A stretch of 53,918 nt of DNA from Oscillatoriales cyanobacterium (GTDB taxonomy: Bacteria > Cyanobacteriota > Cyanobacteriia > Cyanobacteriales > Laspinemataceae): positions 1 through 53,918 of the forward strand of contig JAABRM010000050.1 of assembly GCA_011390955.1 (NCBI GenBank). Direction: 5' to 3'. The stretch's first letter is position 1; every line of letters starts with the position of its first letter. Below the pieces are notes generated by a model that saw only the letters and a list, made by a program, of their open reading frames with translations, ran no database searches and had not been told where the DNA came from. The translations under genes and the position numbers were made by a program. Positions 1-53,918 of the stretch are shown here, piece by piece.

Positions 1-2
1 TC

Positions 3-209
3 GCCGTTTGGCATGAACAAATGGGAATGTCTCCCGATGAAATTGTCTCGCGGTATCCGACGATTACTTTAGCCGATGTCTATGCAGCATTGGCTTATTA
101 CCACGATCATTTTCAGGAAATTCGCCAGCAGATTCAAGAAAGTCAAGCATTTGTTCAAGAATTGCAAGCAAAAATTCCTTCTAAAGTCCAGCAATCGATC
201 GATTGGTGA
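3..209 (+). CDS. DUF433 family protein, 3' part only
   Basis: The reading frame is open from the window edge, so the start lies to the left. The visible 68 residues carry the typical DUF433 end: a 'MSPDEIV..YP.IT..DVYAAL.YY' helix-turn-helix-like segment, then a charged helix. DUF433 proteins are small VapB-like antitoxins, often next to a PIN-like (DUF5615) toxin. No such toxin follows here; the next 360 bp are palindromic repeats, so any partner would have to lie upstream or be missing. Family call from motif recognition; toxin-antitoxin role is family knowledge, not shown. Confidence 0.75.
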   Translation, partial: AVWHEQMGMSPDEIVSRYPTITLADVYAALAYYHDHFQEIRQQIQESQAFVQELQAKIPSKVQQSIDW

Positions 210-286
210 AATTGTGCGAGGCTTGATTTTGATTTGGGAGGTACTCGACTCATCGGAAATGGAAAATCATGTAGAGTTTATTTGAA

Positions 287-374
287 ACCCAGAAACCGGG
301 TTTCTTTCTTGCTACCACAGTAGGGGCGATTCGCGAATCGCCCCTACATATCCACCACAAAAACCCGGTTTCTT
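287..374. repeat. composite palindromic repeat, copy 1 (~88 bp)
   Basis: Two inverted AGAAACCGGGTTTCTT-type palindromes flank a central palindrome of the GTAGGGGCGATTCGCGAATC type. A near-identical copy lies at 5396-5485, differing at only a few positions. It occupies much of the non-coding stretch after the DUF433 gene. Confidence 0.85.
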
Positions 375-406
375 TGCTTGCTATCAACCGTCGAATGTCG
401 GGGTTA

Positions 407-526
407 GGGCGAAGCATGACCGGATTAAATTTATGGTTTTCAGAAACCGGGTTTCTTAATCAAGTTTTCGGTATGAAGCATAAATTGTTGCAGAAACCCG
501 GTTTCTCCTGCGGTCATGCTTCGCCC
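407..526. repeat. inverted-repeat element with 16-bp arms
   Basis: Perfect 16-bp inverted arms GGGCGAAGCATGACCG (407-422) and CGGTCATGCTTCGCCC (511-526) enclose two more copies of the AGAAACCGGGTTTCT palindrome. A diverged version lies at about 4742-4813. It sits downstream of the protease-TPR gene, which ends at 570 on the minus strand. Confidence 0.75.
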
Positions 527-569
527 CTACAGGATGGGATTAATTTTCTGGTTTTTTCGGAACAACAAC

Positions 570-2684
570 CTAATATCCCTTTAATTCTTCTAATTTACTC
601 ATCGCCTTTTGATACCAGATATCATTCCCTTGTTTTTGGTACAATGCGGCAGCTTTTTCATAATTATCTATCGCCGTTTGGAAGTCTCCTGTATCGTCAG
701 CAATCAAACCCAGTTTATAGTAACTATCAGCATCATTTTTATCCAGTTCAGTTGCTTTCTTGAAATCAGCGATCGCTAAATCATATTCTTTTAAATCATA
801 GTAGGCATCGCCCCGATTATAATAACGCAAAGCATAATTATTATTCAGTTCGATCGCCTTCGTGTAATCTTTTATAGCTAAATCATATTCTTTTCGGTTA
901 TAGTAGACATTACCACGATTATTGTAAGCAGCACCGTCGCTCCGATCTTGTTCAATAGCTTTGGTATAATCAGCGATCGCTAAATCATATTTGTTTAACT
1001 CATAGTAGGCATTACCCCTGTGAAAATAAGCATCTGTAAAATTGCTATTTAGGTTGATTGCTTTGGTATAGTCGGCTATGGAAATTTCATATTTTTTTAA
1101 TTTTCTGTATGAGTTTCCCCGCCGATAGTAAGCCCAAGCATTATTGTTATTTAGTTCGCTCGCCTTCGTATAATCGTCTATCGCCGCATAATATTTTTGC
1201 GAGTAATAATAGGCTAAACCCCGATTATTGTAAGCCACAGCATAGTTCAAATCCAGTTTTATGGCTTTGGTGTAATCACGGATAGCCGAATCATATTTTT
1301 TTAAGCTGTAGTAAGTCCATCCCCGATTATTGTAAGCCATAGCATTGTTCGGATCCATTGCGATCGCCTTGTTGTAATCAGCGATCGCTAAATCATATTC
1401 TTTTCGTTCATCGTAGACATTACCTCGACCAACGTAAGCCGAAGCATAGTTCTGATCCAATTCTATTGCCTTCGTGTAATCAGCGATCGCTAAATCATAT
1501 TTTTTTAAGTAATAGTAGGCAATACCCCGATTATGGTAAGCCGCAGCATTGTTCGGATCCAGTTCTATAACTTTGGTATAATCACGAATGGCTGAATCAT
1601 ATTTTTCATATTTATAGTAAATAAAGCCTCGACCAAAATAAGCCGCCGCATAGTTATTATTCAACTCAATAGCTTTCGTGTAATCATCCCATGCTGCCCC
1701 GTAGTCTTTAATCTCATCATCATCTAGGGTAGTGCCTCGACCAAAATAAGCCACAGCATCCTGGGGATTAATGCGGACGGCTTCAGTATAATCTTTAATC
1801 GCTTCTTGTTTATTATTTAGAAAATAATTAGCATTTCCTCGACCCTGGAAAGCTTTGTCCATATTTGGATCGAGGCTTATAGCTTGGTCAAATGACACCA
1901 ACGCTGCGGGATAATCTTTTTGATTTAAAAAAGCGATGCCTTGACTATAATAATCATTGGCAGTAGTCTTTTGCTGTTGCTTGAGAGCGGCATAACTTTC
2001 CGGGTTGATAAATATCTGAATCGGAATCCCTAAATTCCACCCAGTTTTCATACCCTTTTCATCCCGGTCTCCTTGTCCGTGAACCCCGACAATTTCCCCT
2101 CGGTCATTCAACACTGGCCCGCCACTCATCCCCCGTTCAGTATTCGCATCATAAATTAAGATATAACCATCTTTGGGTTGCGGCACTCTCCCAATAATTT
2201 TGCCCGGATTAAACAACAGAGTCCGAGCCGGAATTGCTTCACTAATCTCAGGAGCACCCACCACAAAAACGCTAGTTGTTTCCACTATCTTTTCCGAATC
2301 TCCCAACTTCGCCACGGGGTAAATTTTGTCACTGGTAAAAGTCAACACCCCTAAATCCACCTCTGGCACAGGTTGAGTAATCGTATCCCCTTTCACCTGA
2401 TGGCTTTCTTGGTCTGGGGTCATAATTAAACAGGTCAAATCCCGTCTGCCCACCACATGATAGGCAGTCAACACCGAATAAGTATTTCCTTCTCGCTGAA
2501 TAATTGCCCCCGACCCCGCACCGCAGCCATCAATAATCACCGTAAATTCCCTAGCTTTTTTGTCGATTTTTTCCTCACTCAAAGGCCGATTTAAGCCATT
2601 TTCCACCACCGAACAACCACCCAATCCGCCAATTACCAGCCACCCCAACAGCAGCCCGACTTTTTGCCAACGCCAACTCATCAT
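570..2684 (-). CDS. lipoprotein trypsin-like serine protease with TPR array
   Basis: 704 residues. The N-terminus is a lipoprotein signal peptide with an LGGC lipobox (Cys24). A trypsin/HtrA-like protease domain follows (about residues 45-225) with a visible triad: His76 in TAYHVVG, Asp110 in EVDLGVL and Ser187 in GMSGGP. Residues ~240-695 are about 13 tandem 34-residue TPR units of the type '..YD.AI.DYTKAIELD..NA.AY..RG.'. The protein is probably anchored in the periplasm or outer membrane, where the TPRs would recruit substrates or partners. It lies 93 bp downstream of the COP23 lipoprotein gene on the same strand, so co-transcription is plausible. Several TPR units are near-identical at DNA level and carry HIP1 octamers at the same codon position, suggesting recent unit duplication. 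Substrate unknown. Confidence 0.88.
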   Translation of the reverse strand: MMSWRWQKVGLLLGWLVIGGLGGCSVVENGLNRPLSEEKIDKKAREFTVIIDGCGAGSGAIIQREGNTYSVLTAYHVVGRRDLTCLIMTPDQESHQVKGDTITQPVPEVDLGVLTFTSDKIYPVAKLGDSEKIVETTSVFVVGAPEISEAIPARTLLFNPGKIIGRVPQPKDGYILIYDANTERGMSGGPVLNDRGEIVGVHGQGDRDEKGMKTGWNLGIPIQIFINPESYAALKQQQKTTANDYYSQGIAFLNQKDYPAALVSFDQAISLDPNMDKAFQGRGNANYFLNNKQEAIKDYTEAVRINPQDAVAYFGRGTTLDDDEIKDYGAAWDDYTKAIELNNNYAAAYFGRGFIYYKYEKYDSAIRDYTKVIELDPNNAAAYHNRGIAYYYLKKYDLAIADYTKAIELDQNYASAYVGRGNVYDERKEYDLAIADYNKAIAMDPNNAMAYNNRGWTYYSLKKYDSAIRDYTKAIKLDLNYAVAYNNRGLAYYYSQKYYAAIDDYTKASELNNNNAWAYYRRGNSYRKLKKYEISIADYTKAINLNSNFTDAYFHRGNAYYELNKYDLAIADYTKAIEQDRSDGAAYNNRGNVYYNRKEYDLAIKDYTKAIELNNNYALRYYNRGDAYYDLKEYDLAIADFKKATELDKNDADSYYKLGLIADDTGDFQTAIDNYEKAAALYQKQGNDIWYQKAMSKLEELKGY

Positions 2685-2777
2685 CGGAATTACTCCTCAC
2701 CACCTAGTTGAAAATTATTGCACCTTACACCTCTGTAGGGGCGATCCCACCAAGGCAAAGCCATCGCCCCTACAGCC

Positions 2778-3365
2778 TTACAAACGGGTCTCACTAGAAA
2801 AAGCGCCATCCACCAAATCCTCTAACAACAGATAACTATTGCCCGATTCCAAAAGCGTATTATCTGATCCCTGATTTTTGGCAAAACCAGCAATTGTAGC
2901 CAGCACTTCTTGAGGCTTTTGGGCATTGTCCTGCTTCAGAGTAAACAGCATATTATTCGTCGTGCAGGTTTCTGGGGAAGTGGCCACACAAATCACCGTA
3001 TAGTTACCGACCGGCCCATAGGTCAAAGCCAGATTACTCAAATACCCGTTATTGTTTCCCACCGCCTTATTCAGCTTCTCGGTGACATGATTGCAGCGGT
3101 TTTCCGGTGTCCAATTGTCGCCAAATTCCGTAGTCTGCCAAACCAGCAAAGGCTTGATGGTTCTTAAATTATTGCGTTGGGCTATGGTAATCCAACCATC
3201 TTGGGTATCTTCCACACAGAGAAACTCGGTTTTTTCTGACGGGTTAGCAGGGTTTGTCCCAGTTGTCGTGGAAGTTGTCGTTGAAGTTGAACAAGCCATC
3301 AACGCTGAAAGGGCAAAAGTAGTGGCCAGCTTTGGCGCCACCTGCCAGAAGTATTGAGGGTTCAT
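2778..3365 (-). CDS. COP23-domain lipoprotein
   Basis: 195 residues. A signal peptide ends in a lipobox (SALMAC, Cys25), followed by a Ser/Thr-rich linker (to about residue 45). The rest matches the cyanobacterial COP23 family: 'FLCVED..GW.TIAQR', a Trp-rich 'LLVWQTTEFGDNWTPENRC' segment and conserved cysteines (CVED, NRC, VICVA, ETCTT). COP23 was named for a circadian-oscillating membrane polypeptide; its biochemical role is unknown. It is the first gene of a likely pair with the protease-TPR lipoprotein downstream. The gap holds a short 'GTAGGGGCGAT' palindromic repeat (about 2732-2775). Confidence 0.85.
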   Translation of the reverse strand: MNPQYFWQVAPKLATTFALSALMACSTSTTTSTTTGTNPANPSEKTEFLCVEDTQDGWITIAQRNNLRTIKPLLVWQTTEFGDNWTPENRCNHVTEKLNKAVGNNNGYLSNLALTYGPVGNYTVICVATSPETCTTNNMLFTLKQDNAQKPQEVLATIAGFAKNQGSDNTLLESGNSYLLLEDLVDGAFSSETRL

Positions 3366-3504
3366 GGTTCACTCTCTCCGAGGGGTTGAATATTATTTTA
3401 GCAAGATAGTAATTGATTTGACCACGGGGGAATCACGGATTTTTTATGTCAGAATAAAGGTCAATCAGCGGAAAGACCTCCAAATTCAATACCTTCGTCA
3501 AAAA

Positions 3505-3589
3505 TGTCATTCCCCCGAACAAGGGAATCCAGAAGTGATCTGATTATTCCCCAAAACTTGGATAGATTCCCGCTTTCGCGGGAATGACA
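3505..3589. repeat. inverted-repeat element, 'TCATTCCC' type
   Basis: TGTCATTCCC (3505-3514) and GGGAATGACA (3580-3589) form the outer inverted arms, with internal GGGAATCC/GATTCCC arms. It fills the 345-bp gap between the divergent COP23 and kinase genes. Related single hairpins occur at about 17460 and 40488 and inside the ~155-bp MITE family. Confidence 0.7.
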
Positions 3590-3709
3590 GGTGTAAGCGA
3601 TTCGGGACAGGGACAAAAATTCGCGAATATATTGATATTACCCACGGGCTTTAAACTGCCCTTAGAATTTTTCCCGACCCACTTATTCCTCCCTCATAAT
3701 GATTGAAAA

Positions 3710-4705
3710 ATGATTGGAAATTTATTACAAAACCGTTACAAAATCTTAAAAGCACTAAGTCGGGGTGGCTTTGGCCAAACCTACCTTGCCCAAGATATCA
3801 ACTTGAATAAAATCAGAGTAGTGAAAAAACTACAACCCATATACACAGATCCCGGAGTGTTACAGCTTGCCAAAGACTTATTCCAAAGGGAAAGCGATAT
3901 ACTAAATATGTTGGAAAAAGGGCATCCGCAAATTCCCGAATTGTTCGATCGCTTTGAAGAAAACCAAGAATTTTACTTAGTCCAAGAATACATCGAAGGA
4001 CATACTTTAACCGCCGAACTCAATCAAGGCCCAATGAGTGCAGACCAGGCGAAACAACTGTTAATAGATATCTTAAAGCCCTTAAGCTTTGTCCACGATC
4101 GCAAGATTATTCATCGCGACATCAAACCCGCTAATTTAATTCGCCGCAAAAGCGACAAGCAAATTTATTTAATTGATTTTGGCGCAGTGAAACAAATCTT
4201 TACCGCTACTGTCAATCCTCAAAATCCTCAAAATCCTAATCCCTACACAGTAGCGATTGGTAGTCCTGGATATACGCCGAAAGAACAAGCAGAAGGCCGT
4301 CCAACATTAGCTAGTGATATTTATGCCCTAGGCATCCTAGGAATTCAAGCCTTAACTGGCAGTATCCCCACTCAAACCGATCCAAAAACTTTACAAATTA
4401 TCTGGACTAAACCCGCTTCAGTCAGTGATGAATTTGCGGCAATTTTAAATAGAATGATTGCCAAAGAAGCAGATCAACGCTATCAAACAGCCAGTGAATT
4501 ATTATCTGCCCTAACTCCCACTCAAGTTTCTATAAAGCCAGCTACATCAAGCGGCAAACCGTCTAAAAAACCGAATTTAATCGTATTAATTCCCGCGACT
4601 ATTTTAGCATTAGGTTTAGGCAGCGCCGCAATTCTGGGAGTTTATCGCTATTTTACCCCTAAACCTGCGCCACCTCCCCCGATTAATCAACCCGGTCCAT
4701 TATAA
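3710..4705 (+). CDS. membrane-anchored serine/threonine protein kinase
   Basis: 331 residues; a Hanks-type kinase of the cyanobacterial SpkB/PknB kind. Visible motifs: glycine loop GGFGQTY (19-25), ATP lysine in VVKKL (~39), catalytic HRDIKPANL (135-143), IDFGAVK (155-161), and an activation segment ending GSPGYTPKEQ. The kinase fold ends near residue 270. A single membrane segment (about 293-313) and a proline-rich tail (TPKPAPPPPI) follow, so the kinase faces the cytoplasm with almost no outside sensor domain. Substrates cannot be told from sequence. It is flanked by palindromic repeats on both sides and shares no operon. Confidence 0.92.
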   Translation: MIGNLLQNRYKILKALSRGGFGQTYLAQDINLNKIRVVKKLQPIYTDPGVLQLAKDLFQRESDILNMLEKGHPQIPELFDRFEENQEFYLVQEYIEGHTLTAELNQGPMSADQAKQLLIDILKPLSFVHDRKIIHRDIKPANLIRRKSDKQIYLIDFGAVKQIFTATVNPQNPQNPNPYTVAIGSPGYTPKEQAEGRPTLASDIYALGILGIQALTGSIPTQTDPKTLQIIWTKPASVSDEFAAILNRMIAKEADQRYQTASELLSALTPTQVSIKPATSSGKPSKKPNLIVLIPATILALGLGSAAILGVYRYFTPKPAPPPPINQPGPL

Positions 4706-4741
4706 AAAGAAACCGGGTTTCTTTCTTACTAAACCACGATC

Positions 4742-4876
4742 GGGCGAAGCATTCCGGTATTTGGATTAATCTTTTCAGCAATAATTTGTCTGCGGTCATG
4801 CTTCGCCCCTACAAAAATTTGTGGTTTACTCGCGGAGAAAATTGCTGTAATATTCATAACAGAAACCCGGTTTCTT
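4742..4876. repeat. palindromic repeat cluster after the kinase gene
   Basis: Contains the diverged GGGCGAAGC.../...GCTTCGCCC inverted pair seen at 407-526, and a GAAACCCGGTTTCTT palindrome at ~4861-4875. It separates the convergent kinase and aspartic-protease genes; there is no coding evidence between 4706 and 4894. Confidence 0.6.
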
Positions 4877-4894
4877 GACCCTGGGTATTTGCCG

Positions 4895-5338
4895 CTAAAA
4901 AATCGTTAAATAAGTATCCATAGATTTTTCTGGTAAAACCTTTAAAGTTTGATTTTGTAAATCCGGTTCCAGTCCTAAAGCTTCCAGGGGAATTACTCCC
5001 AATAATGGATCGCGTCCTCCGGGCAATTCTAAACATTCAAAAGTTCCCTCACGTCCGAATAGAGAAATTTTAGCATCCTGAAAAATGCGAGCGGTACTGA
5101 ATCCCGTAGCGGTGGCAACATCCACTTCTTTGAGCAGTTCAAGTCCCAGTTGATCGATAATATTAGGAGGTAGACAAAGAGTGGTTGCTCCTGTGTCAAC
5201 TAGGACATCTTTTAGGGTGACAGAACGAATTTGATTTGGGGGAATTAAACCGTTTTTGGCATTAGCCTGGTCAACTCGGTTCGTGATGGTTAAGGTAGTG
5301 AAAACTTTGCCCATTGTTTTGTCAGTTTTGTTTCGCAT
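4895..5338 (-). CDS. retropepsin-like (clan AA) aspartic protease
   Basis: 147 residues, small and with no signal peptide. The active-site motif is LVDTGATTLCLP (Asp near residue 48), followed by 'LGLE....V.VATATG' and the second-half motif 'R.PLLGVIPLEALGLE'. One DTGA motif per chain means it would work as a homodimer, as retroviral proteases do. Similar solitary clan AA proteases are common in cyanobacteria; no substrate is known. The downstream in-frame ATG (MGKVFTT, 5314) is an equally possible start. Confidence 0.82.
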   Translation of the reverse strand: MRNKTDKTMGKVFTTLTITNRVDQANAKNGLIPPNQIRSVTLKDVLVDTGATTLCLPPNIIDQLGLELLKEVDVATATGFSTARIFQDAKISLFGREGTFECLELPGGRDPLLGVIPLEALGLEPDLQNQTLKVLPEKSMDTYLTIF

Positions 5339-5395
5339 ATTTGTACTCTCTATTATTTTACCTTAATTATAACAAATTTTTAAATTTTGATCCAT

Positions 5396-5485
5396 AAACC
5401 CAGAAACCGGGTTTCTTTCTTGCTGCCACAGTAGGGGCGATTCGCGAATCGCCCCTACATATCCACCACAGAAACCCGGTTTCTT
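5396..5485. repeat. composite palindromic repeat, copy 2
   Basis: Near-identical to 287-374: the same ACCCAGAAACCGGGTTTC entry, the same 'CTTGCTNCCACAG' spacer, central palindrome, 'TATCCACCACA' spacer and closing AAACCCGGTTTCTT. It lies 14 bp beyond the cbiO stop codon. Confidence 0.85.
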
Positions 5486-5499
5486 GTCCCAAAAAATCT

Positions 5500-6324
5500 C
5501 TAAGCCCGAAAACGTTGCTGGATTTTTTGATAAATTATTTCCAGGTTATTCTCATCCCCATCAAATAACTCTGTCACCATTTCCAGAAACTCAACAGCGC
5601 GGGGTAAACTAAATTCTAAACCTTCAATGATATCCCGCTGACTAAAGACCGTTTCTGGAGTTCCTTCTAAGATTAATTGCCCGCGATCCATGACAAATAA
5701 CCAATCAGCCCAAGCATAAACAAAATCTAAATCGTGAGTAGCAATCAGAATGGTTGTACCAGTAGCGCTAATTTTTTGCAGAGTAGCTAATAAATTTCGG
5801 GTTTGGGGTGGATCTAAATAAGCGGTAGGTTCATCTAATAATAAAAGTTGGGGGTTTAAGACCATCACATCAGCAATAGAAACCCGTTTTTTTTGTCCCA
5901 AACTCAGATAATTTACCGGACTATCCGCTAAATCCATTAAGTCAAAATCCCGCAATCCTTGGATCGTTCGATCGCCCACTTCACTGTCCGACAATCCTAA
6001 ATTACACAACCCATAAGATAAATCTTCTGCCACCGTTGCCCCGACTAATTGCTGTTCTGGGTCTTGAAAAACTAAACCCACTGCTTGCCGCAATTGGTTT
6101 AAAGAACTGCGATCGTATTTTAACGGCTTTCCTTGCCAGCGAATCGTCCCTTTTTGGGGTCGATACAACCCATTTGCCAATCGAAATAAGGTAGTTTTAC
6201 CGCAACCATTTCGCCCAATTAAAGCACAGCATCGCCCTTGAGGAATGCCCAAAGATAAATTTTTAATCGTCGGCTGTTGAGTACAGGGATAAGTATATTC
6301 TACTCGATCAAATTCCATGAGCAT
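5500..6324 (-). CDS. cbiO: cobalt ECF transporter ATPase CbiO
   Basis: About 274 residues. ABC ATPase with Walker A GRNGCGKTT, Q-loop FQDPEQQ, signature YLSLGQKKR, Walker B LLLLDEPTAYLD and the switch His in ATHDLDF. Energises the CbiMNQ complex for Co(II) uptake. The ATG at 6324 has an AGGG ribosome site 7 nt upstream and is preferred over the TTG at 6342; ATG 6318 is also possible. It overlaps the end of cbiQ by 17 bp, so the two are translationally coupled. Last gene of the riboswitch-controlled operon. Confidence 0.93.
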   Translation of the reverse strand: MLMEFDRVEYTYPCTQQPTIKNLSLGIPQGRCCALIGRNGCGKTTLFRLANGLYRPQKGTIRWQGKPLKYDRSSLNQLRQAVGLVFQDPEQQLVGATVAEDLSYGLCNLGLSDSEVGDRTIQGLRDFDLMDLADSPVNYLSLGQKKRVSIADVMVLNPQLLLLDEPTAYLDPPQTRNLLATLQKISATGTTILIATHDLDFVYAWADWLFVMDRGQLILEGTPETVFSQRDIIEGLEFSLPRAVEFLEMVTELFDGDENNLEIIYQKIQQRFRA

Positions 6325-7111
6325 AATGCCACCCTGTCCCAACTAATAACAATAAATAACCCGCCAAAGCTTCTATAATATATCGCCAATTTGCTTGATA
6401 CCTTCGCCCATGCCAAAACCGCAATTCTCCCCGAAAACCCCGCGACTCCAAACCCATAGAAATTTCCCGGTAATTTTCCAGCGATCGCCGTAACAATTGA
6501 CTGGCAATTAACGCTAAACTCCGCATTCCCAGTCGCCAATTACCATAACCCATTCGCGCTGATTGGGCGGTTAAAATTTCGTTGGCAGTGGCAGTTAAGA
6601 CAAAAATAAACCGATACATTAAAGCCAGTAATTCTATAATTATAGTCGGACAACCGCAAGATTTTAAAATTCGCAAGATATCCGCAAACGGAATAGTTAA
6701 TAAAACAAAATATAAACAAGAAGTTAACGCGATCGCTCTGGGGAATAACTCCCTAGCTTGGTCAATTCCTTGTTGACTAAAATATAGATAAAATGAACCG
6801 ATTGTAATTCCTTGCCAAACATCTCCCTGTACCAGAGAAATATCTTCTAAGCCAACTCCACTAATGACTAAAGCCGGAACGCTGACCAGCCAAAAACTTA
6901 GCGGAATTAATAATAGTTCTCCATATATTTTTAGCGGAATTCGGGCATAACCCACAATCCAAATCCCCAGCCAGACCGTAATCATAATTTGGACAAAAGT
7001 CGGGGCTAAATAACTCAAGATAAATAACGCGATCGCAAATATGAGTTTATGTTCTGGAGGCAGCGATCGCAGTCGATTTGTATAAGCCAGAGAATCAATT
7101 TGATGGTGCAT
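6308..7111 (-). CDS. cbiQ: cobalt ECF transporter membrane subunit CbiQ
   Basis: 267 residues, with 5-6 hydrophobic helices. It shows the EcfT/CbiQ cytoplasmic coupling motifs of the A-R-G type ('TAQSARMGYGNWR' and 'SMGLESRGFRG'), which contact the ATPase. N-terminus MHHQIDSLAYTNRLRSL.P.HKL is typical of CbiQ. It follows cbiN after 72 bp that contain a 20-bp hairpin, and overlaps cbiO. Confidence 0.92.
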   Translation of the reverse strand: MHHQIDSLAYTNRLRSLPPEHKLIFAIALFILSYLAPTFVQIMITVWLGIWIVGYARIPLKIYGELLLIPLSFWLVSVPALVISGVGLEDISLVQGDVWQGITIGSFYLYFSQQGIDQARELFPRAIALTSCLYFVLLTIPFADILRILKSCGCPTIIIELLALMYRFIFVLTATANEILTAQSARMGYGNWRLGMRSLALIASQLLRRSLENYREISMGLESRGFRGELRFWHGRRYQANWRYIIEALAGYLLLLVGTGWHYAHGI

Positions 7112-7124
7112 TGGTTTGTTGTTC

Positions 7125-7178
7125 GTTAGTTGTTGTTAGTTATTAGGATATAATCACGAATAACCAACAACAACTAAC
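7125..7178 (-). repeat. 20-bp imperfect inverted repeat in the cbiN-cbiQ gap
   Basis: Left arm 7125-7144 and right arm 7159-7178 (AATAACCAACAACAACTAAC) are complementary at 19 of 20 positions, with a 14-nt loop. It lies between two genes of one operon, just upstream of the cbiQ start. The arms are made of the same CAACAA-type sequence as the heptamer arrays elsewhere. It could be a stabilising or translation-modulating hairpin in the mRNA. Confidence 0.75.
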
Positions 7179-7183
7179 CAAAA

Positions 7184-7489
7184 TCAATCTTTTTGATTCG
7201 CTTTTTGATTCGCGTTTTCTGTGCGACCCTTATAAAGGCCAATAATATAGCCCAGAGTACCCGCAGCGATCGCCCCTTGGGAAACAAACAACAGACTTTC
7301 TATTTCCCCGCTGGGCAATTCTAAAACGGGATTAAACCAAGGCTGATAATTAGGTTGAATTTCCGCGATCGCCTCTGTTGCTTCCCCGTCTGCCCCACCA
7401 TATTCTCCTCGGACGAAAATTAGAGGGGCGATCGCTAATAAAACAACGGCGGCAACTAACCACCAATTTTCTTTTTGTGACGTTTGCAT
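7184..7489 (-). CDS. cbiN: cobalt transporter accessory subunit CbiN
   Basis: 101 residues from the ATG at 7489 (MQTSQKENWWLV). An open frame extends upstream to 7657, but that part runs through palindromic repeats and is rejected. Two membrane helices flank a periplasmic loop (EYGGADGEA..AI.EI.P.Y.PWF.P...LPSGEIE), which is the CbiN signature. CbiN is needed for metal capture by CbiM in CbiMNQO systems. It sits between cbiM and cbiQ as expected. Confidence 0.9.
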   Translation of the reverse strand: MQTSQKENWWLVAAVVLLAIAPLIFVRGEYGGADGEATEAIAEIQPNYQPWFNPVLELPSGEIESLLFVSQGAIAAGTLGYIIGLYKGRTENANQKANQKD

Positions 7490-7542
7490 ACTTACTAAAT
7501 TATCCTTTTGCCGATCATTTTTTGCTCGTTTACTGAGGGATA

Positions 7543-7624
7543 GATCCCCCCAACCCCCCTTTTCAAAGGGGGGCTTTTGGCGATTAACTGTGCGATTCGC
7601 GTAGCGATCCCTTCGGGAATCGCA
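7543..7624. repeat. palindromic repeats between cbiM and cbiN, reaching into cbiM
   Basis: Two repeat types are joined. A poly-C/poly-G hairpin (CCCCCCTTTTCAAAGGGGGG, about 7555-7574) also occurs near 14154 and 48681. A TGCGATTC...GAATCGCA palindrome (7591-7624) resembles one inside the DUF3086 gene. The second palindrome overlaps the last codons of cbiM, so the repeat supplies the CbiM C-terminus. On the operon strand the hairpin is not followed by a T-run, so it is not a classical terminator. Confidence 0.75.
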
Positions 7625-8363
7625 ATAGTTTAAGGGTTTGCAATTCTTCGGTCGCATAAGCTTGCAGCCAATTCCAAACCAAAACCGTCAATAAAGCTTC
7701 GCTAATTGCCAGAGGAACTTGAGTCACCGCAAAAATACCCGCAAACTTCAGAAACGACACCCAAATTCCACCCGTAGCGGCAGGAAAAGCTAAAGCTAAT
7801 TGAATCGATGTGACTAAATAAGTGACAAAATTGCCCAACATTGCCGCCAGAAAAATTGCCACCTTAATTCTGCCGGTGGAGAGAATTAAACGATAAACTC
7901 CATAAGCCACCCAAGGGCCGGCGATCGCCATAGAAAACACATTTGCCCCCAGAGTCGTAATCCCCCCATGTGCCAATAAAACCGCCTGAAATATCAGCAC
8001 CAAACTGCCCAAAACCGTCATCACTTGCGGGCCAAACAACACCGCCCCCAAACCCGTACCCGTAGGGTGGGAACAACTACCCGTCACCGAGGGAATTTTT
8101 AAGGCAGAAAGCACAAAACTAAACGCCCCAGATAAAGCGATTAACAGTTTTAACTCCGGGTTTTCTTGAGTAATCCGAGTCAGCGATCGCACCCCCAAAA
8201 CAAAAAACGGTAAAGCCACAACCCACCAAAAAATTGCCCATTGTACTGGCAAAAACCCTTCCATAATATGCATAGCTTGGGCTGGGGGTGTCGAACCCAG
8301 CACCAAAAAAGCACTCAACCCAGCCATTGCCCCCAGGGTCAAGATTCGTTCATGTTTTCGCAT
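7584..8363 (-). CDS. cbiM: cobalt transporter substrate-binding membrane subunit CbiM
   Basis: 259 residues. A cleavable signal peptide ending PPAQA is followed by MHIMEGFLP, the processed N-terminus whose Met-His coordinates Co(II) in this family. About seven hydrophobic helices follow, with the conserved '[17 protein letters not shown]' and '[16 protein letters not shown]' segments. The ATG has a strong AGGAGG site 7 nt upstream (8371-8376). The last ~12 residues ([10 protein letters not shown]) come from a palindromic repeat and are unlike the family end. First gene of the operon, directly under a cobalamin riboswitch, supporting cobalt rather than nickel as substrate. Confidence 0.94.
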
Positions 8364-8370
8364 CGCCGAT

Positions 8371-8474
8371 CCTCCTGTGTAGAGAAACTAAAAGGAGGTA
8401 CAGCCAAGAAAAAATAATTCTGGATCATAAAGTCAACGATCCGGTTAAATTGCTGCATCTGTACCTCGCAGATG
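8371..8474 (-). promoter_or_regulatory. expression platform of the cobalamin riboswitch (RBS switch)
   Basis: On the minus-strand mRNA, in order: a hairpin CATCTG-(CGAGGTA)-CAGATG (8474-8456); CTGTACCTCC (8403-8394), whose CTGTACCTC is perfectly complementary to GAGGTACAG (8467-8459) inside that hairpin; then the cbiM ribosome site AGGAGG (8376-8371), which the CCTCCT at 8398-8393 can pair with. The two pairings are mutually exclusive, as expected for a translational switch. Pairings are read directly; the ligand-dependent direction is inference. Confidence 0.7.
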
Positions 8475-8498
8475 AATAAACAACAGTGTTGCTACGTC

Positions 8499-8626
8499 CA
8501 TTCGGCGGGCATCCTGACTTAGAGACATCGCATCTCATCACAGTTGCGGGACAGCGCTGGATTTGCACCAGACTTTCCCCGTTACCTCTAGTGGCTGACT
8601 CCCACCAGAACCGATGTGGGTTAACT
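8499..8626 (-). ncRNA. cobalamin riboswitch aptamer
   Basis: The minus strand carries the conserved core in order: GGGGAAAG, GGTGCAAATCC, AGCGCTGTCCCGCAACTGT, then the AGTCAGGATGCCCGCC end corresponding to the B12-box 3' side. It lies about 135 nt upstream of cbiM and reads toward it. Cobalamin riboswitches repress cobalt uptake and B12 genes when adenosyl- or methylcobalamin is plentiful. Confidence 0.93.
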
Positions 8627-8639
8627 ATATCACTGTTAT

Positions 8640-9405
8640 ATCACCGTTGGTGAAAATTATTGAATTTTTTTTGGTTTGTGGATCTGTGGATGGGCGGAAC
8701 CTGCGGACAAATCACGCGCTAATTTTATAAAAAACCAGATATTTTTTTAGTTTGGTTCGCGATTCTGGCTAAAAGTGCTATTATATGTCTTGGTTATTTC
8801 TCATAATTACGATCCCGTTTAATCCACATATTTGTAGTTTTTTAGTTAACTAAGGCTATATTTTTGGCATTAATTAGATTGAAAATTATTCAAATATTCG
8901 ATATTGCTTTAAAGTTGCGATATTGTGTTACTTTACATCAAGTAATTATATTTTATTAAAAAAAAGTCACAATAATGGATTTTAAATTGTATTAAATATA
9001 ACTTTAAACAATTATCCAAATTAAATTGCTCCCAAATTATTAACTTTTCTCATTCGGGGCATAAAATAATCATAAATATTAAGATATAATAACTTACCAG
9101 AAAAAACCGGCCAAATTTACCAAGGATCGGTAGAATGTTTAGGGGCTTTGTGGAGAGAAGCTCTAAAGAGATGCAATAGATGCAACAGATGCAATAGATT
9201 CAAGGGATGAGGAGATAGCCCGGTAAAATATGAAAAAAAATCTTGGAGATACAGTAATATCAACCCGGATCGTCGAGAATATGCCAAATCACCAGGGCAG
9301 CAATCATTCAATTGACTATTTACGATCCGGAAAAACTAGGGCTTGACCCAGAAAAAATATTGATTCAGGTTTTTTTGTCAAAAATAAAAATTACTATTCG
9401 TGCCT
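8640..9405. other. AT-rich non-coding stretch between riboswitch and SLC12-type gene
   Basis: Very AT-rich with no supportable gene. A 64-codon minus-strand frame (9117-9311) has a Leu/His-rich product made from a short tandem 'GATGCAATA/GATGCAACA' repeat (about 9171-9200) and is not believed. Promoters of the divergent cbi operon and the transporter should lie here; I see no clear consensus. Confidence 0.5.
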
Positions 9406-11652
9406 ATGCCTCGTTTTTCTTGGTTTAATTCATCTAATTCTGAGCCAACCACTCCCGTTAAAAGTGGCGCCGGTCTAGGGACATTTGGTGGGGTTTATAC
9501 CCCTTCCCTGCTGACAATCTTGGGTGTGATTATGTACCTGAGATTTGGTTGGGTGGTGGGCAATGTTGGGTTATTGGGAACATTAATAATTGTCACCCTT
9601 TCCACCTCAATTACCTTTCTCACGGGGCTATCAATTTCAGCGATCGCCACCGATCGCATCGTCCGGGCCGGTGGTGCGTACTATATGATCAGTCGTTCTC
9701 TGGGAATTGAAACCGGGGGCGCGGTGGGCATTCCTTTATACTTTGCTCAAGCGATTTCCGTCGCACTTTACATCATCGGTTTCACCGAAAGCTTAACTAC
9801 ATCTTTTCCCATCTTAGAACCGTTCGCCAAAATTATCGCCCTAGGTACGACTGGAGCGATCGCCTTCGTAGCATTAGTTTCCGCCCGCTTTGCCGTCAAA
9901 GCCCAATACTTTATCATGGCAGCGATCGCCCTATCCCTGCTTTCCTTCTTATTTGGCCACCCCGTCGATCCCAATACCCACATTGAACTCTGGGGAGTCA
10001 AACCGGAAAACTCGGCAAATTTCTGGGTAGTCTTTGCGGTGTTTTTCCCAGCGGTCACGGGGATCATGGCTGGAGTAAATATGTCTGGGGATTTGCGTGA
10101 CCCCAACCGTTCCATTCCCATCGGCACCCTAGCCTCCATTGGCACCTCATACATCATCTATATGGCCCTGCCAGTGTTCCTCGCAATGCGGGCTGATGCG
10201 AAAACCTTAGTAGAAAGTCCCCTGATCATGCGAGAAATCGCACTTTGGGGGCCGGCGATCCTCTTGGGAGTTTGGGGAGCCACCCTCTCCAGCGCCTTGG
10301 GCAGCATTCTGGGAGCACCCCGCGTGTTACAAGCTTTAGCCAGAGATGGGATTTTCCCTCGGTGGATGAAATTTCTGGGGAATGGCAGCGGGCCAGATGA
10401 TGAACCGCGATCGGCCACTTTTGTCACCTTGGGGGTGGCTTCCGCAGCGGTGGTTGTCGGTGACTTGAACCTGATCGCCCCAGTATTATCCATGTTCTTT
10501 TTAACCACATATCTGGTCTTAAACGTCGCCGCTGGGTTAGAAGGTTTTCTGCAAAGTCCATCATTTCGTCCCACCTTCAAAGTCCATTGGTCGCTTTCCC
10601 TCCTAGGGGCGATCGGTTGCTTCTGGGTAATGTGCTTAATTAACCTAGTTGCCACACTTGTTGCCGCCTTCATTGTCTTAGGGATTTACTTCTGGTTAGA
10701 ACGCCGAGAACTGGAAAGTGCTTGGGGAGATGTGCGTCGAGGACTTTGGATGGAATTAATTCGCACGGGTCTTTTCCAAATCGGTCACGAAGCGGATACC
10801 AAAAACTGGCGTCCTCATATTCTGGTACTTTCCGGGGCACCGATGCGCCGCTGGCCCTTGATTTCTTTAGCTTCTGAGTTCACCCACAACCGAGGCTTAA
10901 TGACCGTATCCAGTGTTATCCCCAGTGGTTCTCTGGATGCGGCGCAAAAAGTCTCCCTAGAAGCCACGATTCGGGACTACTTAGCAAAACGCAGCATTCA
11001 AGGCTTAGTCCGTCTGGCGATCGCGCCGGATCCCTTTGATGGTTCAGAACGGTTGGTTGATGTCTATGGCATTGGGTCCTTGGTTCCCAACACGATCCTC
11101 CTGGGAGACAGCCAGGAAGTGAGTCACCGGCAGCGTTACTGTGAATCAATTGCCTATTTTCATCAAGCGAAACGCAACGTAGTGATTTTGCACGACCACC
11201 CGGAATTGGGCTTTGGTCGGCGCCGACGGATTGATGTCTGGTGGGGCGGTCTGCAAAGTAATGGCGGTTTAATGTTAATTTTGGCTTACCTGTTGCGAAC
11301 CAGTAGCGAATGGCGGGGGGCTGAAGTGAATCTCAACCTGGTAGTTCCCCACGAAACAGCGGCCCTAGCAGCGACTTCCAATCTAAAAACGATGGTCAAA
11401 CAATTGCGGATTGGTGCCAATCCCCAGGTAATTGTAGCCAATGACCGATCTTTTGATGAGATTCTGCACCAATCGTCTGTGGGTGCCGATTTAGTCTTCT
11501 TGGGAATGGCCAAACCTGGAGAAACTGAAGAAAATTTTACGGAATATTATCAGCGAATCCAGGAGCGTTTACGGGGATTGCCTTCTACGGTTTTGGTTTT
11601 GGCAGCACCGGATTTTGCCTTTGAGGAAGTGTTAACGGATATTCAGAAATAA
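9406..11652 (+). CDS. SLC12/APC-type cation-chloride or amino-acid transporter
   Basis: About 748 residues from the ATG at 9406; a GTG two codons earlier is the alternative. The first ~450 residues hold about 12 membrane helices beginning with 'GTFGGVYTPSLLTILGVIMYLRFGWVVG', the hallmark of the SLC12 (cation-chloride cotransporter) branch of the APC superfamily. Further conserved segments are 'FFPAVTGIMAGVNMSGDLRDP', 'SSALGSILGAPRVLQALARD' and 'RSATFVTLGVASAAV'. The last 300 residues are a soluble domain (from about 'ENWRPHILVLSGAP' type sequence on) as in SLC12 proteins. Transported ions or amino acids cannot be told from sequence. A decayed duplicate of its 3' end lies 230 bp downstream. 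Confidence 0.88.
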   Translation: MPRFSWFNSSNSEPTTPVKSGAGLGTFGGVYTPSLLTILGVIMYLRFGWVVGNVGLLGTLIIVTLSTSITFLTGLSISAIATDRIVRAGGAYYMISRSLGIETGGAVGIPLYFAQAISVALYIIGFTESLTTSFPILEPFAKIIALGTTGAIAFVALVSARFAVKAQYFIMAAIALSLLSFLFGHPVDPNTHIELWGVKPENSANFWVVFAVFFPAVTGIMAGVNMSGDLRDPNRSIPIGTLASIGTSYIIYMALPVFLAMRADAKTLVESPLIMREIALWGPAILLGVWGATLSSALGSILGAPRVLQALARDGIFPRWMKFLGNGSGPDDEPRSATFVTLGVASAAVVVGDLNLIAPVLSMFFLTTYLVLNVAAGLEGFLQSPSFRPTFKVHWSLSLLGAIGCFWVMCLINLVATLVAAFIVLGIYFWLERRELESAWGDVRRGLWMELIRTGLFQIGHEADTKNWRPHILVLSGAPMRRWPLISLASEFTHNRGLMTVSSVIPSGSLDAAQKVSLEATIRDYLAKRSIQGLVRLAIAPDPFDGSERLVDVYGIGSLVPNTILLGDSQEVSHRQRYCESIAYFHQAKRNVVILHDHPELGFGRRRRIDVWWGGLQSNGGLMLILAYLLRTSSEWRGAEVNLNLVVPHETAALAATSNLKTMVKQLRIGANPQVIVANDRSFDEILHQSSVGADLVFLGMAKPGETEENFTEYYQRIQERLRGLPSTVLVLAAPDFAFEEVLTDIQK

Positions 11653-11883
11653 CACCGTTTTTCACTAACAATGCCACAGTATGGGCGCAATGCTTGCGCC
11701 CAAATTAACCTCGTAATTGTAGGAATAATTTTTGAATTGGGGGATAAAGATCCACCAGAGTCAGAATAAAATTCAGCGGTCAATCCCCGGTTTTATGGTT
11801 GCTGATGGTTAACCGCGAATGGTTCAGTCTTTAAATGAGGATTATTTCTCGTCTCAATGCTGAATGCGGTATTCACCAATAGG

Positions 11884-12055
11884 CGATCGTTTGATGATAT
11901 TCGCCACCAATCTCGTCAGTGCGAATTAGTATAATTAGAAATAGGCAAACCCGGAAAAAAGTTGACCAATAGCGATCGCAGCATCAAGACTGGCGCTGTG
12001 GGAGTATTGGTTTTACCCCCGGATATTTTGCTTTTGAGGAAAAATTAACCGATCT
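11884..12055 (+). pseudogene. remnant of a second SLC12-type gene 3' end
   Basis: Translated in pieces, this stretch matches the C-terminus of the gene just upstream. SFDDIRHQSRQCELV, a stop, then LEIGKPGKK aligns with the intact SFDEILHQS..ADLVFLGMAKPGET. VGVLVLPPD and, in another frame, FAFEEKLTDL align with TVLVLAAPDFAFEEVLTDI. An in-frame stop and at least one frameshift show decay. The segment between the two matches is shortened. Upstream similarity may extend to about 11800 but is too weak to place. The rest of the 940-bp gap (to 12592) shows only a 9-bp inverted repeat, CGATCTCAC/GTGAGATCG (12050-12094). Confidence 0.8.
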
Positions 12056-12592
12056 CACCCCTGAGAAGAGCATAGTATAAGTATAGTGAGATCGCGGTTC
12101 TTGCTTTAATCCATGAGGGACAACCCAAAAAGCTGTCATTCTCTAACCAGCGATAACCCACAAAATTTCTGTCCTCGATCGATTTAATAATTGCGATAAA
12201 ATCAACCCCAATTTTTTCTAATCGATCGCAGTCTGTGAGCGATCGCTTTTTGCCCGAACTAAGTGAGAACCCCTATCCCTAATGCCACAATAAAAATAGA
12301 GGGAAAAAATAAAGTCAATCTGACTTTAACTCTGAATAATTGCTAGACACCGCCGCCCATTCAGCGACGAATTCCGAATCGATACCCCTTTAAACCTGAA
12401 ACCAGCATCAATCATCTGTAGCCTACATTTTGCCTAGCAAAAAACCGACTGATTCCAACTGGATGCAGCGCCAAAATCACCCTCTAATTAGCTATTTTCT
12501 TAATTTTTCCCCAACATTTAAATGGAAAATAATGGAAAATTTCGGCAAACAATATCCTGTACAAAACTCAAAAATAATTCAGGAAAAAAATT

Positions 12593-13546
12593 ATGACCGT
12601 TAACATATTTGATGCTAATTACTACCGTTCAGTTAACTCAGACTTGCAGCAATTTAACGACGAGCAAGCTTTTGAACATTTTCTAAACTTCGGGCTGAAT
12701 GAAAATCGGCAATTTTCCCGAATTGTCAATCTGGATATTTATCGAGCCAATAACCCGGATTTAGCGGCGGCTGGCTTAACCACCAACCGACAACTTTTCG
12801 ATCATCTTCAAGAATTTGGGGTAAAAGAAGAGCGGAAATTTTCTGAGGTATTGGATCTAACTTTCTACCAAGCAAATAATACTGACTTAGCCAATTTTAC
12901 CTCTGAACAACTGTTTCAACATTTCCAGGATTTCGGCTTAAATGAAGGCAGATTAGGTGTCTCGACCTTTGATAGTTCTCTGGCAGTGTCCCCAGCAGTC
13001 TCAAGCACCGACGCTTTAAGCGTCCCACCGATGATTCCCCCAATTTATCCCGGTAATAGCAATACCTCACCTCCGGGGTCTTTACCGATCGCCCCTAATA
13101 CGGAATTACCATCTTTTGACCCGGTAGGAACCGATACTGGGGATGTGCTGAACGCTTCCATTGACATGGCCGTCAATAATTTTAATATGAGTTTAAATGA
13201 ATCGGTGGGCAATAGTGACCCCAATGATTACTACCGATTTGTGGTCAGCAATTACAGCCAATTTAACTTAACTCTAAGCGGCAGTTCTTTGGGCATGGAA
13301 ATGTACATCGATCGCAATAATGATGGCCAACTTGCCGCCGATGAATTATTTATCACTGGGGCAAGTGGATTAAGTGGAGCACCCAATGATTATACCGGGG
13401 CAAGAACATCATTTAGTGGCACCTTGAGCAGCGGTACTTATTATGTGAGAATCTTTACCGAGATCGAGCAGTCCGACTATCAGTTAGACATTTCTAACAA
13501 TCCCACTTACTATCCATATTATCCACCTTATCCAATGGCTGTATAA
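12593..13546 (+). CDS. repeat protein with C-terminal PPC-like domain
   Basis: 317 residues with no Sec signal peptide. Residues ~4-125 hold three ~42-residue units of the pattern 'D..YY..N.DL..F...QLF.HF..FG..E.R.FS'. A Pro/Ser/Thr-rich linker follows (about 130-180). Residues ~185-305 resemble a pre-peptidase C-terminal (PPC) beta domain: 'DPNDYYRFVVSNYSQFNLTL', then 'GTYYVRIFT....DYQLDIS'. An EF-hand-like calcium loop is visible (DRNNDGQLAADEL). Cyanobacterial proteins with these N-terminal units are often secreted without a cleaved signal, by type I secretion; that route is inference. No neighbours suggest a function. Confidence 0.75.
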   Translation: MTVNIFDANYYRSVNSDLQQFNDEQAFEHFLNFGLNENRQFSRIVNLDIYRANNPDLAAAGLTTNRQLFDHLQEFGVKEERKFSEVLDLTFYQANNTDLANFTSEQLFQHFQDFGLNEGRLGVSTFDSSLAVSPAVSSTDALSVPPMIPPIYPGNSNTSPPGSLPIAPNTELPSFDPVGTDTGDVLNASIDMAVNNFNMSLNESVGNSDPNDYYRFVVSNYSQFNLTLSGSSLGMEMYIDRNNDGQLAADELFITGASGLSGAPNDYTGARTSFSGTLSSGTYYVRIFTEIEQSDYQLDISNNPTYYPYYPPYPMAV

Positions 13547-13675
13547 TATAGCTATCGGTAGGGTGTGAAAGCGCAAAGCGTAACGCACCAATACCCCATA
13601 TATATAGTGGTTGCGTAATTCCTAATAATATAGGACAAATTCACCTAACAGTTAAATTCCCAAAAATCAAACAAA

Positions 13676-14086
13676 ATGACTGAAAATCTGGCAAAACCTG
13701 TCAGCTACGAAGGTGGCTGTCACTGTGGGGCGGTGCGTTTTCGCGTCCGACTGGAAAAGAAACCGGGAAAAACCAAATATGAAGCAATTTCATGTAACTG
13801 CTCAATTTGTACCAAAAAAGGGTTTTTACATTTAATTGTTTCCGCCGAAAGCTTTACCCTATTAAAAGGAGAAGATGCCCTAACAACTTATCAATTTAAT
13901 ACGGGAGTAGCGAAACACCTATTTTGTAAAAATTGCGGCATTCACTCCTTTTATCGTCCGCGATCGCACAGAAACGGATTTTCAGTGAATCTCCACTGCT
14001 TAGATGAAGACATACTGGAGCAATGTCAGATAATTCCTTTTGATGGCAAAAATTGGGAAAAAAATATCCACAAGATTGCCGATTAA
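13676..14086 (+). CDS. GFA/CENP-V family zinc protein
   Basis: 136 residues. The family's zinc ligands are present: Cys15-x-Cys17 in GGCHCGAV, Cys40-x-Cys42-x2-Cys45 in CNCSIC, and Cys84-x2-Cys87 in FCKNCG. The tail '...SVNLHCLDE' is also typical. The family is named for glutathione-dependent formaldehyde-activating enzyme, though most members have no tested activity. It stands alone, followed by a terminator-like hairpin. Confidence 0.87.
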   Translation: MTENLAKPVSYEGGCHCGAVRFRVRLEKKPGKTKYEAISCNCSICTKKGFLHLIVSAESFTLLKGEDALTTYQFNTGVAKHLFCKNCGIHSFYRPRSHRNGFSVNLHCLDEDILEQCQIIPFDGKNWEKNIHKIAD

Positions 14087-14153
14087 ATATCGCCGATTTC
14101 CCCCCAGACCGATCGATATACTTCTGGCAAAATACTGCCCTCGCTTCCCCCAA

Positions 14154-14183
14154 CCCCCCTGACTTAAAAAGGGGGGCTTTTTA
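14154..14183 (+). terminator. poly-C/poly-G hairpin with T-run
   Basis: CCCCCC (14154-14159), a 10-nt loop (plus CT), GGGGGG (14171-14176), then CTTTTTA. It lies 68 bp after the GFA gene and fits a rho-independent terminator. The sequence also belongs to a repeat type seen near 7555, 43009 and 48681. Confidence 0.6.
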
Positions 14184-14288
14184 TTCTGGGAAAGCCAGAA
14201 GTCTAACGACTATGGGGGTGGGCGATCGCCGATAATTTGCGACCGGGCAAAGGCGATCGGCAATATCAGGCAATATCACAATGGCAAC

Positions 14289-14444
14289 TAAGTAGGTGAA
14301 CATAATTAACTGCACTTTTAGTTCCCCGCCGATAGGCTGTGGATTCCCGCCTATAGCGCTAACGCCCCAGGCTTCGAAGGACGCGGGAATGACAGTTTTT
14401 TTCTCATGGGGTATGTGGTGCATTTATTTCTGCCCGTCTACTTA
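14289..14444. mobile_element. ~155-bp MITE family, copy A
   Basis: Starts TAAGTAGGTGAACATAATTAA and ends GCCCGTCTACTTA, with imperfect terminal inverted repeats of about 27 bp. The core carries CCCCGCCGATAGGCT, a CCTATAGCGCTAACGCC segment and GCGGGAATGACAG. The other copies are at 17541-17692, 21253-21404 and 26978-27134. No target duplication is visible at this copy. No transposase is encoded. Confidence 0.85.
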
Positions 14445-14794
14445 TTAAGAAAATCTAAGATTCACAGAAACTTGCAGAGAAAGCACTTATTCTAATCTTA
14501 GACATCTAATTACTAAATCTTCCCGTACCCATGTCCCAAAAATAACCAAAGCCATCATTATACACGAATTCGTGAAAAATTGGCTGGGAAATTCATATTT
14601 GCCGTAATAACATTTGTAAATATGAACCGAGAAAAGTCAATGTTTTCTCAGTTTTCAGTATCCAGTATCACTCACATTATCTGCTTTTCTTGACAAATCG
14701 GCGAAATCCTTTGTCACCGCCAATACCTAACCTTGAGTGAACCTTTCTTCCAGGCGTTTTTCACTTTGTTTACCAAATTCTGGAGTTGCTTCTT

Positions 14795-17398
14795 ATGCAG
14801 CCAATTCGCACATTTAACGTATCTCCCGCTCTCCCCTCAACCCTCGAACCCCTACGGACATTAGCCTATAATATTTATTTTGACTGGAACACCGAAGCCA
14901 AAGACTTATTTCGCCGTCTCGATCCTGACCTGTGGGAATCCAGCCGTCACAACCCGGTCTTAATGCTTGGCACGATCGCCCAATCCCGACTGATCGAAGT
15001 CTCCGAAGATGAAGGCTTTCTCGCCCAAATGCACCGAGCCGCCGGTCAACTAGAAGATTATCTCAAAGAACGCACCTGGTTTCGCAAACATCGCGCCAAA
15101 GAAAAACAGCAAGAATGTTACGCTTACTTCTCCGCCGAATTTGGTCTGAGTGATTGCTTACCCATCTACTCTGGGGGCTTAGGGGTTCTCGCTGGAGATC
15201 ACCTCAAATCCGCCAGTGACTTGGGTTTACCCTTAGTTGGGGTTGGCTTGCTTTACCAAGAAGGCTACTTTAGCCAGTATCTCAACCCGGATGGGTGGCA
15301 ACAAGAGCATTACCCCATCAACGACTTTTACAATATGCCCCTGCATTTAGAACGGGATGCAAACGGCGAAGAACTGAGAATTGCCGTAGACTACCCCGGT
15401 CGCCAAGTTTACGCCAGAGTTTGGCGAGTGCAAGTAGGCACCGTGGCATTGTATATGCTCGACACCAATATCGAACCCAACAATCCTTACGACCACGACA
15501 TCACCGATCAACTCTACGGAGGCGATCAGGACATGAGGATTCACCAAGAAATCATGCTGGGGATTGGTGGGGCAAAAATGCTCAAAGCCTTGGGATTGAA
15601 GCCCAAAGCCTATCACATGAATGAAGGTCACTCCGCCTTCTTATCCTTAGAACGGATTCGGGAATTAATTCAGGAAGAAGGACTGAGTTATATAGAAGCC
15701 AGAGAAGCGGTCACCGCCAGCAATTTATTCACCACCCATACCCCGGTTCCCGCTGGATTTGACCTGTTCCCCGCCGAAAAAGTGACATATTACTTGGGAC
15801 ACTATCAAGAAATTTTTGGCATTTCCCGCGAACAATTTCTGGCCTTGGGACGGGAAAAAAGTGGGGATTTAGATACCCCATTTAGTATGGCAACCCTGGC
15901 GATAAAAACTGCCAGTTTCTACAACGGGGTCAGTAAGCTGCATGGGGAAGTGTCACGGGATCTATTTAAAGATCAATGGCCCGAAGTGCCGGTGAATGAA
16001 GTGCCAATTACTTCAATTACCAATGGGGTTCATGCTCGCAGTTGTGTCAGCAAGTACAATCAAGAATTGTTCGATCGCTACCTCGGACCCAAGTGGCAAT
16101 CCACCCCGGCAGATCGTCCGATTTGGGATAAAGTTTACTCCATTCCCGATGAAGAATTGTGGCGGACTCACGAACGCTGCCGGACGGAATTAGTCGTGTT
16201 TGTCCGAGAACGGTTGCAAAAATATTTGCGCGATCGCGGCGCTTCCCTGGTGGAAATTGAACACGCCAAAAATGTCCTCGATCCCACAGTGTTGACCATT
16301 GGGTTTGCCCGTCGTTTTGCCACCTACAAACGGGGTAACTTATTCCTCCGCGACCTAGACCGCATCAAACGGATTTTATTTGACCTACATCACGAACGTC
16401 TCCAAAGCGGTCTGATGGGTCAGAAAAAACGCATGGTTCAGTTCGTAATTGCCGGAAAAGCCCACCCCAAAGATATTCCCGGCAAACAGATGATTCGCGA
16501 CATCATCCACACCGTTCGGGAACAGGGATTAGCTGACCGTGTAGTCTTTATTCCCAACTACGATATCTACGTTTCTCGGCTAATGGTTGCCGGTTGTGAC
16601 GTTTGGCTAAATAACCCTCGGCGTCCTCGCGAAGCCTCCGGCACCAGCGGCATGAAAGCCGCGATGAATGGCATTCTCAACCTCAGTGTTCTCGATGGTT
16701 GGTGGGATGAAGCGGACTATGTACGCACCGGGTGGCCGATTGGCAGTGGTGAAATGTATGAAGATCAAAATTATCAAGATCAAATCGAAGCCAACGCCCT
16801 CTACGATTTAATCGAACAAGAAGTCGTACCCCTATTCTACGATCGCGATCCCGAAGGAATTCCCCATCGCTGGGTGGCCAAAATGAAAGACGCCATTCGC
16901 CTGAATTGCCCCACCTTTAACACCTCGCGAATGGTCGGCGAATATGCCCAAAAAGCTTACTTTAATGTGAGCGATCGCTATGACACCATGACAGCGAACC
17001 ACTATGCTGCCGCCAAAGAACTCGCCCACTGGAAACAAAAGCTATTTAACAATTGGTACGACATCAAAATAGTCGATATCGATATTTCTGAATCCGCCGA
17101 CATTCAGGTCAACCAAAATATAGGCGTGAAAGCCCGCATCAACCTAGCTGGGTTATCCCCATCGGATGTAGAAATTCAACTCTATAAAGGGGCAGTAGAT
17201 GCAGAAGGGGAAATTGTCAACGGTCAAACCGTGGTGATGGATCATCAAGGGTTCGACTCTCACCACCACAGCGTCTATACGGCCACCATTAACTACACCG
17301 CCTCCGGGTTACAAGGGTTATCACTGCGGGTATTGCCCAAACACCAATATTTGAGCAACTCCTACGAACCCGGTTATATTCTCTGGGCGAATAGCTAA
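14795..17398 (+). CDS. glgP: glycogen (alpha-glucan) phosphorylase
   Basis: 867 residues, GT35 family of the cyanobacterial/archaeal-like type. Releases glucose-1-phosphate from glycogen. Visible landmarks: 'YFSAEFGLSDCLPIYSGGLGVLAGDHLKSASD' region, 'YHMNEGHSAF', 'TTHTPVPAGFDLF', 'SITNGVHA', 'GFARRFATYKR', and the pyridoxal-phosphate site EASGTSGMKAAMNG with its lysine. The ATG at 14795 has GGAG 9 nt upstream (14782-14785) and is chosen over a TTG at 14786. The gene stands alone and ends before two adjacent MITE-like elements and a strong hairpin terminator. No sign of damage. Confidence 0.95.
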   Translation: MQPIRTFNVSPALPSTLEPLRTLAYNIYFDWNTEAKDLFRRLDPDLWESSRHNPVLMLGTIAQSRLIEVSEDEGFLAQMHRAAGQLEDYLKERTWFRKHRAKEKQQECYAYFSAEFGLSDCLPIYSGGLGVLAGDHLKSASDLGLPLVGVGLLYQEGYFSQYLNPDGWQQEHYPINDFYNMPLHLERDANGEELRIAVDYPGRQVYARVWRVQVGTVALYMLDTNIEPNNPYDHDITDQLYGGDQDMRIHQEIMLGIGGAKMLKALGLKPKAYHMNEGHSAFLSLERIRELIQEEGLSYIEAREAVTASNLFTTHTPVPAGFDLFPAEKVTYYLGHYQEIFGISREQFLALGREKSGDLDTPFSMATLAIKTASFYNGVSKLHGEVSRDLFKDQWPEVPVNEVPITSITNGVHARSCVSKYNQELFDRYLGPKWQSTPADRPIWDKVYSIPDEELWRTHERCRTELVVFVRERLQKYLRDRGASLVEIEHAKNVLDPTVLTIGFARRFATYKRGNLFLRDLDRIKRILFDLHHERLQSGLMGQKKRMVQFVIAGKAHPKDIPGKQMIRDIIHTVREQGLADRVVFIPNYDIYVSRLMVAGCDVWLNNPRRPREASGTSGMKAAMNGILNLSVLDGWWDEADYVRTGWPIGSGEMYEDQNYQDQIEANALYDLIEQEVVPLFYDRDPEGIPHRWVAKMKDAIRLNCPTFNTSRMVGEYAQKAYFNVSDRYDTMTANHYAAAKELAHWKQKLFNNWYDIKIVDIDISESADIQVNQNIGVKARINLAGLSPSDVEIQLYKGAVDAEGEIVNGQTVVMDHQGFDSHHHSVYTATINYTASGLQGLSLRVLPKHQYLSNSYEPGYILWANS

Positions 17399-17417
17399 TC
17401 TTTTAACTCCCCAGCTT

Positions 17418-17536
17418 ATACCAAATCCGGTTGTTAAAACCCGTTTATCAGGTCAGATGTCATTCCCGCGAAGGCGGGAATCCACAAGCGTTTTAGGTAA
17501 CGATCATAGTCAGTATATGAGAACCGGATTTGGTAT
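17418..17536. mobile_element. 119-bp MITE-like element with 15-bp perfect terminal inverted repeats
   Basis: Left end ATACCAAATCCGGTT (17418-17432) and right end AACCGGATTTGGTAT (17522-17536) are perfect inverted copies. The interior has a CATTCCCGCGAAGGCGGGAATCC hairpin (about 17461-17482). No coding capacity. It ends 4 bp before MITE copy B. A convincing target duplication was not seen. Confidence 0.75.
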
Positions 17537-17540
17537 TAGT

Positions 17541-17692
17541 TAAGTTTACGAGCAGAAATAATTTCACTACAGACCCCATGAGAAAAAAATCTGTCATTCC
17601 CGCCCCACGCCTTCGCGGGGGTAAACTCCGACGGGAATCCACAGCCTATCGGCGGGGAAAGAAAAGTGCAATTAATTATGTTCACCTAGTTA
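17541..17692. mobile_element. ~155-bp MITE family, copy B (reverse orientation)
   Basis: Reads as the reverse complement of copies A and D: starts TAAGTTTACGAGCAGAAATA and ends TTATGTTCACCTAGTTA, with the core CTATCGGCGGGGAAAG. The terminal CCTAGTTA differs from the usual CCTACTTA. Confidence 0.85.
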
Positions 17693-17707
17693 TCATCCCT
17701 AAGCGGA

Positions 17708-17739
17708 AAAAAACCCGGTTCCTAAGAACCGGGTTTTTT
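17708..17739. terminator. bidirectional terminator hairpin
   Basis: AAAAAACCCGGTTC (17708-17721), a 4-nt loop CTAA, and GAACCGGGTTTTTT (17726-17739) form a perfect 14-bp stem. It has T-runs for both directions and lies between the convergent glgP and the small minus-strand gene. Displacement from glgP is due to the two intervening elements. Confidence 0.8.
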
Positions 17740-17873
17740 CATGGATTTTTCGCTCAGAGGCTCTGCAACCATAGTCAAAAAGCGGGATGCCCTGAGACAA
17801 ATAGATCGACGGTCGATCAGAATTTTGATATGAATCAATTATGCCTCTGGAAAACATGATTTGAAAACATGAT

Positions 17874-18089
17874 TTAAATAATCGCGGAAATCTCATTGCC
17901 AATCTGAATCCGTTTGCGAACCACAGAACGGAGTAAACGGTCGATCGCCTGTCGTTCTTCCTCACTAATCGCCTCGGTCATAATTGCTGCCATCAATCCA
18001 TAGCGGTCAGCCTTTGTGAGTTGCCGAGTTTGACTAACGTGAGCGATCATTTCCCCAATCGCTCCTGGTAGTAGGTTAAGCTTCATCAT
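17874..18089 (-). CDS. small conserved-looking helical protein, unknown function
   Basis: 71 residues from the ATG at 18089 (or 70 from the next codon, also ATG, at 18086); an upstream TTG at 18113 is less likely. Sequence 'MMKLNLLPGAIGEMIAHVSQTR.LTKADRYGLMAAIM', then 'SEEERQAIDRLLRSVVRKRI', gives an all-helical, charged soluble product with no known domain I can name. The codon pattern and a clean end near a terminator favour a real gene. Stands alone on the minus strand. Confidence 0.6.
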   Translation of the reverse strand: MMKLNLLPGAIGEMIAHVSQTRQLTKADRYGLMAAIMTEAISEEERQAIDRLLRSVVRKRIQIGNEISAII

Positions 18090-18113
18090 ATATAAATTTT
18101 CTTTAGCTATCAA

Positions 18114-18770
18114 CCTTTATTTTGACACATTCTCAAGGCATAATTCGTGATTTATTCCCAAATATTTTGGTGATTTCTGCGATAAACTTGAGTGACATCA
18201 ATCGCAAATTTTGGTAATTTCAAGCATATACTTACGCGATCGAGATTGGCACCAGGGGTGACATACCTCACCCCATCGGCATAAGCAATGATGTATCAAG
18301 TATCAGCTACAGCATATTAAATAGCAAATAACCAAACAATAGCTATTTAATTATTGGCTATCGGTTATCTTTGACGCTTTGACTGAAACCGGCAACCGAA
18401 AACCGGAAAGCTGAAACCGGAAAGCCGATCTCAGTCTTCTGACTGGGGACTGACAGACCTACTGCCCGACTAGGGTAGGCTGGAATTAAAGACCACCCTA
18501 GGCAGAAGATCGTTGGTGCCAAAAACATATCGCTGATTCAGGTGCGATCGCTCACAGGGGAACAGCAAACCGGCTCATTTTTTCACATAAACCTCATTAA
18601 AATTAAGGGGAAGATATACCGAAACTAGGTCAATTATGCTACTCTAATCCCATCGGCATAAACTATCTCTGATAGTTGATACCCCTGCCCGGAGATTTAT
18701 CGGAATTTGCTGATGATTCATTGACTTCTCATCAACGGTTTTATAAATCATATCAGGAGAACCTATCACC
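18114..18770. other. 650-bp non-coding region upstream of the cyclic-nucleotide-binding gene
   Basis: No supportable gene. Contains short repeats 'AAACCGGAAAGC' (about 18403-18427) and 'CCCATCGGCATAA' (about 18272 and 18650). May hold the promoter and a long leader for the gene at 18771. Confidence 0.4.
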
Positions 18771-19304
18771 ATGACTAAAGCACTCTTTATTTTAAACGAA
18801 TTGATTAATGAAGACCTAGATTGGATTAGCGCAAAAAGTCGTAAAAGAATTATTCAGCCCGAAGAAATATTAATCCATGAAGGGGATGAAATTCAGGCTC
18901 TTTACATGGTACTCAGTGGCACTTTAAGCGTTTCTATTAAACCCCTAGAAAAGCGGGAATTAGCCAGAATCTATCCAGGGGAAGTCGTCGGCGAAATTTC
19001 TTTCATTGATAATCGGCCAACGGTGGCCACCGTGAAGGGACTGGAAGAATCCGTAGTCTTAGAAATTTCTCGCTGGGAACTGACTTCAAAACTGAACCGG
19101 AATATGGCATTTGCCTCCCGGTTTTATCGAGGAATTTCCATGTGTCTGGCCGACCGAATTCGCGGCACCGTGGGACGCTTAGGGTATGGCAACGATATCG
19201 AAGAAGATTTAGAGGACAATCAAGGAATTAATCCCATTATTTTACATAACTTAGAATTAGCTGAGGCTAAGTTTAACTGGCTAATGGCTAATGCTAACTA
19301 CTAA
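18771..19304 (+). CDS. cyclic nucleotide-binding (CNB) domain protein
   Basis: 177 residues: essentially one CNB domain (about residues 15-135) and a short acidic tail, with no DNA-binding or enzymatic domain. Seen: 'ILIHEGDEIQALYMVLSGTLSV', then the phosphate-binding cassette 'GEVVGEISFIDNRPTVATVKG' with the conserved Gly-Glu and Arg. It could sense cAMP or cGMP as a stand-alone regulator; many such cyanobacterial proteins have degenerate pockets, and binding is not shown. Start supported by AGGAGA at 18752-18757. Monocistronic. Confidence 0.85.
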   Translation: MTKALFILNELINEDLDWISAKSRKRIIQPEEILIHEGDEIQALYMVLSGTLSVSIKPLEKRELARIYPGEVVGEISFIDNRPTVATVKGLEESVVLEISRWELTSKLNRNMAFASRFYRGISMCLADRIRGTVGRLGYGNDIEEDLEDNQGINPIILHNLELAEAKFNWLMANANY

Positions 19305-19607
19305 CTAATAATAATCGGGATATTTCGGCTTAATTGCCTATCTATTCATCAAAAAACAGCTTTTGGTAATCAATTTTAATCCAACGATGACGCTCAAACT
19401 CCCTGATTTTTTTGCTTTTTGTGCCGCATAAGATAAATACCTGATTTTGCCCTTATGGTTTTCGCTTTAATCTCGCTTTCATCGCGATCGCTCCTGCAAC
19501 AATTTCACCCAAATATTGATGCTTAGGATGATGAAAGTAGGGACTGCTTTGTTCCTTAGTCCCTACGGCAAAGATTGTCGATTTTCGTCGATGGTAAATA
19601 GAATTTA

Positions 19608-20393
19608 TCACACCGCAGCCTGAGCCCGCAAAACCGATTTGAGTAAGGTTTGATGCCGGTAATCATCTGCCTGATTGTGAAAAGAATCAGCCACAGTTCC
19701 TTGTAATTCCCCATTGGGCATAATTACCATCGATAATGTAGCCACATCCAGATTTACTTGAGTCAGGTCAGCCCGGTGTAAATTCACACAATCCAATCGC
19801 GCTTGATAAAAGTTAGCCCCCCGCAAATTCGCGGCGGCTAAAAATGCCCCAAACAGTTTTCCTTGCCACAAATTCACCCCACGAAGATTGGCTTCTTTGA
19901 GGAAAGTGCCGATCAGAAAGGCTTCACTAAAATTAGCGTTTTGGAGGTTGGCATCACAGAGATTGGTGACAGTTAAATTAGCTCCCGTGAAATTACTGTT
20001 AGGGAGTTCTGAATAAGATAAGTTAGCCGCCGTTAAATTCGCCTGAGTAAAATTCGGGGGCAGGGGATTTTCACCTGCCAAGATGACTCCATTTAATTGG
20101 GCATTACTGAGATTTGCATGAGTAAAATCCGTTTCACCAAGCATCCCGTGAGTTAAATCAGTTTCTTGTAAGTTGGCATAACTTAAGTCGGTTCTAGTTA
20201 AATCAGTGCCACTTAAGTCAGCGCTACTTAAATCAGCACCCCTGAGATTAGCACCCACTAGATCCGCACCCATTAAATTAATTTTAGGCAGATGCGCCCC
20301 ACTCAGATTTATACCACAAAGATCCAAGAGGATAAATTCTCGCTGTCCGGCAGCATAACGCGCTAGAAGTTCCTCAGCATCCATTTTTTTCAT
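19608..20393 (-). CDS. pentapeptide repeat protein
   Basis: 261 residues. A ~25-residue N-terminal segment (MKKMDAEELLARYAAGQREF) is followed by about 40 A(D/N)LXX pentapeptides forming a right-handed beta helix (residues ~28-235). Examples: GADLVGANLRGADLSSADL. The start segment 'LL.RYA.G.R.F..LDL.GINLSGA' is common to many cyanobacterial pentapeptide proteins. No signal peptide, so cytoplasmic. Function not known. Confidence 0.88.
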   Translation of the reverse strand: MKKMDAEELLARYAAGQREFILLDLCGINLSGAHLPKINLMGADLVGANLRGADLSSADLSGTDLTRTDLSYANLQETDLTHGMLGETDFTHANLSNAQLNGVILAGENPLPPNFTQANLTAANLSYSELPNSNFTGANLTVTNLCDANLQNANFSEAFLIGTFLKEANLRGVNLWQGKLFGAFLAAANLRGANFYQARLDCVNLHRADLTQVNLDVATLSMVIMPNGELQGTVADSFHNQADDYRHQTLLKSVLRAQAAV

Positions 20394-20666
20394 TCAGGCA
20401 GCCTCGCAATATTGATCGCTTTTTGGTGTCACCCGATCGCTGGCAGCAGACACCCTCATTCAACCTGCATTTTTCTCTCGTGAAATCCGGAAAGTTTGTG
20501 ATTTTTCCTTTGTTGTTTATCAAACAACAAATAGCAGATAACAAGTGACAAGTAACAAACAATAAATAACCAATAACCAATAACATTACTAAGTGATAAC
20601 ATTTCTTTACAATCTGCCGATCGCCCCTTAATATTTAAATTGACGTAGTTTTTTTTCTGGGCATCA

Positions 20667-21191
20667 ATGCATACATTATTTCGCTTAAAGTTTTTGTCGC
20701 TTTGTCTTGCTTTTGTGGTAACGATCGCCGGGTTTTTCGGTGCAACTTTTCCGGCAATGGCGTATCCTAACGTACCAACAACGACGATCGCGAGTCTATT
20801 TTCTTTTTCCGGCGATCGCCCCACGAATTTAGGAGTAAAAAATGGTTCATTAGGGACTTGTCCCACTTCTCCCAACTGCGTTTCTAGCCAAAGCAGCGAT
20901 CCAGAACATCAAATTGCCGCGCTGACCTATCAATCAACTCCCGCAGAAGCGATCGCGCAATTAAAAGCAACCATAGAAGCGATCGAAAACGCCAAAATTA
21001 TTACCGCTGAAGATAACTATCTTTATGCCGAATTTACCAGTAAATTAATGGGATTTGTCGATGATGTAGAATTTTATGTAGACCCAGAAGCCAAAATCAT
21101 TCAAGTTCGTTCGGCTTCCCGTTTGGGCGAATCTGACTTAGGGGTAAACCGCCAAAGAATCGAAGACATTCGCACGAAATTTAACGCTTAG
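20667..21191 (+). CDS. DUF1499 family exported protein
   Basis: 174 residues. A signal peptide (hydrophobic 7-30, ending FPAMA) and a DUF1499 domain: 'GSLGTCPTSPNCVSSQSSDPEH', then 'ITAEDNYLYAEFTSKLMGFVDDVEFYVD', ending 'RSASRLGESDLGVNRQRIEDIR'. The family is widespread in cyanobacteria and chloroplasts (thylakoid lumen in plants) without a defined activity. Stand-alone gene; MITE copy C follows 61 bp after the stop. Confidence 0.88.
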   Translation: MHTLFRLKFLSLCLAFVVTIAGFFGATFPAMAYPNVPTTTIASLFSFSGDRPTNLGVKNGSLGTCPTSPNCVSSQSSDPEHQIAALTYQSTPAEAIAQLKATIEAIENAKIITAEDNYLYAEFTSKLMGFVDDVEFYVDPEAKIIQVRSASRLGESDLGVNRQRIEDIRTKFNA

Positions 21192-21252
21192 TTTTTCCTC
21201 ATATCGGTTGGGCATTGCCCACCGATTTCCCATCGTTCATACCTAAATATAA

Positions 21253-21404
21253 TAAGTTTACGATCAGAAATAAATGCACCGCAGACCCCATTAGAAGAAA
21301 AACTGTCATTCCCGCCCCACGCATTCGCGGGGGTAAACTCCGACGGGAATCCACAGCCTATCGGCGGGGAACGAAAAGTGCAATTAATTATGTTCACCTA
21401 CTTA
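21253..21404. mobile_element. ~155-bp MITE family, copy C (reverse orientation)
   Basis: Starts TAAGTTTACGATCAGAAATA and ends TATGTTCACCTACTTA. Internally nearly identical to copy B (CGGGGGTAAACTCCGACGGG and CCTATCGGCGGGGAA). Lies between the convergent DUF1499 and YdcF-like genes. Confidence 0.85.
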
Positions 21405-21439
21405 ATTTTTACAACCAGTTATTCAACAAAATTAGGGGA

Positions 21440-22234
21440 TTAATTTTGTTCCTTTAATTGCCCCTGATGCTCGCATTTAAAACCTCTTTTTTCCCAAACA
21501 GACATATCAACGCTTGTTAAAGGTTTTAAAGCGGAACATTCAGGGGAATAATATTGACTAACTCTCGCCCAAATGAGGCTGCGGATAAGATCCAGGCTAG
21601 TTTTAAGCCATGTCTCGCGATTTCCCGGTATGCCTGCCTCTGGGACTAAATCAATTTCTGTCCAAATTCCATGCGCCCCCAAAATAATTTGCGCTAACCA
21701 TTTCGCTCTCGGCAAGTGAGTTTTTGAGGTAATAATCTTGACATGATGCACATCCCAATGTTTTAATAAAGGCAGGGCAAAATAGTAATTTTTAAAAGTA
21801 GAAGTAGCACATTTCTGCAACCAAATTTGATCGATAGGGGCTTGGGCTTGCTGAAAAATTAACCAAATACAAGGATCCGCAGAACCACTGGAAATTAAAA
21901 TCGGCATTTGGGGAAATTCTTTCGCTAGTTCTGCCACATAGATTTCCCGACGGATACTGCCCCCTAAGACTAAAATGCTATCAATCGGTCTACTCGCAGC
22001 TTCTCGTAACATGGGGCGATCGAGCAGTAACCACCAACTGCTCATCAACAAAATCAAAACCACAATTTCAAACAAAAATAGACTCAAAAAAAATAAAAAC
22101 AATCGACGAATTATGCTTTTTTTTTGTAATACATAATCTGCTAAGTTAAAAAGGTTAGCTTTTGCAAAAAACTGTGCTAATTTATGAGTAAAATAGTGAA
22201 AAAAACGAAGCTTTTTTTTGTGATTACCTTTCAT
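21440..22234 (-). CDS. YdcF/ElyC-like DUF218 membrane protein
   Basis: 264 residues. Basic N-terminus, one strong membrane helix (about residues 42-70), then a DUF218 domain outside the membrane: 'DSILVLGGSIRREIYVAELAKEFPQMPILISSGS', 'CATSTFKNYYFALPLL', 'KIITSKTHLPRAK'. Relatives SanA/ElyC act in envelope integrity in E. coli; the cyanobacterial role is untested. The C-terminus (from ~220) is outside the family core. Confidence 0.83.
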   Translation of the reverse strand: MKGNHKKKLRFFHYFTHKLAQFFAKANLFNLADYVLQKKSIIRRLFLFFLSLFLFEIVVLILLMSSWWLLLDRPMLREAASRPIDSILVLGGSIRREIYVAELAKEFPQMPILISSGSADPCIWLIFQQAQAPIDQIWLQKCATSTFKNYYFALPLLKHWDVHHVKIITSKTHLPRAKWLAQIILGAHGIWTEIDLVPEAGIPGNRETWLKTSLDLIRSLIWARVSQYYSPECSALKPLTSVDMSVWEKRGFKCEHQGQLKEQN

Positions 22235-22349
22235 TATACCAACTTTTTAACTATTGCTACAATTACTAGCTTGATTTGGGCGCAAGCATTGCGCCCCTAC
22301 TGTTCCGTTTTTGATTTCAAAATTACTTACTTTACATTACTTACTGGAC

Positions 22350-23162
22350 TTACTTTTCATTATTATTTGACGCAGGTAGGGCAAAATATATCTCCCCATT
22401 TTCGTCAACTCTTTTATTGGCACCGAGTTTTAGTAGTTCCGCTTCAGCCCGTGCTTTGACTGTTTTATCCACGGTACTATAATAAACTTCACTCCAAGCC
22501 CAAAAACGCACAGAAACATTATCTGGGTTAGTCCTGAGAAATTCTGCGGTTTGTGCGTAGATAGAAGCAAATTCCTCATCGGGAGTACCTTTGACCCATT
22601 CGGCGGCCATTTCGTGAGATTTAATTGCCCCAGGGATATCATTGACTAATAATAACTGGTCAATGCCTTTGTAGCGCCAAAGGAGATAGGATCTTGGGTT
22701 AATTTCTGGGGAAAGAACTTCCGTTCCCCGCGCCATTAACTCGACCCCTAATTCCGGTTTTGCTTGCATGAAAGAAACCGCAGAAGAGATAAATAGGTAA
22801 GCCTCCATGAACCGAGGATCCCTTTGGGTCAGTAGGTCAAAATAATCGTCATTGAGCTCGTACCCAGTTAGGTCACGCAGTTCGTAGTCACCAAAGTAGC
22901 CGATAAATCTGAGGAATGCCCAATTGGCGATCGCATTATCAAAGCCTAACGTGGGCGATCGCTTCATTAGTTCGATCTGTAAAGCCTCTTGTCGATCGGC
23001 TTGCTGAGGGTTCAGGGGTCTGAGTGCCGCCCGATCCAAGCGACTTTGCTGCATGAACACTACACCGCAAAGGGCCGCTAGTGCGATCGCCCCATTACTC
23101 GCGATCGCCCACCACTGCGGGTAAACCGTTGTCACCTTTGATGTCACCTTTGATGTCACCAT
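22350..23162 (-). CDS. conserved hypothetical membrane-anchored helical protein
   Basis: 270 residues. The N-terminus has an in-frame 'VTSK' duplication (TSKVTSKVT), then one membrane helix (about 18-38). The rest is helical with TPR-like spacing: 'NAIANWAFLRFIGYFGDYELRD', 'YFDLLTQRDPRFMEAYLFIS', 'KGTPDEEFASIYAQTAEFL'. This resembles a conserved cyanobacterial family without a name I can give. Upstream of the YdcF-like gene on the same strand, separated by 115 bp with a GCGCAAGCATTGCGCCCCTA palindromic repeat (about 22279-22298). Confidence 0.75.
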   Translation of the reverse strand: MVTSKVTSKVTTVYPQWWAIASNGAIALAALCGVVFMQQSRLDRAALRPLNPQQADRQEALQIELMKRSPTLGFDNAIANWAFLRFIGYFGDYELRDLTGYELNDDYFDLLTQRDPRFMEAYLFISSAVSFMQAKPELGVELMARGTEVLSPEINPRSYLLWRYKGIDQLLLVNDIPGAIKSHEMAAEWVKGTPDEEFASIYAQTAEFLRTNPDNVSVRFWAWSEVYYSTVDKTVKARAEAELLKLGANKRVDENGEIYFALPASNNNEK

Positions 23163-23921
23163 ACTTTTTTGTCCAGATTGCTGCTTTTGATGATTATTTT
23201 AGCTACACTAGAAATTGGGGCAGCGACTAAGAGATAAACCCATAATCAGTAAGCGATACCAGTGTTTGGCCGCTTTCTCCCACTCGCTGACTTTAGCTTT
23301 CCCAAATTCTAGGGGGAAGATCCCTGGCAGCTATGTGGACATAATCCATAGTCTCATTTTACTGCGTTCTATTGCTGCTCACACAGACTCAGCGGAAAAA
23401 CCGCATCAGAAAAGTTGGGGATTTTACGGAAACTCCGACTTAACTGTTGAAGTTAGGATAAACTAGGCCACCCAATAAAATGGCTGAAACGATCCTTTCA
23501 TCGCTCATCTGTCATTGTATTGCTGGAAAACATCAAAGCTTATACCAAAAATGATCCCCTGGGGCTTAACCGCGTCCGGCAATTTTTAGCAAGTGAAATC
23601 TACTTGATGTGAAAACCTTGATTAGCCTTAACAAAGGTAATCATCTTCATAGGCAGAGTTAACTTTTAATCTCTATTTACGATCCAGAGTTATAAATTTT
23701 TACTTGCTTAAATCTATGTTTTCTGATGTTGCCAAAAGCCCGCTCAAAAGCCTGATAGACTAGGAAAATATAAAGCCCTTCCGTGCCCAGGTGCCATCAC
23801 AGCCCCTAAAAAAATCTCGGAATTTGCAACAATATTTGCAACAATTACCTGGTTTAGCTAGGGTTTAGCTGATGTTCTCATTAACTGCCTAATCAAGTCC
23901 ACCCCATCAGAGCGAATTTTC
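23163..23921. other. 760-bp non-coding region between divergent genes
   Basis: No supportable gene; an 83-codon plus-strand frame at 23215-23466 has no recognisable features and poor codon pattern. Probably promoter space for the conserved hypothetical (minus) and the processing protease (plus). Confidence 0.4.
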
Positions 23922-25232
23922 ATGAATCAATATTCAAGAGGCTTTCGTTTTCTCCAAGTTGCCTTATTTACCGGAGCCATTGCCACCACTGCAACTTTAT
24001 CCTCGTTGAGTTCTGGCTGGAATCGTTCTGTTTTAGCCGCCCTAGAAGATAGTCCGAAAACTGTTTTGGATGAAGCGTGGCAAATTGTTAACCAAAAATA
24101 TGTCGATCCGAATTTTAATCAAGTAGATTGGCAATCGGTGAGAACTCGGTTGCTGAGTACAGAGTATAGTTCCACCGACCAAGCTTATGCCGCATTGCGG
24201 CAAGCACTCGGAGAATTGGGCGATCGCTACACCCGATTTTTAGACCCAGAGCAATATCAAGCCCTGAGTAACCAAACTTCCGGGGAACTGACCGGGGTGG
24301 GGATGCGCCTGCAACTGGATCAACAGATCAATCGGATCGTCGTGGCAGAACCGATGGAAAATTCACCGGCAATGCTGGCGGGAATTCAGTCAGGGGATCG
24401 CATTCTGCAAATTGACGGTAAATCCACCGATAACATGAAGGTGGAACAGGCAGCCCAGTTAATCCGAGGGGAAGTTGGCACCCAAATTACACTGAAACTG
24501 TTTCGACCCGGATTTCAAGAATTTGAAGTCACGCTCACTCGTTCCCGAATTGCCTTGCCAGCGGTACATTACAGCTTAAAACAAGAAGGGTCAAACAAAA
24601 TCGGCTATATCCGCTTGAAAGAGTTTAGTTCTCACGCAGCAGAACAAATGAGCAGCGCGATTCAAAATCTGGAACAGCAGAATGTTGATGGGTTTGTTTT
24701 AGACCTGCGCGGAAATCCGGGCGGGCTATTATACGCCAGCATTGACATTGCGAAAATGTGGCTCAATGAAGGGGACATCGTGCGGACGGTCAACCGAGAT
24801 GGGTTCGGGGAAGATTTTGAAGCTAAAGGCAAAGCTTTAACCAGCTTGCCTTTAGCGGTTTTGGTGGATAATAACTCTGCCAGTGCCAGCGAAATTTTAG
24901 CCGGAGCACTCCAAGATAATGGCAGAGCCACGATCATTGGGGGTCAAACCTTTGGCAAAGCCTTGGTGCAATCGGTTCATAGACTTTCTGACGGTTCCGG
25001 TTTGGCGGTGACGATCGCCCATTACTACACCCCTAATGGCACCGACATTAGCCACAAGGGAATTACCCCGGATATTCAGGTGGATATGAACAGCGCCGAA
25101 CAACTGCGGGCTGCCACTAATGGATCTCTCCTCGGTACTCACGAAGATCCTTGTTATCTGCAAGCCATCTCTAATTTACAAGCGCAAATTAGACCGCAAC
25201 CATTCGCGATCGAAGATTCCCTGTATCGCTAA
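23922..25232 (+). CDS. C-terminal processing protease (peptidase S41, CtpA/B/C family)
   Basis: 436 residues. Signal peptide (about 10-40), an N-terminal helical part, a PDZ domain (about 115-205, 'GVGMRLQLDQ', 'SGDRILQIDGKS') and the S41 protease core. The serine-lysine dyad is visible: the Ser in NNSASASEI (about Ser321) and Lys in GGQTFGKALVQ (Lys346), with 'DLRGNPGGLL' before them. CtpA matures the photosystem II D1 precursor in the lumen; paralogues have other substrates, and this copy cannot be assigned to one from sequence alone. Followed by a dense repeat block. Confidence 0.92.
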   Translation: MNQYSRGFRFLQVALFTGAIATTATLSSLSSGWNRSVLAALEDSPKTVLDEAWQIVNQKYVDPNFNQVDWQSVRTRLLSTEYSSTDQAYAALRQALGELGDRYTRFLDPEQYQALSNQTSGELTGVGMRLQLDQQINRIVVAEPMENSPAMLAGIQSGDRILQIDGKSTDNMKVEQAAQLIRGEVGTQITLKLFRPGFQEFEVTLTRSRIALPAVHYSLKQEGSNKIGYIRLKEFSSHAAEQMSSAIQNLEQQNVDGFVLDLRGNPGGLLYASIDIAKMWLNEGDIVRTVNRDGFGEDFEAKGKALTSLPLAVLVDNNSASASEILAGALQDNGRATIIGGQTFGKALVQSVHRLSDGSGLAVTIAHYYTPNGTDISHKGITPDIQVDMNSAEQLRAATNGSLLGTHEDPCYLQAISNLQAQIRPQPFAIEDSLYR

Positions 25233-25254
25233 ATGCAGCAATGCAATTTTGTGG

Positions 25255-25450
25255 AGGCAGGGGAGCGGAGGAGCGGGGGAGCGGGGGAGCAGAGGAGCGG
25301 GGGAGCGGGGGAGATATTTTTCTCCTCATCTCCTCTGCTCCTCTGCTCCTTATCCCCGTTCCCCGTTCCCCCGCTCCCCCAACCAACAACCAACAACCAA
25401 CAACCAACAACCAACAACAACCAACAATCAACAATCAACAATCAACATCG
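25255..25450. repeat. composite repeat: G-rich block, C-rich block, CCAACAA heptamers, ATCAACA heptamers
   Basis: A purine block of GGGGGAGC/GGAGC units (about 25257-25313) is followed by an inverse pyrimidine block (25318-25380, CTCCTCTGCTCC and related). Next come CCAACAA heptamers (about 25381-25423) and AATCAAC heptamers to ~25446. The G-rich and C-rich halves are roughly complementary, so the block can fold as a long hairpin between the two convergent genes. Overlapping frames in all phases are artefacts. Confidence 0.85.
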
Positions 25451-25462
25451 AGGCAATTAATA

Positions 25463-26911
25463 TTACCAATTACTAGAAGAAGCCGGGGCTGACATCTTGG
25501 GTTCGGCAGCAAAAGCTAACCATAAAGGAAATTGCAGAATTCCTAAGTTAATTTGGCCTTCGGTTTCATCAATTAAAACCAGCGGCATCAAACCATCTTT
25601 GACCAATCTTTCGGCTTTTTGAGACAAAGCTTCCGCATCTTCAAACAAGACCACCCCGCGTTCTGGCCCAAAATCGCTGCGGGAAATCCCTAAACAATCT
25701 TGCAAACCTCGACGCCATTCTCCTAACCGTTCTGGACTATCCGCTAAGACTAAAGTCCGAAAACGGTTGCCATAGATTTTCCGCAAGCAGGACATTACCG
25801 CTGAGGCCACCAGAATATTTTGTAACCGACTGCCCATTGTGCGTAAAGCCCCGCGTCCTCCTTGGGTGAAAAACCAGTTAGAGACTCGTTCGGCATGAAT
25901 GGGTTCAAACGTGCGCCGCAGTTGCCACGGTGGGCCGTAGTAGTCCGGTTGAGTGCGAAATTGCTTTAAAATTCGCCGAATTAGCTGGGCTTGTTCTTCA
26001 AAAGACGAATCCCCAAATTCGGGATTATTCTGACGGCTGGCAGTTGGTTGCCCAGAAGACCGCGATTCCCTTGAGGGATCCGCTTCGCGGAATCGCGCAC
26101 CAGAAGCCGGTTCAGGCGATCGCTCTTTCGGTGTCATATCCAAATCTTCCGCTGCCCTGGCCAAATCTTGCAAACTCCCCACCAAATAATCTTTAAACCC
26201 TTGAACCCGAATCGCCAAATCTTGGGAAACACCGGCAAAGGTGCTCTGCATTTCCTTCCGAATGCGTTCTTGTCGCCGTTCGAGTTGTTCCACAGAAACT
26301 TGTAAAGCCTGTTTGCGTTGTTGCAACTCACTTAAAGACTCTTGGATCATCTGTCCCAAAGTGTTCTGGAGTTCTGCGATATTTTCTTGCAACAAGCGTC
26401 CCCGGTTGGCTTCTAGTTGCAAAATCTCTTCGGTCAGGGCTTTTTTTTGTCGTTGTAATTCCGCCACCTCACTGGCTAAACGATCCCTTTGATCCTCTAG
26501 ATCCTGATGGGCTTCTCCTTGAGCAATTTCTGGGGATAGTGCTTCAGGGGCGATCGCTTCCACAGGAGTGGGTGCCGCGATCGGTTCAGCGGTATTCACG
26601 GACGGGTCTTCCGCAAGATCGGGCGAAGGAATTGCTTCTGGTGTCCCGAACTCTTCATCGGGCAAAGCTTCCCCCTGGACTGAATCAGTCAGGGGTAAAG
26701 GTTCTGCGGGAGAAACCGATGCCTCGGAAACCGATGCCTGAATTTCTGACGAGGGGGTTAAATTCACCACAACCTCTTCCTCGTTTTCCGCAACCTGTAC
26801 CACAACTTCTGCCCCTGATTCGTCTGCGGGGGCATCGGCCCAAACGTCCCCTGTGGAAAAGTCTGGATTATTTGCCAATGGATCTGGGTTTTGACTTGGC
26901 TCTGAAATCAT
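25463..26911 (-). CDS. DUF3086 coiled-coil protein
   Basis: 482 residues. An acidic, Ala/Pro/Glu-rich N-terminal region (1-135) precedes a coiled coil (about 136-225, many Leu/Gln/Glu/Arg heptads). A Ser/Arg-rich linker (about 265-300) is partly encoded by a palindromic repeat. The conserved DUF3086 domain (about 310-470) reads 'QPDYYGPPWQLRRTFEPIHAERVSNWFFTQGGRGALR' and 'LVLIDETEGQINLGILQFPLWLAFA'. The family is found in cyanobacteria and usually sits beside DUF3119, as it does here. Function unknown; the coiled coil suggests a structural or scaffold role. Confidence 0.85.
   Translation of the reverse strand: MISEPSQNPDPLANNPDFSTGDVWADAPADESGAEVVVQVAENEEEVVVNLTPSSEIQASVSEASVSPAEPLPLTDSVQGEALPDEEFGTPEAIPSPDLAEDPSVNTAEPIAAPTPVEAIAPEALSPEIAQGEAHQDLEDQRDRLASEVAELQRQKKALTEEILQLEANRGRLLQENIAELQNTLGQMIQESLSELQQRKQALQVSVEQLERRQERIRKEMQSTFAGVSQDLAIRVQGFKDYLVGSLQDLARAAEDLDMTPKERSPEPASGARFREADPSRESRSSGQPTASRQNNPEFGDSSFEEQAQLIRRILKQFRTQPDYYGPPWQLRRTFEPIHAERVSNWFFTQGGRGALRTMGSRLQNILVASAVMSCLRKIYGNRFRTLVLADSPERLGEWRRGLQDCLGISRSDFGPERGVVLFEDAEALSQKAERLVKDGLMPLVLIDETEGQINLGILQFPLWLAFAAEPKMSAPASSSNW
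26061..26097. repeat. palindromic repeat embedded in the DUF3086 coding sequence
   Basis: CGCGATTCC (26061-26069) and GGAATCGCG (26089-26097) flank GGATC/CGCTTCG-type sequence. It encodes part of the Arg/Ser/Glu linker (FREADPSRESR) between coiled coil and DUF3086 domain. It resembles the palindrome at 7591-7624 that ends cbiM. Confidence 0.75.
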
Positions 26912-26969
26912 AAGTCAACAGTAAAAATCTTCAATAGTTTAAGAAATTTCTCACACTTGCGTATATATG

Positions 26970-27142
26970 TATGCATCTAAGTAGGTGAACATAATTAATT
27001 GCACTTTTCGTTCCCCGCCGATAGGCTTTGGATTCCCGCCTATAGCGCTAACGCCCCAGGCTTCGAAGGACGCGGGAATGACAGTTTTTTTTCTGATATG
27101 GTCTGTGGTGCATTTATTTCTGCCCGTAAACTTATATGCATC
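26970..27142. mobile_element. ~157-bp MITE copy D with 8-bp target duplication
   Basis: Element 26978-27134: starts TAAGTAGGTGAACATAATTAA, ends GCCCGTAAACTTA. It is bounded by perfect 8-bp direct repeats TATGCATC at 26970-26977 and 27135-27142, the mark of transposition by a trans-acting transposase. It lies between the stop of DUF3119 (10 bp away) and the start of DUF3086. Interior matches copy A closely, including CCTATAGCGCTAACGCCCC and CTTCGAAGGACGCGGG. Confidence 0.92.
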
Positions 27143-27151
27143 CGCAAGTCA

Positions 27152-27550
27152 TTACTTTATTTTTCTCGGACAGCGTTCTTCTAGACAGGTTTGCAGCATT
27201 TTGGGATTAAACAAAATTGGCAGAAAGTGAATGCTGTTCACTTCGCGAAAATAAAATAGAATCGGCACCGGCGGCCAAAAGATTTCCCAGTGAGACCAGT
27301 CCTGGTAGGGAAACTGGCGAATTCGTTGATCTGAACGGTAAATATCCAAAGCCGTGTGGGTAAATTCCAAGCGAATTGTGGCGGCCTGAAACAACAAAAA
27401 TACAGCCAATACCTCAACGGGCAAGCCAATCCAAACTTGAACCAACAATAGAGGGATGGCTGCGATCGCCAATACCAAAGGAATCACAAAACTAGGAGCC
27501 AGTCGAATCGTTTCTCTGATTTGGGGGGCATTCGTCGTAGTCACAAGCAA
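27152..27550 (-). CDS. DUF3119 family membrane protein
   Basis: 132 residues. Two membrane helices (about 18-60) and the conserved end 'FPYQDWSHWEIFWPPVPILFYFREVNSIHFLPILFNP', which defines DUF3119. The family occurs in cyanobacteria and plastids with no known activity, typically upstream of DUF3086. Here the pair keeps its order and strand but is separated by MITE copy D. Confidence 0.88.
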   Translation of the reverse strand: MLVTTTNAPQIRETIRLAPSFVIPLVLAIAAIPLLLVQVWIGLPVEVLAVFLLFQAATIRLEFTHTALDIYRSDQRIRQFPYQDWSHWEIFWPPVPILFYFREVNSIHFLPILFNPKMLQTCLEERCPRKIK

Positions 27551-27606
27551 TCCTCTTCTTCTCTCTTAACTGGTAAACACAGATTACGCTTTTATCAATA
27601 AAATAA

Positions 27607-28593
27607 ATGGTCAATGCTTTTATATTCAATCATAATGCAACCATCCCTTTAGTCACCGCAAGCTTTATGACTCCCGGCCAAAAACTTCGACAAATGCTCC
27701 AAAAACCCGGACTGCTAATCTGTCCTGGGGTTCACGACTGTCTCAGCGCTCAAATTGCCGAACAAGTGGGATTTGAAGTAATTTTTACCAGTGGTTTTGG
27801 CATCTCCGCCTCCACCTTGGGGCGACCAGACTACGGTTTCCTCACCGCCACGGAAATGCTTTACAGTGTCAGTCGCATGGTTCAAGGGGTGAAAATTCCC
27901 TTAGTTGCGGATATTGACACCGGCTATGGGAATCCCCTCAACGTGATCCGCACTGTCACCGAAGCGGTACTCCTCGGTGTTGCTGGTGCGATCTTAGAAG
28001 ATCAAGAATGGCCGAAAAAATGCGGGCATTTCCAAGGCAAACGGGTGATTCCGGCAGAGGAACATATTGAAAAAATTAAAGCAGCGGTCAAAGCACGAGG
28101 CGAAAGTGGTTTAGTGATTATTGGTCGCACCGATGCTCGGGCGCCCCTAGGACTTGAGGAGGCCATTCGCCGAGGTCGGGCTTATTTTGAAGCCGGGGCC
28201 GATATTGTATTTATTGAAGCGCCCCAATCCGTTGAGGAGTTAAAAGCGATCGCCGCAGCTTTTCCCGATGCCCCGTTATTTGCCAACGCCATTGAAGGCG
28301 GCAAAACTCCCCTCATGTCGCCCCCGGAACTGGAAGCCCTCGGCTATAAAATCGCCGTCTTTCCCTTAGCGGGATTATTTTCTGCCACCAAAGCGATCGC
28401 TGATTGTTACAAATATCTGAAAGAACATGGCACCACCGTAGGCTTTAATCAATTGCTAAATTTCCAGCAATTCGAGCAAATCATCAACATTTCCCAATAC
28501 CGTCAACTCGAACAAGAATTTTCCGTCAACCCAACCAGCAACCCAACCAGCAACCCAGCCCCGAAGCCCAACCCCGAAGCCTCGGATCGTTAG
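27607..28593 (+). CDS. isocitrate lyase/PEP mutase family enzyme
   Basis: 328 residues from 27607; the family usually begins at MTPGQKLRQML (27667), so the true start may be there. TIM-barrel motifs: metal-binding 'DIDTGYGNP', catalytic loop 'LEDQEWPKKCGH', 'IIGRTDAR', 'GADIVFIEAPQS'. KKCGH is the lyase signature with active Cys. Likely cleaves or forms a C-C bond of a 2-oxo or 2-methylisocitrate-like acid (oxaloacetate decarboxylase-like enzymes are in this family); the substrate is not readable. The tail contains a short repeated TSNP motif. Divergent from DUF3119 with only 56 bp between. Confidence 0.88.
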   Translation: MVNAFIFNHNATIPLVTASFMTPGQKLRQMLQKPGLLICPGVHDCLSAQIAEQVGFEVIFTSGFGISASTLGRPDYGFLTATEMLYSVSRMVQGVKIPLVADIDTGYGNPLNVIRTVTEAVLLGVAGAILEDQEWPKKCGHFQGKRVIPAEEHIEKIKAAVKARGESGLVIIGRTDARAPLGLEEAIRRGRAYFEAGADIVFIEAPQSVEELKAIAAAFPDAPLFANAIEGGKTPLMSPPELEALGYKIAVFPLAGLFSATKAIADCYKYLKEHGTTVGFNQLLNFQQFEQIINISQYRQLEQEFSVNPTSNPTSNPAPKPNPEASDR

Positions 28594-28688
28594 AAAGCAA
28601 TTAGAAAGCAAAGCGGATCGGCAACCGGGCAGCGGCGATTTCTACATCACCTGTCTCCAGCCCCTGAAAAACCCGGTTTCTGAATCCA

Positions 28689-29819
28689 TCACCCACTATC
28701 CACTAAATCAATTTGCAGCGCTGGGCCAAAACGAGCTAACTTGATAATTTCCCCACCATTGACCAAAATTTGCTCAACTTCTCTGTCATTAATATAGGTG
28801 CCATTTTGACCGAAACTTTCTAATTGCCATGTCTGGCCAAGCCGCTGTAACTTCAGATGATGTCGAGACACCAAAGGATGATGTAACACAATATCATTAT
28901 CCGCCGCCCGACCAATCCGAATCAGGTTTTTTTGATCGAAAGACCAATGAATCATTATAGTCCGTTGAATTGATTCAATTTCCTTCAAAGTGACAGAAAT
29001 TTTTTGACCCTGATTCTGTGAATAATTATGAGAATATTTTACGCAATTGCGTCCCGATTGTTTCGCTTCATATAATCGGGCATCGGCTTCAGCCACCAGC
29101 TTTTCCGGTGAAGAACCCTGATGAGGAATCATAGTCGAAACCCCCAAACTCACCGTGACATATTCACTGACGCTGGATGCGGCATGAGGAATTTGAAGCT
29201 GTTCTACCGCTGAACGAATAGCGGCGGCAACTCTAATCGCCCCAGATCGCTCGGTTTCCGGCAGAATCACCACAAATTCCTCACCCCCATAACGAGCAAC
29301 TAAATCCGTGGAACGTTTCACCCCAAACCGAATGGCTTGGGCTATTTTTTGTAAACATTCATCTCCGGCTTGATGACCATAATAATCGTTATACCCCTTA
29401 AAAAAATCCACATCGCAGAAAATTATTGATAAGGTGCGATGATGGCGCATCAAGCGATGCCACTCGTGTTCCAAAGTGCGATCGAACCAGTAACGATTTG
29501 CCACTTGAGTCAACCCATCGATTGTGGCACAATGATGCAATTTACGAGTAATTTCTATTAAATAATTTTCTCGGTTTTTCTGCTGACAAATTTTTGACTC
29601 TAATTGTTCTAGCTTTTGCTCTAAGCTTTGCAATATTTTCTGGTTGGGCGATTCCATAGACCGCCCCGATGCTCCGGTGTAACGTTTAATTTGTGTTTTT
29701 ATGTCGTCAACCAATTGAATTAAGTCTTGCCATTGGTGAGAATTTTGGTTATATTGGACTAAGGAATCGCGGCTTTTCACCGGGGATTTTTTTTGAGGTA
29801 AATGGATTAAATTAGACAT
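28689..29819 (-). CDS. diguanylate cyclase with C-terminal FHA domain
   Basis: 376 residues. A coiled-coil region (about 60-95) precedes a GGDEF domain (about 100-255) with an intact active site RYGGEEF (Gly178-Phe182) and a product-inhibition I-site RSTD five residues before it. An FHA domain follows (about 290-370; 'IRIGRAADNDIVLHHPLVSRHHLKL', 'GTYIND'), which binds phosphothreonine. It should make cyclic di-GMP, with localisation or activity tied to a phosphorylated partner; Ser/Thr kinases such as that at 3710 are candidates in principle only. GGDEF-first, FHA-last is less usual than the reverse order. Confidence 0.92.
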   Translation of the reverse strand: MSNLIHLPQKKSPVKSRDSLVQYNQNSHQWQDLIQLVDDIKTQIKRYTGASGRSMESPNQKILQSLEQKLEQLESKICQQKNRENYLIEITRKLHHCATIDGLTQVANRYWFDRTLEHEWHRLMRHHRTLSIIFCDVDFFKGYNDYYGHQAGDECLQKIAQAIRFGVKRSTDLVARYGGEEFVVILPETERSGAIRVAAAIRSAVEQLQIPHAASSVSEYVTVSLGVSTMIPHQGSSPEKLVAEADARLYEAKQSGRNCVKYSHNYSQNQGQKISVTLKEIESIQRTIMIHWSFDQKNLIRIGRAADNDIVLHHPLVSRHHLKLQRLGQTWQLESFGQNGTYINDREVEQILVNGGEIIKLARFGPALQIDLVDSG

Positions 29820-30734
29820 ATTAAAGCATTGAACTCTTTAAATATAATTTAACTCATTTCTTGGATTTTTGGTGCGATCGGGATAACTCTAAGGCTTGTT
29901 TTTCCTCACGGAATCAGATGCGATCGCCCACCAAAAATCAAGACGATCGACACTAGACCTCTGTGATACTGGACACAGGAATATTTTCTAACCTGGTCAT
30001 CTCCGAAAATTCACGGATATTAACTTTTTTAACCCGAAAATATCCCAAACAAATTCCGTATTTACTCGGAGGTGCTGAATACCGGAAATTGGTGAAATTA
30101 ATTGAACTTAACGGTTTCGGTCTACATAAATGCACCGTTACGCGATTAAAATGTGAGAAATTTTTAAGGGATTCACTTACTTGCCATTGCCACTAAAACT
30201 CTTAACCCCATTACGGTCAAGCTGATTCGGGCGATCGCCTGATTAGGTCGCCTCGGATCTAAACAAAATTTGGGAATTTATTTCATATATTATTACGCCG
30301 GATTGATTCTTTGGAATTCCTCGTATTTATGCGGATTAATTTACAAAAATTTACAAAAACAGCGATCGGCTAAAATTAAATCGATTTTGTCTTCAGTAAA
30401 AATAATGATTTCTCCTGAATATGTTATAATTTTCTTTAAACTATTTAAGTAATTTACCGGATATACTCAGATGTTGGTGAATTTTCACTGGCTCAGGTCA
30501 AATCCACCTTGTTTGATCCAGCAATTAATAAGTATAATTAAATACTTAGCACAAAAACATAATATTATTTTATCATAAGCCTTGTGGCGGCGTCAAACAA
30601 AAACGCGAAAAACTACTTATCTACTTATGTGCTACTTATGTGCGCGTTGAGTCCGCAGGGAACTAAAAACCAGCGTAAGTCTTACTCTGTGGCCGAATCA
30701 GCCCAAAATCGCCCTAGGAACCTGACGGAAAATC
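29820..30734. other. 0.9-kb AT-rich non-coding region
   Basis: Several frames of 60-77 codons occur on both strands (for example 29963-30196 plus and 29953-30135 minus, overlapping each other), but none has recognisable motifs or a good ribosome site. No tRNA-like or riboswitch-like core seen. Nothing supportable. Confidence 0.4.
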
Positions 30735-30739
30735 AGCAG

Positions 30740-30949
30740 TCAAATCGGTGAAGCGCGATCGCGCTCCTGGGCTTTCCCATTACAATCTTGGCGATTCTCC
30801 CATAAAATTTCAGCGCGAATAGCCCGTAAACTTACCGCCATCTTCAGCCATTCCCGGTCAGATCCGATTAGATATGCCAAGCAATCCGATCGAGCAATCT
30901 CATAAAATATCCGGGCCAACGAGGGGGTTAACGATTGACACTCAAGCAT
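30740..30949 (-). CDS. possible small protein, unknown
   Basis: 69 residues from the ATG at 30949. 'SLARIFYEIARSDCLAYLIGSDREWLKMAVSLRAIRAEIL' looks like two amphipathic helices with a reasonable residue mix. It overlaps the start of the divergent pentapeptide gene (TTG at 30935) by about 15 bp, which is unusual. I cannot name a family; could be chance. Confidence 0.3.
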   Translation of the reverse strand: MLECQSLTPSLARIFYEIARSDCLAYLIGSDREWLKMAVSLRAIRAEILWENRQDCNGKAQERDRASPI

Positions 30950-31906
30950 GACCAACAAGATTTCCTCTTAAAAACCTTGAAAACTACTCCCCGTTATATC
31001 CGAAGCCGCCTGGGTATTCTTTCTATTACTTTCTTGGCTTTTCTCTGCTGGACTATCCCCGTTACCCTCGGCCAATCTATTCCCGATCGCCGTTATAACC
31101 CATCCGACTTCACACAATTGCAACAAACCAAAAATTGTGCCGGCTGTAATCTCATTGGTGCGGATCTCAGTGGCTTTGATCTCCGGGGAGCCAATCTCCG
31201 CTCCAGCAATTTAACCGGCGCCACCCTCAGAGGCAGTGACTTAAGAGCAGCGGATCTCACTGGTGCCAACCTGAGCAATACCAACTTAGAAAACGTCAAC
31301 TTTAGAGGGGCAGAACTTACCGGCACCAACCTAGTCAATGCCAACCTGCGTCGGGCGCAACTCGTAGGAGCCAACTTATTCTTAATTAACCTTGCGGGTA
31401 GCAACCTGGAAGAAGCTAACCTCAGTGGCACGAATTTGAGTGAAGTTTTTCTCGAACAAGCCAACCTCCGTGGAGCCAATCTCAATGGAGCTAATCTGAG
31501 TAATACGCAAATGACTGGGGTTAATTTGGCCGCCGCACAACTCAGAGGGGCCGACCTCAGCAGTGCCAATTTAGCCCAAGCTAACCTAAGTCGGGCTAGT
31601 CTAGACGGGGCGCAAATGCCCGGTGTCACCCTGAGAAATGCTCAATTGATGAGTACCAGTTTTCGCGGCACTAACCTAGAAAAAGCTGACTTGGAAAATG
31701 CCGACCTGAGAGAAGCTAACCTCATCGGCGCTAATTTACAAAGAGTACAACTTTCAAATGCTATTTTGGTTTCGGTTCAAGTTCAGGGGGCTGATTTCAC
31801 TGAAGCCAACTTATTGAGGGCAGATACGACCAATACCAATCTCAAAGACGCTAATTTGTGTAATACGATTATGCCTGATGGGAAAAAGGGTCGCTGTCGT
31901 GAATAG
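30935..31906 (+). CDS. exported pentapeptide repeat protein
   Basis: 323 residues, predicted TTG start with GAGGGGG 7 nt upstream; there is no other in-frame start before the signal peptide. Residues 24-46 form a signal peptide or membrane helix (GILSITFLAFLCW...). A short linker with 'CAGCNLIGADL' leads into about 48 A(N/D)LXX pentapeptides (about 68-305), ending 'NLCNTIMPDGKKGRC'. Unlike the copy at 19608 this one is exported or membrane-anchored. Probably a structural beta-helix protein; function unknown. A 178-codon frame on the other strand (31093-31629) is only a shadow of the repeats. Confidence 0.85.
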   Translation: MTLKHDQQDFLLKTLKTTPRYIRSRLGILSITFLAFLCWTIPVTLGQSIPDRRYNPSDFTQLQQTKNCAGCNLIGADLSGFDLRGANLRSSNLTGATLRGSDLRAADLTGANLSNTNLENVNFRGAELTGTNLVNANLRRAQLVGANLFLINLAGSNLEEANLSGTNLSEVFLEQANLRGANLNGANLSNTQMTGVNLAAAQLRGADLSSANLAQANLSRASLDGAQMPGVTLRNAQLMSTSFRGTNLEKADLENADLREANLIGANLQRVQLSNAILVSVQVQGADFTEANLLRADTTNTNLKDANLCNTIMPDGKKGRCRE

Positions 31907-32050
31907 CCTGTACAAAAATTTAAAAATTTAAAAATTTAAAAATTTACGCCTCTTCAGCGGTTTGTCCGTCAGGGTAAAGAGTTTACACGCAGTAAAAAAG
32001 TTATAAGCTAGAGATTAGGAATTCAGCCCAAGTCTTTTGTGAGAATTTTT

Positions 32051-33031
32051 ATGCATATTCATAGCCTTGAAGAATGGCAACACGCCCATGATTTTTCTGT
32101 TGAGCGACATGAAGCAGAGAAAAAAACCAAAATAGTCCTGTTACTGACAGCCGTAACAATGGTGGCTGAGATTGTCGCTGGTACAACCTTTGGTTCCCTG
32201 GCTTTGCTGGCTGATGGTTGGCACATGGCTACCCATGTCGGAGCCTTTGGAATTGCCGTGTTTGCCTATCAATATGCCCGGAGAAATGCACAAAATCCTA
32301 AATACACCTTTGGCACCGGCAAAGTGACTGTACTGGGTGGTTTTACCAGTGCAATTGTGCTGGCAGTGATTGCGCTGGCGATCGCCGTCGAGTCATTTAC
32401 TCGTCTTTTTCAACCGACATCAATTCAGTTCAATGAAGCAATCTATGTCGCAGTGATTGGATTAGCGATCAATCTTGTCAGTGCTTTCCTATTACAAGAT
32501 CATCACGATCGCCACGATCATTCCCACGATCGCCACGACCATGACCACGACCACGACCACGACCACGACCACCACGATCATAATCTTCGTGCTGCTTATA
32601 TTCACGTTTTAGCGGATACATTAACTTCTGTTTTTGCCATTATTGCCTTATTCGCGGGCAAGTTTTTAGGTTGGGTTTGGCTAGATGCGGTCATGGGTTT
32701 GATTGGTGCATTAGTGATTGCCAAATGGTCTTATGGATTAGTGACTGAAACCGGGGAAATATTGCTGGACGGATCGATTGATAAACAAATCAATTTGGCA
32801 ATTTTAAATGCAATTGAGCAAGACTCGGATAATCGCGTCACCGATCTGCACGTTTGGAAACTGAGCGAAAATCATCTAGCGGCCACCATTTCTCTGGTGA
32901 CACATTATCCTCAGCCACCAGAATATTATAAGAATTTACTTAGTCATATCCCCTCTCTTTCTCATGTTCTAGTTGAAGTTAATCATTGTCATGGGGAACC
33001 GTGTATCAACTTGCAGAAACAGACGATTTAA
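32051..33031 (+). CDS. dmeF: CDF cation exporter, DmeF-like (Co/Ni/Zn)
   Basis: 326 residues from ATG 32051 (GTG at 32039 is less likely). Starts with MHIHSLEEWQHAHDFS, the DmeF-type metal-binding N-terminus. Six membrane helices carry 'LLADGWHMATHVGAF' and 'HVLADTLTSVF' metal-site motifs. Between helices 4 and 5 a very long His/Asp loop (about residues 153-180, many HDHD units) is encoded by a GACCAC tandem repeat at about 32535-32570. CDF proteins pump divalent cations out using the proton gradient. Substrate is likely Co/Ni by family, opposing the cbi importer in the same window. Upstream of a sensor kinase. Confidence 0.9.
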   Translation: MHIHSLEEWQHAHDFSVERHEAEKKTKIVLLLTAVTMVAEIVAGTTFGSLALLADGWHMATHVGAFGIAVFAYQYARRNAQNPKYTFGTGKVTVLGGFTSAIVLAVIALAIAVESFTRLFQPTSIQFNEAIYVAVIGLAINLVSAFLLQDHHDRHDHSHDRHDHDHDHDHDHDHHDHNLRAAYIHVLADTLTSVFAIIALFAGKFLGWVWLDAVMGLIGALVIAKWSYGLVTETGEILLDGSIDKQINLAILNAIEQDSDNRVTDLHVWKLSENHLAATISLVTHYPQPPEYYKNLLSHIPSLSHVLVEVNHCHGEPCINLQKQTI

Positions 33032-33035
33032 GTGG

Positions 33036-33245
33036 GGCGCTGAGGGGCAGAGGAGCAGAGGAGAACAATTAACAATTAACAATTGATAATTGACAATTAA
33101 ATAGATCAATTATCAATTATCAATTATCAATTATCAATTATCAATTATCAATTATCAATTATCAATTACACCCCAACCAACAACCAACAACCAACAACTA
33201 ACAACCAACAACCAACAACCAACAACCAACAACCAACAACAAAAA
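33036..33245. repeat. composite leader repeat before the histidine kinase
   Basis: In order: purine GGGGCAGAGGAGCAGAGGAG (about 33043-33062), AACAATT/ATTGATA/ATCAATT heptamers (about 33063-33168), then CCAACAA heptamers (about 33174-33240), ending AAAAAGAAGTT before the ATG at 33252. Same order as at 41772, 47412 (minus) and 49153. Confidence 0.85.
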
Positions 33246-33251
33246 GAAGTT

Positions 33252-34679
33252 ATGTTTCAAGCCACTCGCCGCCGGTTAGCGCTTTGGTACACCACCGTCA
33301 CCGCGATTTTGCTGCTGGTATTTGCCACAGGTTTTTATTTTTATGTGCGGAATACTTTAATCGATCGCATCGACGATACCCTCAAGCACGTCGTGGAAGT
33401 GGTGGAGCGATCGCTGGTGATTGCACCGACTTCTCAGGGTGGATTGCGCGTTAATGTGGAAGCCAGTTTTCGGAATAACCCGGACGCAGTGGAAGACGAT
33501 CATATTGATTTAGAGTGGTTTAGTCCCACGGGAGAGTTACTCTGGTCAACGTTTTCCGAGTCCTTAAATCTGCCCTTGCATCCCAACCGGACACGCCAGT
33601 TGCTCTACTTGGGGAAACCCCAAGACCGCACTGGCTTGGGAGAAACCGTGCATTTGGTGGGCAACAGTCACGAGTTATTGTTAAGACAAATTACCGAAAG
33701 AGTGGAATATGGGCGACAGGTTTTAGGCTATTTGCGCGTGAGTCATCCGTGGTTTGAATTTACTAAACCCATTCGACAACTGATTGTGGATTTAAGTGTG
33801 GGGACGGTAGTGATGGCGATCGGTGTGGGGGTGATTGGTTGGTTACTCTCCGGGTTGGCGATCGCCCCGGTGCGCGAATCTTACCAGCGGCTAAAGCAAT
33901 TTACGGCAGATGCGTCACACGAACTGCGGAGTCCGATCGCCATGATTCAAACCAACGTGCAAGTTGCCCTAGCGGATCCGGATCTGGACTCTGCCACCCA
34001 GCGGCTACAGTTACAAGTGGTCGAAAGATTGACCAGAAGGTTGGGGCGGTTGGTGGATGATTTGCTATTTCTGGCAAGACAAGATAGTGGCATCGTTCAA
34101 CCCAATTGGGAAGAAGTACATCTCGATGAGTTGCTGATTCAAGTGATGGAAGAACATGCCAGCATCGCTACGGAAAAAGGCGTTACCTTGTTTTTGGATA
34201 TTGCCACACCGGAGGAATTATCCCCAGAGTTAGAAGGGGAATTTGTCCCGACGGGCGATCGGGGTAATATCTTCACCCTGCGGGGAGACAGCCAACAATT
34301 AGCCAGACTTTTTACCAATTTATTCACCAATGCCCTGCAATATACCGCCACCGGGGGAGATATTGAGGTGAAATTGCAGTGTAACCCGGTAAATTTGCGC
34401 CAGGGACAGTCTCAACTTTTACAGATAAAAGTGAGGGATACCGGCATTGGTATCCCTGCTGAATCGTTACCACATATTTTCGATCGGTTTTATCGCGTCG
34501 ATCCCGCAAGACGTCATCCTAATCAAAGTTCTTCGCAGTTTTCGACTACTGGATCGGGATTAGGTTTGGCGATCGCCCGCGCTATTGTGGAAAATCACCA
34601 AGGACAAATTCAGATATCCAGCGAGGTTGATGTCGGAACTACGGTGACTGTCAGCCTACCGACAACACTTCCCGGTTAA
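33252..34679 (+). CDS. two-component sensor histidine kinase
   Basis: 475 residues. Two membrane helices (12-32 and 182-204) enclose a ~150-residue periplasmic sensor. A HisKA domain with phospho-acceptor His223 in DASHELRSPI follows, then HATPase motifs (N box 'LARLFTNLFTNALQYTA', G1 'VRDTGIGIP', F box 'HIFDRFYRVD', G2 'GSGLGLAIAR'). The architecture resembles the RppB/NrsS (nickel/redox) sensors of cyanobacteria. No response regulator gene is adjacent on either side, so it is an orphan within the window. It lies downstream of the CDF metal exporter, after a 200-bp repeat leader. Signal unknown. Confidence 0.92.
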   Translation: MFQATRRRLALWYTTVTAILLLVFATGFYFYVRNTLIDRIDDTLKHVVEVVERSLVIAPTSQGGLRVNVEASFRNNPDAVEDDHIDLEWFSPTGELLWSTFSESLNLPLHPNRTRQLLYLGKPQDRTGLGETVHLVGNSHELLLRQITERVEYGRQVLGYLRVSHPWFEFTKPIRQLIVDLSVGTVVMAIGVGVIGWLLSGLAIAPVRESYQRLKQFTADASHELRSPIAMIQTNVQVALADPDLDSATQRLQLQVVERLTRRLGRLVDDLLFLARQDSGIVQPNWEEVHLDELLIQVMEEHASIATEKGVTLFLDIATPEELSPELEGEFVPTGDRGNIFTLRGDSQQLARLFTNLFTNALQYTATGGDIEVKLQCNPVNLRQGQSQLLQIKVRDTGIGIPAESLPHIFDRFYRVDPARRHPNQSSSQFSTTGSGLGLAIARAIVENHQGQIQISSEVDVGTTVTVSLPTTLPG

Positions 34680-34989
34680 TCCCACTACAAGCGGCACAAG
34701 CACATCCAGGTAAATCTTTGAATCCATCATTGACGCTTCTGGTCAGCAGAATTTGAGATCCAGAAACTCCGCCAGAAACTCCGTGATTCGTCCAAACAGC
34801 GGCCAAATCACCGCGCACTTGGGACAGGGGCGTTTGAGAATGTACCACCGAGGCGATCGCGGTTGGGTTATCGGCCATCTGTGGAGTGCGATCGGCTGCG
34901 GCTATCGTTGGTTCTGCCAGTCCCAACCAAGAGGCGATCGTCAAAGTGAGCAATAAATACAGTCCTGGAGATAATTTTGACAATTTCAT
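34651..34989 (-). CDS. small exported protein with CxCxxC motif
   Basis: 112 residues. A signal peptide ends near AEPTIAAADR, then a polar region and a C-terminal 'LPGCACAACSGINREVLSVG'. The CACAAC motif could bind a metal. It overlaps the 3' end of the convergent histidine kinase gene by 29 bp. No family I can name. Position next to a metal exporter and an NrsS-like sensor makes a metal link tempting, but this is inference. Confidence 0.6.
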   Translation of the reverse strand: MKLSKLSPGLYLLLTLTIASWLGLAEPTIAAADRTPQMADNPTAIASVVHSQTPLSQVRGDLAAVWTNHGVSGGVSGSQILLTRSVNDGFKDLPGCACAACSGINREVLSVG

Positions 34990-35195
34990 CGTGACAAATT
35001 CCCTCGAAAAATTAATAAAAATTTATAAATCATGGTCGTGAATCTATGATAACTTGTTCCCACCGAGACTGTCATCCCCACCGATATCTGTAAGAATTTA
35101 GCGAGGGAGATTCCGGCGATCGGGTTGCTAGGAAAATATAGCTATTTTTTATAAAAAAATATGCTATTTATCTTTATTCCAGCTATTATTTTTGT

Positions 35196-35912
35196 TTATC
35201 GATCGAGCGATTCATTTTCAGGTTCTAAAGACATATCAGAATTTTTTTTCGCTCTTCTGTTTCGGCTTCTAGTTCCGTTTACTCTCACTTCGTTGGCCAA
35301 CCAACTGGCAAAAAACTTTTCAAATTTAAATGCCTCTTGCTCGAAAATATTTTTTTCATATTTTCGATCGGCTTTTTTGTATTGAAAAAAATAATGATAA
35401 CCAAACTTACTCAGACTGCCTAACTCTTCATACTGCTTACAGTGATATAGTTCGTGGGCTAACAAAACGATTTGCTGCAAATCGCCTGGGCGATAAATAT
35501 CCCGAATATAAACCCGATGACCATAAACTTGAGCATTGGATCTGCCCACATTAATTTTAAAACTAGCCGCGACCCAATCTTCCATCAGCACCGCACTGTA
35601 GACCACCATCACCCGATCCACTAAATCACCAAAATGGGGTCGTAAGTATTCCTTTTGGATTTCATCTAAGCTTTGAGGTTTGGCATTATTATCGATCATC
35701 AACCGATCGCCTGCATGATAAGCGATCGCCCCAACATTCCCCCAAGCTTTTTCTGTCATTTTTTCTGAGAATTTTGCTAGAGATTTCTTAGCAGAACTTA
35801 GGACTGTTTGTTCAGTTGATGCAACCATAAGATTAAAATCGCTATAAACTCCTAAAAAAATAGTAAAACTAAGAAATGCTCCCCAAAATTTAGCTGAATG
35901 GGATATTTCCAT
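35196..35912 (-). CDS. exported HExxH protein, DUF4157-like
   Basis: 238 residues from ATG 35912; the frame continues upstream to 36032 but without family-like sequence. An N-terminal hydrophobic segment (about 9-28) suggests export. A core 'GHRVYIRDIYRPGDLQQIVLLAHELYHCKQYEELG' carries the zinc-metalloprotease-type HELYH motif, as in DUF4157 proteins, found beside contractile-injection and toxin loci as well as alone. The C-terminus is basic. Whether it is catalytically active is unknown. Confidence 0.7.
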   Translation of the reverse strand: MEISHSAKFWGAFLSFTIFLGVYSDFNLMVASTEQTVLSSAKKSLAKFSEKMTEKAWGNVGAIAYHAGDRLMIDNNAKPQSLDEIQKEYLRPHFGDLVDRVMVVYSAVLMEDWVAASFKINVGRSNAQVYGHRVYIRDIYRPGDLQQIVLLAHELYHCKQYEELGSLSKFGYHYFFQYKKADRKYEKNIFEQEAFKFEKFFASWLANEVRVNGTRSRNRRAKKNSDMSLEPENESLDR

Positions 35913-36276
35913 AACCGATTGACCAACGCTGCAATATCGATATTCTTCCTGGTAAAAAAAATATCCGGATATTTTAGGGATTCGAGATAAATTTAATATT
36001 TTATGCTCCTGTACTCTCCGAAAAACCAGCAAAACTACCCGATAATTTATGTTAAATTTAGAGTCGTTTCTCTGGAAAAAGCTTAGATACAGAAGTTTCC
36101 CAAGGTTATGGAGTACAGTCTAAATCTCGAAACGCCCGCCATCCAAGATTTTCCCAGATCCGAAGTTCCCTGTTTCCCAGCGCGAAGCGCTTTATTTATT
36201 TTTTAATAATTCACGATTTCACCAAAAAGAAAATTAACCAGGGTGACCATAATTTTCAGTATAAAATCGGAAAATT

Positions 36277-37314
36277 TTAGCCGCCTCGCCGTCTTCTGGC
36301 TTCATCGCTATTACTGATATCCCGACGAACTTTATCGAGACTCCAGTCTTCTGAAAGCTTTCTTTGATAAGTTCTTAAGCCACTGCGATCGGCATTGCGT
36401 CCCAAAATTTCTCGATAAAGTCGATTAATGGCCTGTTCCGCTTCACCACTTTCGGCAATATCCTCCCGAATATCTTCGATATTCCAATCATCGGCTAACC
36501 GATCTTGGTAAGTTCTCATCCCCCCGCGATCGGGATTTCGTTCCAGAACTTCTTGATAAACTTCTTGAATTGCATCTTCCCCAGCATCACTATAAGCAAT
36601 CTCTTCGCGCACATCATTCCCATCACAGCGATCGCGCTCAATGCAACTCACATAGTCCCGCAGATCGCGGCGAGAAATTCTGGCATTATTACCTAGCATT
36701 TCCCGATACAGTCTCCGCACTTGTTCTTCGATTTGTTGGCGTTCTCTTGACTGTGCTTGGAGGACTTGTTCATCATTATATTCATAATCACGGTAGCGAT
36801 CGTCCCGCCGCTGACTAATGCGTCGGTCATCTCTAGAAGATGAACCAATGGGACGACGATTATATGGGTCTTCAGCGCGACCTCGATCGCGATTATCTAC
36901 TGGATTAGTATGGGCAATGTGAGCGCGAATATCATCCCAAGTGCAAACATTTTGCTCGATACAATTAACATAAGCTTCCAAGTGGCGACTCGATAGACTC
37001 GCATTCGTTCCCACCATTTGGCGATGGAGTACAATTACTTGTTCTGCGATCCGTTCGCGATCGCGAGATTGTGCTTGTGCTTGTGCTTGTGCTTGTGCTT
37101 GTGCTGATAAAATCGTCCGATCTGTTTGGGATAAATTCGCCAACTGCTGACGACGATCTAAGCTAGTTTGGTGCATCTCAGGGGCAATTTCCTCGGACTG
37201 GTTGACATAGCCAGTGGCAGCTTGAGCCTTTGGATTCCATAGCAATGCGGCACCAGAGGCGATCGCAATTGTATAACTTAGACTTAAAATTTTTACTAAC
37301 TTTTGATATTTCAT
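36277..37314 (-). CDS. exported four-repeat protein, DUF4214-like C-terminus
   Basis: 345 residues. Signal peptide (about 10-33). Two units of the type 'E.(V/R)..L.R.M.G.NA..S.R.L..YV.CIE...C..DD(I/V)R..IA..' occur (about 90-140 and 190-240). Two DUF4214-like units follow: 'AI..(V/L)Y(Q/R)E(V/I)L.RN.DR.G(M/L)RTYQ..L..DW....(I/V)R.DI..S.EA' (about 248-340). A Gln-Ala run (AQAQAQAQAQAQ, about residues 71-82) comes from a hexamer GTGCTT repeat at 37071-37106. The middle is rich in Arg/Asp. Exported and likely surface-associated; function unknown. Confidence 0.72.
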   Translation of the reverse strand: MKYQKLVKILSLSYTIAIASGAALLWNPKAQAATGYVNQSEEIAPEMHQTSLDRRQQLANLSQTDRTILSAQAQAQAQAQAQSRDRERIAEQVIVLHRQMVGTNASLSSRHLEAYVNCIEQNVCTWDDIRAHIAHTNPVDNRDRGRAEDPYNRRPIGSSSRDDRRISQRRDDRYRDYEYNDEQVLQAQSRERQQIEEQVRRLYREMLGNNARISRRDLRDYVSCIERDRCDGNDVREEIAYSDAGEDAIQEVYQEVLERNPDRGGMRTYQDRLADDWNIEDIREDIAESGEAEQAINRLYREILGRNADRSGLRTYQRKLSEDWSLDKVRRDISNSDEARRRRGG

Positions 37315-37714
37315 ATTGTCTCCTCTTTCCCTAATTTAAAAAAGAATAATTTGGTTTAGTCGGAATCAGTTAACTTAGTAATCATAAGACATATATTTTC
37401 CTAAAGTAACCCGATTATATCACAAACTTCGACATTGGAACTGCTAGATTATTTTTTGATGGAAGAGAAAGCCGTAATTCCCACCTGTGAAAATAATCAT
37501 AATGGGATAAAATCCGCGAAAAATTATTGCATCATGGCCTATGTGACCAGATTGGTTCGTGAGTTGTTCCACAGATAAAATTGGCTGAAAGTATTACTAT
37601 TAGATCCGCGATCGCGATCGAACTTCACTGGTTCTCTGTTCAATGTACTCCGCTTCCTTGACTCAATTGCCAGCCAATAGGCAAGTTTGGCGACTGGCTG
37701 TGGATCGTCGGTGT

Positions 37715-37750
37715 CCCTGGGGTCAGAAAATTAGCATTCTGACCCCAGGG
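37715..37750. promoter_or_regulatory. 14-bp perfect palindrome upstream of guaB3
   Basis: CCCTGGGGTCAGAA (37715-37728), 8-nt spacer AATTAGCA, TTCTGACCCCAGGG (37737-37750). It lies 260 bp before guaB3 in the ~690-bp non-coding gap (37320-38008). There is no T-run after it on either strand, so it is not a standard terminator; it could be an operator or an RNA hairpin. A 63-codon frame across it is rejected. Confidence 0.5.
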
Positions 37751-38008
37751 GCAATCCTTGGGCAGGACTGGGGCATAGTTATCGCCGGAGGAAGGGAAGT
37801 CTCAGCATCTTTTCAGCATATTGTCACGATTTAGCCAAAATTCCTCTAGAACAATATTAGAGGAAAGTATTGTGTTTCCCCATCTCGAAAGCTTCTCTAG
37901 GAAACCCCACCCACCCGAACCCCGACCCCCTAACTACTAAATTTGTATTTTTGAACACTCCAAAATTTGCTACTCTAACTTAAATAGTCTTGGAAATCAG
38001 TAAAAGAA

Positions 38009-39172
38009 GTGGATATTTTAATCGGGCGGGGTAAAACGGCTCGCCGCGCTTACGGAATTGATGAAATTGCCCTCGTTCCTGGAACCAGAACCATCGATCC
38101 AAGTTTACCAGATACTTCTTGGGCGATCGGTGGCATTGAGCGAGAAATTCCCATCATCGCTAGTGCAATGGATGGTGTGGTTGATGTAAAGATGGCAGTC
38201 TTGCTGTCTAAACTCGGAGCCCTTGGGGTTCTGAACCTGGAAGGGATTCAAACTCGTTATGACGATCCAGAACCGATCCTAGATCGGATTGCCTCCGTGG
38301 GCAAAGATGAGTTTGTCTCCCTCATGCAGCAACTCTATGCAGAGCCAATTAAGCCAGAGTTAATTGAAAAGCGGATTTCCCAAATCAAAAGCCAAGGGGG
38401 AATTGCCGCAGTTAGCGCCACTCCCGCCGGGGCATCTCAATTTGGCTCTGTAGTCGCCAAAGCCGGTGCCGATTTATTTTTTATTCAAGCAACGGTGGTT
38501 TCTACGGATCACTTGTCTCCGGAGTCAGTCACCCCATTAAATATAGAAAAATTCTGTGCCGAAATGCCGGTGCCAGTGATTTTAGGCAATTGTGTCACTT
38601 ATGAAGTCACGCTTAAATTAATGAAAGCTGGGGCGGCAGCGGTTTTAGTGGGAATTGGCCCTGGTGCCGCTTGTACCTCTCGTGGGGTCTTAGGTATCGG
38701 CGTACCCCAAGCCACTGCGGTGGCTGACTGTGCCGCAGCCCGAGAAGAATTTTACCGGGAAACAGGTAAATATGTGCCGGTCATTGCCGATGGTGGCTTG
38801 ATTACCGGCGGTGACATCTGTAAATGTATTGCTTGTGGCGCCGATGGTGTGATGATTGGTTCTCCTTTTGCCAGAGCACAAGAAGCTCCCGGACGCGGTT
38901 ATCACTGGGGGATGGCCACTCCCAGCCCCGTATTACCTCGCGGGACTCGCATTCGCGTCGGCAGCACCGGCACCTTGGAGCAAATTTTACGTGGGCCGGC
39001 ACAACTTGATGATGGCACTCATAATCTTCTGGGGGCGTTAAAGACCAGTATGGGAACTTTAGGCGCTAAGAACCTGAAGGAAATGCAAGAAGTGGAAGTA
39101 ACGATCGCACCTTCGTTGCTGACGGAAGGCAAGGTGTATCAAAAAGCCCAACAACTGGGAATGGGTAAGTAG
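38009..39172 (+). CDS. guaB3: GuaB3 family IMP dehydrogenase-type enzyme
   Basis: 387 residues, GTG start ([25 protein letters not shown] is the usual GuaB3 start). The barrel lacks the CBS domain pair of standard GuaB. Active-site Cys in '[13 protein letters not shown]'; substrate-phosphate segments '[14 protein letters not shown]' and '[14 protein letters not shown]' are visible. Published work on cyanobacterial GuaB3 reports IMP dehydrogenase activity, the committed step to GMP. It is followed by the yfr1 sRNA gene and trxA, an order long noted in cyanobacteria. Confidence 0.93.
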
Positions 39173-39263
39173 TTTGGCTGGTGATACTCCGTAAAAAAGC
39201 TTGGTTTTATGTCAAATCTTAAAAGTTTAACTGATTTATTACCCATTAAACCGATCTATTGGT

Positions 39264-39269
39264 TACAAT
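39264..39269 (+). promoter_or_regulatory. -10 box of yfr1
   Basis: TACAAT, 7 nt before the predicted first base of Yfr1 (~39277). A -35 is not clear, as is common in cyanobacteria. Confidence 0.55.
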
Positions 39270-39276
39270 AGAGGTT

Positions 39277-39348
39277 AGCGGAGACGCATGTTTCCGTTCA
39301 CTCCTCACACCACACTCCGCCCGGACCTTGTTCGGGCGGTTTCTTTTT
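39277..39348 (+). ncRNA. yfr1: Yfr1 small regulatory RNA
   Basis: All Yfr1 hallmarks are present. A 5' hairpin AGCGGAGAC-GCAT-GTTTCCGTT (39277-39298) comes first. Next is the single-stranded core ACTCCTCACAC (39300-39310), identical to the conserved Yfr1 motif. Last is a terminator hairpin CCGCCCG...CGGGCGG with TTTCTTTTT (39317-39348). Location between guaB-type gene and trxA is the conserved one. Yfr1 pairs through its CU-rich core with 5' regions of target mRNAs (porins in marine strains). Annotation programs will miss it because it is non-coding. Confidence 0.93.
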
Positions 39349-39638
39349 CGCACGATCTGTCCTCCTATATATACTCTGGATCGGCGGCAGTTTCAGGATC
39401 TCGTCCCGCTTTTCCCGGTTTACCGGGAAAAGCGCTGTCACCGGGCAGTGCAAGAATTAAGGATCATTTAATATCTTTTGTCTGAACCCCGGTGGTCTGA
39501 TGTTAGACAACGCTTCTGATTCGCTGTAATGTATTGAAAGGCTTGAATGATTTAAGACCCAAGACTGCTTAAAGAAGAATGAGCCAATTTTTCCGGTTTA
39601 ATATTTAATTGCCCCATCCACTTGTCGGTTCGTGAGAT

Positions 39639-39777
39639 GAGCTTGAGTGGGTGGTAGAATTACCTGTAGTCCCTGGCAAGCTCACGGCCTAAACTTAGGT
39701 TGACTTGCAGTTTAGCGGAAAGAGTGCTGTAATCAAAAAAATAGCACGGTTTTTCATCTGAGTAACCGCTTTCCGCT
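39639..39777 (+). promoter_or_regulatory. structured leader upstream of trxA
   Basis: Two hairpins: GAGCTTG (39639-39645) with CAAGCTC (39677-39683), and AGCGGAAAG (39714-39722) with CTTTCCGCT (39769-39777). The second encloses a nested GTGCT/AGCAC pair (39724-39728 and 39743-39747). It lies within a ~620-bp gap between yfr1 and trxA. This suggests a long, folded 5' untranslated region; no known riboswitch core was recognised. Confidence 0.45.
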
Positions 39778-39973
39778 GCCAAAGGAAGTAATTCCGGTTT
39801 GACTGGTTCTCTCATTTAGTCAAGTCAATCGTTTGGCGAGGGCAAAAGCCCGTAGATCGGAAGGGTCAATAAAGTGCTGGTGTATATCGGCTTTTTTGCG
39901 GTCCAGAAGGCAAAACGCGGCAGTCCGGGATACATTAATCTCAGAAAAACTATTGAGAAAAGGATTCGCAACA

Positions 39974-40297
39974 ATGTCAGCAGCAGCCCCAGTTACAGAT
40001 GCTAGTTTTAAGCAAGAAGTTCTTGACAGTGATGTTCCCGTACTTGTTGATTTTTGGGCACCGTGGTGCGGTCCATGCCGAATGGTGGCGCCTGTGGTCG
40101 ATGAAATCGCTACACAGTACGAGGGTCAGATCAAAGTGGTCAAGTTGAACACTGATGAAAATCCCAGTGTGGCGAGTCAATATGGCATCCGCAGTATTCC
40201 TACCCTGATGATCTTCAAAGGAGGGCAACGGGTAGATATGGTGGTGGGAGCAGTGCCAAAAACTACCTTGGCAACTACTTTAGAAAAATATCTCTAG
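39974..40297 (+). CDS. trxA: thioredoxin
   Basis: 107 residues from ATG 39974 ([12 protein letters not shown]), the standard thioredoxin length; the open frame back to 39833 is leader. Active site WAPWCGPC (redox cysteines in CGPC), cis-proline in SIPTLMIF, and '[17 protein letters not shown]' all match the m-type TrxA of cyanobacteria. It reduces disulfides of many enzymes in a light-dependent manner via ferredoxin-thioredoxin reductase. Probably transcribed from its own promoter with a folded leader. Confidence 0.96.
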
Positions 40298-40381
40298 TTA
40301 TTGTCTGCTCCAACCAAAACAAGCTGAACGCTTACGGACACCCCCCAAATTTTTTTGACATTTTGATTTGTCGGGCTTGGT

Positions 40382-40415
40382 TAAATAGGGGTTGAAGTAA
40401 CAAAACCCCTATTTA
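40382..40415 (+). terminator. hairpin downstream of trxA
   Basis: TAAATAGGGGTT (40382-40393) and AACCCCTATTTA (40404-40415) form a perfect 12-bp stem with a 10-nt loop, 85 bp after trxA. There is no clear T-run, so it may be a 3'-end stabiliser rather than a true terminator. Confidence 0.5.
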
Positions 40416-40661
40416 CCAAACCTTGATTTCAAGCTATTTGGGACTCATATAGCGATTGTCATAGTTATGAAGTACAAAAAAATTTGTCATTCCCGCTTCG
40501 GGCGGGAATCCAGAAAACCTCTGTACTTCCCGAACGACAATAACCTCTATAAGTGTCAGATTGATGCTTATGGATGCGTAAGCAATAACCCGTCCTGGCA
40601 GACGCTGGCGCGGGGTTTCTTTTTTTTGAAAAAACTTCGCGGCTTAACACAGGGAATGTTA

Positions 40662-41756
40662 ATGTTCCCTTTAGAATTGCCGACTAAACTTGAGGTCTGT
40701 CCTTCAGCCAACCCCCTTATGGCTTCTTTTAATTCTTCTTCCTCTTTTTCCCTTGATGCACAGGTTCATCAGTTAATCGAGCAACTGCCTGATTTGCCTT
40801 ATCAGAAATGGATTTCCCGATCGCTGGCGACGATTTTGGCTCTTGCCGGTGAAGGTGACAAGATTGACCGTTTGGACTGGAAGATTCTCAGTGCTTCTTT
40901 GCAAGATATGGAGCAGGGCTTTGAGGTGTTTCACCCTTATCGTCTGATGCGAAAAGTGACCATTTTTGGTTCAGCCCGATTAGCCGCAGATACTCCAGAA
41001 TATCGCATGGCCGTTGAGTTTGCCCGTAAAGTCACGGAGTTGGGTTTTATGGTGATGACCGGCGCCGGTGGCGGGATTATGCAAGCGGGAAATGAAGGGG
41101 CCGGCACTCACTGTTCTTTTGGTCTGAATATTCAGTTGCCCCACGAACAAGGGGCTAATCCGTTTATTGCCGAAAATGAGAAGCTGATTAATTTTAAGTA
41201 TTTTTTCACCCGTAAGTTATTTTTTCTCAAGGAAAGTGATGCGATCGCGCTGTTTCCCGGTGGCTTTGGCACCCTGGATGAGGCGTTTGAAACTCTGACT
41301 CTGACCCAAAATGGTCGCTTTGGTCCCGCCCCTCTGGTGCTGATCGATCCACCGGGAGGTCACTACTGGCAAGACTGGCAGGCTTATATTACTAAGAATT
41401 TGGCCCACAGGGGTTTGATTAGCCCTAACGATTCTAGTCTCTATACGATTACCGATAATGTGGATACAGCTTGCAAGGCGATCGCTGACTTTTATCAGGT
41501 TTATCATTCCAGCCGTTATGTAGACGATCTGTTTGTATTACGGCTTCAATGCGAACTGTCCGATGCTACGGTGGCAGAACTTAATGAGGATTTTAGCGAT
41601 ATTTTGCTTGACGGACAAATTACCAAAAGTGCCGCATTGCCCGCCGAACAAGGCGATGAGACGGAAAAGCTGCCCCGGTTGGTGTTCCATTTTAACCGGC
41701 GGGATTTTGGTCGCTTGTATCAGCTAATTCACCGGATTAATCAATTTGGCGCGTGA
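40662..41756 (+). CDS. LOG family protein (Rossmann fold)
   Basis: 364 residues from ATG 40662 with AGGGA 6 nt upstream. Frames further upstream run through a CATTCCCGCTTCGGGCGGGA repeat and are rejected; MASFNSS (40719) is another possible start. Family motifs: 'VTIFGSARLAADTPEY', 'MTGAGGGIMQAGNEGAG', and the PGGFGTLDE catalytic motif. LOG proteins are nucleotide 5'-monophosphate phosphoribohydrolases in plants (cytokinin activation). Bacterial members of this longer type are not well characterised. C-terminal ~110 residues extend beyond the core. Confidence 0.85.
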   Translation: MFPLELPTKLEVCPSANPLMASFNSSSSFSLDAQVHQLIEQLPDLPYQKWISRSLATILALAGEGDKIDRLDWKILSASLQDMEQGFEVFHPYRLMRKVTIFGSARLAADTPEYRMAVEFARKVTELGFMVMTGAGGGIMQAGNEGAGTHCSFGLNIQLPHEQGANPFIAENEKLINFKYFFTRKLFFLKESDAIALFPGGFGTLDEAFETLTLTQNGRFGPAPLVLIDPPGGHYWQDWQAYITKNLAHRGLISPNDSSLYTITDNVDTACKAIADFYQVYHSSRYVDDLFVLRLQCELSDATVAELNEDFSDILLDGQITKSAALPAEQGDETEKLPRLVFHFNRRDFGRLYQLIHRINQFGA

Positions 41757-41771
41757 AGCGAAGCTATCGCG

Positions 41772-41965
41772 AAGGGCAGGGGAGCGGGGGAAGCCGCCGT
41801 CGTGTAGGGTGTAGGGTGTAGGGTGTAGGGTGTAGGGTGTAGGGGAAGAGTGAATAGTGAAGAGTGAATAGTGAATAGTGAATAGTGATACTTTTTTTGT
41901 CCGGGCGTCCTTGCGACTTTTCACTTTCCCCAACAACCAACAACCAACAACCAACAACCAAGAAC
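41772..41965. repeat. composite leader repeat before psb28
   Basis: In order: G-rich GGGGAGCGGGGGAAG (about 41779-41793), GTAGGGT heptamers (about 41803-41842), GAATAGT/GAAGAGT heptamers (about 41848-41888), a short unique stretch, then CCAACAA heptamers (about 41929-41962). psb28 starts 90 bp downstream. Frames through it are artefacts. Confidence 0.85.
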
Positions 41966-42054
41966 TAAGAACTAAGAACAAGCGATCGGATTTGTATCGG
42001 GTTCTAATTAATGCGAGAATAAAATCAGTAATAGTTTACAAAAGTTAACAGCTT

Positions 42055-42390
42055 ATGGCGACAATTCAATTTTCCAGAGGAATTGACGAAGACGTGGTGC
42101 CAGATGTGCGTTTGACCCGCTCTCGCAGTGGCAACAATAGCACCGCTACCTTTTTTTTCGAGCGCCCCAAGGCTTTGGATAAAGATAATCTAAATGAAAT
42201 TACCGGGATGTATCTGGTGGATGAAGAAGGGGAAATTGCTTGCCGAGATGTGAAGGCGAAATTCGTCAATGGTGAACCCGTTGGTATTGAAGCCCTTCAT
42301 GTTATGAAGTCGGCAGCAGAGTGGGATCGGTTTATGCGGTTTATGGACCGCTACGCCGAGAATCATGGGTTGGGCTTGAATAAGTCGTAG
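42055..42390 (+). CDS. psb28: photosystem II assembly protein Psb28
   Basis: 111 residues; [24 protein letters not shown] is the classic start, followed by 'FFFERPKAL' and '[11 protein letters not shown]....VKAKFVNG.P'. Psb28 binds early PSII (CP47/RC47) assembly intermediates on the cytosolic side of the thylakoid and is absent from mature PSII. Length is normal for the family. Preceded by the repeat leader and followed 78 bp later by the MoaB-like gene. Confidence 0.95.
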
Positions 42391-42468
42391 TTTTTTGGTA
42401 AAATTACCTATCCTTCGTCGCAAGCACCACCGTGTCCCGCCTTCGGCGGGCAAAACAAACTAACATCA

Positions 42469-42969
42469 ATGTCACAAGTTCCTCATCCCGACTCAGACCC
42501 GATCGCTGTGAAATGTGCGGTGATTACCGTTAGTGATACGCGCACCCCACAGACCGATCGCAGTGGTCAGTTAATTCAGCAGTTGCTCGGCGAAGCCGGT
42601 CATCGGGTTAACGCTTACCAAATTCTGCCAGATGAACCGGATCGGATTCAAGGTTTGCTTAAACAGTTGTGCCAGGGTTCGGATTTAGATGCATTGATTT
42701 TTAATGGTGGCACCGGAATTGCTCCGAGGGATACAACTTATGATGCGATCGCCTCTCTGCTAGAAAAAACCCTCCCTGGTTTTGGGGAGGTGTTTCGCTG
42801 GTTAAGTTATCAAGAAATTGGCTCACGGGCGATCGCTTCACGGGCGATCGCTGGAGTCTATCAATCTAAATTAATTTTTTCTATTCCCGGTTCTTCTGGG
42901 GCGGTGAAACTGGCGATGGAATCCCTGATTTTACCAGAATTGATTCACTTGGTGACGCAAATCAAGTGA
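42469..42969 (+). CDS. MoaB/MogA-type molybdenum cofactor protein
   Basis: 166 residues. Motifs 'AVITVSDTRTPQTDRSG', 'LIFNGGTGIAPRDTTYDAI', 'PGFGEVFRWLSYQEIGSRAI.SRA..G' and 'FSIPGSSGAVKLAME' define the family that adenylates or binds molybdopterin before Mo insertion. MoaB and MogA are not separable by eye. The GSRAIASRAIAG segment, coded by two HIP1 octamers, is normal for the family and not a duplication. Ends with a hairpin terminator. Confidence 0.9.
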   Translation: MSQVPHPDSDPIAVKCAVITVSDTRTPQTDRSGQLIQQLLGEAGHRVNAYQILPDEPDRIQGLLKQLCQGSDLDALIFNGGTGIAPRDTTYDAIASLLEKTLPGFGEVFRWLSYQEIGSRAIASRAIAGVYQSKLIFSIPGSSGAVKLAMESLILPELIHLVTQIK

Positions 42970-43008
42970 GCCAAGTAAATAGACTTGTGGGAAAATTCTC
43001 GCTCCCGT

Positions 43009-43032
43009 CCCCCTGAAAAAGGGGGCTTTTTA
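43009..43032 (+). terminator. rho-independent terminator after the MoaB-like gene
   Basis: CCCCC (43009-43013), loop TGAAAAA, GGGGG (43021-43025), then CTTTTTA; 40 bp after the stop codon. Confidence 0.65.
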
Positions 43033-43061
43033 TAGTTATTTAAAGTAAGCTTGACACAATT

Positions 43062-43134
43062 ATGTAGGGGCGCAAGCATTGCGCCCAAAGAAGCAAATCA
43101 ACAAATATTGTAGGGGCGCAATGCTTGCGCCCCT
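43062..43134. repeat. inverted pair of 'GTAGGGGCGCAAGCATTGCGCCC' palindromes
   Basis: Two copies of the GCGCAAGCATTGCGCCC-type palindrome lie about 50 bp apart (43066-43086, 43112-43133). Single copies occur near 11690 and 22279. Confidence 0.7.
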
Positions 43135-43184
43135 GATATTTTTTCTCAAACACAATTGAAATAACTATAATCGCCACAACCGCA

Positions 43185-43232
43185 ATTATTAGAGAAATTA
43201 TTAGAGAAATTATTAGAGAAATTATTAGAGAA
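43185..43232. repeat. four perfect copies of a 12-bp unit across the PhzF stop codon
   Basis: ATTATTAGAGAA repeated four times without change. The last copy overlaps the end of the PhzF gene and supplies its TAA stop (43225-43227). Confidence 0.85.
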
Positions 43233-44115
43233 ATTCTCCTTTGGCTACCAGTTGCACCGCACCGCCCACAAATACAGCAATTTCCCCGTTTGCTTGCGGG
43301 TATGCTTGCAAAAATAACAGAGACGGGCGATCGATTTCATATCCCTGTTCTACTCGGATATCGATGCGATCGCCCCCAAAATAACGATGTTTTACCAAAT
43401 ACCCCGCCAAACAGCCATTCGCGCTACCCGTGGCTGGATCTTCCGGTACTCCCAAATAATCCCCAAACATCCGTCCACTTAAATGATTTTGCGGATGATT
43501 GGTTTCCGGGCAAAAGATGAAAAGGCATTTCGCTTCTGTCTTTTCTATTAATTTAAAATACTTATCTCTATTGACTTTTGCGCGTTTTAATGCTTGGTGA
43601 TTTTTCAACGGCACAATGATAAATGGAATTCCCGTAGATACTTCTTGGCAAGGAAAGCGAACGTCAATTTCAGAACCCTCTAAATTCAAGACTTCCGCCA
43701 AAACCCCAGGGGCGATCGCTTGACCAAATTTCGGCGGCTTTTGCTGCATTTGTAACAATTTAACCCGGTCATCTTGATAGGCAAATGTCACAGGAATTTG
43801 ACCAACTGGCAGATTTAAATTCACCTGAGCCACCGGATGCTTAATTAATTCCCGTTGAATGATATAAGCCGTTCCCAAAGTCGGATGTCCGGCAAAGGGG
43901 ACTTCTTGGGCTGGGGTAAAAATGCGAACATTATATCCCCCAGCGATCGCCTCGTGATGGGTGATAAACGCGGTTTCTGAATAATTAATCTCCTTGGTTA
44001 TTCGTTGCATTGTTTCCGGAGAAAGTTGACCAGCGCGGGGGAATACAGCCAGTTGATTGCCGCTATATTTAGTCTCCGCAAATACATCAACGATAAAAAA
44101 TTCTAATGAATTCAT
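43225..44115 (-). CDS. PhzF family isomerase
   Basis: 296 residues. MNSLEFFIVDVFAETKYSGNQLAVF start, catalytic Glu47 in NYSETAFI, second-half motif 'GDYLGVPEDPATGSANGCLAGYL' (the PhzF signature). The fold is like diaminopimelate epimerase. PhzF isomerises a phenazine precursor in pseudomonads; most homologues, including this one, are outside phenazine clusters and have unknown substrates. Stand-alone gene. Its C-terminus ends in a 12-bp repeat array. Confidence 0.9.
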   Translation of the reverse strand: MNSLEFFIVDVFAETKYSGNQLAVFPRAGQLSPETMQRITKEINYSETAFITHHEAIAGGYNVRIFTPAQEVPFAGHPTLGTAYIIQRELIKHPVAQVNLNLPVGQIPVTFAYQDDRVKLLQMQQKPPKFGQAIAPGVLAEVLNLEGSEIDVRFPCQEVSTGIPFIIVPLKNHQALKRAKVNRDKYFKLIEKTEAKCLFIFCPETNHPQNHLSGRMFGDYLGVPEDPATGSANGCLAGYLVKHRYFGGDRIDIRVEQGYEIDRPSLLFLQAYPQANGEIAVFVGGAVQLVAKGEFL

Positions 44116-44308
44116 AGAGCCTCAAAAAATCTGCTGAGTATAATTAAGTTTGTGATTGGGATCAATGGTTTGACTCATTTTTTAGTCGCTTCCACTCCGA
44201 TCCCCACACATTTGATTATTTTGGCATCAGCGTGTAATCTATTACGAATTTCTTAATCTGTTTTCTTAGTCTGCCTATTGGCAGACAGTCATCGTTCATT
44301 CTTTCATT

Positions 44309-45553
44309 ATGGAATATCTAGGAATTGTTTGGCTCACCTCTTGGTTACTTGATGTTTTCTCATCGAGTAACCCGGTATTAATGGCGGCTGAATCGGGGCA
44401 TAACGCTTATGCGGCTAATGTTTTATTAGTTGCATATAATTCGGCCCAGAATTCGGCGCAGAATTCGGCTCAGAAAGGGGGAAACTCCCAAAAGCAACGC
44501 CGAAAATCATCCGGTCAAATGTCCGGTGATTTGCAGTTGCATGAGGGTTTGATTAAACCATTGTGGCAGTCTTTCCGCTCAAAAAAATCAAGCAAAGGCC
44601 AAGGTTGTCAACGACCTGACCAGGTTAAAACCAAAACCCAATTCTCATCATTTTTGCCTGCCTGGTTGACCGCTGACACTGGCGTCAATGCAGGACAACT
44701 GATGTCTTACCCCGTGGACTCGGACAATCTGACTCAAACTATGTCTCAGTGGATGGACAAGATTTTGCCCTTGCCAGAGACTAAGACATCAAAATCCCGT
44801 TCGCCCCAAGTCCAGGTGGCGCGATTCCATTCCACTCACTCCAACTATGAATTCATAGATTTTGGGGTTTCTGGGGATTCTGGATATGAAATTCGGGTTG
44901 AGGGTTGTTTAATTGGTCAACTACCTGACGCCCTTTCTGCCCATGTAGTCGGCTTACAACTTCAACAATTGCTGCAAGACCCCAATTTTGATCCACGGCA
45001 AATCCAACCCACAATGGTCGATCGTCGGCCAGCGGTTCAAGCAGGTTCACAGGTGCTATTGGTCATCACGGACACTTTGGCGGCACAATTAAACGATCGC
45101 CCGAAACTGTTGGCTTTGAATTGGGCGAATAATCTCCGTCAAGCTCTCTCAACGGATCCGGTCACTTTGGCCGATTCCCAATCCCATATGTACGGGTTGC
45201 AGGAAAGTAAAGAAATTCTCACGGGTTTGGCATCCTGGTATGGGCCTTATTTCCACGGTCGTTTGACCGCAAATGGAGAAACTTACAACCAATATGATTT
45301 AACGGCGGCTCATCCTTCGTTGCCGTTTGATACCTATTTAAAGGTGACAAACTTGGATAATGGTAAGTCAGTGATTGTGCGGATTAACGATCGCGGCCCC
45401 TACATTCCCCCCCGCACTTTGGATTTGTCCCTGGGTGCTGCCCAGCAGTTGGGTAGCGAACATACTGGGGTAATTTCTTATAAAGCAGTGATAATGAAAC
45501 CAGCCACTACTCAGCGGCAGCAAAAACCCCGTCAGCAAGTGACGCGACTTTAA
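44309..45553 (+). CDS. rlpA: RlpA-like double-psi beta-barrel lytic transglycosylase
   Basis: 414 residues. N-terminal hydrophobic segment (about 5-28). A low-complexity [12 protein letters not shown] run (about 48-60, from a GCCCAGAATTCG-type repeat) and a basic linker follow. The RlpA/DPBB domain is C-terminal (about 305-400): '[22 protein letters not shown]', '[18 protein letters not shown]', '[20 protein letters not shown]' with the catalytic-type Asp of NDRGPY. Likely acts in the periplasm on glycan strands at septa. The ~270-residue middle, including '[26 protein letters not shown]', is a separate region present in cyanobacterial RlpA proteins. Confidence 0.9.
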
Positions 45554-45577
45554 TAAGGTGTAGGGCCGCCATCGGTG

Positions 45578-45815
45578 TAATTGTTAATTGATAATTGATA
45601 ATTGATAATTGATAATTGATAATTGATAATTGATACAGCTTGTTCACCAATCGCTTAACACATTGCCCTCACCCTAAATCGACGGCGGCCCAACCCTTCG
45701 GCAAGGCTCAGGGGGAGAGGGACTTTAAGAGGGGATCGGATTATTTCTGAACAAGCTGTAATTGTTAATTATCTTTAATTATCAATTATCAATTGTTAAT
45801 TGTTAATTGTTTCCC
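45578..45815. repeat. heptamer arrays between rlpA and trpE
   Basis: TTGATAA heptamers (about 45580-45634, eight copies) and ATTATCA/ATTGTTA heptamers (about 45776-45812). Between them is a CCTTCGGCAAGGCTCAGGGG repeat-like segment (about 45695-45715). No gene. Confidence 0.8.
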
Positions 45816-45851
45816 CTACACCCTACGGATAACTACAAATAACTGGTTAAG

Positions 45852-47399
45852 TTAACTAACTAAACAGCGAATCGCTTCAAGTAACCCTCTGGCTTTGTTG
45901 AGGGTTTCTTCGTATTCTTTCTCTGGGTCAGAGTCCGCAACTAAACCAGCACCCGCTTGCACTGATACGGTGAGTTTGCCTTGGTCATTTGCCCGGACGA
46001 CCATCGTTCTAATGGCGATCGCGGTATTCAGTTGACCTTCAAAGTCGTAATAGCCATAGACCCCAGAGTAAGGGCCGCGACGACAAGGTTCTAATTCGTT
46101 GACAATTTCCATTGCCCGAATTTTGGGGGCACCGCTGACGGTTCCCGCCGGAAAACAGGCTTTGAGTAAATCCCACGCGGTTTTACTCTCTTCCATTTGT
46201 CCGACTACGTTACTCACAATATGCATCACATGAGAGTAACGCTCAATCACCATTAATTCATCGACTTTTACCGACCCTTTGACACAGACTCGTCCCAGGT
46301 CGTTGCGCCCTAAGTCCACTAACATGACGTGCTCGGCAATTTCTTTGGGGTCTTGGAGTAGGTCTGCCGCTAATGCCGCGTCCTGTTGGGGCGTTTCCCC
46401 CCGTGGTCGGGTGCCCGCGATCGGGCGCAGGGAAGCCATTTTCCCCCCGCCCGGTGCATTTTCGGCTTTGACCATCACTTCCGGGGATGAACCAATAATT
46501 TGCCAATCTTTGAAGTGAAAATATCCCATGTATGGGGAAGGATTAATTAACCGCAAAGAACGATAGAGGGCAAACGGATCGCCGCTGAATTCTGTGGATA
46601 GCCGCTGGGAAATTACTACTTGAAAAATATCCCCCGCTCTGATATAATCTTTCGCTTTGAGAACATTTTGACAAAATTGCTCTTTGGAGATATTGCTGGT
46701 ATAGGTATAATCCGCTTCCCCTCCTTTGGCGGGCTTTCCGTGACTCCTGGGGGGTTTCCACTCTAGTACGGTGTCCTCGGTGGAGAGGGGCATTTGTAGT
46801 TTGTTGACCAGGGTTTTTACGCGATCGCCCGCTTGTTGATAGGCTTCTTGGAGGGATACCGCTGGATCCCGTAAGTCCGCAAAGGCGATCGCCCAAATTT
46901 TTCGCTTCACTTGGTCAAAAATCAGCAGACTATCTACCTGCATCCACAAGCCATCCGGTAGATCGTTCTCTGCCGCTGGATAAACCGGGACTCTGGGTTC
47001 CATCCAGCGAATCAGTTCATATCCCCAAAAGCCAAATAATCCACCCACTCCAGGAGGTAACTGGGGTAATTTGACCGGGGCGATCGATTTTAGGCAATCC
47101 GTCAGTACCACAAACGGATCCCCGGAGAAGGTTTCCTCTTTACCACCGCGATAAGTTTTTGTGGTGCGATCGCCTTTCGCGGACAAAATCCACAAAGGAT
47201 CGCACCCTAAAAAACTATAGCGGCCAATCTTTTCGCCGCCTTCCACGGATTCCAAGAGAAAGCTGTAGGGCTGACCGGCACAAACTTTATACCAAGCAGA
47301 AACCGGGGTATCTAAATCGGCCACCCACTCTTGATACACCGGCACAAAATTACCTTGTGTGGCTAGATGAGAAAATTCGGAAAATTCAGGAAAAATCAT
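45852..47399 (-). CDS. trpE: anthranilate synthase component I
   Basis: 515 residues from ATG 47399 (MIFPEFSEFSHLA). The open frame continues to 47636 but only through heptamer and G-rich repeats and is rejected. The N-terminal domain has the tryptophan-feedback motif LLES (48-51). The catalytic chorismate-binding domain has 'IFQVVISQRLS', 'LRPIAGTRPRGETPQQD', 'DLGRNDLGRVC', 'FPAGTVSGAPKIRAMEI' and 'QAGAGLVADSDPEKEYEET'. Makes anthranilate from chorismate and glutamine-derived ammonia for tryptophan synthesis; the TrpG subunit is not in the window. No leader-peptide Trp codons seen. Confidence 0.95.
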   Translation of the reverse strand: MIFPEFSEFSHLATQGNFVPVYQEWVADLDTPVSAWYKVCAGQPYSFLLESVEGGEKIGRYSFLGCDPLWILSAKGDRTTKTYRGGKEETFSGDPFVVLTDCLKSIAPVKLPQLPPGVGGLFGFWGYELIRWMEPRVPVYPAAENDLPDGLWMQVDSLLIFDQVKRKIWAIAFADLRDPAVSLQEAYQQAGDRVKTLVNKLQMPLSTEDTVLEWKPPRSHGKPAKGGEADYTYTSNISKEQFCQNVLKAKDYIRAGDIFQVVISQRLSTEFSGDPFALYRSLRLINPSPYMGYFHFKDWQIIGSSPEVMVKAENAPGGGKMASLRPIAGTRPRGETPQQDAALAADLLQDPKEIAEHVMLVDLGRNDLGRVCVKGSVKVDELMVIERYSHVMHIVSNVVGQMEESKTAWDLLKACFPAGTVSGAPKIRAMEIVNELEPCRRGPYSGVYGYYDFEGQLNTAIAIRTMVVRANDQGKLTVSVQAGAGLVADSDPEKEYEETLNKARGLLEAIRCLVS

Positions 47400-47411
47400 A
47401 ATTGAACAGAT

Positions 47412-47600
47412 AAATGTTGTTGGTTGTTGGTTGTTGGTTGTTGTTTGTTGTTGGTTGTTGGTTGTTGGTTGTTGGTTGTTGGTTGTTGGTTGTTGGTTGT
47501 TGGTTGTTGTTGGTTGTTTGTTGTTTGCTCCTCTGCTCCCCTGCTCCTCTGCTCCCCTGCTCCCCTGCCCCTCCGCCCCTCCGCACCTCTGTTGGTAGTT
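47412..47600 (-). repeat. composite leader repeat before trpE
   Basis: On the minus strand, in trpE sense: GGAGGGGC/AGGGGAGC/AGAGGAGC units (47590-47530), then CAACAAA and CCAACAA heptamers (47525-47412), then the trpE start 12 bp later. Same order as at 33036, 41772 and 49153. Confidence 0.85.
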
Positions 47601-47644
47601 TTTGATAAAATTGTTTTTTTTATTAACGGTATTCATAACAATAA

Positions 47645-47672
47645 GGAGGGTAGCACAACTGTGCTACCCTCC
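47645..47672 (-). terminator. hairpin terminator of psaD
   Basis: GGAGGGTAGCAC (47645-47656), loop AACT, GTGCTACCCTCC (47661-47672): a perfect 12-bp stem, 90 bp beyond the psaD stop. On the minus strand it is followed by TTATTGTT. Confidence 0.65.
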
Positions 47673-47762
47673 CACGGTTTATGACTAATGAGTTGTCAGT
47701 AGATCCAGGCGATGTTGCATCCGCAACGCTTTGCGAACGCTCAAACAACTAGGCTCAAACAA

Positions 47763-48191
47763 CTAAACGTCGTAAGGATTTTTGCCGCTGAACTTCAGTG
47801 TGGCAGGTTCGGGGTTGTTGCCAATCTTGCGATCGATCTTACCCACATAGGGACGACCTTCGTTCACTTTTTCGGGGAACACGCCATCCTTGGGATGGAG
47901 ATACTCGGTTTCACCACTGGGATAAATCCGATAGATTTTGTAATCCTCGATTTTGGGCTTGAATTTGGTACGCAGTTGAGTACCCAGAGCCAAAGCGTGC
48001 TCTTTACGGGCGACATAAAGAAGGTTTTCGCCTTCATTCATAATTGCCGCGCCGCCGGTGGGCATTTCAAACACTTGTTCTTTTTTGCTAGTCCAAGTGA
48101 TTGCATACTTTTCTTCACGGGTTGCTTTGCTCAACAAGCCGCCGGTGCTGCCACCGAACTTTGGAGGTTGTCCTGTCAGGGTTTCTGCCAT
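47763..48191 (-). CDS. psaD: photosystem I subunit II (PsaD)
   Basis: 142 residues from ATG 48191 ([20 protein letters not shown]); the open frame to 48245 is leader. '[26 protein letters not shown]', '[21 protein letters not shown]' and '[29 protein letters not shown]' are PsaD throughout. It forms the ferredoxin-docking site on the stromal side of PSI. Monocistronic with its own terminator; an HLR1-like site lies 90 bp upstream. Confidence 0.97.
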
Positions 48192-48280
48192 AGATGATTC
48201 TCGCTTGCCAAAAATTTTTACGCAATTTTCATCGAATGTTATCACCGAGCGTCACCGAGTCTCGCTACTTGTCAAGAACT

Positions 48281-48298
48281 GTTACACTTCTTTAAGTA
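48281..48298. promoter_or_regulatory. HLR1-like site upstream of psaD
   Basis: GTTACACTTCTTTAAGTA matches 15 of 18 positions of the direct-repeat HLR1 consensus (G/T)TTACA(T/A)2-N2-(G/T)TTACA(T/A)2. HLR1 is bound by RpaB, which controls photosystem I genes according to light. The second half-site is degenerate, so this is a candidate only. Confidence 0.4.
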
Positions 48299-48371
48299 AT
48301 TGGCCAAATAGACTAAGTAATATTGCTAAATTGCCCGAAAATTCGCCGCAAAAGTTAAGAATTGTTAATTA

Positions 48372-48440
48372 TTGTTGTTGGTTGTTGGTTATTTGTTATT
48401 TGTTATTGGTTGGTGGTTGGTGGTTGATGGTTGGTGGTTG
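48372..48440. repeat. TTGTTGG / TGGTTGG heptamer array
   Basis: Heptamers TTGTTGG, TATTTGT and GGTTGGT on the plus strand (the reverse of CCAACAA type). Lies beyond the psaD promoter and before the first three-hairpin element. Confidence 0.75.
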
Positions 48441-48479
48441 AAGAAAGTGAAAAGTTAAAAGTCAACAGTTAAAAGTTTC

Positions 48480-48603
48480 CTCGTTCCCAGGGTCTCCCTG
48501 GGAATGCCTTTCGCTCTTGCTCTGCCTCATGTGAGGAGTATATACGGACGCGAGGCAGAGCCTCGCTTAGTGGGGTTCCCAGGGAGACCCTGGGAACCAG
48601 AAA
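48480..48603. repeat. three-hairpin element, copy 1
   Basis: CTCGTTCCCAGGG-TCT-CCCTGGGAA hairpin, then a central hairpin with GCTCTGCCTC and GAGGCAGAGC arms around a conserved TGAGGAGTATA loop, then GTTCCCAGGG-AGA-CCCTGGGAAC hairpin. Outer hairpins are also complementary to each other. Copy 1 has CTCTTGCTCTGCCTC in the left central arm. Confidence 0.9.
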
Positions 48604-48639
48604 CCAGAAAGAATAAGCAGAATAAAATATATGATTTGG

Positions 48640-48722
48640 TTGGTGGTTGGTGGTTGGTGGTTGGTGGTTGGTGGTTGTCGCCCCCCCTTTGAAGGGGGGG
48701 GTTGGGGGGGTTCCTCGTTTCC
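48640..48722. repeat. GGTTGGT heptamers and poly-C/poly-G hairpin
   Basis: TTGGTGG/TGGTTGG heptamers (48640-48677), then a CCCCCCCTTTGAAGGGGGGG hairpin (about 48682-48702) of the type also at 7555, followed by GTTGGGGGGG. Confidence 0.8.
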
Positions 48723-48728
48723 TCGTTC

Positions 48729-48852
48729 CTCGTTCCCAGGGAGACCCTGGGAATGCCTTTCGCTCTTGCTCTGCCTCGTGTGAGGAGTATATACAGACAT
48801 GAGGCAGAGCCTCGCTTCGTGGGGTTCCCAGGGAGACCCTGGGAACCAGAAA
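48729..48852. repeat. three-hairpin element, copy 2
   Basis: As copy 1. The first hairpin loop reads AGA instead of TCT, showing inversion of that loop; central loop TGAGGAGTATATACAGACA. Confidence 0.9.
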
Positions 48853-48854
48853 AT

Positions 48855-48965
48855 TGACAATTATCAATTATCAATTATCAATTATCAATTACACCCCTAC
48901 CAAACTCCACCCAATCACTAACAACAAACAACCAAGAACAAACAACAAACAACTAACAACAAATA
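48855..48965. repeat. ATTATCA heptamers and CAACAAA-type leader
   Basis: ATTATCA heptamers (48857-48890), then A/C-rich AACAACAAACAACC sequence (about 48918-48965), immediately upstream of the 54-residue gene. Confidence 0.7.
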
Positions 48966-48987
48966 ACTCAATTATGCCAGACATTTT

Positions 48988-49152
48988 ATGAACCCAGAAC
49001 CTAAAAAACTATCGAGTAAAATTGATGTTGGAGTGAAAAAAGCGATCGCTGAAGCAATAGAAAGGCACCGTAAACTCGGTGAATCTATTAGTATTTGGCA
49101 AGATGGCAAAGTAGTGACTCTGACAAGCGATCGCATTCCTCCTCTTCCCTAG
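48988..49152 (+). CDS. 54-residue conserved-looking small protein
   Basis: Translates as MNPEPKKLSSKIDVGVKKAI, then AEAIERHRKLGESISIWQDG, then KVVTLTSDRIPPLP. The second half ('AIERHRKLGESISIW.DGKVVTL....IP') is a pattern I recognise from small cyanobacterial proteins that sit next to toxin-like or unknown partners, though I cannot give a domain name. It has a normal amino-acid mix and contains two HIP1-like sites (GCGATCGC at 49042, GCGATCGC at 49127). It lies between repeat blocks, 212 bp upstream of the DUF499 gene on the same strand, and could be co-transcribed. Confidence 0.7.
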   Translation: MNPEPKKLSSKIDVGVKKAIAEAIERHRKLGESISIWQDGKVVTLTSDRIPPLP

Positions 49153-49364
49153 GCAGAGAGCAGAGGAGCAGGGGGGCAGGGGGGCAGGGGTGCGGGGGGG
49201 CAGGGGAGCAGGGGGGCAGGGGGGCGGGGGAGAGAACAAACAACAAACAACAAACAACAAACAACAACCAACAAACAACCAACAACAACCAACAACAAAC
49301 AACAAACAACCACCAACAAACAACAAACAACCAACAACAAACAACAAACAACAAACAACAAATT
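49153..49364 (+). repeat. G-rich block plus CAACAAA heptamer leader of the DUF499 gene
   Basis: AGAGGAGC, then a run of (C)AGGGGGG units from about 49168 to 49232, with at least eight G-tracts of four or more. Next is an A/C-rich, G-free stretch of CAACAAA/CCAACAA units (49237-49360) running directly into AATT-ATG. No Shine-Dalgarno sequence is present before the ATG. Confidence 0.85.
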
Positions 49365-52300
49365 ATGCCTTTATCCTCAATTCTTGATACCTGTATTCCT
49401 CGAAAAGAAATTTTATCTGGTTCTTTGAAAGAGGAAATATTTGCCGCCAAAATTCGTCCGGTGGTGGAAGGAAAAGCCCCGCAAGTTTATCAGGATTCTC
49501 ATGTTTTTTTCGCGAATACTTTTCCCACTGATGGGATTAAAACCCTGATTCAAGAAGTTTTTAGCCGTCTGACTCAACAAGGGGCAGGTTCACCCGTGAT
49601 TCGCTTAGAAACCAGTTTTGGCGGCGGGAAAACTCACGACCAAATTGCCCTTTGGCATATTTGTAAACAAGGGAGAAAAATTCAAGGGTTAGACCGTTTT
49701 GTGGATTTAAATTTAATCCCAGAATCGGCGGTCAAAGTAGCAGCAATTGATGGCCGAGATTTAGACCCACAAAATGGGATTTATTATCAAAAAAATGGCC
49801 TGACTACTTATACTATTTGGGGAGAAATTGCTTACCAAATTGGCGGAGTTGCCGGTTATGAATTGCTCAAAGGTTCCGATACCAGCGGGATTAGTCCGGG
49901 AACTTCTATTTTAGAACGGTTGATTGATGGGCAACCTACTGTTATTATTATAGACGAAATTGCTCGCTATTTACGAGCAGCTAAAGCTAAATTGGTTGGA
50001 AATAGCGATTTGGCAGCACAAGTGGTAGCTTTTCTGTTTTCTTTGATGGATTTAGCGGCAGCTTGTGACTGTTTGGTTTTGGTTTATTCTTTGGCTTCAA
50101 AGTCTGATACTTTTGCGGCAGAAACCGCCTATTTGAATGATGAACTGAATGAGTTGATTCAGGCTTCTTCCCGTCAGGAACGGGTGATTAGTCCATCGAC
50201 GGATATCGAGATTTATAATATTGTTAAACAGCGCATTTTTGAACGGGTAAGTGATGAGGCAGCTAAGGCAGCAGCGGCAGAATATGTGGATCTTTATCGC
50301 TTGACTCGTGTTGATTTACCCGATGCTTGTAAGGATGCTTCTTATGCTGAGGCGATCGCACAATCTTATCCTTTTCACCCGGAACTGTTTAAGCTGTTAA
50401 CCCAAAAAATTGCCGCGATACCGGAGTTTCAACGGACGCGAGGGGCCTTGCGTTTATTTGCTTTGGTGGTGCAGCATCTTTGGCAAGAAAATCAGAAAAT
50501 TCCAGGGGCAGAAATGACCGGGTTGCTGTCAGTTTGGATACCGATGATTCATTCCCATCATATTCCCGTTGGGGTGAATAGTCAGGTGACTAATGAGTTG
50601 ACTTCTCGGTTACAACGTCCGTTTATGCGAAGTCCAATTCAGGCGGATATTTATAATTTAGATGCCAGAAAAGCTTATGCCCAAATTCAAGATGAAGTAT
50701 GGACTGTTGCCGGTAAACCTCCTTTTTCTACTTGGGTGGCAAGAACGATTTTTTTGCATTCTTTAACTCAAGGCATTTCTTCGGGGATTCGGGAAGCAGA
50801 ATTAAGTTTGTCTTTGCTGACTCCAGATGTTAAAATGGGGGTGGTAGATGATATTCTACAAAAGTTGGTTAAGGAAGCTTGGTATTTGGATTACGATCCA
50901 ATTACTTCCCTTGCCCGGTTTAAGGAAGAACCTTCTTTAAATAAGATTATTTCTGAGGAGAAAGAACAAGTTAAGCGAACTGATGCTAAGGAGGAATTAA
51001 GAAGGCGTCGGGATACTATTTTTGCGAAGCGATTTTTTGCCCTGATTTCGAGTCAGGTGGACAGTCCCTCGGACGTGGACGATCGCCCTGATGATATTGC
51101 TTTATGTGTGATGGATTTTGATGATGTCACCGTAGATAGTCCTACGGATCCTGTACCGGAGTTAGTCGATCGCATTTTTCATCAAACCGGGGATTCTGGT
51201 AAGTTTAGAATTTTCCGCAATCGCTTGTTATTTTTATTGGCAAATAAGCCAGCTTTACAACAGGCGATCGAGAATGCCAGAGAATATCAAGCGATTAGAA
51301 ATATTCTGCGTAGTCCTAATCGTTTAGATGATTTGTCAGACCGGCAGCAGCAACAATTGAAAGAACGAGAAGGGCAAAAAGATTTAGATGTGCGGGTATC
51401 TTTGACTAATGCTTATCGTCATTTATTTTATCCAGCAAATGACCTGGTAAAAGCCCCGAAAGGTTTGATGCACTATACTTTGACTGCCCAAGATGCTAGT
51501 ATGGTTAAAGGCAAAAACCATCAGCAGGATGTGATTCTTAAGGCGTTAAAAGATTGTGATAAAATTCGCCCAGACGATGCGAAACCTTTTGCCCCGGCTT
51601 ATATTTTGCAGAAAGTTTGGCCTGCGGGGATTGATTCTTGGACGACTAAAGAACTTTGCAATGCTTTTGCTAAGGATTTATCCCTGAATATGCTGTTAGA
51701 AAAAGAAGTTTTGATGTTACGGGAGACGATCCAAAAAGGTTTGACTGAGGGACATTGGGATTTGAAGGTTTCTGATAAGCCCGAAAGTGCTCCGCACCGC
51801 GGCGAAGGCCGCGAACGCTTCTATATTCAAACTCCGGATCGGCAGTTGGTTTTGCCAAATGCTTTGGAATTTAGCGATCGCTTTGTTCTCTATCGTCGGG
51901 GAATATTGGAACCCCCTAAACCGAGAACTTTAGAATTGACTTATCAGTTAATGTCTAGTTCTTCTGGGGAAAAACCCGTTTATGTCCGGTGGAAAGCTGA
52001 CGCGGCCCTAAAAGTCACCTTATTTAAAAATGAAATAGCGATTTCCACCGAGTTCAAACCCAAGGACGAGTATGAAACGGAAATTAGCAGTTGTACTCTA
52101 TTTAAAATAGTGGCAGACTATGGCAACGGGGAAACCGCGACAAGGGAAGTTACGGTTGACCCGGTAAATGCAGGGCCGGGAGTGGGTTCTCTGCGGGAAA
52201 GTTCTGCTATTTATCGTCCGACTAATTCTTCGACTAATTCTGGTACATATAATATAGATGCGAATCAGCCGAATATTTGGGATAGTCAGCCCCCTACGGT

Positions 52301-52727
52301 GGAAGTTGATGGTAGTCTTAATTCGGTTTTCAATCAGTTGGGCGATCGCTTTCAGGACGATCGGGTTAAGGCGATCGCAGCTATAGAAATGACCGTCAGC
52401 GACTTGATGGACTATCGGAAACTGGGAACAGCGATCGCGTTACTCCAGCGTTTTAGTCCAAAAATCGATCAAGACGTGACCATTCAAACTGGGGCAGAAT
52501 TTATTCGCTTGGAATATCAGGGGGATGCCCGTGGATTTCAGAGTCTTTTCTCAACTTTGAGTAATTGGTTAGTCAAGTCGGAACAAAGCGACGTATCCTT
52601 AAAAATCACCCTGGAATTCAAGCCATCCATATCACCTACAGGGCCAGAATTGGCACAAATTAAACAAACCCTTAACCGTAATCCCGTGGAACGGATTCAT
52701 TTAAGGGCACAGGTATTGTATTCGTAA
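49365..52727 (+). CDS. DUF499-type P-loop ATPase, defence-island type
   Basis: 1120 residues from ATG 49365 (MPLSSILDTCIPRKEIL). The frame open back to 49095 runs only through repeats and is rejected. Walker A GGGKT (86-90) in 'RLETSFGGGKTHDQIALWH', Walker B TVIIIDEIARYL (Asp197-Glu198). 'RGALRLFALVVQHLW' is a sensor-like helix. The C-terminal ~130 residues ('TVSDLMDYRKLGTAIALL..FSP', 'LRLEYQGDARGF' type) form a separate alpha/beta end. DUF499 ATPases occur with DUF1156-type DNA methylases and helicases in predicted phage-defence islands, and large ATPases of similar length (BrxC/PglY) are core BREX parts. No methylase is in the window; it would have to lie to the right. A short Arg/Glu segment near residue 811-819 is encoded by a CGCGGC-GAAG-GCCGCG palindrome. 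Confidence 0.85.
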   Translation: MPLSSILDTCIPRKEILSGSLKEEIFAAKIRPVVEGKAPQVYQDSHVFFANTFPTDGIKTLIQEVFSRLTQQGAGSPVIRLETSFGGGKTHDQIALWHICKQGRKIQGLDRFVDLNLIPESAVKVAAIDGRDLDPQNGIYYQKNGLTTYTIWGEIAYQIGGVAGYELLKGSDTSGISPGTSILERLIDGQPTVIIIDEIARYLRAAKAKLVGNSDLAAQVVAFLFSLMDLAAACDCLVLVYSLASKSDTFAAETAYLNDELNELIQASSRQERVISPSTDIEIYNIVKQRIFERVSDEAAKAAAAEYVDLYRLTRVDLPDACKDASYAEAIAQSYPFHPELFKLLTQKIAAIPEFQRTRGALRLFALVVQHLWQENQKIPGAEMTGLLSVWIPMIHSHHIPVGVNSQVTNELTSRLQRPFMRSPIQADIYNLDARKAYAQIQDEVWTVAGKPPFSTWVARTIFLHSLTQGISSGIREAELSLSLLTPDVKMGVVDDILQKLVKEAWYLDYDPITSLARFKEEPSLNKIISEEKEQVKRTDAKEELRRRRDTIFAKRFFALISSQVDSPSDVDDRPDDIALCVMDFDDVTVDSPTDPVPELVDRIFHQTGDSGKFRIFRNRLLFLLANKPALQQAIENAREYQAIRNILRSPNRLDDLSDRQQQQLKEREGQKDLDVRVSLTNAYRHLFYPANDLVKAPKGLMHYTLTAQDASMVKGKNHQQDVILKALKDCDKIRPDDAKPFAPAYILQKVWPAGIDSWTTKELCNAFAKDLSLNMLLEKEVLMLRETIQKGLTEGHWDLKVSDKPESAPHRGEGRERFYIQTPDRQLVLPNALEFSDRFVLYRRGILEPPKPRTLELTYQLMSSSSGEKPVYVRWKADAALKVTLFKNEIAISTEFKPKDEYETEISSCTLFKIVADYGNGETATREVTVDPVNAGPGVGSLRESSAIYRPTNSSTNSGTYNIDANQPNIWDSQPPTVEVDGSLNSVFNQLGDRFQDDRVKAIAAIEMTVSDLMDYRKLGTAIALLQRFSPKIDQDVTIQTGAEFIRLEYQGDARGFQSLFSTLSNWLVKSEQSDVSLKITLEFKPSISPTGPELAQIKQTLNRNPVERIHLRAQVLYS
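51798..51813. repeat. GC palindrome inside the DUF499 gene
   Basis: CGCGGC-GAAG-GCCGCG. It encodes HRGEGRE within the segment 'ESAPHRGEGRERF' and is GC-rich against an AT-rich gene, like an inserted repeat. Confidence 0.6.
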
Positions 52728-52766
52728 TATTTGTAGGGTGGGCATTGCCCACCATACATATTATTT

Positions 52767-52889
52767 CTCGTTCCCAGGGTCTCCCTGGGAATGCCCTTCT
52801 AGAGGCTCTGCCTCGCGTGAGGAGTATATGCGGACACGAGGCAGAGCCTCGCTTAGTGGGGTTCCCAGGGTCTCCCTGGGAACCAGAAA
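52767..52889. repeat. three-hairpin element, copy 3
   Basis: Both outer loops read TCT here (the last hairpin is GTTCCCAGGG-TCT-CCCTGGGAAC). Central arms GAGGCTCTGCCTCG and CGAGGCAGAGCCTCG, loop CGTGAGGAGTATATGCGGACA. 40 bp after the DUF499 stop. Confidence 0.9.
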
Positions 52890-52979
52890 AGAACCAACAA
52901 CAACCAACAAACAACAACCAACAACCAACAACAAACAACAACCAACAAATAACCATGAACAAAGAATTTCTCGTTCCCA
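52890..52979. repeat. CCAACAA/CAACAAA array and 'ATAACCATGAACAAAGAATTT' joint
   Basis: A/C-rich heptamers (52890-52950) followed by TAACCATGAACAAAGAATTT. The same array plus joint recurs at 53765-53839 between copies 5 and 6. Confidence 0.85.
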
Positions 52980-53102
52980 GGGTCTCCCTGGGAATGCCCG
53001 AATAGAGGCTCTGCCTCGTGTGAGGAGTATATACAGATATATACAGACACGAGGCAGAGCCTCGCTTAGTGGGGTTCCCAGGGAGACCCTGGGAACCAGA
53101 GA
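52980..53102. repeat. three-hairpin element, copy 4
   Basis: Central loop carries an 11-bp tandem duplication (TATATACAGA repeated): GAGTATATACAGATATATACAGACA. Otherwise standard. Ends 20 bp before the start codon of the 141-residue gene. Confidence 0.9.
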
Positions 53103-53121
53103 ATATTATTGATGATAAAAT

Positions 53122-53547
53122 ATGCAAGAATTCCAATTAAGAGTTATTCCCCTAAAAGATAACAATTTTTCCCTGGAACTTTATCAATGTGCTTACAAAC
53201 AAGCCGGACAGAAAAAACGACCAGCAGCCAAGCGGATTGGCCAATTAAAAGGAGAAAAGTTATTGTTAGCCCGCCAAAGCATTTATGCGGCTTTAAAAGC
53301 CAATAGTTACGATCCGAAAACTTTGTCGAAACGACGGCAAGCCCCCTATAGTTTATCAGAGGATTCCGGGGTGAGATTAGCGATTTTATGCCAAGCCTTG
53401 CAGCCATTGTCAAAAAGTGAGAGAATTCAGGAAATTACTACGGGAATTATGGCTATGAGTGATGAGGAAGCCCATTATTGGTTTGGCAAGATTAATCATG
53501 GTAAACGCAGTTCGGCATTAAAGGCGATTCGGGTATTATTAAGTTAG
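53122..53547 (+). CDS. 141-residue partner-like protein downstream of DUF499
   Basis: N-terminal 'FQLRVIPLKDNNFSLELYQC' and 'KRPAAKRIGQLKGEKLLLARQSIYAALKANSYDPKTLSKRR', C-terminal 'YSLSEDSGVRLAILCQALQPLSKSERIQEITTGIMAMSDEEAHYWFGKI' and 'RSSALKAIRVLLS'. Basic, soluble, mostly helical after a short beta start. I believe proteins of this kind accompany DUF499 ATPases (possibly the DUF7680 family), but I cannot confirm the name. Same strand as DUF499, 395 bp away, the gap being two three-hairpin elements. Normal codon use; likely a real partner. Confidence 0.78.
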   Translation: MQEFQLRVIPLKDNNFSLELYQCAYKQAGQKKRPAAKRIGQLKGEKLLLARQSIYAALKANSYDPKTLSKRRQAPYSLSEDSGVRLAILCQALQPLSKSERIQEITTGIMAMSDEEAHYWFGKINHGKRSSALKAIRVLLS

Positions 53548-53555
53548 GGGAGGGT

Positions 53556-53640
53556 GTAATTGATAATTGACAATTGATAATTGATAATTGATAATTGATA
53601 ATTGATAATTGATAATTGATAATTGATAATTAAAGAAAAT
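53556..53640. repeat. TTGATAA heptamer array
   Basis: About ten TTGATAA (ATAATTG) heptamers, with one TTGACAA variant, directly after the 141-residue gene. Confidence 0.85.
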
Positions 53641-53642
53641 TT

Positions 53643-53764
53643 CTCGTTCCCAGGGTCTCCCTGGGAATGCCCGAATAGAGGCTCTGCCTCGCGTGAGGAG
53701 TATATGCGGACACGAGGCAGAGCCTCGTTTAGTGGGGTTCCCAGGGAGACCCTGGGAACCAGAA
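53643..53764. repeat. three-hairpin element, copy 5
   Basis: Standard form, loop CGTGAGGAGTATATGCGGACA; right central arm ends CCTCGTTTAG instead of CCTCGCTTAG. Confidence 0.9.
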
Positions 53765-53839
53765 CAACCAACAAACAACCAACAACAAACAACAAACAAC
53801 AACCAACAAATAACCATGAACAAAGAATTTCTCGTTTTT
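53765..53839. repeat. CCAACAA array and joint, second occurrence
   Basis: Heptamers then ATAACCATGAACAAAGAATT and CTCGTTTTT, matching 52890-52979. Confidence 0.85.
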
Positions 53840-53918
53840 CTCGTTCCCAGGGTCTCCCTGGGAATGCCCGAATAGAGGCTCTGCCTCGCGTGGGGAGTAT
53901 ATGCGGACACGAGGCAGA
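53840..53918. repeat. three-hairpin element, copy 6, cut by window edge
   Basis: Left hairpin and central hairpin up to CGAGGCAGA are visible; the rest lies outside. Loop has GTGGGGAGTATATGC, one base unlike the others. Confidence 0.88.

Follow-up and report, generated by a model that had tools for sequence, protein, structure and literature searches.

The window analysed here, i.e., the whole stretch of 53,918 nucleotides, is the entire contig C51 of a cyanobacterial assembly (G000, 7.12 Mb in 113 contigs), and its last 5.5 kb carry six copies of a strongly palindromic element of ~120 bp, the sixth being truncated by the contig end at position 53918. This raises the question of what kind of element it is, and which enzyme or process has distributed it. 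The reading favoured here, which is given a probability of roughly 0.8, takes the element for a miniature transposon that resembles REPINs, is non-autonomous and belongs to a distinct clade of REP-associated tyrosine transposases (RAYTs), its activity being predicted from sequence.

Structure of the element and its copies in the window

Perfect hairpins of the form TTCCCAGG-N5-CCTGGGAA occur 11 times in the window, all of them within 48484-53864, and 0 times in 100 dinucleotide shuffles. They make up five whole elements and one cut element (Table 1), in agreement with the first-pass annotation, which had placed six copies in the last 5.5 kb and nowhere else in the window. Folded as single-stranded DNA, the five whole copies reach z-scores of -6.6 to -13.6 against their own shuffles. 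The window also carries a PsaD gene and Yfr1, which identify it as cyanobacterial, and a cobalamin Rfam match.

Table 1. Positions of the element copies and of neighbouring features in the window.
Feature	Positions	Strand	Remark
Copy 1	48480..48600	+	Layout CTCG - hairpin A - central stem - hairpin A' - CCAG
Copy 2	48729..48849	+	AGA, not TCT, in left hairpin loop
Copy 3	52767..52886	+	TCT, not AGA, in right hairpin loop
Copy 4	52970..53099	+	Loop longer by 10 nt (ATATACAG repeated)
Copy 5	53643..53762	+	Whole element
Copy 6	53840..53918	+	Cut by contig end; assembly break within repeat
Duplicated unit (copy 3, spacer, part of copy 4)	52763..53032	+	88% identity to 53639-53902 over 279 columns
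DUF499/HmaC-like AAA+ ATPase gene	49368..52727	+	Context, outside element
DUF7680 gene	53122..53547	+	Context
Unrelated palindrome GTAGGGTGGGCATTGCCCACC, one copy	52734..52756	+	Type flanking own-genome RAYT L057
Synteny break vs same-genus genomes G001 and G002	48408..49356	no strand	Contains copies 1 and 2

Each end of the element consists of the tetranucleotide CTCG (the foot), a hairpin A of 9 bp closed by a 3-nt loop, the trinucleotide TGC, a short spacer and a short hairpin B of the GAGGC-TCT-GCCTC type, and the right end is the inverted complement of the left one. As had been annotated, the left and right outer hairpins are also able to pair mutually. The loop of the left hairpin reads TCT in 5/6 window copies and that of the right hairpin AGA in 4/5; the flip between TCT and AGA described earlier is therefore mostly the inverted-complement symmetry of the arms, the two true exceptions being copy 2 in its left arm and copy 3 in its right arm. 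The sequence TGAGGAGTATAT is matched exactly by five of the six window copies and with one mismatch by the sixth. The conservation of the central loop, formerly taken together with that of the stems as a sign of selection or of a recent trans-acting mobility mechanism, is limited to such near copies, since an alignment of 36 own-genome copies (35 distinct) retains the outer hairpins and the central stem but varies in the sequence and length of the central loop. The arms of this central stem are small hairpins themselves (GAGGC-TCT-GCCTC), so that an end reads as hairpin A followed by hairpin B, and the own-genome data fit either one long central stem or two small hairpins. Of 72 units, 64 have a hairpin B after hairpin A, compared with 1059 of 20000 random 32-mers (5.3%).

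The stem constraint surmised from the six copies is borne out by some compensatory change. In the outer hairpins of the own genome, the innermost pair alternates between C-G and G-C, with 27 cells changed on both sides vs 10.8 in shuffles; the covarying pairs number two, which is not above shuffles, and the central stem, paired to 97%, has zero both-side changes. Among 38 end units chosen from the clade RAYT loci described below, both-side changes affect 62 cells vs 15.5 in shuffles, and same-type changes occur in 7/14 pairs (shuffle mean 5.0, with 21 of 500 shuffles reaching 7). The 38 were drawn from 72 units, with no more than two from any locus, and selected by an exact stem, the CTCG foot and the presence of hairpin B; their percentage of pairing and the invariance of their foot are thus given by construction.

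The partner RAYT in related genomes

Three Y1-transposase matches are present in G000, two of which score as RAYTs, each with its own, different palindromes. Both were rejected as partners: AGAAACCCGGTTTCT palindromes flank L055 and GTAGGGTGGGCAT palindromes L057, and neither stretch contains a TTCCCAG palindrome. In G004, a genome of the same family, a 177-aa RAYT gene is accompanied by three left half-elements on one side and several right half-elements on the other, the gene occupying the place of the variable central loop of the small element. Relatives of this RAYT, referred to here as the clade RAYT, were found in 38/291 genomes of the order (E 1e-30), and the own-genome loci examined yielded only relatives at 26-27%.

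The ends follow the enzyme across these genomes. A model of the end unit (R1) matches 142/291 genomes, i.e., 38/38 with the clade RAYT and 104/253 without it (no match at E 1e-30); as R1 was built from the clade RAYT loci, at least one match in every RAYT-bearing genome is partly by construction. Abundance is the fairer measure for this reason, and at least 18 end units occur in 37/38 genomes with the RAYT vs 55/253 without it (hand count with ~19 candidates scored per genome: 92 genomes at or above this number, 37 of them with the RAYT, and 199 others, one of them with it). Fisher tests of end units against RAYT across genomes, in which kinship is ignored, gave 7.7e-14 and 2.2e-20. Ends without the clade RAYT are found in many genomes of the order. 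Together with the foot test below, the gene between the ends in G004 and the wealth of ends in RAYT-bearing genomes sustain the earlier suggestion of a RAYT as the trans-acting partner.

In the G000 assembly, the clade RAYT is absent (0 matches at E 1e-30, seven candidates scored), the assembly being 95.1% complete and broken at element copies. Two same-genus genomes feature the clade RAYT at 92% identity, with an element hairpin on the downstream side only; in G000, the sequences bordering that site are found on C22 and C14, the RAYT itself missing. Either the gene was lost in G000 or it lies in an assembly gap, and the copies present there may now be passive.

Clustering and turnover of the copies

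A profile search of the window and 30 further own-genome stretches yielded 56 non-overlapping copies on at least 26 contigs, 38 of them at least 110 nt long. This number is a lower bound, as the stretches were picked around earlier matches and more end units lie on C23, C44, C45, C47, and C53. A neighbour within 1.5 kb was found for 35/56 copies, compared with ~2-4% for random placement. An even spread without stem covariation had been named in the first-pass annotation as speaking against its proposal; found instead were clusters as well as covariation. Four contigs (C8, C35, C51, and C107) start or stop inside an element copy, and left flanks are common to copies on C8, C35, C101, and C107. 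In the window, copies 3 and 4 recur as copies 5 and 6 in a single duplicated pair, which supports the presumed local amplification and means that the six copies are not six independent insertions.

Possible, though rather unlikely as a full account, is that the element is a passive repeat which now spreads in G000 only by local duplication and recombination. The duplicated pair, the left flanks in common on four contigs and the lack of a clade RAYT in the assembly all agree with it; it explains the clusters, but neither the distribution over at least 26 contigs nor the association with the RAYT. Passive behaviour may hold for G000 today and is compatible with an origin from a RAYT.

Comparison with the genomes G001 and G002 revealed the element to be missing in both at the sites of copies 3-5 and at the single-copy site on C62, and in G002 at the site on C91 (in G001 there by match coordinates only), the adjoining DNA being 93-97% identical. 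A clean empty site was not found among the three regions compared between G000 and these two genomes. At the C62 site, CCTGGGAAC is retained in the relatives, which suggests from the sequence left behind that they lost the element; at the other compared sites, neighbouring repeats have turned over too. A second CTCG(TT) within 16 nt upstream accompanies 13/52 left ends (random 1.4%), and a second AACSAG 3/20 right ends (random 2.5%). Such doubled feet fit repeated insertion or excision at the foot; slippage could also produce them.

It is improbable that the element marks island boundaries linked to defence genes. The window cluster does surround an HmaC-like DUF499 gene and touches a synteny break, and two of the four proteins examined next to clusters elsewhere are DNA methylases; the other two are a guanylate kinase and a COP23 protein, in a sample with no random control, and the copies are spread over at least 26 contigs. 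Being genome-wide with mixed neighbours at its other clusters, the element is not specific to the DUF499 module. From the proposed island edge there remains one case, the position of copies 1 and 2 at the break of synteny with two same-genus genomes. Three element copies sit within a coding frame, and copies are read in frame in a restriction-type methylase gene, which suggests that the element can also contribute protein segments.

The CTCG foot, its enzyme and related systems

The foot was examined by scoring all 256 tetranucleotides directly 5' of hairpins of at least 7 bp. This was done at 32 clade loci, i.e., 30 from the search of 291 genomes and two Scytonema records obtained by a pattern scan, in which the gene was then found. 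The control set comprised 50 other Y1-transposase loci (52 minus L124 and L133, where a clade RAYT is present) and includes the overlapping pairs L102/L113 and L117/L127. CTCG ranks first of 256 with 29/32 clade loci vs 2/50 controls, and GTAG, which leads among the controls (18/50), is found at 5/32 clade loci and GTGG at 0/32; as the clade loci are related to one another (L139/L140 and L165/L166 are almost identical), these counts overstate independence. CTCG hairpins flank the gene on both sides at 11/32 clade loci, on one side at 18/32 and on neither at 3/32 (exact-stem test). They lie within 500 bp of the gene at 25/32 loci, and at L157-L159 the sole CTCG hairpin is more than 1 kb away. 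The stem differs between genomes; the CTCG foot is constant. A CGTC-tagged REP, described without a dedicated transposase (PMC3733652, partial text), was rejected as an identification, a CGTC foot occurring at 2/32 clade loci only and a RAYT being present.

Scanning named genomes for the pattern of hairpin A gave at least 114 stretches (80 with names), many of them cyanobacterial; among the matches listed, those from outside this phylum belong to Desulfoluna, Desulfonema, Desulfococcaceae, Desulfomonilaceae, other Deltaproteobacteria, Planctomycetota, and Nitrospinota. In genomes selected for carrying the pattern, a relative of the RAYT was detected at E 1e-15 in 5/9 non-cyanobacterial and 4/5 cyanobacterial genomes searched. 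CTCG hairpins were present at 5/6 loci of such relatives (32-53% identity) outside Cyanobacteria. The best RAYT locus of each of five non-cyanobacterial genomes holds 2 to 11 CTCG hairpins, and two of these five loci feature a wholly different stem (GGATT type) with a hairpin B that repeats the tip of hairpin A. No CTCG hairpin is present at a further Desulfoluna locus with a weaker RAYT relative (L330, 36%).

With inverted ends around an internal loop, and ends without a RAYT in many genomes, the element could be taken for a MITE derived from an insertion sequence of the DDE type, whose terminal inverted repeats would be palindromic and whose RAYT would be a chance neighbour. That the CTCG foot recurs at 29/32 RAYT loci and beside relatives from other phyla, and that ends are plentiful in RAYT-bearing genomes, leaves this explanation little probability, with a transposase search that covered the Y1 type and an inspection of copy flanks by eye for target-site duplications. 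A MITE of the IS200/IS605 type was rejected as well: the G004 protein reaches 19.8 bits with NF033573 (cut-off 55), and two other clade members gave no match. Least probable of all is a structural RNA or DNA selected for a host function (terminator, mRNA stabiliser or regulatory hairpin), for, although its stems are kept with compensatory changes and intergenic copies could be transcribed, no Rfam family reaches the gathering score on the element (Yfr1 and cobalamin matched elsewhere in the window only), copies are missing at the compared sites in close relatives, three lie inside a coding frame, and the stem varies among genomes while the foot does not.

Three clade members score 105-108.5 bits with NCBIfam NF047646 (REP-associated tyrosine transposase, cut-off 80), and the clade profile matches the Escherichia coli TnpA_REP 4ER8 at E 1.6e-6. 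The protein alignment comprises 26/32 clade loci, omitting L144, L156, and L167 (stops), L207 (frame break) as well as L140 and L166 (near copies). In 26/26 proteins, the two HUH histidines and the tyrosine are conserved, as are W94 and Q95 (numbering via the 4ER8 alignment); E100 is replaced by P in 24/26, H101 by Q in 24/26, and R104 by L, Q, F, A, or S in 26/26. These three residues are discussed in the recognition of GTAG, and are not conserved in subclass 2.6 (PMC6006769, partial text). The argument from these residues loses weight through L057, an own-genome RAYT with GTAG flanks which keeps E100 and likewise lacks H101 and R104. A single-sequence AlphaFold model of a Scytonema clade RAYT (mean pLDDT 44.7) was left out of the analysis.

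The motifs NHLH and WQ occur in 26/26 proteins and YIHNNP in 17/26, the rest having YIHYNP, YIHANP, YIHTNP, YIHINP, or YMHNNP. Assignment to subclass 2.4 was rejected, its histidine motif being NH[IFV]H and that of the clade NHLH in 26/26. By motif comparison, the clade appears to resemble subclass 2.6 more closely than 2.4. With subclass 2.6, which equals RAYT group 5 (PMC6006769, partial text), it has in common NH[LIV]H, WQ, a similar length (~179 aa) and SS near the C-terminus, and also REPs without GT[AG]G and unconserved residues of the guide region. According to the same partial source, subclass 2.6 is found mostly in Bacteroidetes with "atypical", weaker structures, whereas the clade occurs in Cyanobacteria and other bacteria and its twin hairpins are strong and regular, and only the 17/26 proteins just mentioned agree with its motif YIH[QN]NP.

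REPINs (PMC3116915, partial text) are similar in that two inverted hairpins form one long hairpin, the RAYT is adjoined by the same ends, and tandem clusters including flanks occur, with presumed mobilization in trans; the present element differs by its CTCG instead of GTAG foot and by two hairpins (A and B) per end. Two inverted REP-like hairpins with a short spacer, as in a REPIN, are present, and a cognate RAYT flanked by the same hairpins was found in relatives, not in G000; a GTAG or GTGG foot is lacking. Since the element appears to work in a REPIN-like manner without GTAG, it is filed as a variant of the REPIN kind. TIRtrons with their TIRYT (PMC3733652) likewise feature long, partly self-complementary inverted repeats around a RAYT and dispersed copies; a shared motif GGGGWSAS is reported for some of them, and a CTCG foot is not named in the portion of that text available here. 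The ends of IS200/IS605 (PMC6006769 and PMC8266576, both partial text) resemble the element in subterminal hairpins and a tetranucleotide guide 5' to the foot, but the clade protein scores far under the IS200 model cut-off and the present ends carry two hairpins each. At the level of titles and abstracts, no CTCG foot is named among the papers listed on cyanobacterial REPs, RAYTs and dispersed repeats, and for the motif strings nothing on repeats appeared among the matches listed.

By analogy with TnpA_REP (PMC8266576, partial text), the RAYT, an HUH enzyme with a single tyrosine, would bind the hairpins as folded in single-stranded DNA, CTCG taking the guide position that GTAG fills in known REPs. 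It would cut near the foot and then move or copy the unit. The small element would have arisen as paired ends after loss of the RAYT between them, and local clusters would have expanded further via duplication of pairs. If the published guide rule, by which foot positions 3 and 4 or 2 and 4 select the cut, is applied to CTCG, the predicted cut lies between C and G or between C and A, and not between C and T; the two right-end feet seen, CGAG and CCAG, contain the predicted dinucleotides.

About an even chance can be given to the wider proposal that CTCG twin-hairpin REPINs represent a further RAYT tag class with a clade of its own, in which the guide-reading residues changed along with the tag, and which extends from Cyanobacteria to Desulfobacterota-type bacteria and Nitrospinota. 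GTAG (or GTGG) is treated as a hallmark of RAYT-linked REPs, and an automatic REP search relied on it (PMC6006769, partial text); the foot of this clade differs. A common palindrome family, whose end units occur in 142/291 genomes of a single order, is thereby linked to an enzyme. If the proposal is true, a recurrent different foot together with changed guide-site residues would constitute a natural experiment on the choice of cut sites by HUH enzymes.

Element copies within a methylase gene

On contig C43 of the window's own genome (G000), a single open frame of 866 codons, encoding a methylase of the Eco57I/MmeI type, holds three copies of the REPIN-like element (Table). With lengths of 120, 81 and 120 nt, each copy is divisible by three, and the frame runs through all three, so that they form segments of the predicted protein.

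Table. Coordinates of features in the window and in fetched stretches of G000
Feature	Location	Strand	Remark
Element copies in methylase frame	L064:575-694, 1778-1858, 1881-2000 (G000:C43:41200-43800)		Three copies
HmaC-like DUF499 gene, then DUF7680 gene	Window 49368-53547		PADLOC 343.8 bits for HmaC-like DUF499
Heptanucleotide-type tandem repeats	Window 48361-48677, 48900-48967, 49230-49365, 53557-53640		
Repeats of other families, ~283 bp and ~125 bp	L305:583-865 and 2033-2157 (G000:C91)		
Yfr1 small RNA	Window 39278-39341	+	
Cobalamin riboswitch	Window 8486-8630	-	

Surroundings of the DUF499 and DUF7680 genes

The window's contig stops short of the gene next after DUF7680, which in the same-genus genome G002 presumably resembles a DNA methylase. 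In stretch L291 of that genome (G002:C1:6361500-6372500), the gap between DUF499 and DUF7680 is taken up by tandem copies of other palindromes, of the CCGCCGGGGAATAAATTCCCCG and GTCATTCCCGCGAAGGCGGGAATCC types. In the window, gaps separating genes and elements are occupied by heptanucleotide-type tandem repeats with the units TTGGTGG, AACAACA/AACAACC and AATTGAT, stretches which vary among close relatives at the sites compared.

Other repeat families and other RAYTs

At both repeat positions of L305, G002 and a further same-genus genome, G001, are uninterrupted, and these positions look like clean empty sites for repeats of other families; numerous similar copies of both repeats are present in the two genomes. 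Further RAYTs of these cyanobacteria (L055, L057, L103, L109, L110, L111) are accompanied by palindrome families of their own (AGAAACCCGGTTTCT; GTAGGGTGGGCATTGCCCACCCTAC), and thus several RAYT/palindrome pairs occur within one genome.
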